A stretch of DNA of 50,831 nt, taken from Candidatus Sulfopaludibacter sp. SbA3 (lineage in GTDB: Bacteria > Acidobacteriota > Terriglobia > Bryobacterales > Bryobacteraceae). Below are positions 1 through 50,831 of this stretch, in pieces; within the stretch, counting starts at the first letter, position 1, and each line of letters opens with the position of its first letter. Position numbers and translations under genes: made by a program. The notes beneath the pieces were generated by a model that was not told the origin of the DNA, made no database searches, and saw nothing but the letters and a program-made list of their open reading frames with translations. The stretch covers positions 1 through 50,831 of the forward strand of contig CAMATG010000002.1 of the NCBI GenBank assembly GCA_945860645.1, in the 5' to 3' direction.

Positions 1-1
1 T

Positions 2-601
2 TTTGTGTGGAGCATGCATGGGAGCGGGGCGACGATTTTCGTGCCGAACCTGCATCCGTTCAGCTACTACAACACGCGGTACGGGATGATTGTGCTGCCG
101 CTGTTGGCGCTGGCGGTGGCGTCGTTACCGGCGGTGTTGCCGCACGGAAGCCGGCGGATTGTGACGGGGTTGCTGGTGCTGAATGCGGTGAGCCCGTGGC
201 TGGCGTATCCGAAGCAGGAGAACTGGGTGACGTGGAAAGAGAGCCAGGTGAACAGCAACGGGCGGCGGGCGTGGACGGCGGAGGCGGCGGATTATCTACG
301 CGATAAATATGTCCCGGGGCGGGGAATTGTGGCGCATTTTGGCGACCAGACGGCGATTTTCCGGGATGCGGGGATTCCGCTGGCGCAGACGGTGCACGAC
401 GGGGACGGGTTGTATTTTCAGGGTATTCTGCAGCGGCCGGACCTGTTCCTGTGGCAGGAGTGGGTGGTGGCGATCGCGGGGGATCCGCTGTCGAAAAGCA
501 TGGCGGAAAATGCTTCGAAGCTGCGGAGGTACTCCCGTGTGAAAATGGTAGAGACGAAAGGTGAGCCGGCGATAGAAATCTGGCGGCGGTCGACTCCTTA
601 A
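2..601 (+). CDS. Polytopic membrane glycosyltransferase-like protein, C-terminal part
   Basis: The reading frame is open to the left edge, so the gene is cut by the window; the GTG at base 5 in the ORF track is probably internal. The visible part begins with a segment resembling NLHPFSYYNTRYGM followed by a hydrophobic stretch (LPLLALAVASLPAV) and a second one (TGLLVLNAVSPWLAY), then a soluble tail of about 120 residues. The YNTRYGM-then-helix pattern is what I associate with dolichyl-phosphate-mannose/ArnT-like membrane glycosyltransferases, whose last helices precede a periplasmic domain. This would fit the neighbouring nucleotide-sugar dehydrogenase, but the catalytic N-terminus is outside the window. 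It ends 6 bp before the DapF-family gene and is probably co-transcribed with it. The family call is tentative. Confidence 0.5.
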   Translation, partial: FVWSMHGSGATIFVPNLHPFSYYNTRYGMIVLPLLALAVASLPAVLPHGSRRIVTGLLVLNAVSPWLAYPKQENWVTWKESQVNSNGRRAWTAEAADYLRDKYVPGRGIVAHFGDQTAIFRDAGIPLAQTVHDGDGLYFQGILQRPDLFLWQEWVVAIAGDPLSKSMAENASKLRRYSRVKMVETKGEPAIEIWRRSTP

Positions 602-607
602 ACCTGT

Positions 608-1423
608 ATGGAAATTCCATTTACGAAAGCCCACGGGGCTCGCAACGACTTTTTGCTGACGTGGGCGGACGAGGCCCCAGGCGAGGGGTTGGCGGAAGCG
701 GCGATTGCGATTTGTGACCGGCATACGGGCGCGGGCGCGGATGGATGGTTGCTGGTTTCGCGGCTGGACAATCCGCCGGAGGGCGGGGACCTGCGCATCC
801 GGCTGTTTAACCCCGATGGCGGGGAAGTGGAGATGTCGGGCAACGGAACGCGTTGCGCGGCGGCGTTCGCGCTGGCCAACGGCTATACGGGCACGGAGAT
901 GCGGATTGTGACGGGCGGGGGCACGAAGCATCTGCGGCTTTTGGAGCATAGCGGGCAGAAGTACCTGTTCGAGATGAACATGGGTTGTCCGCGGGTGGAA
1001 CCGGACGAGGTTCGCTGCGCGCTGAGCGTGGGTGACGAGATTTACGACTGCACGATTCTGTGGGTGGGCAACCCGCAGTGCGCGGTGTTTGTGGAGAATT
1101 TTGATTTCGACTGGCGATCGCTGGGCGCGGCGATCGAACGGCATCCGCGGTTTCCGAACCGGACGAATGTTTCGTTCGTGCGCCATATGGATGGGCTGAA
1201 CATCGATGTCCGGTTTTTTGAGCGTGGCGCTGGGGAGACGATGAGCTCCGGCACGGGTTCGACCGGGGCGGCGGTGGCGTCTATTCTGCGCGGATTTACG
1301 GGGCGCGCGATGACCGTGAACACGCCTGCCGGACCGTTAGAGTTCCGGTGGCCGACCAATGACGGCGATGTAAAGATGGTTGGCCCAGCAGAAATTGTCG
1401 CGACCGGCCGATATTACCTTTAG
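608..1423 (+). CDS. dapF: DapF-family epimerase with both catalytic cysteines replaced by serine
   Basis: Family: diaminopimelate epimerases interconvert LL- and meso-diaminopimelate with a two-cysteine acid/base pair, in the lysine and peptidoglycan route. The 271 aa length, the N-terminal HGARNDF block, the NPDGGEVE block and the ERGAGET block near residue 205 are clear family marks. The first catalytic motif, normally CGNGxRC, reads SGNGTRC (Ser77). The second, normally ACGTG or ACGSG, reads SSGTG (Ser214). The conserved GNPH block reads GNPQ (Gln157). Fold and substrate-binding glycines are kept, so the gene looks intact rather than decayed. It may be a lineage variant with different chemistry, or a paralogue with another substrate. 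It sits between a glycosyltransferase-like gene and a nucleotide-sugar dehydrogenase. No clear ribosome-binding site is seen before the ATG. Confidence 0.8.
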   Translation: MEIPFTKAHGARNDFLLTWADEAPGEGLAEAAIAICDRHTGAGADGWLLVSRLDNPPEGGDLRIRLFNPDGGEVEMSGNGTRCAAAFALANGYTGTEMRIVTGGGTKHLRLLEHSGQKYLFEMNMGCPRVEPDEVRCALSVGDEIYDCTILWVGNPQCAVFVENFDFDWRSLGAAIERHPRFPNRTNVSFVRHMDGLNIDVRFFERGAGETMSSGTGSTGAAVASILRGFTGRAMTVNTPAGPLEFRWPTNDGDVKMVGPAEIVATGRYYL

Positions 1424-1438
1424 GAGTGTTTGGATCCG

Positions 1439-2743
1439 ATGAGCCATTTTGAGTTTCTAGCGAACAAGATTCAGAACCGTACCGCGGTGTCGGGAATTGT
1501 GGGGCTGGGCTATGTGGGCCTGCCGCTGGCGGTTGAGTTCGCGCGTGCCGGTTTGCCGGTTTTGGGTTTTGACATTACCCAGTCCAAGGTGGACACGCTG
1601 AACCGCGGGGAGTCCTATATTCAGGACGTTCCGACGTCGGTGCTGGGGCCGCATGTGGCTTCGGGGAAGTTGTCGGCGACGAGCGATTTCGCGCGGATGG
1701 CGGAGGTGGACACAATCAACATCTGCGTGCCGACGCCATTGCGGAAGACGAAAGATCCGGACATGTCCTATATCGTCGCGGCGACGGAGAAGATCGCGCA
1801 GTATCTGCATCCGGGGATGTTGATTATCCTGGAATCGACGACCTATCCGGGGACGACGGACGAGCTGCTGCTGCCGATGCTGGAGAAGAGTGGCCTGAAG
1901 TGCGGCGTGGACTTCTTCCTGTGCTTTTCGCCGGAGCGGGTGGACCCGGGCAATCCGAACTTCCAGACCTACAACATTCCGAAAGTGGTGGGCGGGATTA
2001 CGCCGGCCTGTACGGAGCTGGGGCGGATGTTCTATGCCCAGTCGTTGCAGACGGTGGTGCCGGTGAGTTCGACGAGCGTGGCGGAGATGGTGAAGCTGTT
2101 GGAAAACACCTTCCGCATGATCAATATCGGCATGGTGAACGAGCTGGCGCTGATGTGCGACCGGATGAAGATCAACGTGTGGGAAGTGATCGACGCGGCG
2201 GCGACCAAGCCGTTCGGCTTCATGCCCTTTTATCCGGGGCCGGGGCTGGGCGGGCACTGCATTCCGATCGACCCGTTCTACCTGAGCTGGAAGACGCGGC
2301 AGGCGGGCATTGAGGCGCGATTTATCGAGCTGGCCGGCTACATTAACGGCCAGATGCCGCATTTTGTGGTGGACAAGATTCAGTCCGCGTTGAACGACCA
2401 TTCGAAGGCTGTGAAGGGTTCGCACATCCACATTTTGGGCGTGGCGTACAAGAAGAATATCGACGACGTGCGCGAGTCGCCGGCGCTGGACATTATTCAC
2501 TTGTTGCAGGAACGCGGGGCCCGGATTACCTACAGCGATCCGTATGTGGAAGACCTGCATCACGAGGGGCAGGAGCTGGAAGCCAGCGACGTGGCCGAAG
2601 GGTGCACCGCGGCTGATTGCGTGGTGATTGTCACCGATCACAAGGACTTCGTTTACACGGATGTTCTGGCGGCGTCCAAGCTGATTGTGGACACGCGGAA
2701 TGCGATGAAGGGTCTGGTTTCGGAGAAGATTGTCCGGCTTTAG
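1439..2743 (+). CDS. wbpA: UDP-N-acetylglucosamine 6-dehydrogenase (WbpA type)
   Basis: Nucleotide-sugar dehydrogenase that oxidises C6 of a UDP-hexosamine in two NAD-dependent steps to give a UDP-hexosaminuronic acid for polysaccharide or O-antigen synthesis in the cytoplasm. The Rossmann motif GLGYVG is at residues 22-27. The catalytic block GLGGHCIPIDPFYL carries the nucleophile at about Cys274. A C-terminal UDP-binding domain follows (LGVAYKKNIDDVRESPAL). The length of 434 aa and the HCIPIDPFYL wording match WbpA/WecC-like enzymes better than UDP-glucose dehydrogenases. The ORF track starts at a TTG (1430), but that codon is only 3 nt from the AGGAG at 1422-1426; the ATG at 1439 has a usable 12-nt spacing. 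It probably forms an operon with the DapF-family gene 15 bp upstream, and its stop overlaps the stop of the convergent beta-barrel gene. Confidence 0.88.
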   Translation: MSHFEFLANKIQNRTAVSGIVGLGYVGLPLAVEFARAGLPVLGFDITQSKVDTLNRGESYIQDVPTSVLGPHVASGKLSATSDFARMAEVDTINICVPTPLRKTKDPDMSYIVAATEKIAQYLHPGMLIILESTTYPGTTDELLLPMLEKSGLKCGVDFFLCFSPERVDPGNPNFQTYNIPKVVGGITPACTELGRMFYAQSLQTVVPVSSTSVAEMVKLLENTFRMINIGMVNELALMCDRMKINVWEVIDAAATKPFGFMPFYPGPGLGGHCIPIDPFYLSWKTRQAGIEARFIELAGYINGQMPHFVVDKIQSALNDHSKAVKGSHIHILGVAYKKNIDDVRESPALDIIHLLQERGARITYSDPYVEDLHHEGQELEASDVAEGCTAADCVVIVTDHKDFVYTDVLAASKLIVDTRNAMKGLVSEKIVRL

Positions 2744-3201
2744 CGGAACGAGACGCCGAAGCGGATGGATGTGAGTTCGCGGTAGTTGCGCGTCTGGAAG
2801 TTGAGCACTTCGGCGCGGAAGCCGATCCGTTTTTTGAACCAGTAGTTCACGCCGCCACCGTAGTTGAACATGGCTTGGCCATCGCCAAGAACGGCAAAGG
2901 CGCCGTAACCGGCGGTGACGAAGGGCTCTAACGGGCCCTTCCCGCGCAGGAAGTGGTAACTGCCGTTGACGGTGACGACGCCGAGATGTCCGCCATCATT
3001 GCCGTTTGCGAACAGGTAGCCGGCGGAGGGAGAGACGGCGGCGCCTTTGTATACAAAGACATCGGCTCCGGCGCCGACGCTGCTGTATCCGAACGTGTGA
3101 CCGGCGGGACTTTCGAGGCCGAAGAAGCCGTAGCCCTGGGCGGCGGGGGCTTGGGCGGAGAGTGCAAACGCGGTTGCGGCAAGTAAGAATAGAAGTCTCA
3201 T
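2740..3201 (-). CDS. Small outer-membrane beta-barrel-like protein
   Basis: A 153 aa protein with an N-terminal signal peptide (MRLLFLLAATAFALSAQA). The mature part alternates polar and aromatic/hydrophobic residues with many glycines (GYSSVGAGADVFVYKGAAVSPSAGY, FVTAGYGAFAVLG, YGGGVNYWFKK) and ends in FGVSFR with a terminal aromatic two residues from the end, typical of 8-strand OmpA/OmpW-like barrels. No specific family is recognised, and no function can be assigned beyond outer-membrane location. Its start codon abuts the start of the divergent GNAT gene with no intergenic base, and its stop overlaps the stop of wbpA by 4 bp. Confidence 0.65.
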   Translation of the reverse strand: MRLLFLLAATAFALSAQAPAAQGYGFFGLESPAGHTFGYSSVGAGADVFVYKGAAVSPSAGYLFANGNDGGHLGVVTVNGSYHFLRGKGPLEPFVTAGYGAFAVLGDGQAMFNYGGGVNYWFKKRIGFRAEVLNFQTRNYRELTSIRFGVSFR

Positions 3202-3747
3202 ATGAATGTAGACGCGCGAGATTGGGAGTTAAAAGCTCTTTCTGCTTTCGAGGCGGAGGGGTTGCTGGCCGGGTTGGCGGAGCTGTTGGTGGATGCGGTG
3301 GAGAGCGGGGCGTCGATTGGGTTTCTGCCGCCGTTGGCGTTGGCGGAGGCGGAGGAGTATTGGCGGGGGGTGTTGGCGGCGATGCGGGCGGGGGAGCGGG
3401 AGCTGATTGTGGTGTTGGAGCAGGGGGCGGTGTTGGGGGCGGTGCAACTGATGTGTGAAATGCGGGCGAATGGGCGGCACAGGGCGGAGGCGGGGAAGTT
3501 GTTCGTGCACCGGCGGGCGCGGCGGCGGGGGCTGGCGCGGGCGTTGCTGGGGGAGTTGGAACGGGTGGCGGCGGGGCGGGGGATTACGTTGATCCTGATG
3601 GACACGAGGCAGGGCGGGGAGGCGGAACGGCTGTGTGAGGTGTTGGGGTATACGCGGTGGGGCGAGGTGCCGGAGTATGCACGGAGCGGGGATGGGACGC
3701 TGCATACGACGGTGTTTTTTTATCGGCGTTTGGTGGAGCGCGGCTAA
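3202..3747 (+). CDS. GNAT-family N-acetyltransferase
   Basis: A 181 aa protein with the GNAT fold signature: an N-terminal helical part (LLAGLAELLVDAVESGASIGFLPP), central strands (ELIVVLEQGAVLGAVQL), the acetyl-CoA pyrophosphate-binding motif A as LFVHRRARRRGLARALL near residues 94-110, and a C-terminal motif B region (ERLCEVLGYTRWGEVPEYA). It would transfer an acetyl group from acetyl-CoA to an unknown small molecule or protein amine; the wording VESGASIGFLPPL is common in stand-alone small-molecule acetyltransferases. The ATG at 3202 directly follows the start codon of the divergent barrel gene, so any ribosome-binding site would lie inside that gene; none is visible. The wobble positions are extremely G-rich, as in other left-side genes. 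Confidence 0.8.
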   Translation: MNVDARDWELKALSAFEAEGLLAGLAELLVDAVESGASIGFLPPLALAEAEEYWRGVLAAMRAGERELIVVLEQGAVLGAVQLMCEMRANGRHRAEAGKLFVHRRARRRGLARALLGELERVAAGRGITLILMDTRQGGEAERLCEVLGYTRWGEVPEYARSGDGTLHTTVFFYRRLVERG

Positions 3748-3787
3748 GAAATACGCGCGCTGCCGGCATAGGGGACCCGGGCTGCCA

Positions 3788-3793
3788 TACAAT
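3788..3793 (+). promoter_or_regulatory. Candidate -10 box (TACAAT) for a leaderless start
   Basis: TACAAT lies 7 nt before the ATG at 3801, so transcription would begin at or next to the start codon. No good -35 box is visible. It is one of several such cases in the window. Confidence 0.4.
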
Positions 3794-3800
3794 CGTCCGT

Positions 3801-4984
3801 ATGCGATTTTTTGCGTTGCTGTTGGTTGTGGGTTTGCCGGTGTTGCCGCAGGCTTTGGATAAAGCCAAGTTGGCCGGGATTGCGCCGCGGATGAAAGAGT
3901 TCGTGGACGCCGGGAAGGCGGCGGGCGTGGTGACGCTGGTGGCGCATAAGGGCGAGGTGGCGCAGTTTGAGGCTGTCGGGTATACCGATATGGAAACGCG
4001 GCAGCCGATGACGAAGGAGAACATCTTTCAGCTGCATTCGATGACAAAGCCGATTGTGGCGCTGGCGGCGATGCAGCTGGCCGAAGAGGGGCGGTTGTCC
4101 CTGGCGGACGCGGTGGAGAAGCATCTGCCGGAGTTTCGCGGGCAGATGGTGATCGCGGCGACACATGCCGATGGGAGCCGGTTGGTGCGGAAGCCGTCGC
4201 GGTTGATTACGGTGCGCGACCTGATGACGCATACGTCGGGGATGATGCTGAATCCGCCGCCGGGGATTGGGGAGCTGCATGGGGCGCTGCATAAATCGCT
4301 GGCGGATGTGACGCTGATTCTGTCGCAGCAGGCGCTGGAGTTTGAGCCGGGGACGAAGTGGCAGTATTCGAACGAGGGCATTGCGACGCTGGCGCGGATT
4401 GTGGAAGTGATCAGCGGGCAGCCGCTCGAAGTGTACATGGCCAAGCGGATTTTTGAGCCGTTGGGGATGAAGGACACCTACTTCTTCCCGCCCAAGGACA
4501 AGTGGCACCGGATGCCCACCGCCTACATTTTGCGCGATGGGAAGCCGGTGAAATACACGTCCGATCCGCTGGGTGAGGGGAAGATGAAGTTCCGGGATGG
4601 GGCGAAGTATTCGCTGCCTGAGGGTGGGTTGTATTCGACGGCGGCCGACCTATTGGTGCTGTATAAGACGATCCTGAACCAGGGCAAGCACGGGAACTTC
4701 CGGTTGCTGAGCCCAGCGGGATTGAAGGTAATGCGGACTTCGCAGACGGGTGATTTGAAGACGGGCACGCCGGGCGCGGGTTGGGGGTTGGGGTGGTTCG
4801 TGATGAAGGAAGACGCGGGCGGGCAGCCGATGGCGGCCGGGACGTTTTGCCATGGCGGGCGGTACGGGACGTTCTGTTTTCTGGACCCGAAGAACGACCT
4901 GATTGGGATCTTTATGATCCACCGGGAAGGCGGCAGCGACGAGCGGCAGGCGTTCGTGCAGATGACGTATTCGGCGCTACAGCC

Positions 4985-4988
<4 letters not shown>
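3801..4988 (+). CDS. Serine hydrolase of the beta-lactamase / esterase (class C-like) family
   Basis: The ORF track begins at 3657, but the ATG at 3801 opens a proper signal peptide (MRFFALLLVVGLPVLPQA), so I start there (395 aa). The catalytic SxxK motif is SMTK (Ser80, Lys83), the YxN motif is YSN in KWQYSNEGIA, and the third box is HGG in CHGGRYGT. Together these define penicillin-binding-protein-like serine hydrolases (PF00144), many of which are periplasmic esterases or D-amino acid peptidases rather than true beta-lactamases. The HGG third box and the SMTKPIVALA wording favour an EstB-like esterase. The substrate is unknown. Its stop overlaps the stop of the convergent hspR by 4 bp. Confidence 0.82.
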
Positions 4989-5398
<410 letters not shown>

Positions 5399-5410
5399 GG
5401 GATCTACCTG

Positions 5411-6604
5411 TTATACCTTGGTCCACATCTCTTCGCGCGGGTCCTCGGGATGCAGTTCCGCGAGTTCACGAAGCAGTTCGCGGGTGCGTTCGTCGTTGGC
5501 CTTGGGTGGATGGACGGCGATCTGGACGATTTGATCGCCGCGGGTCTCCTTCCGGGCATTGTAGACGCCCTTTTCGCGGAGCCGGAATTTTTGGCCGTTT
5601 TGGGTGCCCATGGGGATTTTGAGCAGCGCACGGCCGTCGATGGTGGGCACTTCGATCTTGGCGCCGAGAGCGGCCTCCGGAACGGAGACGGGTACGGTGA
5701 TTTCGATGTTGTCGCCTTCGCGTTCGAAGAACGGGTGATCCTCGACGCGGATGTTGATGTAGAGATCGCCGGACGGGCCGCCGCCGGTGCCGGCGTTGCC
5801 TTTGCCGGCGACTCGCATGCGCGTGCCGGTGGCGACACCGGGCGGGATGCGTGTTTCGACGAAATCCATGCGGGCCAGACGCCCCTCCCCTTTGCAGGTG
5901 TGGCAGGAGCCCTGCAGCTTGCCGGTGCCGTTGCAGCGGGGGCAGTTCAGGGTGAAGCGCATGGCGCCGGCCATCTGGGTGACGTTGCCGCTGCCGGCAC
6001 ATTCCGGGCAGGTGACGGGGCCCCCGGAGCCCGCGCCGGAGCCGTGGCAGGTTGCACAGGCGTCCTGGCGGGAGATGTTGATGCGGGCTTGGGTGCCTTT
6101 AATGGACTGCCAGAAATCGATACTGAGGGTATATTCCAGGTCCGAGCCCTTTTCGGGGCCGGCCTGCTGAGGGCCGCCCTGGCCGCGCTGGCCGAAGAAC
6201 TGGCTGAAGATGTCGCGGAAGCCGCCGCCTTCGGCGCCGGGCGCGCCTTCCTGGGGGTGGGGGCGTTTTCGTCCACCACCGCCGGCATTCTGCTGGTTCA
6301 GGAAATCGGAAAAATCGAAACCGCCGAAGCCCATGCCGGGGCCGCCCTGGCCGTGCGTTCCACCGCCGGGGACGCCGGATTCCGAGTAGAAGCCGACCTG
6401 GTCGAACATCTTCCGCTTCTTTTCGTCGCCGAGAATTTCATTGGCTTCGGAGACGGATTTGAACTTCTCTTCGGCGGCTTTGTCGCCAGGGTTCAGGTCG
6501 GGGTGGTACTTGCGGGCGAGGCGCCGGTACGCCTTGCGAATGTCGTCCTGCGACGCATCGCGGCTTACGCCGAGGGTTTCGTAATAGTCCTTCCGCTGGG
6601 CCAT
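5411..6604 (-). CDS. dnaJ: Chaperone DnaJ (type I Hsp40)
   Basis: Co-chaperone that stimulates DnaK ATPase activity and delivers unfolded clients. The J domain occupies residues 1-70 with the HPD motif in [11 protein letters not shown] Gly/Phe-rich linker follows ([17 protein letters not shown]). The zinc-binding domain has four CxxCxGxG repeats: [24 protein letters not shown] and CHTCKGEG. The C-terminal peptide-binding domain follows ([20 protein letters not shown]). The length of 397 aa is normal. It is the second gene of the operon, 55 bp after dnaK. On the coding strand AGGA lies 7 nt before the ATG. Confidence 0.95.
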
Positions 6605-6620
6605 TGGAGGTTCCTAACGA

Positions 6621-6644
6621 GGCGAGGGCCGTGCGGCCCCCGCC
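6621..6644 (-). other. Stem-loop in the dnaK-dnaJ spacer
   Basis: On the coding strand GGCGGGGGCC-GCAC-GGCCCTCGCC forms a 10-bp stem with one mismatch and a 4-nt loop between the dnaK stop and the dnaJ start. It has no U-tract, so it is more likely an RNA stability or processing element that lowers dnaJ relative to dnaK than a true terminator. The structure is seen in the sequence; the role is inferred. Confidence 0.5.
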
Positions 6645-6659
6645 CAATTTGAGTGGTTG

Positions 6660-8585
<1,926 letters not shown>

Positions 8586-8636
8586 AACAGTTACTAATGC
8601 CTCCCTGAAACTCTTGTGGAGCGGGCGGGGGCTACC

Positions 8637-9521
8637 GTGAGCCGCATCCGCGCCGGACTGCGCACAATCACATTATGGAACTTGAGTCTCTGTTTGTCAA
8701 CCATGGGTTTAGTGAATGGGACTCAACTATTGGGCCAGGATCTACTGGTGGCCGCCGCTAGCGACCTGGCACCGGCGGTCCCGGAATTGACCAGTCAAGT
8801 TATGCAGAATCAATCGCTTACGCTTCGTGTTTCGGTGGGTTCTTCGGGCCAATTGGCGCGCCAGATTGAGCAGGGAGCGCCGTTCGATCTTTTTTTATCG
8901 GCGGACGAAAATTTCGTGCAGCAGGTGGTTCGTGCGGGGCGCGGTGATGGCGCGACTGTCCGGGTTTACGCCGTCGGCCGGCTGGCGTTGTGGTCGAAAT
9001 CGGGGAAGGTACGGAGACTGGAGGACCTGGCGCGGCCGGAGGTGACGCGGGTGGCGATGGCGAATCCGGTGCATGCGCCTTATGGGAGATTGGCGAAGGA
9101 GGCGCTGGTTCGGGCGGGGTTGTGGGGGGCGGTGGAGCCGAAGCTGGTGTTGGCGGAGACGGTGCGGCAGACGATGCAGTTTGCCGGGACGGGGAACGTG
9201 GATGCGGCGCTGACGTCATGGACGATGGCGCATGATAAGGGCGGGGTGTTGCTGCCGGACGAAATGCGGCAGGCGGGAGTGGTCTTGAAGGGTGCCGCGC
9301 GGGGAAAAGAGGCGGCGGCGTTTCTGGCGTTCTTGCAGTCGTCAGGGGGTGAGGAGATCCTCGGGCGGCATGGGCTCTTGGCTGGCCGGCCGGCTGGCGG
9401 GCAGGCCGTGGCGAATGACCTCAAGCAGAACGACGGTGACCGACAGAACGGCGGGGCCGATAAACAGGCCAAGAAACCCGAACGCCTGCGCCCCGCCAAG
9501 AAGCGAAATAAAAACAAGTAG
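8637..9521 (+). CDS. modA: Periplasmic molybdate-binding protein ModA
   Basis: Solute-binding protein that captures molybdate or tungstate for an ABC importer. The mature start [17 protein letters not shown], the [22 protein letters not shown] block, the [15 protein letters not shown] block and the [13 protein letters not shown] block are characteristic. I start at the GTG at 8637 because it gives a signal peptide with a basic n-region (SRIRAGLRT) and a hydrophobic core; the ATG at 8703 would leave no export signal. The GTG start places the divergent dnaK promoter inside the first codons. The normal ModA C-terminus (EEILGRHGL) is reached near base 9380; the extra Lys/Gln-rich tail of about 45 residues runs antisense through the 3' end of the next gene. 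No modB or modC follows, so the permease and ATPase must be encoded elsewhere. Confidence 0.85.
8672..8701 (-). promoter_or_regulatory. dnaK promoter (TTGACA-17-CATAAT) overlapped by a HAIR-like HspR operator
   Basis: On the minus strand TTGACA (plus 8695-8700) and CATAAT (plus 8672-8677) are separated by exactly 17 bp, a near-ideal sigma-70 promoter pointing at dnaK. The plus-strand sequence CTTGAGT-N7-TGTCAAC (8681-8701) matches the HAIR consensus CTTGAGT-N7-ACTCAAG in one full half and in the TCAA core of the other, with the exact TTGA-N11-TCAA geometry. The operator covers the -35 box and spacer, so HspR binding would block RNA polymerase. Confidence 0.8.
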
Positions 9522-10442
9522 CGGGTGGAGTTCGACGCGGCCGCTGACGATGTAGGGGCGTAGAACGTTATCGACGGTGCCGATGACGGCGACGCCGAAC
9601 CCGGCGATGATGCCGGCTTTGCCGTAGCTGCCGCTGGCGGCGAAGGAGAGGGCGACGGGGACCCAGACGGCCGGGGGGCCGACGATGGGAATCATGGAGC
9701 AGAAGCCGGCGACGACGCCCCAGAGGACAGGTGCGTGGACGCCGGTGAAATAGAAGAGCAGGCCGGTGAGGGTACCCTGGACGAGCGCGACGGCGGCGAC
9801 GCCGTAGACGTTGGCGAGGACGCTTTGCCCGACTTCGGCGATTAACCGGTCGAAGACGGTGTGTTGGAGCGGGAGGAATTGGCGCGATTTGGCCAGGATG
9901 TGGTCGCCATCGCGAAGGAGGAAGAAGAGCACGAAGAGGGCGATGATGGCATTGAAAAGAAAGAGCGCGATGTTGCTGACGACGCCTTGGACCAGTTTGA
10001 GTACGGTGCCGCTGATGACTTCGACGCGTTCGGAAAGAAAAGAGCGGACCTGATCGTCGGCGGCGGTGGGGTCGACGCCGAAGTAGATGAGCGGGCGGGT
10101 GCCGGTGTGGACTGCCCATTCGATCCAGCCGCCATCGGCGGCGCTGCGGGATTTGAGGGAGGAATAGGCGGCGGAGAGTTCGTTGGACATGGTCCAGGTG
10201 ATCCAGATGGACGGTGCGACGATGAGGGCGATGACGAGCAGGAGGGAGATGCCGGCGGCGGTGGATTCGCGACCCGGGATGCGCCGGAGCAGGGCGGCGT
10301 GGAGGGGATAGAAGAGAACCGCCATGGCGGTGGCCGAGACGATGGGGCCGATGTAGGGTTCGACGATGACGTAACAGAGCGCGAGGCAGATGCCGGCCAG
10401 CACGAGGAGGAAGAGTTGCTGGAGGTTGGTTCGATTGAGCAT
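9342..10442 (-). CDS. AI-2E family membrane protein (UPF0118 / PerM-like)
   Basis: A 366 aa polytopic protein. N-terminal helices (LFLLVLAGICLALCYVIVEPYIGPIVSATAMAVLFY) and a paired helix (GISLLLVIALIVAPSIWITWTMS) precede a soluble amphipathic segment of about 80 residues. The C-terminal half has the family blocks ANVYGVAAVALVQGTLTGLLFYFTG, IPIVGPPAVWVP and [24 protein letters not shown]. Members are described as AI-2 exporters or Na+/H+ antiporters, but the substrate of most is unknown and cannot be read from sequence. The last 180 bp overlap modA antisense. The final residues ([16 protein letters not shown]) are a variable tail. It stands alone on the minus strand. Confidence 0.88.
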   Translation of the reverse strand: MLNRTNLQQLFLLVLAGICLALCYVIVEPYIGPIVSATAMAVLFYPLHAALLRRIPGRESTAAGISLLLVIALIVAPSIWITWTMSNELSAAYSSLKSRSAADGGWIEWAVHTGTRPLIYFGVDPTAADDQVRSFLSERVEVISGTVLKLVQGVVSNIALFLFNAIIALFVLFFLLRDGDHILAKSRQFLPLQHTVFDRLIAEVGQSVLANVYGVAAVALVQGTLTGLLFYFTGVHAPVLWGVVAGFCSMIPIVGPPAVWVPVALSFAASGSYGKAGIIAGFGVAVIGTVDNVLRPYIVSGRVELHPLLVFISLLGGAQAFGFLGLFIGPAVLSVTVVLLEVIRHGLPASRPASQEPMPPEDLLTP

Positions 10443-10544
10443 GCGGCACCACTTCTACGGAACGAAACGGGAAAAGCTCCGTCTCTACTTAGAGTATGCA
10501 CATCGGGCTCACCGTTACGATGCCGCGCCGGGGCGGCAAAACGT

Positions 10545-10550
10545 TATACT
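10545..10550 (+). promoter_or_regulatory. Possible -10 box (TATACT) of the sigma-factor operon
   Basis: TATACT lies 17 nt before the ATG at 10567 in the 124-bp spacer between the divergent AI-2E-family gene and the sigma-factor gene. The expected -35 position (GCCGCG) is a poor match, so this is weak. Confidence 0.3.
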
Positions 10551-10566
10551 GCCTAACGGGTAAAGC

Positions 10567-11148
10567 ATGACGACACCGGAAGTAACCCAACTTTTGCAAA
10601 AGTGGTCGGACGGCAATAACGCGGCGTTCGACTCCCTGACGCCCGTCGTGTACGACGAACTTCGGCGATTGGCGGCGATTTATCTGCATCGGGAGCGGTC
10701 CGATCATACGTTGCAGGCGACGGCGGTGGTGCATGAGGCCTACATGCGGCTTGTCGATCAGCGTTCGGTGCGCTGGCAGAACCGGGCGCATTTTTTCGGC
10801 ATCGCGGCGCAGATGATTCGCCGGATTCTGGTGGACCATGCGCGGGGTGTGCGAGCGGCCAAGCGGGGCAGCGGCGCGGTGGCGTTGTCGTTGGACGATG
10901 CGCTGGGCGTTTCCGAGAAGCGGGATATGGAGATTGAGGCGCTGGACGACGCCTTGGAAACGTTGAACAAGGTGGACCCGCAGCAGGCGCGGATTGTGGA
11001 ACTGCGATTCTTCACGGGCCTATCGATTGAGGAGACGGCGGAGGTGTTGGGCGTTTCGGAATCGACGGTGAAGCGGGACTGGGTGTCGGCAAAGGCGTGG
11101 TTGTTCCGGGAGTTATCTAAAACACAGGCGAAACCGGCCGGGGCATGA
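10567..11148 (+). CDS. ECF-type RNA polymerase sigma factor (TIGR02999-like)
   Basis: A 193 aa sigma-70-family factor. Region 2 is at residues 20-85 (FDSLTPVVYDELRRLAAIYLHRE, then AYMRLVDQ and WQNRAHFFGIAAQMIRRILVDHAR). Region 4 is near residues 130-180, with an HTH in LSIEETAEVLGVSESTVKRDWVSAKAWLFREL. The phrases VYDELRRLA and RAHFFGIAAQMIRRILVDHAR are hallmarks of the TIGR02999 group, which is abundant in Acidobacteriota and Planctomycetes and usually sits beside a Ser/Thr kinase instead of a classical anti-sigma factor. It overlaps the kinase gene by ATGA, so the pair is translationally coupled; phosphorylation-dependent control is the likely mode of regulation. Confidence 0.92.
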   Translation: MTTPEVTQLLQKWSDGNNAAFDSLTPVVYDELRRLAAIYLHRERSDHTLQATAVVHEAYMRLVDQRSVRWQNRAHFFGIAAQMIRRILVDHARGVRAAKRGSGAVALSLDDALGVSEKRDMEIEALDDALETLNKVDPQQARIVELRFFTGLSIEETAEVLGVSESTVKRDWVSAKAWLFRELSKTQAKPAGA

Positions 11149-13646
11149 CACCGGAGACGTCCCAACCGGCGCCCTCGGCCCGCTGGAAGCGGGTGAAGGA
11201 GGTCTTTGACCATGCGCTGGATCTGCCGCGCGGGGAGCTGACTCGTTACCTGGATGAGGTTTGCGGGACGGATGCGGCGTTGCGGTCGGAGGTGCTGTCG
11301 TTGATCGCGGCGCTGGGCGAGGCCGGGGCGTTTTTGGAAGACGCGGTGGTGAATCTGGCGAGTCCGCGGACGTCGGCGGGGCGGCAGATTGGGCCGTACC
11401 ATTTGGAGTCCTTGCTGGGGCAGGGCGGGATGGGTGAAGTTTACCTTTCCACGCGGGAGGTGGACGGCTACCAGATGCCTGTGGCGTTGAAGTTGATCCG
11501 CCATTCGGCGGTGACGCCTAACGCGCTGCGCCGTTTTCGGATGGAACGGCAGATTCTGGCGCGGTTGCACCATCCGGGGATCACGCAGTTGCTGGACGGC
11601 GGGATTACCGATGACGGGTTGCCGTATCTGGTCACCGAATATATAGACGGCACGGCGCTCGATAAGAGCGACGCGATGCGGGCGATGGATCTGCGGCAGC
11701 GGCTGGAGTCGTTTCTGTCGATCTGCGATGCCGTCAGTTACGCGCATCGGCAACTGGTGGTGCACGGGGATCTGAAGCCGGGCAATATATTGATGCGTGG
11801 CGAGGGCGGGATTAAGCTGCTGGACTTCGGGATTTCGCGGCTGCTTTTGGCGGGGGATGACACGACCGAGCAGGTGGTAGGAGCCACGACGCAACCGGCG
11901 ATGACGCCATCGTGGACCAGTCCGGAGCAACTGCGCGGGGAGCCGGCGGGCATTGCCTCCGACATCTATTCGCTGGGACGGATTCTTTACTATTTACTGA
12001 CCTGGGAGCAGGCGGTGCCGATGGAGCGGCTGACGCCGTTGCAATATTACGAAAAGCTGCAGAAAGAAGTACCGTTGCGGCCGAGCCATCGGGTTGGCGA
12101 CCGGCGGCTGGACGGTGATTTGGACAACATCGCGCTGAAGGCGGTGGAGTTCGAGCCGATGGAACGGTACCAGACCGTGGATGGGATGGCAGAGGATGTG
12201 CGCGCGCATTTGGCGTCGCGGCCGATTTCGGCGCGGGCGCATACGTGGACGTACCGAACGAATAAGTTTATCCGGCGGAACAAGCTGGTGGTGGTGGCGA
12301 CGGCGGCGGTGGCATTGGCGCTGATCGGCGGGTTGGCGATGACGCTTTGGCAGGCGCGGATTGCCCGGCAGAACTATGAGCGGGCCGAGCGGCGATTCCA
12401 GGATGTCCGGCGGCTGGCGAACACCTTCATTTTCGATATCGACGATGCCATTGCGCGCCTGCCCGGTTCGACGGCGGTGCGCGGGACGATTGTGCGCAAT
12501 TCGCTGCAGTATTTGGACGGGCTGGCGCAGGAGGCGAGCGACGATCCGACGCTGCAGGAAGAGTTGGCGATGGCGTATGAGAAAGTGGGCGACGTGCAGG
12601 GACGGCCGGGGGCGTTGAATCTGGGTGGGACGGCGGCGTCGTTGCAGAGTTACCGGAAGGCGGAAGGAATTCGGCGGGCGGTGTTGGAGGAGTCGAAAAC
12701 CGATGCCGACAGGGACCGGCGGGAAGAGGCGCTGGCGAATACGTTGATGCGGATCAGCTCGATTCTGCGGGCGACGGGGGAGGCCCAGTCGGCGCTGGAC
12801 GCCGACCGGACGGCGCTGGAGATGCGGCGGCGATTGTTGGACCGCAAGCCGGAGGACGTGACGCGGCAGCGCAATGTGGCGTCGAGCCTGACGGCGACCA
12901 GCGCGAGTTTGTCGCTGCTGGGGGCGTTCCAGGGTGTGCTGGAATTGCGGCGCGAGGGATTGGTTCTGTATGAGAAGCTGGCGAAGCGGAACGGCAGCAG
13001 CGAGGACGATCAGCAGGGGTTCGCCGTGGCGCAGACGCGCATGGCCAGCATTTTGCTGCATGAGAACGACATGAAGGGCGCGGTGCAGCATTACCGCGAG
13101 GCGCTGCGAATTCAGGTTCGTTTGTATGAACTGCATCGGGGCCAGACGCAGCACGTGATGGCGTTGGGGCTGGCGCACTCGAACCTGGGAAATGCGTTGC
13201 GGGTGTCCGGGGATCCGAAGGCGGCGCTGGTGGCGATGGACGACGCGGTGCGGCTGTTTGAACCGCTGGTCAACGCGGATGTCAACGAGGTGCGGACACG
13301 AACATTGCTGGCGACGGCGCGGCTGCGGCAGGCGCGGGCGTGGAACGACCTGGGCGACACCACGCGCGCCATGCGGATGCTGAACGGGGTGCTGGAAGAG
13401 CGGCGGCTGTTGGCGGAGCGGAATCCGGCGAACTCCGGCGCGCGGGGGGAAGTCGCCGAGGCGCATGGGGCGTTGGGGGATGTGGCGTTGCGGGCGAAGG
13501 CGTACGGCGATGCGACTGCGCACTATGAGAAGGCGCTGCAGTTGTTTGCGGAGTTGGAAAAAGAAGGGCGCTCCAATGCGGCCGATTCCGAGGAAAAAGC
13601 CAGAATTCAAGTGAGCCTGGCGGAAGCTGGTAAAAAGAAACTGTGA
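11145..13646 (+). CDS. Membrane Ser/Thr protein kinase with TPR-like sensor, non-RD type
   Basis: An 833 aa protein. A short N-terminal domain (WKRVKEVFDHALDLPRGELTRYL) precedes the kinase domain: P-loop GQGGMGEVYLS near residue 90, ATP lysine in VALKLIRH, catalytic loop HGDLKPGN (His207-Gly-Asp209) and DFG in LLDFGIS. The usual HRD arginine is replaced by Gly, making it a non-RD kinase whose activation need not depend on activation-loop phosphorylation. One transmembrane helix lies at about residues 380-402 (KLVVVATAAVALALIGGLAMTLW). The C-terminal half of about 430 residues is helical with TPR-like repeats (AHSNLGNALRVSGDPKAALVAMDDAV) and would be periplasmic. The gene is coupled to the ECF sigma gene upstream and mtgA downstream, suggesting an envelope signalling module. 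Confidence 0.9.
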   Translation: MTPETSQPAPSARWKRVKEVFDHALDLPRGELTRYLDEVCGTDAALRSEVLSLIAALGEAGAFLEDAVVNLASPRTSAGRQIGPYHLESLLGQGGMGEVYLSTREVDGYQMPVALKLIRHSAVTPNALRRFRMERQILARLHHPGITQLLDGGITDDGLPYLVTEYIDGTALDKSDAMRAMDLRQRLESFLSICDAVSYAHRQLVVHGDLKPGNILMRGEGGIKLLDFGISRLLLAGDDTTEQVVGATTQPAMTPSWTSPEQLRGEPAGIASDIYSLGRILYYLLTWEQAVPMERLTPLQYYEKLQKEVPLRPSHRVGDRRLDGDLDNIALKAVEFEPMERYQTVDGMAEDVRAHLASRPISARAHTWTYRTNKFIRRNKLVVVATAAVALALIGGLAMTLWQARIARQNYERAERRFQDVRRLANTFIFDIDDAIARLPGSTAVRGTIVRNSLQYLDGLAQEASDDPTLQEELAMAYEKVGDVQGRPGALNLGGTAASLQSYRKAEGIRRAVLEESKTDADRDRREEALANTLMRISSILRATGEAQSALDADRTALEMRRRLLDRKPEDVTRQRNVASSLTATSASLSLLGAFQGVLELRREGLVLYEKLAKRNGSSEDDQQGFAVAQTRMASILLHENDMKGAVQHYREALRIQVRLYELHRGQTQHVMALGLAHSNLGNALRVSGDPKAALVAMDDAVRLFEPLVNADVNEVRTRTLLATARLRQARAWNDLGDTTRAMRMLNGVLEERRLLAERNPANSGARGEVAEAHGALGDVALRAKAYGDATAHYEKALQLFAELEKEGRSNAADSEEKARIQVSLAEAGKKKL

Positions 13647-14314
13647 AGCGGCTGTGGCGCCGAGTGGTGCCGTTCCTCTTGAAACTGGTCGTGGGGTGTT
13701 ACGCCTTTTGGATCGGTTCGCTCGTTCTGTTCCGCTGGGTGACGCCGCCGACAACCGGGGTGCATCTGCAGCGGCGGGTGGAGTCGTGGTTCAAAAAGGG
13801 GCCGTATGAGAAGCGGTTCACGCCGGTGCCGATGGCGAAGATCTCGCCGCACCTGCGGCACGCGGTGGTGGCGGCGGAGGACACGCATTTCTACGAGCAT
13901 TGGGGGCTGGACTTCGGCGCGATGGCCGATGCGGCGCAGCAGGCCACGGAGAAGAAGCGGCGTTTGCGAGGGGCGTCGACATTGACGCAACAGTTGGTGA
14001 AGAATCTGTTCTTTACGACACATGCCAATCCGGTGCGGAAGGTGGTGGAGTGGACGCTGGCGCCGGTGGCGGATTTCGTGCTGGGGAAGGAACGGATATT
14101 GGAGTTGTATCTGAACCTAATCGAGTGGGGGCCCGGGGTATACGGGGCGGAGGCGGCGTCGCGGTACCACTACCACGCGCCGGCGGCGTCGATGTCGCGG
14201 GAGCAGGCGGCACGGTTGGCGGCGTGCATTCCGGCGCCGCGGCGGCGTCGGCCGGCGTCGATGAACATGTATGGGCCGATCATTGAAAACCGGATGCGGC
14301 AGATGGGGTATTGA
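13643..14314 (+). CDS. mtgA: Monofunctional biosynthetic peptidoglycan transglycosylase
   Basis: GT51-family enzyme that polymerises lipid II into glycan strands at the outer face of the inner membrane. The 223 aa match the usual MtgA length. An N-terminal membrane anchor (VVPFLLKLVVGCYAFWIGSLVLF) is followed by the GT51 motifs: AAEDTHFYEHWGLDF with the catalytic Glu, GASTLTQQLVKNLF, and GKERILELYLNLIEWGPGVYGAEAAS. No transpeptidase domain is present. Translation starts at a GTG overlapping the kinase stop (GTGA), so it is the third gene of the sigma factor-kinase operon. The placement suggests that the signalling module and cell-wall synthesis are co-expressed. Confidence 0.93.
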   Translation: MKRLWRRVVPFLLKLVVGCYAFWIGSLVLFRWVTPPTTGVHLQRRVESWFKKGPYEKRFTPVPMAKISPHLRHAVVAAEDTHFYEHWGLDFGAMADAAQQATEKKRRLRGASTLTQQLVKNLFFTTHANPVRKVVEWTLAPVADFVLGKERILELYLNLIEWGPGVYGAEAASRYHYHAPAASMSREQAARLAACIPAPRRRRPASMNMYGPIIENRMRQMGY

Positions 14315-14344
14315 GCCGGGCGTCCGCAGTGCCCCGGGACTCGA

Positions 14345-14350
14345 TATGAT
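14345..14350 (+). promoter_or_regulatory. Candidate -10 box (TATGAT) of the formate dehydrogenase operon
   Basis: TATGAT lies 9 nt before the first ATG of fdoG at 14360, so the transcript would start almost at the start codon. The -35 region is not recognisable. Confidence 0.4.
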
Positions 14351-14359
14351 AGTGCGCTG

Positions 14360-17300
14360 ATGATGCTGCCAGTGAACCGCCGACAGTTTTTGCAGGCCGG
14401 CGCCGCCGTAACCGCGACAGCCTTTGGCTTCCGCCTGGAGGCCGCCAGCGCCGTGGCCCGGGAATTGAAGATTGCCCGCACGAATCAGGTGCAAAGTGTT
14501 TGCCCGTACTGCGCCGTTGGATGCGGCGTGGTGATCCATACGACGGGGGAGCGCGTCAAAAACGCACGGCCCACGGTGGTCCATATCGAAGGCGATCCGG
14601 ACAGCCCTGTGAATCGCGGCACGCTTTGCTCCAAGGGCATTTCGTTGAAGGAGTTTGTCGTCAACGATCGCCGTTTGACTAAGCCGCAGTACCGCGCGGC
14701 GGGGTCTGGCGAGTGGACGGACATCTCGTGGGACGACGCCATTCAGAAGATCGCGCGGCGGATCAAGGACACGCGCGACAAGGGGTTCCAGGAGCAGGAC
14801 GCGCAGGGGCGGACCGTGAACCGGTTGGACACGCTGGGGCTGATCGGCGGCTGTACCGACACCAACGAGATCAACTATCTCCTTGGGAAATTCAGATTTG
14901 GCCTCGGGATCCTACCGTACGAAAATCAGGCCAGGCTTTGACACGGTCCCACGGTGGTCAGTTTGGCCGCCACATTTGGACGAGGGGCAATGACGAATGG
15001 CTGGTGCGACATCGCGAATACCGATGTCGCGCTGGTGATGGGCGGGAATCCGGCGGAGAATCATCCGGTTGGATTCCGTTTTGTGATGGAAGCCAAGCGG
15101 AAGCGCAAGGCGAAGCTAATCTGTATTGACCCGCGTTTCAACCGTACGGCCGCGGTGAGTGATCTCTACGTCCCCATGCGAGCGGGGACCGACATCGCGT
15201 TTCTGGGCGGGTTGATTCACTACGCGATCTCGAACGATCTGTGCCACATGGATTACGTGCGGGCGCACACCAACGCGCCGTTTCTGTTGCGGGAGGATTT
15301 CTCGTTCAGCGAGGGGCATTTCTCCGGCTGGGACGCCGAAAAGAAGAGCTACGACAAGGCCACTTGGCAGTACGAGTTGGATGGCGCGGGGTATGCCAAG
15401 GTGGACCCCACGCTCGAAAATCCGCGCTCCATCTTCCAGCAGATGAAGCGCCACTATTCGCGCTATACGGCGGAAAAAGTGGCGGAAATCTGCGGGTGCA
15501 CGGCGGAGGATTTCAAGAAGGCCGCGGCGCTGATTTGCAGTACCGGGCGGGCTGGGAAAGTCGGGACGATTCTCTACGCGCTGGGCTGGACGCACCATTC
15601 GCATTCGGTCCAATTGATTCACACCGGAGCGATGCTGCAGTTGCTGTTGGGCAATATCGGCTTGCCCGGCGGCGGCATTAATGCCCAGCGCGGACACGCG
15701 AATATTCAGGGTTCCACGGACATGGGCGCATGGAACATGCTGCCCGGGTATCTGCGGCTGCCGCGTGCCAATCACGTTTCGCTCGACGCGTATCTGAAGG
15801 CCACGACGCCGAAGCCGCTGCGGCCGAATTCGATGAATTACTGGGGAAATACGCCGAAGTTCGCGACCAGTCTGTTGAAGGCCTACTACGGCGACCGCGC
15901 GAAGAAGGAAAACGATTTCGGGTATCAATGGCTGCCGAAGCTGGGCGAGACCGAGAATCAAAGCTGGGGCTACTTCTTCGATCGAATGCATCGGAAAGAG
16001 ATGCACGGCTTCATCAGCTTCGGTATGAACCCGGTGGCCAATGGGCCGAATACGGAGAAGATGCTGGAGGCGCTGGCGAATCTGGATTGGCTCGTTGTTG
16101 TCGAGAATTTTGAGACGGAGACCGCGTCGTTCTGGAACGCCAAAAAGCTGGGCGAGAAGTTCTATCCGAAGTACGTCGATCCGGCGAAGATTCAGACGGA
16201 AGTGATTCTGCTGCCGGCCGCGTGCTTCGCGGAAAAAGACGGTTCGTTCGTCAACAGTTCCCGCTGGCTGCAATGGAAGAAAGCGGCGGTGCCGCCGCCG
16301 GGGATCGCCAAGCCGGATCACGAAATCATCGCCCGCATCTTCATGGCTGTCCGCGCGCTCTATGAAAAAGAGGGCGGAAAAGGCATGGAACCGTTGATGG
16401 CGATGCAATGGAATTACGCGCAGCCGCTGACGCCTTCGCTGGAGGAAGTGGCGCGCGAAGTGAATGGGCGGGACTTGACGACAGGCGCGCAGGTTCCCGG
16501 GTTCGCCGCGTTGAAGGACGATGGGTCCACGGCGTGCGGCAACTGGGTTTATAGCGGGTCGTGGACGGAGGCCGGCAACAACATGGCGCGCCGCGGGCAG
16601 GAGGATCCAACGGGTTTAGGTCTGTTCCCGAACTACGCGTGGAGCTGGCCGGCCAATCGCCGTATTCTGTACAACCGCGCGTCGAACGACGCCGACGGGA
16701 AGCCCTGGTCGGAGAGCCACGCCAGCATTCGCTGGAATGGAACGAAGTGGACGGGTGACACCCCGGACTACAAGGCGGACGCGGGTCCGCACGACTACGG
16801 CGCCTTCATCATGCTTCCGGAGGGCGTGGCGAAGTTCTACACCACTGAGCTGGCCGAGGGGCCGTTCCCGGAACATTACGAACCAATGGAATCGCCGGTG
16901 AAAAACGCGCTCCATCCCAATGCCTCCGCCAACCCGTGCGCGCCGGTGATGACCAGCAGCGCGGACGCCATGGGCACGCCCGACAAGTACCCCTACGTCG
17001 CCATCACCTACCGGCTGACGGAGCACTTCCACTACTGGACGAAGCATGTGGCCAGCGGCGCCGAACTGCAGAGCAATTTCTTCGTGGAATTGCCGGAGGC
17101 GCTTGCGAAGGAAAAAGGAATCAAGGGTGGCGATGCCGTCCGCGTCTCCTCCGCGCGTGGCACTGTGGAGGGCCCGGCGATGGTTACCCAACGCATGCGG
17201 CCGCTCACCGTTGGCGGCAAGACGATCTACCACGTGGGCATTCCCATTCACTGGGGCTACGTGGGCCGCGTGCGCGGGCCGCTGGTCAATAACCTCACGC

Positions 17301-17371
17301 CATCGGCGTTCGATCCCAACTCCGGAACCCCTGAATATAAGGGCTTCCTGGTTAACGTGGAGAAGCTCTAA
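14360..17371 (+). CDS. fdoG: Formate dehydrogenase (FdnG/FdoG type) alpha subunit, selenocysteine protein
   Basis: Catalytic subunit oxidising formate to CO2 in the periplasm. It carries a bis-molybdopterin Mo or W centre and one [4Fe-4S] cluster. The ORF track splits it at TGA 14939-14941, but the frame stays open on both sides and the joined product (1003 aa) has the family wording NQARL-U-HGPTVVSLAATFGRGAMTN, so the TGA encodes selenocysteine at position 194. The Tat signal is NRRQFLQAGAA (Arg7-Arg8). Cluster ligands are Cys48, Cys51, Cys55 and Cys90 (CPYCAVGC, GTLCSKG). A SECIS-like hairpin follows the TGA. The next gene begins 2 bp after the stop. Expression requires SelA, SelB and SelC, which are not in the window. 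Confidence 0.95.
14939..14971 (+). promoter_or_regulatory. Selenocysteine UGA codon with bacterial SECIS-like hairpin
   Basis: The UGA at 14939-14941 is followed after 11 nt by GGUGGUC-AGUUU-GGCCGCC (14953-14971), a 7-bp stem including two G-U pairs, closed by a 5-nt loop with the AGU start seen in E. coli fdnG/fdhF elements. Position and shape fit SelB recognition. The codons inside the hairpin still encode the conserved VVSLAAT segment. Confidence 0.85.
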
Positions 17372-17373
17372 CC

Positions 17374-18174
17374 ATGCCGGCAACGACAGTCGCGAAGTTG
17401 GTCGATACCTCGCTGTGCATCGGTTGCAAGGCGTGCGAGGTGGCGTGCCAGGAGTGGAACGATCAGGAGTTCACGCTCGGTGTTTTCAACAATACGTACC
17501 AGACGCAGCCGGACCTGACGCCCAGTTTTTGGAACCTCATCAAGTTCAACGAACACGTCGACGACGGCGTGAACAGCTGGCTGATGGCGAAGTATCAGTG
17601 TATGCATTGCGCCGATCCGGGCTGCCTGAAGGCGTGCCCGGCGCCGGGCGCCATCGTGCAGTTGCCGAACGGGATCGTGGATTTCAAACAGGACAACTGC
17701 ATCGGCTGCGGGTACTGCATCACCGGTTGCCCGTTCGATGTACCGCGGCTGAGCCCCACATCGAAAAAGGTCTACAAGTGCTCGCTGTGCTCGGACCGCG
17801 TCGGGGCTGGCATGACGCCGGCCTGCATCCGTACGTGCCCGACGAACTGTTTGACCTTTGGTTCGCGCACGGATCTGGTGCAACTGGCGGAGATCCGCAC
17901 GGCGGAGCTGAAGGAAGATGGCTTCAAGGACGCCGGGATTTACGACGGTCCGGGCGTCGGCGGCACCAACGTGATGTATGTGTTGAAGCATGCTTCGGAG
18001 CCTGAAAAATATGGGTTGCCGAAGGACCCGCGGATTCCCTGGACGGTGTCGCTGTGGAAAGGCCCGCTGAAGTGGGCGGCCAACGCGGCGTTCCTGGGAA
18101 CGGCCGTTGGCGCGATGCTGCACTATTTGAAATTCGGACCCAAGGAGACGCATGATGACGACGAAGTCGCTTGA
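17374..18174 (+). CDS. fdoH: Formate dehydrogenase beta subunit, four-cluster ferredoxin type
   Basis: A 266 aa electron-transfer subunit passing electrons from the catalytic subunit to the cytochrome b subunit. Four cysteine groups for [4Fe-4S] clusters are visible: CIGCKACEVAC near residue 15, CMHCADPGCLKACP near 75, CIGCGYCITGCP near 109, and CSLCSDRVGAGMTPACIRTCP near 132. A single C-terminal membrane helix (WAANAAFLGTAVGAMLHYL) anchors it as in FdnH/FdoH. It has no own signal and would be exported as a complex with the Tat-dependent alpha subunit. It starts 2 bp after fdoG and overlaps fdoI by 23 bp. Confidence 0.93.
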   Translation: MPATTVAKLVDTSLCIGCKACEVACQEWNDQEFTLGVFNNTYQTQPDLTPSFWNLIKFNEHVDDGVNSWLMAKYQCMHCADPGCLKACPAPGAIVQLPNGIVDFKQDNCIGCGYCITGCPFDVPRLSPTSKKVYKCSLCSDRVGAGMTPACIRTCPTNCLTFGSRTDLVQLAEIRTAELKEDGFKDAGIYDGPGVGGTNVMYVLKHASEPEKYGLPKDPRIPWTVSLWKGPLKWAANAAFLGTAVGAMLHYLKFGPKETHDDDEVA

Positions 18175-18769
18175 GCGTTTCTCGTTCGCCGAACGGGCGT
18201 CCCACTGGACTTCGGCGCTCTGTTTTCTGTACGCGGCATTCACCGGCCTCGCGCTTTGGTCGCCGCGAATGTTCTGGCTTTCCGGGGTGTTTGGTGGTGG
18301 CGAAACGGTCCGCGCCTGGCACCCGTGGGCTGGTTTGTTCTTCGCACTGGCGCTGGGTGTGATGTTTCGCCGCTGGGCCGGGCAAATGCAATTGGATAGT
18401 GACGACGAGATCTGGCTGGCCAAGAGCCATCTGTATGCGCAGCACATTGAAGCCGGGATGCCGGAGACGGGCCGCTTCAATGCCGGGCAGAAGATGATGT
18501 TCTGGCTGCAATCGGCCAGCGCGTTTTTCCTGCTGTTGTCGGGCGTGGTGATCTGGTTTCCGGAAGTTGCGCCGCGCTCGGCACGGCTCATCGCCATCCT
18601 TCTGCACCCGCTGTGCGCCGCGGTATCGATGGGCGGCATCATGGTGCATTTCTACATGAGTACGCTGGCCGTTCCCGGCTCGATGGGCGCGATGATTCGC
18701 GGTAGAGTGAGCACCGGTTGGGCCAAATCCCATCACGGCAAATGGTTCCGCGAGGTCTCCGGCCGGTGA
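18152..18769 (+). CDS. fdoI: Formate dehydrogenase gamma subunit, cytochrome b
   Basis: A 205 aa membrane subunit with about four transmembrane helices (ASHWTSALCFLYAAFTGLALW, WHPWAGLFFALALGVMF, FWLQSASAFFLLLSGVVIWF and IAILLHPLCAAVSMGGIMVHFYM). Histidines in ERASHW, RAWHPW, LLHP and MVHFY are candidate ligands for the two b hemes; it would reduce menaquinone at the inner membrane. The start is the first of two adjacent ATG codons inside the end of fdoH (23-bp overlap), so translation is coupled. It completes an FdnGHI-like respiratory complex. Confidence 0.9.
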   Translation: MMTTKSLERFSFAERASHWTSALCFLYAAFTGLALWSPRMFWLSGVFGGGETVRAWHPWAGLFFALALGVMFRRWAGQMQLDSDDEIWLAKSHLYAQHIEAGMPETGRFNAGQKMMFWLQSASAFFLLLSGVVIWFPEVAPRSARLIAILLHPLCAAVSMGGIMVHFYMSTLAVPGSMGAMIRGRVSTGWAKSHHGKWFREVSGR

Positions 18770-19431
18770 GGGCGGCGCGCGCGCGTCACCTTGCCGCGCG
18801 GTATCCCCAGTCGGCGGAAGTACTTGCGTTGGTCGCCGCCGCGTATGAGCTGATCGGCGATCTGCAGCCCGCATTTGCGGAGGCGCAACCGCTGGCCGAG
18901 CGGCTCCGCGCCGCCCTGGGCGACCGTGCGCCGGAGCCCGTCCGCGACGCGGCTCCCAGCATCGAAACCTACTACAACACGCCCAACCCGTTTGACCCCG
19001 CCAGCTTCTTTTCGCGCCTGGCGCTGGAGGCCTGGGCCCGCCACGCGCCGCTCCAATTCCCCAACGCCGCCCCCAACGAATGCCCGCGCTGTGGCCACGC
19101 CCCGCAGTTCGGTGTGCTGCGCCCGTCGGGCAACGGGGACGCGCTGTTTCTGGCCTGTTCGCTGTGCCGGCACGAGTGGCCGTTTCGCCGCGCCACCTGC
19201 CCGGAGTGCGCGGAAGCCGATGCGGAGAAGCTCAGCTATTACGCCGCCGATGCCCTGCCATTCGCGCAAACCCAGACCTGCCAAACCTGTAACGCGTACA
19301 TCCATCTCCTCAGCCCGGAGCGGGAACTGGCGATGATCCCGGAAGTGGATGAACTGGCCTTGTTGCCGCTCGATGTGTGGGCGCAGGAACAGGGGTTTCA
19401 CAAAGTTTGGCCAAATCTCGCCGGGCTGTGA
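18766..19431 (+). CDS. fdhE: Formate dehydrogenase accessory protein FdhE
   Basis: Rubredoxin-like accessory factor needed for maturation of respiratory formate dehydrogenases. Four CxxC pairs are visible: CPRCGHAP, CSLCRHEW, CPECAEA and CQTCNAYI, with the conserved FLACSLCRHEWPFRRATCPEC region. The track starts at 18718, inside fdoI; the GTG at 18766 overlapping the fdoI stop (GTGA) is preferred and gives 221 aa. That is shorter than the roughly 300 aa of the E. coli protein, mainly at the N-terminus. It is the last gene of the fdo operon. The formate dehydrogenase sulfur carrier gene fdhD is not in the window. Confidence 0.88.
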   Translation: MRAARARHLAARYPQSAEVLALVAAAYELIGDLQPAFAEAQPLAERLRAALGDRAPEPVRDAAPSIETYYNTPNPFDPASFFSRLALEAWARHAPLQFPNAAPNECPRCGHAPQFGVLRPSGNGDALFLACSLCRHEWPFRRATCPECAEADAEKLSYYAADALPFAQTQTCQTCNAYIHLLSPERELAMIPEVDELALLPLDVWAQEQGFHKVWPNLAGL

Positions 19432-19451
19432 ACTTTTTGCGAGCGCCTGCG

Positions 19452-19480
19452 TAGTGATAGTAGACTGTCTTCTGTCACTA
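19452..19480 (+). promoter_or_regulatory. Inverted-repeat operator before padR
   Basis: TAGTGATAG-N11-CTGTCACTA is an 8-of-9 inverted repeat whose right arm touches the padR start codon. Possible -10 boxes lie between the arms (TAGACT, 19461-19466). Autorepression by PadR is the natural reading; the arms differ from the classical ATGT-N8-ACAT operator. Confidence 0.5.
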
Positions 19481-19824
19481 TGGAAAAATCGGAAACCGAA
19501 CGCGTCGAATTGTTGTACGGCACCCTGGACATGCTGGTCCTCCAAACCCTATTGTTTGGGCCCTGCCACGGCCACGCGATCGCCAAACACATACAACGGA
19601 CCAGTGACGAAGCGTTTCTGGTGGAACATGGTTCGCTCTACCCTGCGCTGCATCGCCTGGAGCGCCAAGGCTGGGTAACCACGAACTGGGATAAGGCCCC
19701 GGGTAAGAACCGCGAGGTGAAGTATTACCTTTTGACGCCCGCCGGCAAGAAGCAACTAACCGCCCAACAAAACAAGTGGGCGCAACTGGTGGCCGCCATC
19801 GGAAAGGTGATGCGGCCCGCGTGA
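19480..19824 (+). CDS. PadR-family transcriptional regulator
   Basis: A 114 aa winged-helix regulator: ELLYGTLDMLVLQTLLFGPCHGHAIAKHIQR forms helices 1-2, LVEHGSLYPALHRLERQGWVTTNW is the recognition helix and wing, and KYYLLTPAGKKQLTAQQNKW leads into the dimerisation helix. This is the short acidobacterial-type PadR that precedes ADOP permeases and probably represses them. It ends 9 bp before the permease gene, with which it should share a transcript. An inverted repeat overlaps its promoter and start. Confidence 0.92.
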   Translation: MEKSETERVELLYGTLDMLVLQTLLFGPCHGHAIAKHIQRTSDEAFLVEHGSLYPALHRLERQGWVTTNWDKAPGKNREVKYYLLTPAGKKQLTAQQNKWAQLVAAIGKVMRPA

Positions 19825-19833
19825 GGTGAGGCG

Positions 19834-22413
19834 ATGAATCGCAAGGAACGGGACGACGAACTGGCGCGCGAACTGCGTGCGCACATGGATTTGGAAGCGG
19901 ACGAACTCCGCGAACAGGGGCTCTCGCCGGAAGAGGCCCGGCTGGCGGCCCGCCGGGCGTTTGGCAGTCCAGCGCTTGCTATGGACCAGACCCGCGATGT
20001 CTGGGCCTGGAACCCTGTCGATGCGTTATCGCGCCAGCTGCGGTTCGCACTCCGCCGCGCTCGCAAGTCGAAGGGATTCACGGCCACAGTCGCGCTGGTC
20101 ATCGCGCTCGCCGTTGGCGTCACGACGGCTATCTTCGCGCTGATCGATGTTGCGTTCTTCAAGCCGCTGCCGTATCCGGAACCGGACCGGCTGGCCTATG
20201 TCACCATGACGTTCAATGCCGCTTCCCGCGGCACGGTGGAGCAGGTGCTCACCGGCGCCCAGTGGGAGATCCTGCGCGACAACGCGGGCTCCTTTGAACC
20301 GGCTGTCTATTCGGAATGGACCACCGGTGTCAACTGTGGCGTGGGCGACCGCGCGTTCTTTGTGCAGCAGCAGCGCGTCGGGGCGAGCTTCTTTCAGGTG
20401 CTCGGTGTCCTGCCTGTGCAGGGGCGCTCGTTCTCAAAAGAGGAGGACATTGAGAACGGTCCGCGGGCCGTAGTGTTGAGCGAATCTCTGCGGCGCCGCA
20501 TCTATGGCGAAGCGGCGGAGGTGATCGGGCAGAAGCTACTGCTGCGCGGGGAGCCCTACACCGTGGTTGGCGTGATGCCGCCGGGCTTCCGCAGCGGCGT
20601 GAATGTGGATCTCTGGACACCGCTCAGGGCTTCCACGCATGGAGAGGGCGAGGGGAACAATTACCAAGGGATGTTGCGGGTAAAGCCTGGGGCTTCTCTT
20701 TCTGCCGTTGCTGGCGAGTTGGACAACCTTTCCAAGAGCCTCCCGCTGCGGCCGCCAGGCAGGGACGGCACGCAGTGGCAGCCGCGGTTCAAGGTGCAGC
20801 CGCTGCTCGAAGGGCGCTCGGCCGTCGTCCGCAAACCGTTGCTGTTGCTGCTCGGCGCCGTTGCCATGGTGCTGCTCATCGGTGCGATTAATGTCGGTGG
20901 GCTGCTGCTGGCCAAGCAGAGCGGGCGGGCGGCCGAGTTGGCGACGCGGCTGGCGCTGGGCGCATCGCGGAGACAAGTCTTCTCGGAGGTCCTGCTGGAC
21001 AGTCTGGTCCTGGTGGCAATCGGCGGCGCGCTTGCTGTACCAGTGTCGGTGGCGGCACTGGACGGGTTGCGTTTGCTGAATGACAAGATGTTCGGACTTG
21101 TGGAGGCGGCGGCCATCGACGGGCGAGCGCTGGCCGTCGCGATGGCCTGCACGCTGGGCGCGGGGCTCATCGCGGGCGTGCTGCCCGCGTGGCAGAGTGT
21201 CTCCCGCAAGCGGCGGGCGTTCCCTCTGGGCCTGCTGGTGGCGGGCCAGGTGGCGCTCGTCGTGCCGCTGCTGGTGGGGGCGGGCCTTTTGGGGCGCTCA
21301 TTCCTGGGTGTGTGGATGATGGAGGCCGGCTTCGACTTGAACAACCTCGTCATCGCGCGCATCTCTTTGCAGGACGCTCGGTACGACGCGCCGGAGAAGA
21401 TCCAGCGGCTATTCCGCGATGGGATCGCGCGCATCCGGGAGGTGCCTGGAGTGGAGGCGGCGGGCGCCGGGCTAACCGTGCCGTTTGAGCGGCAACTCAA
21501 CCAGGGCGTGCGCACCGGCGCGCAACCGGTCCCGGGCGAACGGTTCCGGACCACCAATCTCATCTACATGACACCTGGCTATCTGGAAGCGCTGCGCGTT
21601 CCCCTGCTGCGCGGGCGCGCGCTCAAGGATGGCGACACGGCCGGCACCGCCAAGGTGGCCGTGGTGAACGACGCGTTTGTCCGGCGCTATCTGGATGGGC
21701 GTGACGCGGTTGGCGAGTACATCCGGCTGGGCGGTAAGGAGCCGGTGCAGATTGTTGGTGTGGTCGGCGATACCGCACAGCGCAACTTTGAACGGGGGGC
21801 GCCGCTGGCGCCGATACCGGCTACCTACATCCCAGTCACACAAATGACCAACTTTGCACTTGTGCATCAGTGGTTCTCGCCGGCGTGGGTTGTCCGCAGC
21901 CAGCGTGGGGAGGAAGCGCTTGCGCGGGAGTTGGGGGAGGTGATGCGGTCCCTGGATCCGATGTTGCCACTTTCAAAGTTCACTACGCCGGCGGGGATCA
22001 AGAGCCGGACGCTGGGCTTGGAGCGGCTGCTCGTTTCGTTGCTCAGTTCGTTATCTGCATTAGGGCTGCTGCTGTGTGTGCTGGGCGTGTATGGGCTGGT
22101 GGCGAGTGCGGTGGCGGAGCGGACGAAGGAGATTGGAATCCGGATGGCGCTTGGCGCGACGGTGCCCCATGTGGTGCGCAAAGCGATGCGGCCCGGATTG
22201 CTTTGGGCTTTGGCCGGCGTAGTTGCCGGAGTCCCGCTGCTGTACCTGGGCCGCACGGTTGTGGCTGGGATGATCTATGGGGTTGCCCCGTGGGACCCGC
22301 TGACCTATGCGGCCATTGCCGGGGTGTTGCTGCTGGCTGTTGGCGCCGCCAGTCTCCTGCCGGCCCTGACGTTGACGCGTCTGGATCCGGCAGTGACGTT
22401 GCGGAACCAGTAG
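19834..22413 (+). CDS. ADOP-type ABC permease (MacB/FtsX family, duplicated)
   Basis: An 859 aa membrane protein. The N-terminal soluble segment MNRKERDDELARELRAHMDLEADEL, with GLSPEEARLAARRAFG, is the tag that marks acidobacterial duplicated orphan permeases. Then comes a MacB-like periplasmic core after the first helix (FTATVALVIALAVGVTTAIFALID), and two FtsX domains: helices around LLLLGAVAMVLLIGAINVGGLLLAK and the C-terminal set (LLVSLLSSLSALGLLLCVLGVYGLVASAVAERTKEIGIRMALGA). No ATPase gene is adjacent, which is normal for this orphan family. The substrate is unknown; MacB relatives export small molecules, peptides or lipoproteins. GAGG precedes the ATG. Confidence 0.93.
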   Translation: MNRKERDDELARELRAHMDLEADELREQGLSPEEARLAARRAFGSPALAMDQTRDVWAWNPVDALSRQLRFALRRARKSKGFTATVALVIALAVGVTTAIFALIDVAFFKPLPYPEPDRLAYVTMTFNAASRGTVEQVLTGAQWEILRDNAGSFEPAVYSEWTTGVNCGVGDRAFFVQQQRVGASFFQVLGVLPVQGRSFSKEEDIENGPRAVVLSESLRRRIYGEAAEVIGQKLLLRGEPYTVVGVMPPGFRSGVNVDLWTPLRASTHGEGEGNNYQGMLRVKPGASLSAVAGELDNLSKSLPLRPPGRDGTQWQPRFKVQPLLEGRSAVVRKPLLLLLGAVAMVLLIGAINVGGLLLAKQSGRAAELATRLALGASRRQVFSEVLLDSLVLVAIGGALAVPVSVAALDGLRLLNDKMFGLVEAAAIDGRALAVAMACTLGAGLIAGVLPAWQSVSRKRRAFPLGLLVAGQVALVVPLLVGAGLLGRSFLGVWMMEAGFDLNNLVIARISLQDARYDAPEKIQRLFRDGIARIREVPGVEAAGAGLTVPFERQLNQGVRTGAQPVPGERFRTTNLIYMTPGYLEALRVPLLRGRALKDGDTAGTAKVAVVNDAFVRRYLDGRDAVGEYIRLGGKEPVQIVGVVGDTAQRNFERGAPLAPIPATYIPVTQMTNFALVHQWFSPAWVVRSQRGEEALARELGEVMRSLDPMLPLSKFTTPAGIKSRTLGLERLLVSLLSSLSALGLLLCVLGVYGLVASAVAERTKEIGIRMALGATVPHVVRKAMRPGLLWALAGVVAGVPLLYLGRTVVAGMIYGVAPWDPLTYAAIAGVLLLAVGAASLLPALTLTRLDPAVTLRNQ

Positions 22414-22414
22414 C

Positions 22415-24451
22415 CTACTGCACCACGGTCTGAGCCGCGACGCGGCAGTTGTTGTTTTCCTCATCTTCCGGGACCGCGCCAAAAGCATCGGCGCAGGCCC
22501 TCAGGGTGTAGGTGCCAGGCGTCAATGTCCCCGGTACGGTGACGTTGACGGCGGCGGTGTTCGAGGTACCGGCGGCCATGTTAGCGGCCACGGTGCGAGT
22601 GCCGATGGTGAAGCCGAGGTTGGCGGCGTTGACCAGTTGGAAACGGACGGTGTAGCCGGCGTTGACGCGTTCATTGCCTTCGTTGCGGACGGTGCTGGAC
22701 AGGTTGAAGGTAGTGCCGCGGGGCAGTTGCGTCGGCGGGTTCTCGAGGGCCGTCATCGTCAGGTCCGGCTGGGCTTTGATGATCCCGTGTTCGCGGTAGA
22801 TTTCGGCGATCTTGTTGATGTTGCCGGTCTGCATTTCCTGGAACCCGGCGAAAAGTTCGTGGATGGAAGTGGGGTGGTTGTGGAGCAAGCTGTCGGAGGG
22901 ATCGAAGTTCTTGATCACGTTCCACATCTGCGCGAAGGACATGTTAAAGTTGTCGCGCCGGCCGGGGCCCTGCGCGCCCTGGTCATCGTTGGCGGTGTCG
23001 GTCAGATCCCACAGAATGCCGGCGATGATCCCTTCCACGTTGTCGCGCTCAGCGGCGGTGACGTCCACGGTGGGCAGGGCTTCGAACTCGTACCGGGTTA
23101 CGCCGTAGCCATCTTCGGCTGTGTGGCGGGCATGCATGAAGGCGCCGAAGAAATTGGGCCAGCCCTCGGTCCAGGAGATCACGCCTTTCTCGGGTTGGAA
23201 GATGCAGTGGCCGGGCTTGTCGGGTTGGTCGCAGACGCCGTTGTCGTAATCCGGGATGGGGCTTTCGGCTTTGGTCACCAGGATGTGGTGGCCGTACTCG
23301 TGATAGATGTCGCCCTCGCCGTCGAACGGGCGGTCCGCGTCGAGCGTGATGTTGTTGAAGACCGGCGTGTAGAACGTGCCGTTGCCGGGCCAGAGCACCG
23401 TCACCTTCGACATGTTCTCGTTCACCGTGGACATGAAGGCGTGGGAGCGCATGATGATGTTGTGGGCCTGCGCGGCGTCCTTGTTGGACGTGAGCGTCAG
23501 GGTGCCGAAGTTGACGTTGCCGCCCGCGCTGTTCTGTCTGGTGGAGGAGCGGAAGGTGTAGGTCCCGGCGAAGACGTTGTCGGGTTTTACTTCAACTACG
23601 CTGTTGCTCAGTACGAGGCGGACGTAGAGGTCCGGTCCGTCGAAGAGGTCGCCGCAGTTGGCGCCGAGCGTAAAGTTGCCGTTCGTGTCGGTGATGCCTT
23701 TCACGCAACGCTCGTCGCCGAGGGAGGGGAACGGATTCTCGTTCCAGAGTTCGACGGTGGCGAAGCGAACGGGGCGGCGGACGCCCGCGTCGTCGAGATA
23801 GGTGAAGCGGCCGGTGGCATTGATGGAGACGGCGGCGGAGCGCTGCCCCTTGGCGGACTTAGCGTCCTGGGCTTCCAGGATGACGGTCTCTTTTTCGGGC
23901 TGGCCGGGCAGGCTGGGCTCGGTGGCGTTGGCCGGTTCGGGCAGTGCGGCGCCGGGTTCGAACGTCGCCTCGATAACCTCTTCCGCGCTGCGGTCTGCAT
24001 TCTTGCTTGCCGGGGTTTCTTCCAGTCCGGCCTTCTCCGGGAACTGTCCGCCCATGCGGTCCGTTCGCAGAGTGGCCTTGGACTCCAACTGGTTCGGGAC
24101 GCGGACGGACGCTTGCAGCGCGCCGGGTTCGTCGGACAGCGGGATGGCCTTCATCTGGAACTCCAGGCGCTGCCCAGACTTCAGCGATCCGGTCCACTGT
24201 GTGGGGCCATCGATGACCTGCCAGCCGGCGGGCGGGACCAGCGAATACTCGGCCTGGTCCACGTCGGCGGCCGATTGCAGCACGACGTAGATGGTGGCGG
24301 CTTCGCCGCGGCGAGGAGCGTCGGCGCTGGCCAGGCTGACCTTGACCGGCGAGCCGATGTGGGCCTGGACCGGGGCGCAAAGGAAGGCGAGGGCACCGGC
24401 AACGGCGGCTTCGCGGGCGATCTTCTTGACGATGTGGCAAATCGGGAACAT
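22415..24451 (-). CDS. Secreted metalloprotease-like protein with C-terminal CARDB-like domain
   Basis: The track starts at 24553, but the ATG at 24451 has GGAG 8 nt upstream and opens a signal peptide (MFPICHIVKKIAREAAVAGALAFLCAPVQA), giving 678 aa. Three parts are visible. Residues 30-250 look like extracellular beta-sandwich material. Near residue 385 a zinc-site motif HEYGHH (HExxH) is followed about 40 residues later by WTEGWPNFFGAF, whose Glu could be the third ligand of a gluzincin. The last 100 residues (FNLSSTVRNEGNERVNAGYTV to the end) resemble a CARDB adhesion module. I do not recognise a named peptidase family. The gene ends 1 bp from the convergent permease stop. A 124-bp region upstream shows no convincing promoter. 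Confidence 0.65.
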   Translation of the reverse strand: MFPICHIVKKIAREAAVAGALAFLCAPVQAHIGSPVKVSLASADAPRRGEAATIYVVLQSAADVDQAEYSLVPPAGWQVIDGPTQWTGSLKSGQRLEFQMKAIPLSDEPGALQASVRVPNQLESKATLRTDRMGGQFPEKAGLEETPASKNADRSAEEVIEATFEPGAALPEPANATEPSLPGQPEKETVILEAQDAKSAKGQRSAAVSINATGRFTYLDDAGVRRPVRFATVELWNENPFPSLGDERCVKGITDTNGNFTLGANCGDLFDGPDLYVRLVLSNSVVEVKPDNVFAGTYTFRSSTRQNSAGGNVNFGTLTLTSNKDAAQAHNIIMRSHAFMSTVNENMSKVTVLWPGNGTFYTPVFNNITLDADRPFDGEGDIYHEYGHHILVTKAESPIPDYDNGVCDQPDKPGHCIFQPEKGVISWTEGWPNFFGAFMHARHTAEDGYGVTRYEFEALPTVDVTAAERDNVEGIIAGILWDLTDTANDDQGAQGPGRRDNFNMSFAQMWNVIKNFDPSDSLLHNHPTSIHELFAGFQEMQTGNINKIAEIYREHGIIKAQPDLTMTALENPPTQLPRGTTFNLSSTVRNEGNERVNAGYTVRFQLVNAANLGFTIGTRTVAANMAAGTSNTAAVNVTVPGTLTPGTYTLRACADAFGAVPEDEENNNCRVAAQTVVQ

Positions 24452-24575
24452 GATGTTTTCTCCAGTGTTTTGGCTGATTTCACGCTGTCTGTTTGCGTGT
24501 TCATTAGCCAACGCGCGGAGATTCGCAATACCCCTTGGCCACTTTCGGGGCATTTACAAAACCTTTGCAAGTTCC

Positions 24576-25550
24576 CTATAAGCCGCCGCTTTCCTTTACA
24601 AGTCGCGCCGCTTCCGCCGCCGGCGTGCCTTCGTTGCGGTTGGTCAGAAGGATCACGACAAGTTTCTTATCCGGGTAGCGGAGCAGGGCATTGCGGAAGC
24701 CGCGCGTTTCGCCGGTGTGGCTGATTACGCTGGCGCCATCGCGGGTTTCGAGGCGCCAGCCGAACCCGTAGTTGGTGGGTGTGCCGTCGTTGAGTTTTGC
24801 ACTGGTCCAGGACTGTTGCAGGGTTGCGCAGTCGAGCAGTGTGCAGCGGTCCAGGGCGCGGATCCATTTGGCCAGGTCGATAACGTTGGAGTAGATCCCG
24901 CCATCGCCCAGCACGGCGCTGGTGGCGGATTGATCGTTCCGCTTCCACCCGGTGGCGGTGCGGGAGTGGCCATAGGCGCGGTGCTTGATGGTATCGGCGC
25001 CTTCGATATGGGCGACGGTGTTCTTCATTCCGAGCGGCTTGAAAATGCGGGTCTTTAGAAAGGCGGGGAAGGCCTGTTTCGATGTGTGTTCGACGATGCG
25101 GGCGAGGATGGCGTAGCCAGTGTTGGAGTATCGGTACTGTTCACCAGGGGCAAAGAGGAGTGAGGTTTGCCTGGCGACGAAGGCCTGCACGTCGGAGTCG
25201 GTCAGTTGGGCAGATGTTTCGGGGACGTTTTCGTCGTAATCGCGGAGGCCGCTGGTGTGTGTCAGCAGGTGGCGGATCGTCACGCCGTTGGCGTAGGCGG
25301 GCCAGGACCCGGAAACGTGCTTGCTGACCGGATCGTCGATGGAGAGCTTGCCGTCCTTGGCGAGGAGGAGGATGGCGGTGGCGGTGAATTGTTTGGTTAC
25401 TGAGGCGAGACGAAAGTTGGTTTTCGCCGTGATTCTGCGACCGGACTCGACATCGGCCGCCCCCTCCACTTTCGTCTGTATGGGCTTTCCATCGCGCAGA
25501 ATAAGCAGCGCAGAACCTGGGTCGAGCATCGCCAGTAGAAAACAGAGCAT
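24576..25550 (-). CDS. Serine hydrolase, beta-lactamase family, short N-terminus
   Basis: PF00144-type serine hydrolase. From the ATG at 25550 (324 aa) the SxxK motif is SVTK (Ser50, Lys53), followed by YSN in YRYSNTGYAILARIVE and HTG in VISHTGETRGF. The region before SVTK is shorter than usual, about 50 residues, with only a brief hydrophobic start (MLCFLLAMLDPGSALLIL), so export is uncertain. The track's start at 25592 would overlap the start of the divergent zinc-ribbon gene, and neither start has a visible ribosome-binding site; I prefer 25550. The substrate is unknown. It differs from the 3801 paralogue in its third box (HTG versus HGG). Confidence 0.78.
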   Translation of the reverse strand: MLCFLLAMLDPGSALLILRDGKPIQTKVEGAADVESGRRITAKTNFRLASVTKQFTATAILLLAKDGKLSIDDPVSKHVSGSWPAYANGVTIRHLLTHTSGLRDYDENVPETSAQLTDSDVQAFVARQTSLLFAPGEQYRYSNTGYAILARIVEHTSKQAFPAFLKTRIFKPLGMKNTVAHIEGADTIKHRAYGHSRTATGWKRNDQSATSAVLGDGGIYSNVIDLAKWIRALDRCTLLDCATLQQSWTSAKLNDGTPTNYGFGWRLETRDGASVISHTGETRGFRNALLRYPDKKLVVILLTNRNEGTPAAEAARLVKESGGL

Positions 25551-25584
25551 ACGAGCATGATGCAACGATTGGGATAGCACCGGA

Positions 25585-25884
25585 ATGGGCATTGTTCAGT
25601 TCGGTGCTGCTAATTTGTGCGAGGACTGTGCGCCCGATATTGCGGAGGAACTGACCGCTAACCAGGCGCAGGGAGTGGCGGAGGCTACGCGCCAGCAGAG
25701 GGTGGAACAGGAGCAAAAGACGGACTACGTCAGCGGGGTGAACATGACCGTGGGTGGGCAGTTGGCCGCGAAGAGTGTGGGGGGACGCGCCCCATCGACG
25801 CTCGCTTGCGTGAAGTGCAAAGCCGATATGGGGTCCGGCAAGTTTTGCCCCGAGTGTGGCGGGAAGTTGTCCGGGGGGAAGTGA
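25585..25884 (+). CDS. Small zinc-ribbon protein of unknown function
   Basis: A 99 aa ORF with three CxxC pairs: CEDC near the N-terminus and CVKC plus CPEC near the C-terminus. The last two form a compact zinc ribbon (CVKCKADMGSGKFCPECGGKL) of the type found at the ends of many unrelated proteins. The middle (AEELTANQAQGVAEATRQQRVEQEQ) is a polar helix. An in-frame TGA 27 bp upstream bounds the frame, so it is not a remnant of a longer gene extending left. The start codon lies 34 bp from the divergent hydrolase start, and it ends 15 bp before the Gfo/Idh gene, so it might be the first gene of that operon. No family is recognised. Confidence 0.6.
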   Translation: MGIVQFGAANLCEDCAPDIAEELTANQAQGVAEATRQQRVEQEQKTDYVSGVNMTVGGQLAAKSVGGRAPSTLACVKCKADMGSGKFCPECGGKLSGGK

Positions 25885-25890
25885 TATTCT
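25885..25890 (+). promoter_or_regulatory. Candidate -10 box (TATTCT) before the Gfo/Idh gene
   Basis: TATTCT lies 9 nt before the ATG at 25900. An AAGGA is also present only 2 nt before the ATG, too close to act normally. The -35 region is poor. Confidence 0.3.
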
Positions 25891-25899
25891 CGAAGGACT

Positions 25900-27177
25900 A
25901 TGAGCAACGAAATCACGCGTCGCCATCTCTTGGGTGTCTCGGCCGCTACGATCGCGGGCGCACCCGGTATTCTTTCCGCCCAGAACGTCAGCGGGAAGGT
26001 GAATGTCGGCTGGATTGGGGCCGGCACTCGCGGCATGCACGTCATGAAAATGATGTACCAGGCCGTGCCGGAGAGTGTGGTGATCTCGGGTGTTTGTGAC
26101 ACCTTTGAAGGCAATCTGGCCAAGGGCAAAGACCAGATTCAGACGATGGGCAAGAACACGCCGAAGACCTATGTGGACTACAAGGATCTTCTGGCCGACA
26201 AGTCGATCGACGCCGTGTTTATTGCCACTCCAGAGCATTTGCACCACGAGATGACGATCGCGGCCTTGCGCGCGGGGAAGAACATCTACGTGGAAAAGCC
26301 GCTGGCCCACACCATTGAAGAGGGCCAGGAAATTGTTCGTGAAGCGAAGAAGGCCGGCAAGGTTGTGCAGGTCGGGACGCAGAACCGTTCGAACACGCTC
26401 TACAAAAAGGCCAAGGACATGGTGGCCCAGGGCATGATTGGCGAAGTGCACTACGTTCGCGCCTTCTGGTACCGCAATTCGTTGGAAGACAATCCGGCCT
26501 GGCGCTATGCCATTCCGCCCGATGCCACCGAGAAGAATACCGACTGGAAGAAGTTCCTGGGTTCGGCCAAAAACCGCCCGTTCGATAAACAACGCTACTA
26601 TCAGTGGCGCTTGTACTGGGACTACTCGGGCGGCATCTCCACCGACCTTCTGGTGCACCAGACCGACATTACCAACTTCGTTTGCGGCAAAGCCGAACCG
26701 CTGTCCTGCATGGCCTCCGGCGGTATCTATCGCTGGGCCGGCGCCAGCGACGACCGCGAAGTGCCCGACACCTTGAGCGCCATCTACGAGTACCCCGACA
26801 AGTTCCACATCAACTACTCCTGCTACTTCGGCAACGAACAGTATGGCTACGGCGAACAGTTCATGGGCAACGAAGGAACGATCGAGGTGCTGAACCGCCA
26901 GACGCTGCGCTTCTACACCGAAAAATTCCGCGGCAAGGCGCCGGACAAGGTGAAGGCCCGCCAGGAGTTCACCGAAGACAAACCGGGCAATGACATCCCG
27001 GCGGTGCAGGCGCACACGGCGAACTTCATCAACGCCGTATTGGGCAAAGAAAAAGTGATTGCGCCCGTGGAAGTGGGTCAGCAGGCGGCTGTCTCCGGCC
27101 ACCTCGCCACGCTGTCGTTGCGCAACAACAAGAAAGTCCTGTGGGATAGCAAAACGCAGAAGTACCGCTTCGCTTAG
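25900..27177 (+). CDS. Tat-exported Gfo/Idh/MocA family oxidoreductase
   Basis: A 425 aa NAD(P)-dependent sugar oxidoreductase-like protein. A Tat signal (TRRHLLGVSAATIAGAPGILSA) is followed by a Rossmann domain (VNVGWIGAGTRGMHVMKMM), the EKP motif in KNIYVEKPLAHTIEEG, and the C-terminal alpha/beta domain (YYQWRLYWDYSGGISTDLLVHQTDITNFV) with the usual Lys and His candidates. Exported members often act on glycosides, interconverting hydroxyl and keto groups with a tightly bound cofactor. The MFS gene follows after 27 bp and could import the product. The substrate is unknown. Confidence 0.88.
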   Translation: MSNEITRRHLLGVSAATIAGAPGILSAQNVSGKVNVGWIGAGTRGMHVMKMMYQAVPESVVISGVCDTFEGNLAKGKDQIQTMGKNTPKTYVDYKDLLADKSIDAVFIATPEHLHHEMTIAALRAGKNIYVEKPLAHTIEEGQEIVREAKKAGKVVQVGTQNRSNTLYKKAKDMVAQGMIGEVHYVRAFWYRNSLEDNPAWRYAIPPDATEKNTDWKKFLGSAKNRPFDKQRYYQWRLYWDYSGGISTDLLVHQTDITNFVCGKAEPLSCMASGGIYRWAGASDDREVPDTLSAIYEYPDKFHINYSCYFGNEQYGYGEQFMGNEGTIEVLNRQTLRFYTEKFRGKAPDKVKARQEFTEDKPGNDIPAVQAHTANFINAVLGKEKVIAPVEVGQQAAVSGHLATLSLRNNKKVLWDSKTQKYRFA

Positions 27178-27204
27178 TCCGCAAAGAGAAAAGAGAAACT
27201 GCTT

Positions 27205-28362
27205 ATGGCACAGAACGAGAACAACTCGAGTCGAATTGTGTTTGCCGCCATTCTGGCGATTTTTGTCTACGGCGTCATTGCCGCGATGTTGGGTGTTTTG
27301 TTGGCATCGTTCAACCTGACTCCGGAACAGAACGGAAATATCGCGTTGGCGCAGGCGATCGGTATGATCATCGCTTCGCTATCGGCCGGCCCGATTATCG
27401 ATGCGAAGGGAAAGAAACTGGCGCTGGTTACCTCACTGGCGCTCATCGCCGCTTCGCTATTCCTGCTACGCAGTTCGAGCGGCTACGACCAGCAGTTGCT
27501 GTGGGTATTCGTGCTCGGCTTGGGCGGCGGCATTCTGGTCACCGCGGCAAATGCGCTTGCGGGTGAGGTAAATGAAGAGCGCCGCTCGGCGACGCTGAAC
27601 TTCCTGAACCTGTTCTTCGGCTTGGGCGGTATGGCAACCCCGCTGATCGCGGCGAACCTTGTGAACAACGACCCGCAGATGCTCTGCCTGCTGGCTGCGG
27701 TGTTGGCGACGGTAACTTTGGTCGTCCACTTCACGACGCCTATGCCGGGCCCCAAAGGCGGCGCCGGCGGCGGTGGTGTGGCGATTGGCGAGTTGATCTC
27801 CAAGCCGTCCCTGTGGCTGTTCGCGGGCTTCCTGTTCCTGTACGTCGCGGCTGAAATCGGTGTCTGGAACTGGCTGGCGCAGTTGTTGCAATCGCGCGGT
27901 ACCGATGCGAAAGCGGCGCAGAACATCGTCGGTTGGGGCTTCGCGTTCGGCATCCTCGTCGGCCGCGTCGTTGTCAGCCGCGTGCTGATCAAAGTGCAGC
28001 CTTCGCTGGTGCTACTGGCCAGCGCGGCGTTGATGCTGGTGACCACCTATATCCTGCTGCAGACCACCGATCCGTCGATGGCCTGGGGCACGGTTTTCGC
28101 CGCCGGCATCGCCATGGCGCCGGTGTTCCCGACCACGCTCGGCATGGTGGGCGATGCGTTCCCCAAGGGCACCGCTACCGCGATGGGCTTCGTCATCACG
28201 TTTGGCTGGGTTGGCCTGGCCGTCAGCTCGCGCGTGATCGGCGCGCTGGGCGGCGCCGATCCCAAGCAGTTGCCAACGGCGCTCATGGTGCTCCCGGCAG
28301 CCAGCGCGCTGATGGTTGTGATCATGATCGTGCTCCGCGCCATCACGCCGAAGAAAGCGTAA
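27205..28362 (+). CDS. MFS transporter
   Basis: A 385 aa polytopic protein with about 12 hydrophobic segments in two halves. The first half begins IVFAAILAIFVYGVIAAMLGVLLASF. The loop after helix 2 (GPIIDAKGKKLALVTSLAL) is a form of the MFS motif A, and the second half begins near ISKPSLWLFAGFLFLYVAAEIGVWNWLAQLL. The fold resembles fucose/sugar:proton symporters. It follows the Gfo/Idh gene and precedes a strong terminator, so the two are probably the core of one transcript handling a sugar derivative. The specific substrate is not readable. Confidence 0.87.
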   Translation: MAQNENNSSRIVFAAILAIFVYGVIAAMLGVLLASFNLTPEQNGNIALAQAIGMIIASLSAGPIIDAKGKKLALVTSLALIAASLFLLRSSSGYDQQLLWVFVLGLGGGILVTAANALAGEVNEERRSATLNFLNLFFGLGGMATPLIAANLVNNDPQMLCLLAAVLATVTLVVHFTTPMPGPKGGAGGGGVAIGELISKPSLWLFAGFLFLYVAAEIGVWNWLAQLLQSRGTDAKAAQNIVGWGFAFGILVGRVVVSRVLIKVQPSLVLLASAALMLVTTYILLQTTDPSMAWGTVFAAGIAMAPVFPTTLGMVGDAFPKGTATAMGFVITFGWVGLAVSSRVIGALGGADPKQLPTALMVLPAASALMVVIMIVLRAITPKKA

Positions 28363-28376
28363 GCACTGTAACTCCC

Positions 28377-28418
28377 AACGGCCTCCCGGTGCTTCGGCCC
28401 TGGGAGGCCGTTTCCTTT
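28377..28418 (+). terminator. Intrinsic terminator after the MFS gene
   Basis: AACGGCCTCCC and GGGAGGCCGTT form a perfect 11-bp stem around a 14-nt loop, followed by TCCTTT. Because the stem is symmetric and lies between convergent genes it could serve both strands, but the T-rich tail favours the plus strand. Confidence 0.9.
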
Positions 28419-28419
28419 G

Positions 28420-29226
28420 CTACTTCAGAAAGCCGGAGGCCGGAGGCGTGTAGGGCGAGGGGAACGAGGACTTCGCGCCCGCCGCGGGAATCGGCAGGTT
28501 GAGCGTCCACAGCAAGCCGTTCACCACCAGCCGTCGGAAGTCATCGTTATGGAAGTCCGCGGGGTGCCCGAGCGTTGTAAAGAACACCCGCCGATTCTGA
28601 TCCGTCTTGGTCCACGCCACCGGTTGCGGGCCGTCGTCGCGGCCGTTCTGCGGGTTGATCGCGTGCCCGGTCAGCAGCGGGTGGCAGTCCCCTTGCAGCG
28701 GGTTGACGGTGTAGAGCCAGCTCGGCATCGTCAGCGACGGATTCACGCCGTTCAAGATGGCGTGCTCGCCGGCCTTCTCCGTGCGCGTCGTGGAAAGATG
28801 GCCGTGGTGACGCGTCCACCGCGCCCCGAAAACGCGCAGCGAAAAGGAGTCGTTTTCCGCCTCGTGCGCGTGCCCGGCCGGGTACTTCAGTGAGTGGGTG
28901 CTGGTGCGAAATCCGGCGATCGGCCGGCCCGATTTCTCATACGCGCGAATCGCCTGATACTGCTCCTCCGGCAACTCGCGCCAGCGGAGGAAGAACACCG
29001 CCAGATCCGCCGTTCGCAGCGCCTCCAGCCCCTCGATATTCTTGTTCGATTGGGGCGTCGGCCGGGCAAACAGGACCTGCGTGCGAAGCCCGTAATGCTT
29101 CTCCAAAATCCCCGCCAGCGCGGGCATCGTGTACTCGCTACGATACTCGTCGTCGCCGGTGACAAACACCACCTTCAGCGGATCTTTTTGCGGGAACAGA
29201 GCGGCCAGCATCGTGCGTCTAAACAA
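28420..29226 (-). CDS. ThuA-domain protein
   Basis: A 268 aa protein of the ThuA-like fold (class I glutamine amidotransferase-like), a family named after a trehalose-utilisation gene and common in polysaccharide-degrading soil bacteria. Visible blocks: VVFVTGDDEYRSEYTMPALAGIL at the N-terminus, DLAVFFLRWRELPEEQYQAI, AGFRTSTHSLKYP, ARWTRHHGHL and the C-terminal VFFTTLGHPADFHNDDFRRLVVNGLLW. The exact reaction of the family is not established; it usually accompanies Gfo/Idh and isomerase genes, as here. The TTG at 29226 has GGAG 6 nt upstream and overlaps the preceding gene by 8 bp; the ATG at 29211 is the alternative. Confidence 0.85.
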   Translation of the reverse strand: MFRRTMLAALFPQKDPLKVVFVTGDDEYRSEYTMPALAGILEKHYGLRTQVLFARPTPQSNKNIEGLEALRTADLAVFFLRWRELPEEQYQAIRAYEKSGRPIAGFRTSTHSLKYPAGHAHEAENDSFSLRVFGARWTRHHGHLSTTRTEKAGEHAILNGVNPSLTMPSWLYTVNPLQGDCHPLLTGHAINPQNGRDDGPQPVAWTKTDQNRRVFFTTLGHPADFHNDDFRRLVVNGLLWTLNLPIPAAGAKSSFPSPYTPPASGFLK

Positions 29227-30124
29227 ACTGCACTCCGATCTGCGCGGCTACCTTTCGGATGTAAGTCGCGCCTTCCAGATACTCCTCGGCGCCCTTCAAA
29301 TGTTCCAGCATCAGCGGCGCATCGATGGCCGTCAACGCCTTCAAATACGGCTTGTAATCCAGCTCGCCGCGGCCCGGAATCACCTCGATGAAATGCACAT
29401 TCATCTCCGGTGTCCAGGCCAGATCCTTGGCGTGGCAGGACACGATATAACGCCCCAGCTTGGCGAACAGTTCCTCCGTCAGTGCTGCGTTGTTATAGAA
29501 CTTCTCCGGGCTGTTCACCGCGTTGCAGACGTCGATATGAACCGCGAACCCCGGTCGCTGAATCGCCTTGATCAACTGCAAATAACGGTCGGCCGATTCG
29601 GGCATGCACCAGCCCATGATTTCCAAGGCGAACTTGGCGCGCTTCGGTTTCACGGCGTCGATCACCGTGCGGCAGTTCTCCACCGTCGCGTCGAAGAACT
29701 GCTTGCTGAAATTGTCCTTGTGCGGGCCATACCAAACCTTCGGGTTGAAGCTCCCGGCGATGTCGACGCAGCAACGCGCCCCAACGGCGTCGGCCAGGGC
29801 CAAGCGGCTGGTGACGTATTCCAAATTCGCCTTGCGCGCCGCCGCGTCCGGATCCAACATATTCTTCCACGCGCCCACCTCGGCAATCAGCACGCCTTCG
29901 GCTTTGAATGCAGCTTCAATCGCCTGACAGCGCGCGCTGTCCTTCACCTCCGCCGCGGGACAATACGCCGCCGCGTAGCCAAGCCGGCGATGCTCCCGCG
30001 CCAGCTCGCGCGGGTCGTCGGACTTCAGAAATATCGGTCCGCCCAGACGAACGGGAAGCGGTTTGGCGGCAGCGGCGGGAAGGGCCGCGGCCGCCGCAAG
30101 AAAGTGGCGGCGCGTGGATGGCAT
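29219..30124 (-). CDS. Sugar phosphate isomerase/epimerase-like TIM barrel, Tat signal
   Basis: A 301 aa member of the xylose isomerase-like / AP endonuclease 2 superfamily. A Tat-type leader (STRRHFLAAAAALPAAAA) suggests export. The barrel blocks include DPRELAREHRRLGYAAAYCPA, LEIMGWCMPESADRYLQLI, FAVHIDVCNAVNSPEKFYNN and YIVSCHAKDLAW, with His/Asp/Glu residues that typically bind a divalent metal. The substrate is probably a sugar or inositol derivative, but it cannot be specified. It lies 12 bp after the racemase-like gene and overlaps the ThuA gene. TAGAAT sits 9 nt before the ATG, though part of it is the stop of the upstream gene. Confidence 0.82.
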   Translation of the reverse strand: MPSTRRHFLAAAAALPAAAAKPLPVRLGGPIFLKSDDPRELAREHRRLGYAAAYCPAAEVKDSARCQAIEAAFKAEGVLIAEVGAWKNMLDPDAAARKANLEYVTSRLALADAVGARCCVDIAGSFNPKVWYGPHKDNFSKQFFDATVENCRTVIDAVKPKRAKFALEIMGWCMPESADRYLQLIKAIQRPGFAVHIDVCNAVNSPEKFYNNAALTEELFAKLGRYIVSCHAKDLAWTPEMNVHFIEVIPGRGELDYKPYLKALTAIDAPLMLEHLKGAEEYLEGATYIRKVAAQIGVQFV

Positions 30125-30136
30125 GTCGCCCCGATT

Positions 30137-30802
30137 CTATAACACCCCTAAAACGGAGGCAGCCTGCTGCATCGCCAGCAGCGGGCTGGACAGGATCGGC
30201 AGCTTCGGCAACTCATCGCCCATGGCGTCGATCACGCGCGCCATCGATGCCTGTGCCAACACAATCACATCGCTAGTTTCAGCCAGCTTTTTCAATCCCG
30301 CCGCAACGGCCTTGTCGTGCGTCGCCACGTCACCCGCAATCACCGCCTCAAACGCGCCCTCGCACAAATGCGCCGTGATCTCCGCCGGTTTCCCCAGCGC
30401 GGCGGCCGTGCCCTGCACCAGCGCCACCGTCGGCTCCAGCGTCGTCTTCAACGTCGCCAGCACGCCAATCCGCGGACCCTGGTTCACCGCCGCCTCCGCC
30501 AGCCGCTCATCGATCCGCAAGATCGGCATGTCGAACAACTGCCGCGCCACCGGCACCGCGGCGCCAATCGATGAACACGTCACCATCACCGCGTCCGCCC
30601 CCGCCTGTCGTGCCGAATCAATCTGCGCCACAATGCGCCGTATCGTATCTTTCTGCAAACCGCCGGCACGAATCGTGTTGCCGATCAGGCTCTCATCCAC
30701 CATGTGGAAGACGCGAACGCCTGGCAGTGTCCGCGCCGCCAGCGCGGTGAACATGGGAACCAGAACGGGACTGGTATGGATAAGGGCAAGTGTGGAAGGC
30801 AC
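30137..30802 (-). CDS. Aspartate/glutamate racemase family protein
   Basis: A 221 aa protein of the Asp/Glu/hydantoin racemase superfamily. The first catalytic cysteine region is clear (GADAVMVTCSSIGAAV). The position where two-cysteine racemases carry the second cysteine reads VIVLAQASMARV, with no Cys; a different cysteine occurs in AHLCEGAFEAV. The enzyme may therefore be a lyase, decarboxylase or isomerase relative rather than a racemase. Translation starts at GTG (30802), only 27 bp from the divergent kinase start. It is the first gene of the racemase - isomerase - ThuA transcript. Confidence 0.75.
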   Translation of the reverse strand: MPSTLALIHTSPVLVPMFTALAARTLPGVRVFHMVDESLIGNTIRAGGLQKDTIRRIVAQIDSARQAGADAVMVTCSSIGAAVPVARQLFDMPILRIDERLAEAAVNQGPRIGVLATLKTTLEPTVALVQGTAAALGKPAEITAHLCEGAFEAVIAGDVATHDKAVAAGLKKLAETSDVIVLAQASMARVIDAMGDELPKLPILSSPLLAMQQAASVLGVL

Positions 30803-30803
30803 G

Positions 30804-30822
30804 ATCTATAAATACAATAGAT
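30804..30822 (+). promoter_or_regulatory. Inverted repeat and -10-like box in a 27-bp divergent spacer
   Basis: ATCTAT-N7-ATAGAT is a perfect 6-bp inverted repeat filling most of the gap between the racemase-like gene (minus) and the kinase (plus). Inside it TACAAT (30813-30818) lies 11 nt before the kinase ATG and could be its -10 box; TATTTA/TATAGA on the other strand could serve the opposite gene. It looks like a shared operator-promoter. Confidence 0.45.
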
Positions 30823-30829
30823 TGGGCAC

Positions 30830-33457
30830 ATGGCGGATCTTTCGGCACAGCAGTGGGAAGTCGTGGAGGAGCTCTTCGCCAATGCGCAGGAACTGGCGCA
30901 GGCGGAGCAGGAGGCCTATGTCAACGGCGCCACCACCGATGCCGCTGTGCGTGCGGAAGTGCTGTCCCTGCTCGGCGTTAAGGAATCCAGCTTCGATCTG
31001 CAGGGGGCCATCGGCAGAGCGGCGGCGCGGCTCTACGAGTCGCAGGACATGGGCGACCTGCGCGAAGGCCAGCGAATCGGCGAGTATCGCGTGGAAAAAA
31101 CCATCGGCCGCGGCGGTATGGGCACCGTCTACCTGGCCCACCGCGAGGGCAAAAACTTCGCGCAGCGAGTTGCGGTGAAGGTGTTGACCAACGGCATGAA
31201 CAGCCGCCACACGCTCGAACGGTTTCGCGCCGAACGCCAGATCCTCGCCCGCCTGGAACACCCCAATATCGCGCGCCTCCTCGATGGAGGCGAGACCAGT
31301 GATGGCCAACCGTTTCTCGCCATGGAATACGTCGATGGCAAGTCGCTCCACGTCGTCTCCCGCGCCCTACCGGTTGCCGATCGGCTGCGCCTGTTCATCA
31401 AGGTTTGTGAAGCCGTCGCCTACGCACACCGCGAACTCGTCATTCATCGCGATCTGAAGCCCGGCAACATCCTGGTCACCGCCGATGGCGTGCCGAAGCT
31501 GCTCGACTTCGGCGTCGCCAAGCTGTTGGCCGAAGACGAACTCACCGAAGGCCTCACCCAGGCCTTCCCCGGCGTGCAAATGCTGACGCCCGAATACGCC
31601 AGCCCCGAGCAGGTTCGCAACGAAGCCGTCGGCACGGCGACGGACATCTACGCGCTCGGCGCAATTCTCTACGAACTCCTGAGCGGCGTGAAAGCCCACG
31701 TCTTTGCCGATCTCTCGCCCGCCTCCGTGCGCGAAGTGGTCTGCGAACAGCCCGCAACGAAACCCTCCAGCGCGGCGGCCCGGCGCGATCCCGCCGATAC
31801 CAAACTCCCCAAAGAACTCGCCGGCGATCTAGATAACATCGTCCTCAAGGCGATGAACAAGGACCGCCTCCGCCGCTACGGCGCGGCTTCCGAGCTGGCC
31901 GAAGATATCGAGCGGTATCTGAACGGATACCCGGTCCTGGCGCGTCCCGATCGCTGGAGCTACCGCCTGCAGAAGTTCGTGCGGCGGAACCGGATGGGCG
32001 TGGCGGCGGGCGTGATGGCCGCCGCCACGTTGGCATCAGGCATGGTGCTGACGGTGCGCGAAAAGCAGCAGGCGGAGCGGCGGTTTCAACAGGTGCGTGG
32101 CCTGGCGAACGCCTTCCTGGTGGACGTCGACAAAGAGATGCGCAAGACTCCCGGCACCACGCGCGCCCGCGAAGTGATGGTGCGCACGGCGCTTGCCTCC
32201 CTCGATGGCCTCGCCCAGGAAGCTCGCGGCGACGCCGGTATTCTCAGCGACCTAGCCGAGGCCTACGAAAAGGCCGCGCAGGTGCAGGGCGTGCCCGGCT
32301 ATCAGAACCTCGGGCAGGTGGACGCGGCCCTCGCGTCGCAACGCAAATCGGTGGCGCTGTTCCGCCAGTTGTGGCAAGGCAATCCGGCCGACGCGCTCAT
32401 CCGCCGCCGCTTTTCCGACGAACTGTCCAACCACGGCCGCGTGCTGATGCTGGAAGGCGATCTGCCCGCCGCCGCCGCGGTGCTCGAAGAAGGCATGCGC
32501 CTGCTGGACGGCGCGACCGGAATGGAGGACGCCGTTGTCGCCTCCTACAGCATCACCCACCTCGGTCGGACAATGGCGCTATTGGGCCGCCACGAAGAGA
32601 GCGAACGCCTCCTCCGCAAAGGCCTCGCCGTCCTGGCGCCCTTCGGCGAGAAGGTGCGCGCCGCTCGCTATCAGGTCGAGTCCGATCTCGCCGAGGAGCT
32701 TCGGCTTAACGGGATGCTGGCCGAAAGCGAAGCCATGCAGTTGCCGTTGCTCGCCATCCGCCGCGAGAACTACAAGAACCAGCCGCAGGACACCATCCGC
32801 ATGCGCCGCCTCGCTCAGGCCCTGCACGCCGCGGGAATGCTCTACGCCGGGGGCCGCGAATCCGGCTTCGGCAAACCCGCGGAGGCCGAAAAGCTGCTGG
32901 AAGAATCGCGCACCCTGTTCGCCCGTCTGCGCGATGCCGATGTCAACAATCTCAGCGGGCCGGTGGAGCTAGCGATCGCCAACATCGAACTCGCCCGCGT
33001 CATGGCGCCCGGCCCCCGGCCGCTCGCCCTGTTGCAGGAGGCCTGGCAGATGCTGGACGGCGTGCCGGTGCGCTCAGCGTTGATGCCCGCGCTCCGCGCC
33101 CGCGCACTGGCCCTGCAAGCGGAGTCCTTACGGGCGCTCGGGCGCATGAATGAGGCGGAGTCCGTCCTGCAACGCGCCGGTGCCAGCGGCGAGGAGCGGT
33201 TGGCCCATCTGGTGGCGACCAGCCGCTGGAAAGACGCGGTCGCGGTCGGCGAAAAGCTGACCGGACCGGAACGGGATTTGCCGGATTCCCTGCGCCAAAG
33301 TTGGGTGCGCAAGCAGTTGCAAATCGCCTATGGAAAACTCGGCGACGCACCCCGCGCGACCAGCCATCTCGAATGGCGTCGCAAAGTCTGGACAGGATGG
33401 GCCGAGCGTCGTCCGGCAAACCCGCAGGTCCGCGCCGAACTGCGCGGCGCCAGTTAA
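30830..33457 (+). CDS. Membrane Ser/Thr protein kinase with TPR-like sensor, RD type
   Basis: An 875 aa paralogue of the 11145 kinase. The N-terminal segment (QQWEVVEELFANAQELAQAEQEAYV) precedes the kinase domain with P-loop GRGGMGTVYLA, ATP lysine in VAVKVL, canonical HRD in VIHRDLKPGN, DFG in LLDFGVAKLL, and the activation segment running to YASPEQV. A single membrane helix lies near residue 385 (NRMGVAAGVMAAATLASGMVLTV). The C-terminal 460 residues are helical, TPR-like, probably periplasmic. Unlike its paralogue it has an intact HRD and no adjacent sigma factor. Its codon wobble is C-rich, opposite to the paralogue on the same strand. Its stop overlaps the convergent unknown gene by 4 bp. 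Confidence 0.9.
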   Translation: MADLSAQQWEVVEELFANAQELAQAEQEAYVNGATTDAAVRAEVLSLLGVKESSFDLQGAIGRAAARLYESQDMGDLREGQRIGEYRVEKTIGRGGMGTVYLAHREGKNFAQRVAVKVLTNGMNSRHTLERFRAERQILARLEHPNIARLLDGGETSDGQPFLAMEYVDGKSLHVVSRALPVADRLRLFIKVCEAVAYAHRELVIHRDLKPGNILVTADGVPKLLDFGVAKLLAEDELTEGLTQAFPGVQMLTPEYASPEQVRNEAVGTATDIYALGAILYELLSGVKAHVFADLSPASVREVVCEQPATKPSSAAARRDPADTKLPKELAGDLDNIVLKAMNKDRLRRYGAASELAEDIERYLNGYPVLARPDRWSYRLQKFVRRNRMGVAAGVMAAATLASGMVLTVREKQQAERRFQQVRGLANAFLVDVDKEMRKTPGTTRAREVMVRTALASLDGLAQEARGDAGILSDLAEAYEKAAQVQGVPGYQNLGQVDAALASQRKSVALFRQLWQGNPADALIRRRFSDELSNHGRVLMLEGDLPAAAAVLEEGMRLLDGATGMEDAVVASYSITHLGRTMALLGRHEESERLLRKGLAVLAPFGEKVRAARYQVESDLAEELRLNGMLAESEAMQLPLLAIRRENYKNQPQDTIRMRRLAQALHAAGMLYAGGRESGFGKPAEAEKLLEESRTLFARLRDADVNNLSGPVELAIANIELARVMAPGPRPLALLQEAWQMLDGVPVRSALMPALRARALALQAESLRALGRMNEAESVLQRAGASGEERLAHLVATSRWKDAVAVGEKLTGPERDLPDSLRQSWVRKQLQIAYGKLGDAPRATSHLEWRRKVWTGWAERRPANPQVRAELRGAS

Positions 33458-34071
33458 CCGCGCCCCCCCGGCGGCGTATAGTTCACGGCAAACCAACTGG
33501 CCGTGCTGTCACTCTTCTCCGGCACCCAGGCCACAACGAATTGGACCTGGATCATCTCACCTTGCTGCAAGGCCGGCGGCCGAACGACGAACCCGTATGG
33601 CAAGTATTCGACAAGAGCTACCTCGAACGCGTCCAGAATCTGCGGGTCCCGCGCCAGGCGTAGCGGGAAGCTGCCGCCCTTTCTGCGGTGTGCGATCATT
33701 GCCTCTATTGTCTGCGTGCCCACCGTCACCGTATACCCGTTCCCACTCCACTCCTGAGCCTCCAGTCCCTGTCCGCTGCAGGCGTCTCCCGCGCCAATCA
33801 CACGCTCCCCCTCATGCATGCATATGAACTCACATCCAGAAAGCGCCCGCTTCGCCCGCACCCGCCAAATCGCCGCATAGCAATCACTAACCGCCATCCC
33901 CTCCGGCAACGCCGGTTCCACCCGCCCCACCCAGACCTCCGCATCCAAATCCGCCCTACTCCACGCCCACACCCGCGCGCCCCCCTCAGCCACAGAACAC
34001 TGCGGCTCACCCGAAACCGCCGAACACGTCAGCTGAAACCGCCCAATCGGCGTATCGATCCCAGGCAACAT
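33454..34071 (-). CDS. Protein of unknown function coupled to a MoaD-like gene
   Basis: A 205 aa protein from the ATG at 34071; the ORF track extends to 34281 only because it reads antisense through the MoaD-like gene. No family is recognised. There is no signal peptide or membrane helix. It has six cysteines in the first 100 or so residues (LTCSAVSGEPQCSV, SDCYAAIW, SGCEFICMHEG, DACSGQG) and several tryptophans, then a beta-rich C-terminal half (FVVRPPALQQGEMIQVQFVVAWV). Its start overlaps the stop of the MoaD-like gene (TGATG), and it ends a molybdenum hydroxylase operon, so a role in assembly, cofactor insertion or electron transfer for that enzyme is a reasonable guess, no more. Confidence 0.6.
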   Translation of the reverse strand: MLPGIDTPIGRFQLTCSAVSGEPQCSVAEGGARVWAWSRADLDAEVWVGRVEPALPEGMAVSDCYAAIWRVRAKRALSGCEFICMHEGERVIGAGDACSGQGLEAQEWSGNGYTVTVGTQTIEAMIAHRRKGGSFPLRLARDPQILDAFEVALVEYLPYGFVVRPPALQQGEMIQVQFVVAWVPEKSDSTASWFAVNYTPPGGRG

Positions 34072-34334
34072 CAACCCCCCGAAATGGCCGCAATAAACTG
34101 CACTTCCGTCTCCCCGTCCACCGGTTCCAACAGCCCCATCGAGCTGATCTCCCCATCCACCGCAATCGCCATCCCCCGAACCAATCGCCCCTCGCAAACC
34201 AGCCGCCCCTGCAACTCCGGACACAACTCTTCCAACCCCGCCACCACCTCCCCCACCGTCGTCCCCGGCGCCTCCACCCACTCCCGGCCCGCTGTCGCCG
34301 CGCGCAGCAGGGCGGGGATGTGGACGTGAGCCAT
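34071..34334 (-). CDS. MoaD/ThiS-like ubiquitin-fold sulfur carrier
   Basis: An 87 aa beta-grasp protein: VHIPALLRAATAGREWVEAPGTTVGEVVAGLEELCPEL at the N-terminus, MAIAVDGE in the middle, and a C-terminal Gly-Gly (FIAAISGG) as needed for adenylation and thiocarboxylate formation. MoaD supplies sulfur for the dithiolene of molybdopterin. Here the gene lies 2 bp after the molybdopterin-binding subunit and overlaps the following unknown gene, so it may be a carrier dedicated to this enzyme, for example for cofactor supply or sulfuration, rather than the housekeeping MoaD. No moaE is adjacent. Confidence 0.82.
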   Translation of the reverse strand: MAHVHIPALLRAATAGREWVEAPGTTVGEVVAGLEELCPELQGRLVCEGRLVRGMAIAVDGEISSMGLLEPVDGETEVQFIAAISGG

Positions 34335-34336
34335 CG

Positions 34337-36556
34337 CTACTTCTGCCCGCCCATCGCCGCCGCCACCGCCGGCGGATTCATCGGCAAATGGTACAGCCGC
34401 ACGCCAATCGCATCGCGGATCGCATTCGCAATCCCGGCCGGCGGCGAAACGATATTGGCCTCGCCCACACCGCGCACGCCGAACGGATGCGCCGGATTCG
34501 GCACCTCCACAATCTGCGTATCGATCATCGGGACATCAAGAATCGTCGGCATCCGGTAGTCCAGCAGGCTCGCGTTCATCATGCGCCCCTCCGGATTCAT
34601 CCAGTACTCCTCGTTCAGCGCCCAGCCAATGCCCTGCACGCTTCCGCCCTGCATCTGCCCTTCCACGTAGCTCGGATGAATCGCGCGCCCCGCGTCCTGC
34701 ACCGCCGTGAACCGCAGGATCGTCGTCTTGCCCGTCCCCGTGTCCACTTCAACGTCTGCAATCACGCCCGCAAACGAACCGCCCGCCCCGCGCGGATTCA
34801 CACTCGCCTGGCCCACCACCGGCCCGCCTGTCTCGCTCATCTTCCCAGCCAATTCCGCAAACGTCATCTGCCGTTCTCCAGCCTGGAAAACACCATCGGC
34901 AAACTCCACCGCCTCCGCCTGCCACAACTTCGCCGCGCGCAACTTCATCTGCCGGATCACATCCTGCGCCGCATCGTGCGCCGCCCAGCCGGTTGCATAC
35001 GTCGTCCGCGAACCACCCGTCACGCCCGTGTACCCAATCGTGTCCGTATCAACAACCGCCGGGTGAATCCGGTCCACCGGGATCCCCATCACCTCCGCCG
35101 CCTGCATCGCAATCGACGTGCGCGTGCCGCCAATATCGGTCGACCCTTCAATCAGGTTCGCCGTCCCATCGGCATTCACGCTGATCACGCAGCTCGATGG
35201 CAGCCCGATGTTGAACCAATACCCAATCGCCACACCGCGCCCGCGCTTGGCCTCCGCATGCGAAGGCTCACCCAGCGGCGCCGAATAGTGCGGATGCGCC
35301 TGCATCGCCTCAATCACTTCCACGCAGCCAACGCGCCGGAACTTCGGCCCATCGGCGCGCCGCGTGCCCTCCCGCGATGCATTCCGCAGCCGCAGTTCCA
35401 GCGGGTCCATCTTCAATTTCCGCGCAATTTCGTCCACAACGCTCTCCGTCGCAAACGCCGCGTTCGGCGCGCCCGGCGCGCGATACGCCGCCGTCGACGG
35501 CTTGTTCACCAACACGTCATACCCGTCAATCGTCTGGTTCGCAATGTCGTAAGCCGCAAACACGCACATCGCGCCCGCGCCCACCATGCCGCCCGCATAC
35601 GCCCCGGCCTCATACGCCAGAAACGCCTGCGCGGCAATCAACTTCCCATCGGCGTCCGCGCCCATCTTCACGCGCATCATCGAACCCGGCGTCGGCCCGC
35701 TGCCTTCAAACACATCCCGCCGCGACATCACCAGCCGCACCGGCCGGCCCGACTTCTTCGATAACAACGCCGCCACCGGCTCCAGATACACCGGAATCTT
35801 GCCGCCAAATCCGCCGCCAATCTCCGTCGGCGTCACGCGCACCGCCGACACCGGCAGGTCCAGCAGGCACGACACCACGTCGCGCACCACAAAGCTGCCC
35901 TGCGTCGAGCACCACACGTTCACGCGCCCGTCGTTGTTCCACAGCACCGTTGCGGCGTGCGGCTCAATGTAGCCCTGGTGCACCGTCGCCGTCGTGAACT
36001 CGCGTTCAATCACAATCGCCGCCCCGGCAAAGGCCGCTTCACTATCGCCCATCGCATGATGCACATGCGCGGTCACGTTGGTGTCCCCACCGTGCAACAA
36101 CGGCGCGCCCGCCGCCATCGCCTCCACCGCCGTCAGCACGCACGGCAACGGCTCGTACTCCACTTCAATCAGCTTCGCCGCCTGCTCGGCCGCCTGCAGG
36201 CTCGTCGCCGCCACCGCCGCAATCGCGTGGCCCTGATAGAGAACTTTCCCCTTCGCCAGCACGTTGCCGCGCAGGTGGCTCACCGGAGTTTCGCCCTCGC
36301 CCAGGTCCACAATCCGGTCCGGCGTCTGCGGGAAATCATCGGCGGTGACAACGGCCACAACACCGGGAAACGCCGCGGCCTTCGTCGTGTCCACGCGCTT
36401 CAAAATCGCATGCGCGTGCGTGCTCCGCACCATCGCCCCATGCAGCAATCCGTTCATCTGGAAATCGGCGGCGTAGATCGCCCGCCCGGTCACTTTGTCG
36501 GCGCCATCGTGCCGCGGCGGCCGTGTGCCAATCACGTTGTAGGATGAGGTGCTCAT
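34337..36556 (-). CDS. Xanthine dehydrogenase-family molybdopterin-binding subunit
   Basis: Large subunit (739 aa from ATG 36556; the track's longer start reads into the preceding gene). Family blocks: GADKVTGRAIYAADFQMNG at the start, TEIGGGFGGKIPVYLEP, KPSTAAYRAPGAPNA in the active-site loop, and GVRGVGEANIVSPPAG near the C-terminus carrying the catalytic Glu. The loop AYRAPGAP is not the AYRCSFR of form I CO dehydrogenase, so this is a xanthine/aldehyde/hydroxybenzoyl-CoA-type hydroxylase of unknown substrate. It hydroxylates with water at a Mo-pterin centre and sends electrons through the [2Fe-2S] and FAD subunits encoded just upstream. Starts and stops overlap (TAATG). Confidence 0.92.
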   Translation of the reverse strand: MSTSSYNVIGTRPPRHDGADKVTGRAIYAADFQMNGLLHGAMVRSTHAHAILKRVDTTKAAAFPGVVAVVTADDFPQTPDRIVDLGEGETPVSHLRGNVLAKGKVLYQGHAIAAVAATSLQAAEQAAKLIEVEYEPLPCVLTAVEAMAAGAPLLHGGDTNVTAHVHHAMGDSEAAFAGAAIVIEREFTTATVHQGYIEPHAATVLWNNDGRVNVWCSTQGSFVVRDVVSCLLDLPVSAVRVTPTEIGGGFGGKIPVYLEPVAALLSKKSGRPVRLVMSRRDVFEGSGPTPGSMMRVKMGADADGKLIAAQAFLAYEAGAYAGGMVGAGAMCVFAAYDIANQTIDGYDVLVNKPSTAAYRAPGAPNAAFATESVVDEIARKLKMDPLELRLRNASREGTRRADGPKFRRVGCVEVIEAMQAHPHYSAPLGEPSHAEAKRGRGVAIGYWFNIGLPSSCVISVNADGTANLIEGSTDIGGTRTSIAMQAAEVMGIPVDRIHPAVVDTDTIGYTGVTGGSRTTYATGWAAHDAAQDVIRQMKLRAAKLWQAEAVEFADGVFQAGERQMTFAELAGKMSETGGPVVGQASVNPRGAGGSFAGVIADVEVDTGTGKTTILRFTAVQDAGRAIHPSYVEGQMQGGSVQGIGWALNEEYWMNPEGRMMNASLLDYRMPTILDVPMIDTQIVEVPNPAHPFGVRGVGEANIVSPPAGIANAIRDAIGVRLYHLPMNPPAVAAAMGGQK

Positions 36557-37041
36557 TACGCCTGCTTCTCCTCGCGAATCTCTTTCGCCGCCGCCTGCAC
36601 GGCGCGCACAATCTTGTCGTAGCCGGTGCAACGGCAAAGGTTATTGGCCAGCCACAAGCGAATGCGTTCCTCGCTCGGGTCCGGCTCCTGGTCCAGCAGC
36701 GCCTTCGCCGCCACAATGAACCCCGGCGTGCAAATGCCGCACTGCAACGCCGCGTGGTCGATAAAGGCCTTCTGCAGCGGATGCAGCTTCTGGCCGGCGG
36801 CGATCCCTTCAATCGTCGTCACCGTGCGGCCCTCGGCCTCCACGCCCAACACCAGGCACGACGTCACCAGCGTTCCGTCCAGCATCACGCAGCAACTGCC
36901 GCAGTTGCCGTCGCCGCAGCCCTCCTTGGTGCCCGTCAAATGCAGCGTGTCCCGCAGGCATTCCAGCAGCGTCTGGCTCGGCTCGGCCAGGAACTCCACC
37001 GGCTCGCCGTTCAACTGCATCGATACGTAAGTCTTCTTCAT
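36556..37041 (-). CDS. Molybdenum hydroxylase [2Fe-2S] subunit
   Basis: A 161 aa small subunit. The plant-type ferredoxin domain has cysteines in KEGCGDGNCGSCCVML and TSCL, and the C-terminal helical domain binds the second cluster with QCGICTPGF and NLCRCTGYDKI. The order and spacing match CoxS/XdhC-type small subunits. It transfers electrons from the Mo centre to FAD. It starts 19 bp after the FAD subunit gene and overlaps the large subunit gene by one base. Confidence 0.94.
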   Translation of the reverse strand: MKKTYVSMQLNGEPVEFLAEPSQTLLECLRDTLHLTGTKEGCGDGNCGSCCVMLDGTLVTSCLVLGVEAEGRTVTTIEGIAAGQKLHPLQKAFIDHAALQCGICTPGFIVAAKALLDQEPDPSEERIRLWLANNLCRCTGYDKIVRAVQAAAKEIREEKQA

Positions 37042-37060
37042 GGCTGTGATGTCCTTGCCC

Positions 37061-37909
37061 TTACTGCAGAACCGCGGTCAGCGCGCGGCGCGAAAGCACC
37101 CCGCACAAATGCCGCCGGTATTCGGCCGGCGCGCGCATATCGGAAATCGGTTTCGCCGCCGCCTCGGCCAGCGCCGCCGCCCCCGCAATGGCCTCTGCCG
37201 ATGGCGCCTTCCCCACCAGCGCCTCCGTCACTTCCCGCACAAATAGCGGCGTCGGCGCCACAGACGCCAACGCCAATCGCGCCGTCGTAATCTGCCCATC
37301 CGTCACCGTCGCCGAAACGCCCACGCCCACCACCGCAATGTCCATCTCGTTCCGCGGAATGAAGCGTAGGTAGTGCGCCTTGAACCCCGCCGCCGGCTTC
37401 GGCAAGAAGAGGTCCACCAGGAACTCGCCCTCGCCCAGCGCGTTCTTCCCCGGCGCCACGCAAAAGTCCTCAACAGCAATCTCGCGAATGCCCCCCGGCC
37501 CCGCCACGCGCGCCACCGCCGAAAGCACAATCAACAGCGGCACCGCGTCCGCGCTCGGCGCCGCGTTGCACAGGTTTCCGCCAATCGAGGCGCGCCCCTG
37601 AATCGCCGTCCCGCCGATCAACGAAGCCACCTCCGCCAGCGCCGGATACTGCGCCCGCACATCCGCGTTCGTAGCAATCCGGATACACGGCACCGCCGCG
37701 CCCAGCCGCAGCCCGCCCTCTTCCATCCGGATCGAAAGCAGATCGGGGATCCGCTTCACATCCACCACCAGCGGTGCCTCCCGCCGGCCGCCCTTCATTT
37801 GTGCAAGCAAATCCGTCCCCCCTGCCAGCACGCGGGCAGCGGGGTTCCCGGCGAGCGCATGCACTGCCTCGTCGAGCGTCGTAGGCGCCACATAGTCGAA
37901 CGGTTTCAT
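37061..37909 (-). CDS. Molybdenum hydroxylase FAD-binding subunit
   Basis: Medium subunit (282 aa). FAD-binding blocks: PTTLDEAVHALAGNPAARVLAGGTDLLAQMKGG at the N-terminus and ASLIGGTAIQGRASIGGNLCNAAPSADAVP. The CO dehydrogenase flavoprotein C-terminal domain follows (FKAHYLRFIPRNEMDIAVVGVG). The ORF track begins at a TTG (37912); the ATG three bases later is preferred. TACGAT lies 7 nt before this ATG, so the hydroxylase genes may have their own leaderless promoter even though the upstream barrel gene ends only 28 bp away. Confidence 0.93.
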   Translation of the reverse strand: MKPFDYVAPTTLDEAVHALAGNPAARVLAGGTDLLAQMKGGRREAPLVVDVKRIPDLLSIRMEEGGLRLGAAVPCIRIATNADVRAQYPALAEVASLIGGTAIQGRASIGGNLCNAAPSADAVPLLIVLSAVARVAGPGGIREIAVEDFCVAPGKNALGEGEFLVDLFLPKPAAGFKAHYLRFIPRNEMDIAVVGVGVSATVTDGQITTARLALASVAPTPLFVREVTEALVGKAPSAEAIAGAAALAEAAAKPISDMRAPAEYRRHLCGVLSRRALTAVLQ

Positions 37910-37916
37910 CAAATGA

Positions 37917-37922
37917 ATCGTA
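37917..37922 (-). promoter_or_regulatory. Candidate -10 box (TACGAT) of the hydroxylase operon
   Basis: On the minus strand TACGAT lies 7 nt before the ATG at 37909. No clear -35 box is visible. It could start a separate transcript for the FAD, FeS, Mo, MoaD-like and unknown genes. Confidence 0.35.
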
Positions 37923-37937
37923 CCAGAGGCACGACGC

Positions 37938-39152
37938 TCAAAAGTTGTAGCGCAGCCCCAGTATCGCGTGCGAATTCCGCCGGTACTGACCCAGAAAATC
38001 GTTCGTGTTTCCGCGAATGAGCGTCATGCTCGCCCGCGCCTGCCAGTGCGTCGAAAGCGTCTGTGTGTATTCCGATTTCACCCACGCACCCTCGCCGTTC
38101 TGCCGCAACGCCGCCTCGGCCGACACCGTCCGTTCCGCGCTGATCGTGTACGAAACCCGCGTCAGAAACGCCCGCGCCAAGCCGCGATCCGGCGCAAAGT
38201 CCAGCTGCGTCTTCTTCTCCGTCACCTGCTCGCCGGAGTACCCGCCCACGATGGTCCACTCCCCAATCGTCCGCTCCAACTGCACCACGTACAGCAAGTA
38301 ATCATCCGCGTTCTTACTCGTCGAAGTGAAGTACCCGCCCTCGCCCTTCACCGTGAACCAAGGCAGCGGCACCGCCCCCGCCCCGCCATACATCCGCATC
38401 GGCGCGAAGCGATTGAACAACTCAATCCGCCCCGGCACAAACCGCCCATCCACCTGCGGCAGATGATTGTGGCCCTCGTAAAAAGCCAGCGCCATCTCAT
38501 AGCCCTTGCCCAGGTAGTTCCACCGCACGCCCGTCTGCACGCCACCGGGCAACTCCGGCGCGCCCTGCCCCAGCGGTAGCGGAACCTGCAACGACGGCGG
38601 CAGCACCACCCACCGCTGATTCAACAACGGCGTGCGGCTCGGCGTGAACCGCGGCTGCAGCACAACATCCACCGTGTGCGCGCCCTTCTCAACGGTCAGC
38701 CGCGCCGCCATCACGCCCAGAAATTCGTTGTCAATGACGTTCAAAAAATCACGCGGCGCAAACCGGTCCAGCGGATTCAGAATATCCGCCTTCCCCCAGC
38801 GGATCGCCTGCTTCCCAATCTCAAACGTCACCGGCCCCTTATACGCCGTCGCCGAAAACCGCCGGAACGAAAACGCCGGCCGCAAAAAACCACGGTCCTG
38901 CCAATCGAATCGCGCGCTCCGCTCCGTCTGCCGATGACTGTCGCTCCGCGCGTCCAACGCCCCATTCAGCTTCAACCACGGCGTCAACTTGGCCGACGCC
39001 TCATACCGCAACAACGCATCGGCAATCACGCGCCCGCTGTCGTTGGCCGCCGTCTGCGGGAAGTACGAAGTGCGCAGATCCACGTACCCGCGCTGCTGAA
39101 AATCCTGCGCAAACGCCCCCAACCCAAACACCAATAAAACCGCGACTCTCAT
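37938..39152 (-). CDS. Outer-membrane beta-barrel protein (DUF1302-like)
   Basis: A 404 aa exported protein with a short signal peptide (MRVAVLLVFGLGAFAQ). Almost the whole mature part is made of alternating amphipathic strands with aromatic girdles. The segment IGKQAIRWGKADILNPLDRFAPRDF resembles the conserved centre of DUF1302-type barrels, and the chain ends in ILGLRYNF with the C-terminal Phe required for barrel insertion. It overlaps the LolA-like gene by 4 bp and is the last member of the ATPase-permease-LolA-like-barrel set, so it is a candidate outer-membrane exit or acceptor for that system. Confidence 0.8.
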   Translation of the reverse strand: MRVAVLLVFGLGAFAQDFQQRGYVDLRTSYFPQTAANDSGRVIADALLRYEASAKLTPWLKLNGALDARSDSHRQTERSARFDWQDRGFLRPAFSFRRFSATAYKGPVTFEIGKQAIRWGKADILNPLDRFAPRDFLNVIDNEFLGVMAARLTVEKGAHTVDVVLQPRFTPSRTPLLNQRWVVLPPSLQVPLPLGQGAPELPGGVQTGVRWNYLGKGYEMALAFYEGHNHLPQVDGRFVPGRIELFNRFAPMRMYGGAGAVPLPWFTVKGEGGYFTSTSKNADDYLLYVVQLERTIGEWTIVGGYSGEQVTEKKTQLDFAPDRGLARAFLTRVSYTISAERTVSAEAALRQNGEGAWVKSEYTQTLSTHWQARASMTLIRGNTNDFLGQYRRNSHAILGLRYNF

Positions 39153-39892
39153 TCCCCGCGCCGCAACGATTGCAGCGTAAACAACTCATCCTTCAACGCC
39201 ACGTTGTACTGCAGCTTGTCGGACTTCAACACCGTCCGCCCCTTCCGCCGCACGTCGAACATCTCCATCTCCAGCGCCGACCACACGCCATTCACTTTCT
39301 CAATCCGCCGGTAGTGCAGCTTCCGCACCAGTTGGTCCTTCGCGTACATCTCGTACTGCACCGGAAAATAAATGTCCTTCCGGAACCACATCACCACCCG
39401 GTTGTACTGCGACGATTTCCCCTTCTTCGGCGTCGATTCAATCTTCCAACACGCCTGCCCGTCCACCACTTCCTCGCCCAGCATCTTGAAATCGCTCTGA
39501 TTCACATCGCGCTCTTCCAAGTCCTCATAGCTGAAATCGGTACCAAAAAACCGCGTCGACCGGTCCTGCAACGCCACCCGCCGGTCCCGCTGCAACTCCG
39601 GCAGCCACATCCACTGGTCCGACGCCCTGTCCGGATGATTCACAATCAACAGCGCCACACCCTTCACCTCCGGCGGGCTCACAAACCGCAGCAGCGCCTT
39701 GCTCTCGCCGTAGTTCCCCGACCGGTAAAACTGCCACCGCTTCTCGCTGTTCTTCCCATTCGGATTGAACACCTGCAGCACGCCCTCATACTGCTGCGTG
39801 TTGGAGCGATTCCGCTTCTGCGACTCCTCCACAATCTGCCGCGCGTCCTGCGCAAATGCCGCCGCGGCCAGCACAAAGATCCACTTATTCAT
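39149..39892 (-). CDS. Outer-membrane lipoprotein-sorting protein-like (LolA-like fold)
   Basis: The ATG at 39892 opens a signal peptide (MNKWIFVLAAAAFAQ), giving 247 aa; the track's earlier start lies inside the permease gene. The mature protein matches the LolA/LppX-like family usually annotated as outer membrane lipoprotein-sorting protein: QYEGVLQVFNPNGKNSEKRWQFYRSG, then SDQWMWLPELQRDRRVALQDRSTRFFGTDFSYEDLE, and KDQLVRKLHYRRIEKVNGVW. Such half-barrels carry lipids or lipoproteins across the periplasm. It overlaps both the permease gene upstream (8 bp) and the barrel gene downstream (4 bp), so all are translated from one message. Confidence 0.83.
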   Translation of the reverse strand: MNKWIFVLAAAAFAQDARQIVEESQKRNRSNTQQYEGVLQVFNPNGKNSEKRWQFYRSGNYGESKALLRFVSPPEVKGVALLIVNHPDRASDQWMWLPELQRDRRVALQDRSTRFFGTDFSYEDLEERDVNQSDFKMLGEEVVDGQACWKIESTPKKGKSSQYNRVVMWFRKDIYFPVQYEMYAKDQLVRKLHYRRIEKVNGVWSALEMEMFDVRRKGRTVLKSDKLQYNVALKDELFTLQSLRRGE

Positions 39893-42437
39893 ATTCCAAT
39901 GCCTCCACCAATCCCCCGCGCACGGCCTGTTCCGCCGGCCCCAGCGCCGCAAACAACGCCGCCCCAACAATCACCGGGAATAACCCCGCCGCCATCCCCC
40001 ACGGGTATGTATAATCCAGCCGCAACCCCGCAATATCGCGCGCCGACATCTCCAGGCTGTAGTAAAGCGCCACCGATCCAAAGAACAGCCCCACCACCAG
40101 CCCGATCACGCCAATCGCAATCGCCTCCAGCCAAATCGTCCGCCGCACCTGGCTCCGCAACGCCCCCACCGCCTGCAGCACGCCCAGCTCCCGCCTCCGG
40201 TCCGTGATCGATACCGTTAAGGTATTGATGATCCCCAATATTGCCACCAGCACCGCCACCGCCAGCTGAATGTAGGTCAGCCCGAACCACTGATCGGTGA
40301 TCTTGATGATGTACGTCTTCAAGTCCTGATTCGTGAAAATGAACAGCCGCGTCTTCCCCGCCAGCTTCTCTTCAATCCGCGCCTTCATCGTCGCCAGAGG
40401 CGTCTTGCCGTCCAGGTAAAGCCGCACCACGTTAATCGAATCGTCGTTCCAATACTTCACATAAACCGCCCGGTCCAACAGCACCGAACCCTTCTGGTCG
40501 CTATAGTCCCGCACAACCCCCACCACCGGCAGCGACAGTCGCCCGTTCGGCGTGTTCAGTTCCAACGGCTCGTTGTACTTCACCTTGTACAGCTCCGCGA
40601 AATTATCGGAGACGATAAAACCCTTCCCCTCCGCCGCCAGCCGGTACATTGTCTTGCTATCGCCCTGAATCGCCGGCAGGTACGACTCCGGCCGCAAATT
40701 CGCCACGTCGATCGACACAAACATCACCGGGTTGCCCTGAAACATGATGCGTGAATTCCGCACCACCTGCGTATACGCCACGCCCGGAATCTGCCGCACT
40801 TCTTCAGCAAAACCCGCTGGAAACCGGAACGAGCGGTCCGTGATGTTCTGCGTCGGCGTCAGGAACATGTCCGGGTTCAACGCAATCCGCATCCACTCTT
40901 CAATCGAGTTATAACTCGCCCGCGCCATCCCGCCCAGCGAAATCACCAGCGCAATCGAAAGCGCCAATGCCGACACCGCGCCCGACGTCCGCCGCGGCGA
41001 TTGAATCAAGCTATCCGCCGCCAACGTCCCCTCCACGGGCCGCAGGAACTTCATCACCGGCCGGATCGCCCGGCTCAACCACAGCGCCATCGTCGGCACC
41101 AGCAGCAGCCCCGCGATCACCGTCAGAAAATAGCCCGAGTAGAAAATAATCCGGTTCTGCGCAAAGAACAGACAGAAAAACACAACCACAAACAGCCCCG
41201 CCGCCACCTGCCGCCGCACCCGGTTCTCCCCGGCCGACAGCTGCTGATACCGCCCCTTTTGCAACGCCTGCACCGGGTCCACCCCAGCCGCCGCGCGCGC
41301 CGGGATCCACGCCGCAATCACACTCGTCACCACACCCATCACCAGCGCGCCAAACAATAGCCGCGGGTCCGACGAAACCTCATCGGCCTTCTGCGCCACC
41401 CCATAAATCTCGCCCAGAAAATTCCCCAGCGAAGCCGAAATCGCCCTCGCAATCAACAGGCCGAACAACAAGCCAACCCCCGCGCCAATCAACCCCAGAA
41501 TCGCGCTCTCCGTCAGAAACAGCGCCTGAATCTGTCCCCGCGTCGCCCCCAGCGCGCGCACAATCCCAATCTCGCTCCGCCGCTGCGTCACCGCGATCGC
41601 AAACGAGTTGTAGATGATAAACATCCCAATAAACAGCGCAAACAAACTCGTAATGTTCGCCAGCATCCCATACACGCTCGACAGCGATTCAAACTGCTTT
41701 CCGCGCGCCGATGGCGACTCCACCTCGTACCCCGCCCCCAGCATCCCGCTCAACTGCTTCTGCAAATCCGGAACCGCCACGCCCTCGTTCGCCGCCAAGT
41801 CAATCCGGTCAAACTTCCGCCCGCGCCCAAACACCTTCTGCGCGGCGTAAATATCCATAATCGCCAGGTTCCCGCCAAACGCGCTCGTCAGCCCGCTCGA
41901 CTTCATAATCCCGCGCACCGTGAAAGTCCGCGGCCCATCCATCGCCGCCAGCGTAATCTTCGAATTAATCGCCAGCCCATTCGCCGCCGCAAACTCCCGC
42001 GTCACCATCAGCGAATCCGGCTGCGCAATAAACACCAGCGGGTCTTCGATAACCGTGTCGTCGCCCTCTTCCAGATCGTAATCCCGCAGCCCCCGGTCCC
42101 CCGTCATATCCACGGCCAGCACCAGAATATTCCCCTGCGACTTCAGGTTCAGATTGACCACAGCCTCAATCACCGGCACCGCCACCCGCACGCCCGGCAC
42201 CGCCTGCACCCGCTCCAACACCTCTTCATCAAAGCCCGACTCACCCGCCGTAATCTGCAACTGCGTCGCGCCCGCAATCCGGTCCACCGTCTTGTTAAAC
42301 GCCGACAGCACCGACTGGTTCGCCGTATGCATCCCCACAAAAACTGCCACGCCCAACACGATACCCGCCATCGTCAAAACGGTGCGCAGCAGGTGCTTCC
42401 GCACGTACTGCCAGCTGATGAGCTTAAGGAGCCTCAT
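39885..42437 (-). CDS. FtsX/MacB-family ABC permease (LolC/E-like, duplicated)
   Basis: An 850 aa membrane protein. The N-terminal block ISWQYVRKHLLRTVLTMAGIVLGVAVFVGM is typical of FtsX-like permeases. A periplasmic domain is followed by helices (SLFALFIGMFIIYNSFAIAVTQRRSEIGIVRALGAT), then a second copy of permease and periplasmic domains ending with a similar helix set (IQLAVAVLVAILGIINTLTVSITDRRRELGVLQAVGA). The duplication means one chain may do the work of a LolC/LolE pair. Its start overlaps the ATPase gene by ATGA. Unlike the ADOP permease at 19834 it lacks the N-terminal ADOP tag and has its own ATPase. Confidence 0.92.
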   Translation of the reverse strand: MRLLKLISWQYVRKHLLRTVLTMAGIVLGVAVFVGMHTANQSVLSAFNKTVDRIAGATQLQITAGESGFDEEVLERVQAVPGVRVAVPVIEAVVNLNLKSQGNILVLAVDMTGDRGLRDYDLEEGDDTVIEDPLVFIAQPDSLMVTREFAAANGLAINSKITLAAMDGPRTFTVRGIMKSSGLTSAFGGNLAIMDIYAAQKVFGRGRKFDRIDLAANEGVAVPDLQKQLSGMLGAGYEVESPSARGKQFESLSSVYGMLANITSLFALFIGMFIIYNSFAIAVTQRRSEIGIVRALGATRGQIQALFLTESAILGLIGAGVGLLFGLLIARAISASLGNFLGEIYGVAQKADEVSSDPRLLFGALVMGVVTSVIAAWIPARAAAGVDPVQALQKGRYQQLSAGENRVRRQVAAGLFVVVFFCLFFAQNRIIFYSGYFLTVIAGLLLVPTMALWLSRAIRPVMKFLRPVEGTLAADSLIQSPRRTSGAVSALALSIALVISLGGMARASYNSIEEWMRIALNPDMFLTPTQNITDRSFRFPAGFAEEVRQIPGVAYTQVVRNSRIMFQGNPVMFVSIDVANLRPESYLPAIQGDSKTMYRLAAEGKGFIVSDNFAELYKVKYNEPLELNTPNGRLSLPVVGVVRDYSDQKGSVLLDRAVYVKYWNDDSINVVRLYLDGKTPLATMKARIEEKLAGKTRLFIFTNQDLKTYIIKITDQWFGLTYIQLAVAVLVAILGIINTLTVSITDRRRELGVLQAVGALRSQVRRTIWLEAIAIGVIGLVVGLFFGSVALYYSLEMSARDIAGLRLDYTYPWGMAAGLFPVIVGAALFAALGPAEQAVRGGLVEALEYE

Positions 42438-43108
42438 CCCTTTTTGTCCATCACAATGTGGCCATCTTTCAACGCAATCTGCCGCGGACAGGACTCTGCC
42501 ACCCCACGGTCGTGCGTCACGATCAACACCGTCGCCCCCAGCCGCTCATGCAGCTCCCGGATCAGCCCCAGAATCTCCACGCCCGTATTCGAATCCAGAT
42601 TCCCCGTCGGCTCATCCGCCAGCAAAATCGGCGGATAAACGGACAATGCCCGCGCAATCGCCACCCTCTGCCGCTCGCCGCCGGAAAGCTCCTCCGGCAC
42701 ATGGTCCAGTCGTTTTTCCAGCTTCACCAGCGACAGCAACTCCCGCGCCCGGTCGTTGATCTTCGCCGCCGGCCACCCGCGCAAATGCAGCGGCAGGCTG
42801 ACGTTCTCCAAACAACTCAACGTCGGCAGCAAGTTGAAAAACTGAAATATGAAGCCAATCTTGTCCCGGCGAATCCGCGTCAGCTCATCGTCGGAGATCC
42901 CCCGCAGCAACGTACCGTCGATGCGGATGTCTCCTTCACTCGGCCGGTCCAGCCCGCCGATCAAATTGAGCAGCGTCGACTTTCCCGATCCCGAAGGGCC
43001 GACAAGCGAAACCATCTCGCCTTTTTCAATATGCAGGTTCACTGCGTCGAGTGCGATTACCTGACGTTTTCCGTCGAATCGCTTGGAAACGCTACTGAGC
43101 GAGATCAT
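42434..43108 (-). CDS. ABC transporter ATPase (LolD/MacB type)
   Basis: A 224 aa ATPase from the ATG at 43108, which has GAGGA about 10 nt upstream; the track start at 43204 lies in the spacer and MscS region. Walker A is GPSGSGKST, the Q-loop is FQFFNLLPTLSCLENV, the signature is LSGGERQRVAIARAL, Walker B is ILLADEPTGNLD, and the H-loop is VTHD. The wording matches the LolD/MacB/FtsE group that pairs with FtsX-type permeases to extract lipoproteins or work on the envelope. It is the first gene of the four-gene set. Confidence 0.93.
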   Translation of the reverse strand: MISLSSVSKRFDGKRQVIALDAVNLHIEKGEMVSLVGPSGSGKSTLLNLIGGLDRPSEGDIRIDGTLLRGISDDELTRIRRDKIGFIFQFFNLLPTLSCLENVSLPLHLRGWPAAKINDRARELLSLVKLEKRLDHVPEELSGGERQRVAIARALSVYPPILLADEPTGNLDSNTGVEILGLIRELHERLGATVLIVTHDRGVAESCPRQIALKDGHIVMDKKG

Positions 43109-43126
43109 GTCACTACAGTCCTCATG

Positions 43127-43156
43127 ATGACACGCGAAGAACATCCGGTTCATAAT
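43127..43156 (+). promoter_or_regulatory. Promoter for the MscS gene (ATGACA-18-CATAAT)
   Basis: ATGACA (43127-43132) and CATAAT (43151-43156) each match the sigma-70 consensus in 5 of 6 bases with an 18-bp spacer, giving a leader of about 15 nt to the ATG at 43178. Confidence 0.55.
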
Positions 43157-43177
43157 CAGCAGAGCAGATAAAAATTT

Positions 43178-44179
43178 ATGGCGTTGCCGTACCTGGTCGG
43201 GCAAGTAAAAGATAGTGGCGTCGCGCTGGCCGTATTGCTCGTATCTCTAGGGGTACGCCGCTGGATGCTCCGTCGCCTCGAAGGCGTCGCCCGCGAAAAC
43301 CCGAAGTCCTTTGCCGGCACCCTCCGCGAAGGCCTCGGCACGCCCAGCCTTCTCTGGTGCCTCGTCCTCACCGTCGACGCGCTCCTCGGCGCGCTCGATC
43401 TCTCCCCCAAAGCCGAACGCGTCGGCCACGTCCTCGTCGTCAGCTTCCTCATCCTCAGCCTCACCATGGTCGCCAGCACCATCGTGACCCGCACCCTGCA
43501 AAAGTACGGCGAACTGCACGCGCTCCCCTTCGCCGTCGCCGGCCTCTCCCGCACCCTCACCCAGGTCATCGTCTTCTCCCTCGGTCTGGTGATCTTTCTC
43601 AGCTACCTCGGCATCTCGCCCACGCCGCTCATCACCGCCTTCGGCGTCGGCGGCTTAGCCGTCGCTCTCGCCCTGCAGGACACCCTCGCCAACATCTTCG
43701 CCGGCGTGCACATCTTAATCGAACGCCCCATCGCCGTCGGCGATTTCGTCCGCCTCAGCGCCGAAGAAGAAGGCACCGTCTCCGACATCGGCTGGCGCAC
43801 CACGCGCCTGCTCACCGGCGCAAACAGCACCGTCGTCATCCCCAACAAAACCATCACCTCGGGCAACCTGCTGAACTACTCCATGCCCAACCTCGAAGTC
43901 GGCGCCTGGGTCCCCGTCCTGTTAGCCCTCGATGCCGACGTCGAAAAGGCTGAACGCATTGCCCTCGCCGCCGCGCTCGCCACCGAAGGCGTCCTCGCCG
44001 AACCCGCCCCCGCCTTCACCGTCGACCCCGGCATGACGCCCACCCACCTGCAATACCGCCTGTCCTTCCGCGTCCCCCGCCAAATACAGGCCGGCCTCAT
44101 CAAGACGCAAATCCTCCGCCGCGTGCTCGAAGGCTTCCGCGCCGAAGGCGTCCCACTCCCGGAAGTCCGGCCTCGTTAG
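43178..44179 (+). CDS. MscS-family mechanosensitive channel
   Basis: A 333 aa channel relieving hypo-osmotic pressure. Several N-terminal membrane helices (VALAVLLVSLGVRRWML, LWCLVLTVDALLGALDL, VGHVLVVSFLILSLTMVASTIV) precede the pore-lining helix region LITAFGVGGLAVALALQDTLANIFAGVHI. Then comes the conserved beta domain (IERPIAVGDFVRLSAEEEGTVSDIGWRTTRLLTGANSTVVIPN) and a C-terminal alpha/beta domain. The start is preceded by an A/T-rich stretch but no clear ribosome-binding site. It is convergent with the DUF3467 gene, 2 bp apart. Confidence 0.92.
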   Translation: MALPYLVGQVKDSGVALAVLLVSLGVRRWMLRRLEGVARENPKSFAGTLREGLGTPSLLWCLVLTVDALLGALDLSPKAERVGHVLVVSFLILSLTMVASTIVTRTLQKYGELHALPFAVAGLSRTLTQVIVFSLGLVIFLSYLGISPTPLITAFGVGGLAVALALQDTLANIFAGVHILIERPIAVGDFVRLSAEEEGTVSDIGWRTTRLLTGANSTVVIPNKTITSGNLLNYSMPNLEVGAWVPVLLALDADVEKAERIALAAALATEGVLAEPAPAFTVDPGMTPTHLQYRLSFRVPRQIQAGLIKTQILRRVLEGFRAEGVPLPEVRPR

Positions 44180-44181
44180 AA

Positions 44182-44481
44182 CTACTGAACCGGCCCAGTC
44201 CCCTGCGGCGCCTGCGGCTCAATGTGAATCTCCCCGAAGGCCGATTCATACTGGCTGATGTTCTGCTGCAGAACATTCACCAGCGCCTTGGCCTGCTGCG
44301 GGCTCAAATAAACGCCCTGGAAATTCTGAATATTCACCACGTCCGGCGAATTCTGCGAGACCAGTCCGAACATCAGAAAAAAGTCCCACAGATTCGCGCG
44401 CACTTGCACGCTGTTCGCGTAGCCTTCGCGATAATCAGGGCCGTTGAGCAATTGGATTTTGGGTGCGGTATTGGGGTTCAT
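44182..44481 (-). CDS. DUF3467 domain protein
   Basis: A 99 aa protein from ATG 44481. The track's longer start (44499) translates the T-tract of the terminator of the tRNA gene and is rejected. The domain is recognised by GYANSVQVRANLWDFFLMFGL near the N-terminus and the GVYLSPQQAKALVNVLQQNISQYESAFGEI block. Function is unknown; the family is small, soluble and widespread. Its only visible upstream transcription unit is the tRNA-Asp gene, separated by the terminator, so it may depend on read-through. Confidence 0.85.
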   Translation of the reverse strand: MNPNTAPKIQLLNGPDYREGYANSVQVRANLWDFFLMFGLVSQNSPDVVNIQNFQGVYLSPQQAKALVNVLQQNISQYESAFGEIHIEPQAPQGTGPVQ

Positions 44482-44485
44482 AACG

Positions 44486-44509
44486 AAAAAGGAGCGCATA
44501 AGCGCTCCT
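44486..44509 (-). terminator. Intrinsic terminator of tRNA-Asp
   Basis: On the minus strand AGGAGCGC-TTAT-GCGCTCCT is a perfect 8-bp stem with a 4-nt loop, followed by a run of T. It lies 40 nt downstream of the tRNA and 4 nt before the ATG of the DUF3467 gene. Confidence 0.88.
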
Positions 44510-44548
44510 GTCTCTCTTTATTATTGCTTACGGACTTAGTGGATGGGA

Positions 44549-44625
<77 letters not shown>

Positions 44626-44648
44626 GTCCTTAAAACGTCCGTTCTTTA

Positions 44649-44677
44649 AGAATAGCACAGGACAACCCGGAAACAAA
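44649..44677 (-). promoter_or_regulatory. Possible promoter of the tRNA-Asp gene
   Basis: On the minus strand TTTGTT (plus 44672-44677) and TATTCT (plus 44649-44654) are 17 bp apart, about 24 nt before the mature tRNA 5' end. The -35 match is weak. Confidence 0.4.
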
Positions 44678-44706
44678 ACCTCCCGTGGGAGAATCGAAGG
44701 GTGCGT

Positions 44707-45306
44707 ATGCGATTCTCCCTCCTCGCCATCCTCATCCTCCTCACCGCCTGTAGCGAAAAGCCCGTCGAAAAACCCAAAGAATCCTCCCCCCGCCTGCCCA
44801 AGATCACCCACTTCTACGGCAACGCCGCCTCCGTCCCCAAAGGCGAAAGCCTCACCCTCTGCTACGGCACCGAAAACATCGACTCCGTCACCATCACCCC
44901 CTCCGACGACAAAGACCTCCGCCCCGCGCTCAATCGCTGTATCGCCCACCGTCCCACCAAAGACACCACCTACGTCATGACCGCCAAAGGCCCCGGCGGC
45001 GAGACCACCGCGTCCTTCTCCGTCCGCATCGGCCCCTCCTCGCCCGGTAACAAAGAGCGCGTGCTCATCCAAAGCTTCCTCTCCCTCGGCGCCGGCCCCT
45101 TCAATGCCGGCGCCCGCGTCCAACTCTGCTACACCACCGATGGCGCCACCGCCGTCTCCGTCCAACCCGCCGCCCCCGCCAAACTCGTCCCCGGGACCAA
45201 CCAGTGCTTCGTCGTCAGCCCCGATAAAACCACCACCTACGTCCTCTCCGCCACCGCCGCCGATGGCGCCTCAGATCGCATGCAAGTCACCGTGCCTGTA
45301 CACTAG
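44707..45306 (+). CDS. Lipoprotein with two repeated cysteine-pair beta domains
   Basis: A 199 aa lipoprotein from ATG 44707, with AAGG 6 nt upstream; GTG 44701 is the alternative. The lipobox is LLTAC after a hydrophobic core (FSLLAILIL), so the protein is anchored to a membrane through Cys. The mature part holds two copies of a domain of about 80 residues. Copy 1: ITHFYGNAASVPKGESLTLCYGT and later NRCIAHRPTKDTTYVMTAKG. Copy 2: IQSFLSLGAGPFNAGARVQLCYTT and NQCFVVSPDKTTTYVLSATA. Each copy has a conserved Cys pair likely to form a disulfide in an Ig-like fold. No function is known. Confidence 0.72.
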   Translation: MRFSLLAILILLTACSEKPVEKPKESSPRLPKITHFYGNAASVPKGESLTLCYGTENIDSVTITPSDDKDLRPALNRCIAHRPTKDTTYVMTAKGPGGETTASFSVRIGPSSPGNKERVLIQSFLSLGAGPFNAGARVQLCYTTDGATAVSVQPAAPAKLVPGTNQCFVVSPDKTTTYVLSATAADGASDRMQVTVPVH

Positions 45307-45319
45307 CCCCCGAAAAGGA

Positions 45320-45325
45320 TATAAA
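45320..45325 (+). promoter_or_regulatory. Candidate -10 box (TATAAA) before the aldo/keto reductase
   Basis: TATAAA lies 9 nt before the ATG at 45335, with TGTACA (45297-45302) 17 bp upstream as a 4-of-6 match to a -35 box. The transcript would be leaderless or nearly so. Confidence 0.4.
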
Positions 45326-45334
45326 TAATCCACT

Positions 45335-46345
45335 ATGTCTGAATCCCGACGGTTGTTCCTGCAGGGCGGCGCCCGCGCTTTATCCGTGGCGGCAATGGCA
45401 AAGGAGGTCCTGGCCCAGACATCCGGCGCCTCGGCCACCGGCCTTCCCACCCGCGTCCTCGGCCGCACCGGCCAGCGCGTCTCCATCCTCTGCCTCGGCG
45501 GCTGGCACATTGGCTCCGTCAAAGATGACAACGAAGCCATCCGCATCATGCACGCCGCCATCGACGAAGGCATGACCTTCTTCGATAACGCCTGGGATTA
45601 CCACGACGGCCACTCCGAAGAGGTAATGGGCAAAGCCCTCGCCGGTGGCAAACGCCAGAAGGTCTTCCTCATGACCAAGAACTGCGAGCGCGATTACGCC
45701 GGGTCAATGAAGAACCTCGACGACTCTCTCCGCCGCCTCCAGACCGACCACCTCGACCTCTGGCAGTTCCACGAAATGGTCTACGATAATGACCCCGATT
45801 GGGTCTTCGAAAAAGGTGGCCTCAAAGCCGCCCTCGAAGCCAAAAAAGCGGGCAAAGTCCGCCACATCGGCTTCACCGGCCACAAGGACCCGCGCATCCA
45901 TCTCAAGATGCTCGCCAAGCCCTTCGACTGGGACACCGCCCAGATGCCCATCAACCTGCTCGACAATTTCTACCGCTCCTTCCAGCGCGAAGTCGTCCCC
46001 GTCTGCCTCAAGAAAAACGTCGGCGTCATTGGCATGAAAGGCCTCGCCGGCGGCGGCACGCAAGGCCGCCTGATCGAAAAACTCGGTATGACCGCGGTCG
46101 ACTGCTACAACTACTGCCTCTCGCTCCCCGTCACCGCCCAGGTCGTCGGCATCACCACCATGGCCCAGCTCAAAGAGGACATCGCCCTCGCCCGCAACTT
46201 CAAGCCCCTCGAAGCCGCCGCCCGCCAGTCGCTCCTCTCCAAAGTGAAGGACGAAGCCAGCGACGGCCGCCACGAACTCTTCAAATCCGCCAAAACCTAC
46301 GACGGCCCGCACCACCGCAAACAGCACGGCTTCGACATCGGCTAA
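45335..46345 (+). CDS. Tat-exported aldo/keto reductase
   Basis: A 336 aa AKR-superfamily protein. The Tat leader is [19 protein letters not shown]. The barrel starts with [21 protein letters not shown]. The catalytic Asp/Tyr/Lys/His set is suggested by [23 protein letters not shown] and DLWQFHEMV, and the C-terminal part has [19 protein letters not shown]-dependent members reduce carbonyls of sugars, but an exported member may work with a bound cofactor. The 3-keto-disaccharide hydrolase gene starts 2 bp after the stop, so the pair likely acts on keto-glycosides in the periplasm. Confidence 0.88.
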
Positions 46346-46347
46346 CC

Positions 46348-46980
46348 ATGCGCCTCCTCCTCGCGTTTCTCCTAATGCTGCCCCTCGCCGCGGCCGAGCC
46401 CGGCTTCGTCTCCCTGTTCGATGGAAAGTCGCTCGACGGCTGGTTCATCGTCAATAAGATGGGGCCCGGCTTCCTCGTCCGCGACGGCCTCATCGTCTGC
46501 CCCTTCGAGGGTGGCCAGAAGCTCATGACCGCCAAGGAATACGCGAACTTCGTCCTCCGCATCGAGTACAAACTCGAACAGGACGGCAACAACGGCATCG
46601 GCATCCGCGCCCCCCGCGACGGCCACACCTCCACCCTCGGCATGGAGATCCAGATCCTCGATCAAACCGGCCCCAAGTACAAGCCCATGCGCTTGAAACC
46701 CGAGCAGTACACCGGCTCCATCTACGACGTCTGGCCCGCTCGCACCGGATTCCTCAAGAAACCAGGCGAATGGAACGAACAGGAGATCCGAGCCGACGGT
46801 CGCCGCATCACCATCACCCTCAACGGCGCCATCATCCTCAACGCCGATCTCGACGACGTCCGCGAACCCGAAGTCTTAAAGAAGCACCCCGGCCTCGCCC
46901 GCAAGTCCGGCCACATCGTCCTACTCGGCCATCAGGCCCACGTCGAGTTCCGCAACATCCGCATCAAAGAACTCCCATAA
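46348..46980 (+). CDS. 3-keto-disaccharide hydrolase domain protein (DUF1080)
   Basis: A 210 aa protein not listed separately in the ORF track because its frame is merged into a longer shadow ORF (45799..46980). The ATG at 46348 opens a signal peptide ([17 protein letters not shown]). The DUF1080 fold is recognised by [59 protein letters not shown] and a C-terminal [11 protein letters not shown]. It is a concanavalin-like jelly-roll associated with cleavage of 3-keto-glycosides or with glycan binding. Coupling to the aldo/keto reductase 2 bp upstream supports a role in periplasmic sugar conversion. Confidence 0.9.
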
Positions 46981-47180
46981 CCGCCACCCGCCCCGCCCGT
47001 TCAGCCCCGGCCGCTAGCCCGCTAGCTCCGCGCCCGCCCGCCCAAGCCCCCGCCCGCCCGCCCAAGCCCGCCCGCCCCGCCCGGGGACACTCTGATCCCC
47101 AGTCCGATATGCCCCCCTGTCCGAAACGAAGGGTGTCCCCCAAGCCCGCCCGCCCGCCCCAGCCCGCCCAAAATCCCCCC
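46981..47180. repeat. C-rich, G-poor microsatellite-like tract
   Basis: About 200 bp between DUF1080 and the PaiB-like gene contain no plausible gene. The plus strand repeats CCCGCCCGCCCAAGC-like units: CCCGCCCGCCCAAGCCC occurs twice in succession, with shorter variants before and after. The complementary G-runs could form G-quadruplexes. A 58-bp inverted-repeat element is embedded in it. Confidence 0.75.
47083..47140. repeat. 58-bp element with 8-bp terminal inverted repeats
   Basis: GGGGACAC at one end and GTGTCCCC at the other are perfect inverted repeats. Internally, the minus strand has an imperfect direct repeat (TTTCGGACAGGGGG and TATCGGACTGGGGA). It breaks the C-rich tract on both sides and is compositionally distinct, so it looks like a REP- or MITE-type insertion. 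Confidence 0.55.
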
Positions 47181-47774
47181 TCAAACCCGCCCCTTAACCG
47201 CAACCCCCATCGGGTGCTCCCCCAGCGCCTCCGCCACGCTCTCCCGGTCCACCAACGGCCGGTTCTGGCTCACCTTCCATTTCCCTTCCCACCGCGCAAC
47301 AGGAATCTCAATCCCCGTAATCGCCCCCAACAGCTTGTCGATATACGCCCCCGGAGCATCGTCAATACTCCACGGCTCCGCCCGCTGCCCCTCAAAGTGC
47401 GCGGTCAAATCCGCCACCACCGCCCGCAACCGCTCAACATCAGTAAAAGTCCGCACCGTCCCATGCGCATGCACGGCAATGTAATTCCAAGTCGGCACTA
47501 CCCGCGGATCATCGGCCTTCGTCGCATAAAACCCCGGCGAAACATAATGCTGCGGCCCCTGAAAAATGGCAACCGCCGCCATCCCATCCGCGCCCGCCAA
47601 CGGGTTCCCCCGCGCCACATGTCCCACTAAAACGCCATCCCGCAACAACAGCGGCACGTGCGTCGCCTCCATCCCGTCCCCCAACATCACCACCAGCGTC
47701 GCCAGCGGAAACTCCCGCAGCAACGCCTCCATCACCTCCGGCCGGTCCTCCCGAAACAGCGGCGGCGTATACAT
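47181..47774 (-). CDS. PaiB-like FMN-binding protein
   Basis: A 197 aa protein of the FMN-binding negative transcriptional regulator family (PaiB), a split-barrel flavin-binding fold. Typical blocks: MYTPPLFREDRPEVMEALLREFP, GHVARGNPLAG, AIFQGPQHYVSPGFYATK and VPTWNYIAVHAHGTVR. Members are called regulators of sporulation or proteases in Bacillus, but here a flavin-dependent enzymatic or binding role is equally possible. It starts 3 bp after the serA stop and is probably co-transcribed with it. Confidence 0.88.
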   Translation of the reverse strand: MYTPPLFREDRPEVMEALLREFPLATLVVMLGDGMEATHVPLLLRDGVLVGHVARGNPLAGADGMAAVAIFQGPQHYVSPGFYATKADDPRVVPTWNYIAVHAHGTVRTFTDVERLRAVVADLTAHFEGQRAEPWSIDDAPGAYIDKLLGAITGIEIPVARWEGKWKVSQNRPLVDRESVAEALGEHPMGVAVKGRV

Positions 47775-47777
47775 CGC

Positions 47778-49016
47778 CTAGAACAGAATCCTAACCCGCA
47801 GCGTCCCCGGCACAGACTCCAGCCGCTTCTTCAACCGCAACGACTTCGCCCGCTCCCCGGCCTCAATATCAATCACCACATACCCAATATTGGGATCCGT
47901 CTGCAAATACTGCCCGGCAACGTTGATACTGTCTTCCGAAAAAATCGCATTAATCGACGACAGCACGCCCGGCTGGTTCCGATGAATATGCAGCAGCCTT
48001 TGCTGCCCCGGATGCGCCGGCAACGACACCTCCGGAAAATTCACCGCCGAAAGCGTCGACCCGTTATTGCTATACCGCAACAACTTCCCCGCCACCTCCA
48101 GCCCGATATTCTGCTGCGCCTCCATCGTGCTCCCGCCCACATGCGGCGTCAGAATCACGCGGTCCAGCCCCCGCAACGGCGAGTTGAACATGTCCCCCGT
48201 CGTCTTTGGCTCCGCCGGAAAAACGTCAATCGCCGCCCCGCCAATATGCCCCGCCCGGATCGCCGCCGCCAGCGCGTCAATGTCCACCACCGTCCCCCGC
48301 GACGCGTTCACCAAATGCGCGCCCGTCTTCATCCGCCCCAATTGCATCGCGCCAATCATCCCCTGCGTCTGCGGCGTCTCCGGCACATGCAGCGTCACCA
48401 CATCGGAATGCTGCAACAACTCATCCAGCGTCCCCACCGCCCGCGCATTTCCCAACGCCAACTTCGACTCCACATCGAAGTAAGCAACCTTCATCCCAAA
48501 CGATTCCGCCAGCAGCCCCACCTGCGTGCCAATATGGCCATACCCAACAATCCCCAGCCGCTTCCCCCGCACCTCATACGACCCCGCCGCCGACTTGTCC
48601 CATTCCCCCCGATGCGCCATCGCGTTCTTCCGCGGAATCCCCCGCATCAGCATCACCGTCTGCGCCACAACCAACTCCGCAACACTCCGGGTGTTCGAAA
48701 ACGGCGCATTAAACACCGGAACCCCCCGCGACTTCGCCGCCCCCAGTTCCACCTGGTTGGTGCCAATGCAGAAGCACCCCACCGCCGTCAGCCGCCGCGC
48801 GTGTTGAATGGCGCGCTCAGTCAAATGCGTAGCCGACCGCAGACCAAGAAAAAAGGTGTCCGCCAGTGCATGTTCCAACTCCGCGCCCGCCAGCGCGCCC
48901 TTATGTGTCTCAATCCAGCTATATCCGTCTGCGCGGAAAGCTTCAGCGGCGCTGGGGTGTATGCCCTCCAGCAGCAAGATCTTCATCTTGCTTTTGTCGA
49001 GCGACGTGCGTCCCAT
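47778..49016 (-). CDS. serA: D-3-phosphoglycerate dehydrogenase (E. coli type, ACT domain)
   Basis: First enzyme of serine synthesis: 3-phosphoglycerate + NAD+ to 3-phosphohydroxypyruvate. The 412 aa and the N-terminus GRTSLDKSKMKILLLEGIHPSA match the E. coli-type enzyme (410 aa), which supports the start at 49016. Substrate- and NAD-binding blocks: CFCIGTNQVEL, SNTRSVAELVVAQ, LGIVGYGHIGTQVG, LVNASRGTVVDIDAL and TPHVGGSTMEAQ with the catalytic His. The C-terminal ACT domain (LHIHRNQPGVLSSINAIFSEDSINVAGQYLQT) is the serine-feedback module. TATAAT lies 11 nt before the start. Confidence 0.95.
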   Translation of the reverse strand: MGRTSLDKSKMKILLLEGIHPSAAEAFRADGYSWIETHKGALAGAELEHALADTFFLGLRSATHLTERAIQHARRLTAVGCFCIGTNQVELGAAKSRGVPVFNAPFSNTRSVAELVVAQTVMLMRGIPRKNAMAHRGEWDKSAAGSYEVRGKRLGIVGYGHIGTQVGLLAESFGMKVAYFDVESKLALGNARAVGTLDELLQHSDVVTLHVPETPQTQGMIGAMQLGRMKTGAHLVNASRGTVVDIDALAAAIRAGHIGGAAIDVFPAEPKTTGDMFNSPLRGLDRVILTPHVGGSTMEAQQNIGLEVAGKLLRYSNNGSTLSAVNFPEVSLPAHPGQQRLLHIHRNQPGVLSSINAIFSEDSINVAGQYLQTDPNIGYVVIDIEAGERAKSLRLKKRLESVPGTLRVRILF

Positions 49017-49027
49017 GTATAAATCCC

Positions 49028-49033
49028 ATTATA
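49028..49033 (-). promoter_or_regulatory. -10 box (perfect TATAAT) of serA
   Basis: On the minus strand TATAAT lies 11 nt before the ATG at 49016. GGGACA, 18 bp further upstream (plus 49052-49057), matches a -35 box in 4 of 6 bases. The leader would be only a few nucleotides. Confidence 0.55.
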
Positions 49034-49062
49034 GAGGCCCCGGCGCCCGCCTGTCCCCAAAC

Positions 49063-49463
49063 CTACGCCCGCCCCGTCCGCGCCCGGTTCATCCCCGCCT
49101 CCAACCCCCGCAGCCGCTCCATCACCTCCCCAAACTCCGGAACCTCCCCAAAAATCATCTCCCCCATCGCGTCATAGTCCCGCCGCAACGCTCCCATCTG
49201 CTCCTCCGGCGGCAGCAGTCGCACCGTCCCCGGTACAGCCAGCTCATACCGAGCCTTCTTATCCGGATAGAACCGCATCTTAAACGCCACCACCTGCGCC
49301 AGCGTCTCAAAATCCCCCGCCGCCATCACCCACGCCTCACTCCCCGCCAGCTGATACAAGTCGTAATAATGCCGCGAATACCGCTCCGGCAAACGGTCCG
49401 GCCGGTGCGCCTGCTGATGCAAAATCGTCACCTTCTCCAAGAAAATTTCCGCTGGTGAGGGAT
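49063..49463 (-). pseudogene. C-terminal remnant of an AbiEii-type nucleotidyltransferase toxin
   Basis: From about codon 57 of the ORF (base 49452) the protein reads EIFLEKVTILHQQAHRP, RYSRHYYDLYQLAGSEAWV, VVAFKMRFYPDKKARYELAVPGTVRLLPP and LRRDYDAMGEMIFGEVPEFGEVMERL. This matches the C-terminal half of AbiEii/AbiGii toxin-family proteins. The N-terminal nucleotidyltransferase domain with its GSxxxD motif is missing; upstream codons (KQRPPDSAASRRLPRQGH) have no similarity to it. No AbiEi antitoxin gene is present. It is best read as a deletion remnant of a phage-defence toxin-antitoxin locus. A short functional product cannot be excluded. Confidence 0.75.
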
Positions 49464-49709
49464 TCTCTGTAATTTTCCATGTGGCGGTACTACTACCTGG
49501 GAGGCTGGGGCGTAGCCTTTGTCGGGCACGATCGAACAGGTGCAGATTAAAGTGACCTTGACGAGGTAGTCGCCGACTTGCCGCTGAATCGGGTGGTCTC
49601 TGCTTGCCGATCATTTTCAAGGTGAGCTTGCCTATGCGGTCTGGGCTTACCCGTTTTTCAGGCCGCAGACGTCGGTAGTGCCTTCGGCGTGCGTGCGAAG
49701 GGCGTGTTT
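49464..49709. other. Intergenic stretch beyond the AbiEii breakpoint
   Basis: About 245 bp with no gene I can support. Composition becomes less GC-rich from here to the right end. No tRNA, insertion sequence end or attachment site was recognised. Confidence 0.4.
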
Positions 49710-50696
49710 CTAAAACAGCTTGGGTGGCGGGATAGGGCTATGATTAACCCATGCCGCAATATTAGAGGCGAGATGGATCTTGGCTTCCCGGACTCTGGCA
49801 CTCATCTGCTGGTTGTTAGCTATATCTTCTCGTATTCGATCTAACAACTTCGGGATGTACTCATCTACTATCGAGATCAGTTCTAGATCGATCCCGCCTC
49901 GATCGAGCGATGAACCAAACAATATGTTCTCTATCAAGATGATATGACGATCAGGGAAGTTCAAATGGGTGCTCCAATTGTCTGATTCACCTCCGGCGAC
50001 CATTTTGCGAAGGGCCTTCCTTGCATTCTCCAGATGCCGGTTCTCGACAAAAATGACAGCCATTCCCCCAAAACAAAAATAGTTGCCCTTCTTAGCGCCC
50101 TCCTTGTAATAGTCCAATGCCTTCTGATTATCTTCTCGGACGCCGAATCCAAACCGGTAAATGTCCCCGATTCTTTCATATGCCATTGGTGATCCCAAGC
50201 GTGCGGCGTCCCGATATAGCTTAAGAGCTTCGACGTGGTCCTCAATGTAGCCCTGGAGTCCCAAGTAGTGCTTGTCGGCTTCATCGAGAATTGTGTCCCA
50301 TGGCTCAGCTTTTGGTTCCTCTTCGATAGCAAAGCAGGCGAACTCGGAATCGTCCGGTGTTAAGAGGTCGTCAGTGCGATCAGAGGTGGAAGGACTCGCC
50401 GACAAGCCCGGGTGAATTGCGGCTATTATTTTGATGACATCCGAAACGGACGCTCGGAAGAATTCACGGTTCTCAGACAGTCGAAGTCCCGCGGAAGCCA
50501 GCCTAGTATGCACGAATGCTTCGGCTGCATCACAATCGTGAAAAAAATCCTCATACACGACGATGAAGGGTGTTGCCACGCCGGTAACACCGGACAATTC
50601 GCTCGCCCGATCAGCAGGCTGTCTAGTCGTCTTGCCGACTTTTACCAGTCCAGGCATTGCACTATTCGCCAGTACATAAAGGTATCCAGAAGCCAT
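49710..50696 (-). CDS. GIY-YIG-like (T5orf172) domain fused to Sel1-like repeats
   Basis: A 328 aa protein. Residues 1-90 match the T5orf172/MUG113 branch of GIY-YIG-like nucleases: SGYLYVLANSAMPGLVKVGKT, RASELSGVTGV, CDAAEAFVHTRL and SENREFFRAS, with the Tyr, Arg and Glu candidates of the active site kept. A linker (SASPSTSDRTDDLLTPDD) leads to Sel1/TPR-like repeats near residues 145-220 (HVEALKLYRDAARLGSPMAYERIGDIY, NQKALDYYKEGAKKGNYF). The C-terminus is helical and unassigned. Base composition and codon use are clearly more AT-rich than the rest of the window, and it neighbours a defence-gene remnant, so horizontal acquisition is likely. Role unknown; nuclease-based defence is a guess. Confidence 0.75.
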   Translation of the reverse strand: MASGYLYVLANSAMPGLVKVGKTTRQPADRASELSGVTGVATPFIVVYEDFFHDCDAAEAFVHTRLASAGLRLSENREFFRASVSDVIKIIAAIHPGLSASPSTSDRTDDLLTPDDSEFACFAIEEEPKAEPWDTILDEADKHYLGLQGYIEDHVEALKLYRDAARLGSPMAYERIGDIYRFGFGVREDNQKALDYYKEGAKKGNYFCFGGMAVIFVENRHLENARKALRKMVAGGESDNWSTHLNFPDRHIILIENILFGSSLDRGGIDLELISIVDEYIPKLLDRIREDIANNQQMSARVREAKIHLASNIAAWVNHSPIPPPKLF

Positions 50697-50704
50697 TGGC
50701 GTTG

Positions 50705-50733
50705 ATTATGTCACACGCCGTTCGAAGCGTCAT
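50705..50733 (-). promoter_or_regulatory. Promoter of the GIY-YIG/Sel1 gene (ATGACG-17-CATAAT)
   Basis: On the minus strand ATGACG (plus 50728-50733) and CATAAT (plus 50705-50710) are 17 bp apart, with CATAAT 8 nt before the ATG at 50696, again pointing to a leaderless start. The remaining bases to the window end hold nothing I can assign. Confidence 0.5.
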
Positions 50734-50831
50734 CTGTCTTTGCGGGGAGCGGGGTCATGACCTTCCTTGCGTAATTGAGTATGGGCATATCGGCTACACG
50801 CGCTGGATGCCAGGTGGCTCAGTTGTGTTCT

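Follow-up and report, generated by a model that had tools for sequence, protein, structure and literature searches.

A DapF homologue with serine at both catalytic cysteine positions and its distribution in the Acidobacteriota

The dapF locus and its predicted protein

The window analysed here, the whole 50,831-nucleotide stretch of contig CAMATG010000002.1 from Candidatus Sulfopaludibacter sp. SbA3, begins with the end of a membrane protein gene, which is followed on the same strand by a homologue of the diaminopimelate (DAP) epimerase gene dapF and, 6 bases past its stop codon, by a gene for a nucleotide-sugar dehydrogenase (Table 1). The dapF reading frame starts with ATG, is intact and encodes a full-length DapF homologue. 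This protein scores 186.5 bits with the equivalog profile TIGR00652, for which the curated cut-off is 114.65, and PF01678 matches both of its halves. No other Pfam family was found up to an E value of 1, and the proline racemase superfamily profile PF05544 gave no match. A co-directional membrane protein gene also lies upstream of dapF in 48 of 73 loci of the Ser/Ser type described below; a full-length homologue of this membrane protein (homologues occur for example at L053) had no match in Pfam or NCBIfam.

Table 1. Positions in the window of dapF, its neighbours and the codons for three unusual residues (E. coli numbering for the alignment columns)
Feature	Position	Strand	Basis
Multi-spanning membrane protein gene, 3' part, cut by window start	2..601	+	
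dapF homologue, Ser/Ser type, 271 aa	608..1423	+	TIGR00652, PF01678, AlphaFold2 model
Codon TCG, Ser77, at catalytic Cys73 column	836..838	+	alignment
Codon CAG, Gln157, at His159 column	1076..1078	+	alignment
Codon TCC, Ser214, at catalytic Cys217 column	1247..1249	+	alignment
Nucleotide-sugar dehydrogenase gene	1430..2743	+	TIGR03026 442 bits; Pfam UDPG_MGDP_dh domains

The initial annotation had proposed that serine replaces both catalytic cysteines of this protein and that glutamine replaces a conserved histidine, and direct reading of the sequence together with an alignment to E. coli DapF bears this out. Ser77 (in the motif EVEMSGNGTRC), Gln157 (WVGNPQC) and Ser214 (FERGAGETMSSGTG) fall exactly on Cys73, His159 and Cys217 of the E. 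coli enzyme, which rules out that the cysteines are simply shifted by one residue. Sequencing error is also excluded, since the same residues, the Ser/Ser pair among them, stand in all independently assembled relatives. The codon TCC is one base away from the cysteine codon TGC, and TCG is two bases away. As the cysteine pair that defines the two-cysteine DAP epimerases is replaced by Ser77 and Ser214, the window protein is not filed among them, and the histidine of the GNPH motif is likewise replaced.

The AlphaFold2 model of the protein has a pLDDT of 96.1, and its best match in the PDB is the DAP epimerase 9mro (Z 36.6, rmsd 1.6 over 259 residues), a closed, inhibitor-bound DapF that outranks the apo forms. 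The predicted structure is the DapF fold of two pseudosymmetric domains. Both serines are placed in the model immediately before a helix (residues 78-90 for Ser77 and 215-227 for Ser214), as are the cysteines in DapF.

Distribution and ancestry of the Ser/Ser type

The genome from which the window comes is 75.6% complete and in 857 contigs, and within that coverage no second PF01678 protein was found at an E value of 0.001. When 60 relatives were added, 57 of the 61 genomes had a match to TIGR00652, of the Ser/Ser type wherever both positions could be read. A search of the 61 genomes with a Cys-type profile, in which weak matches (E >= 0.005) were left aside, found no second full-length DapF. 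A two-cysteine copy, for which the initial annotation had advised a search of the same genome, was therefore encountered neither in this incomplete assembly nor in its relatives.

Across the phylum we sampled 396 genomes and read sequences for most families, counting three oddly named records as Acidobacteriota. This gave 177 distinct Ser/Ser, 42 Cys/Cys and 4 Cys/Ser sequences, whereas DapF from the other phyla sampled was Cys/Cys throughout (32/32). All Cys/Ser sequences are Cys73/Ser217, and the converse form, Ser73/Cys217, did not occur among the sequences typed. The earlier suggestion that Ser/Ser might mark a clade or lineage holds in that, in alignments and trees, the type spans much of the Acidobacteriota and is not a local oddity; it does not extend to the whole phylum, as DapF is Cys/Cys or Cys/Ser in about four of every ten sampled families. 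A scan of a genome collection yielded 80 named loci that split cleanly by lineage, with Ser/Ser in Bryobacterales, Terriglobales, Blastocatellia, Aminicenantes and other Acidobacteriota, and Cys/Cys in Geobacter, Lachnospiraceae, Planctomycetes, WOR-1 and others; the scan leans to Ser/Ser in that one of its two patterns demands serine first, the Cys/Cys records coming through the other. Three of its Ser/Ser records carry other names, namely Bacterium HR08, HR10 and a MAG titled Arcobacter. The DapF of this last shares 61% identity with the window protein, and the MAG probably bears the wrong name.

Most genomes of the phylum hold one DapF, and whether it is Ser/Ser or Cys/Cys differs by family. 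This suggests that the two types are mostly alternatives, as would be expected if both do the same job. That most sampled lineages of the phylum carry the Ser/Ser type, usually as the sole copy and with the remaining substrate-binding residues retained, also suggests that a reaction believed to require two thiols can proceed in their absence. Some genomes of two families contain both a Ser/Ser and a divergent Cys/Cys DapF: in family f29 these are L097, L245, L246 and L277 with L261, L262 and L318, and in family f55 L249 and L254 with L263 and L248. Other genomes of the same genus, g69, have only Cys/Cys DapF.

Phylogenetic trees were built without the three columns for Cys73, His159 and Cys217. 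The main Ser/Ser clade was supported in two trees (SH-aLRT 98 and 94), and serine occupies both catalytic positions in all 66 of its members in the tree, as cysteine does in all 14 non-acidobacterial sequences. Conservation of the pair across the aligned main-clade sequences is far beyond chance. A small group of LRIF-type sequences falls outside this clade in a free quick tree; its separate origin is unsupported, as a tree that holds the Ser/Ser members of the first sequence set together has the higher likelihood. A single origin for all Ser/Ser sequences of that first set is thus fully compatible with the trees. Families f9 and f36 (L295 and L288) form, in addition, a second Ser/Ser group, nested in another acidobacterial DapF lineage that is mostly Cys/Cys with some Cys/Ser. 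When a single origin was forced on all Ser/Ser sequences the tree was 46.6 log units worse and was not rejected (AU p 0.097). It is nevertheless probable that Ser/Ser arose at least twice, because the second group shares its GVP motif and a one-residue insertion with the neighbouring Cys/Cys and Cys/Ser sequences. The lineage with GVPH in place of GNPH (L288, L295, L129, L282, L297, L303) includes Cys/Cys, Cys73/Ser217 and Ser/Ser members, the last with phenylalanine for the histidine, and this suggests that thiols were lost there in parallel and stepwise.

The change at His159 has a different history. The histidine is kept in 39 of the 66 main-clade sequences and in all 14 non-acidobacterial ones, and it has been lost inside the Ser/Ser clade, to glutamine in the order to which the window belongs and to glutamine, valine or asparagine in other families. 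As many Ser/Ser families outside that order keep the histidine, the change to glutamine is distinct from that to the Ser/Ser pair and arose later, nested within the clade that carries the pair. The initial annotation had listed the three substitutions together; Gln157 is real, but it is a separate and later event.

Substrate contacts, metabolic context and the proposed reaction

The residues that contact DAP (N11, N64, N157, N190, E208 and R209, corresponding to N13, N68, N155, N187, E205 and R206 in the window), whose binding roles have been described for Anabaena DapF (PMC12039745), are invariant in the 66 main-clade sequences. Among columns conserved in the clade (>= 80%), only 73, 217 and 82, where alanine replaces lysine or arginine, hold a residue that is rare in other phyla. 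This alanine is present in 89% of the main clade and is Ala86 in the window (863-865). No cysteine specific to Ser/Ser proteins that might compensate for the lost pair was found, since Cys36, Cys83 and Cys158, which are frequent and present in the window protein, also occur in Cys/Cys enzymes. The protein is under strong purifying selection, and the conservation pattern is that of an enzyme retained for the same substrate and not that of decay.

The surrounding metabolism points in the same direction. LysA acts on the D-centre of meso-DAP, and both LysA and MurE of the DNPR type use meso-DAP, so that an epimerase is needed. Each of the 61 genomes has a match to LysA and to MurE, and the meso-DAP motif DNPR was present in all 12 MurE proteins read. 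A bypass through DAP dehydrogenase is absent from the relatives: the DAPDH_C domain was found in 0 of the 61 genomes, and the enzyme scored above its cut-off in only 2 of the 396 genomes of the phylum, both of genus g75, sampled members of which have a Cys/Cys DapF. The aminotransferase DapL was rejected as a marker of the LL-DAP route; its best match lies under all LL-DAP aminotransferase cut-offs and resembles an alanine transaminase relative. The Ser/Ser DapF is the only epimerase candidate found, an argument limited by MAG incompleteness and by G058 and G060, both of them good genomes from the same class, which have LysA and a DNPR-type MurE and in which no DapF was detected. Given these two, another route to meso-DAP may exist. 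A PF01678 protein was also not found in the fairly complete genomes G305, G321 and G164, and DapF is absent in all from 8 of 337 good genomes of the phylum (2.4%), a frequency that assembly gaps alone could explain.

These observations bear on the possibility that the DapF fold here binds DAP without epimerising it, in a sensing or regulatory role, while an unrelated enzyme makes meso-DAP. Loss of the catalytic thiols would agree with such a role, as would G058 and G060, the coexisting Cys/Cys copies in f29 and f55, and the finding that E. coli DapF activates RppH even when C73A/C217A has abolished its catalysis (PMC4227774). We think it unlikely, as a dead site is expected to drift, yet serine is fixed and every substrate contact is kept; the type moreover alternates with Cys/Cys by family with mostly one DapF per genome, and the few genomes lacking DapF are explicable by gaps. 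LL-DAP walls exist in some actinobacteria, and the protein could in principle be a relic in bacteria whose walls contain LL-DAP and which have no need of epimerisation. E. coli dapF mutants are viable while accumulating LL-DAP (in part PMC6254735). Against the universal presence of LysA in the 61 genomes, the DNPR motif of MurE and the purifying selection on the protein, however, this is a very improbable explanation.

The gene neighbourhood offers a further indication. In Terriglobales the Ser/Ser dapF is followed by ldcA (LD-carboxypeptidase) and mpl in 12 of 12 loci, with Mpl above the TIGR01081 cut-off and both Peptidase_S66 domains found, and these two genes belong to the recycling of meso-DAP peptides. 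Genes dapA, dapB, dapD, dapE and lysA were not found near Ser/Ser dapF within the flanks fetched, nor were dapA, dapB, dapD, dapE or dapF found adjoining lysA. Another chemistry within the DapF fold, such as dehydration by beta-elimination of a DAP-like amino acid that bears a hydroxyl group, or racemisation of some other amino acid, would be in keeping with the loss of the thiol pair by which the epimerases are defined and with the Cys/Cys DapF of some f29 and f55 genomes. It has precedents in the Ser/Thr pairs of the proline racemase superfamily, which belong to trans-3-hydroxyproline dehydratase and not to epimerisation (PMC4113996), and in a Cys-to-Thr change that made an epimerase a dehydratase (PMC8142540). 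Even so we regard it as distinctly unlikely: all the DAP-specific distal contacts are invariant, ldcA and mpl are concerned with meso-DAP peptides, and most Ser/Ser genomes would be left with no epimerase though relatives keep LysA and MurE.

The initial annotation offered two readings, a new activity or epimerisation without thiols, and the data thus favour the second without proving it. We consider it fairly probable, from conservation, context and the predicted fold, that the window DapF converts LL-DAP to meso-DAP as a thiol-free epimerase using its serine pair. The thiols of DapF would give way, as acid and base, to the hydroxyls of the two serines, which would lie on opposite faces of the alpha-carbon of the substrate and at the same helix N-termini as those thiols. 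Ser77 would abstract the alpha-proton from LL-DAP with assistance from the N-terminus of its helix and from the network stabilising the carboxylate of the substrate; on the opposite face a proton would be returned by Ser214 or by a water. The reaction would probably run more slowly than with the Cys/Cys form. The Cys/Ser sequences of the second lineage, all Cys73/Ser217, fit a stepwise loss of thiols. In Anabaena DapF, LL-aziDAP is captured by the equivalent of Cys73 and DL-aziDAP by that of Cys217, so that the order through Cys73/Ser217 would keep the LL-DAP-side thiol longest. For the wider proposal, that much of the phylum makes meso-DAP through a DapF with two serines and no catalytic cysteine, which evolved at least twice in the Acidobacteriota and in one lineage alongside Cys/Ser, we find the case evenly balanced.

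Several points speak against a thiol-free epimerase. As an acid or base, serine is much weaker than a thiol. HisR, a racemase of the DapF fold, loses most of its activity when a single cysteine is changed to serine (PMC11602996), and mutants of this kind serve in crystallography to impede catalysis (PMC12039745). At least in f29 and f55 the Ser/Ser copy may have another role, because it coexists there with Cys/Cys DapF in some genomes. Nor need a feeble or missing DapF be fatal, as E. coli dapF mutants survive. As to what could be gained, C. glutamicum DapF is inactivated when its two cysteines join in a disulfide (PMC5296763). Redox protection is, by analogy with this, a possible advantage of Ser/Ser. 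The type is, however, also present in Aminicenantes, a group regarded as largely anaerobic.

Significance and comparison with known systems

In the open-access literature searched, which omits most subscription journals, no report was found of a Ser/Ser DapF or of the diamino acid in the cell wall of Acidobacteriota, and in this phylum, abundant in soil, so elementary a step in making lysine and cell wall seems to have gone unchecked. Annotation of DapF by profile hides missing catalytic residues. It is a standing puzzle of the cofactor-independent racemases how a thiolate with a pKa of about 8.5 removes a proton with a pKa of about 29, and the thiol pair is regarded as central to its solution. 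An enzyme from nature that retains almost everything but the two thiols would show whether they are needed, or whether binding and the helix N-termini do most of the work. If the Ser/Ser DapF is such an enzyme, it would be insensitive to oxidation at both positions and to thiol-directed inhibitors, and DapF inhibitors of this kind should spare bacteria that carry it.

The closest known systems are instructive in different ways. The window protein resembles the two-cysteine DapF of E. coli, H. influenzae, Arabidopsis and Anabaena in fold, length, closed conformation, the six DAP contacts and a TIGR00652 score above the cut-off, and differs in having serine for both cysteines, alanine for Lys/Arg82 and, in its own order, glutamine for His159. 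Engineered H. influenzae DapF C73S and C217S (PDB 2q9h and 2q9j; Z about 32 to the model) have serine at the same positions one at a time, as single mutants and not as a natural double form. The 4-hydroxyproline epimerase B9JQV3 (PMC4113996), of the same fold class, has a Ser-Cys pair in which serine is one of the two acid/base residues and so provides a precedent for serine catalysis in a genuine epimerase, but it keeps one cysteine, acts on another substrate and has low sequence identity to the window protein. Trans-3-hydroxyproline dehydratase B9K4G4 (PMC4113996) shares with it a cysteine-free pair with the catalytic serine first, but has threonine second, another substrate and elimination chemistry. 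The aspartate/glutamate racemases EcL-DER and MMP0739 (PMC8142540), for which one-directional catalysis is reported or predicted, offer a natural swap of thiol for hydroxyl (Cys to Thr) in cofactor-independent enzymes, although in another fold family and with a single thiol replaced.
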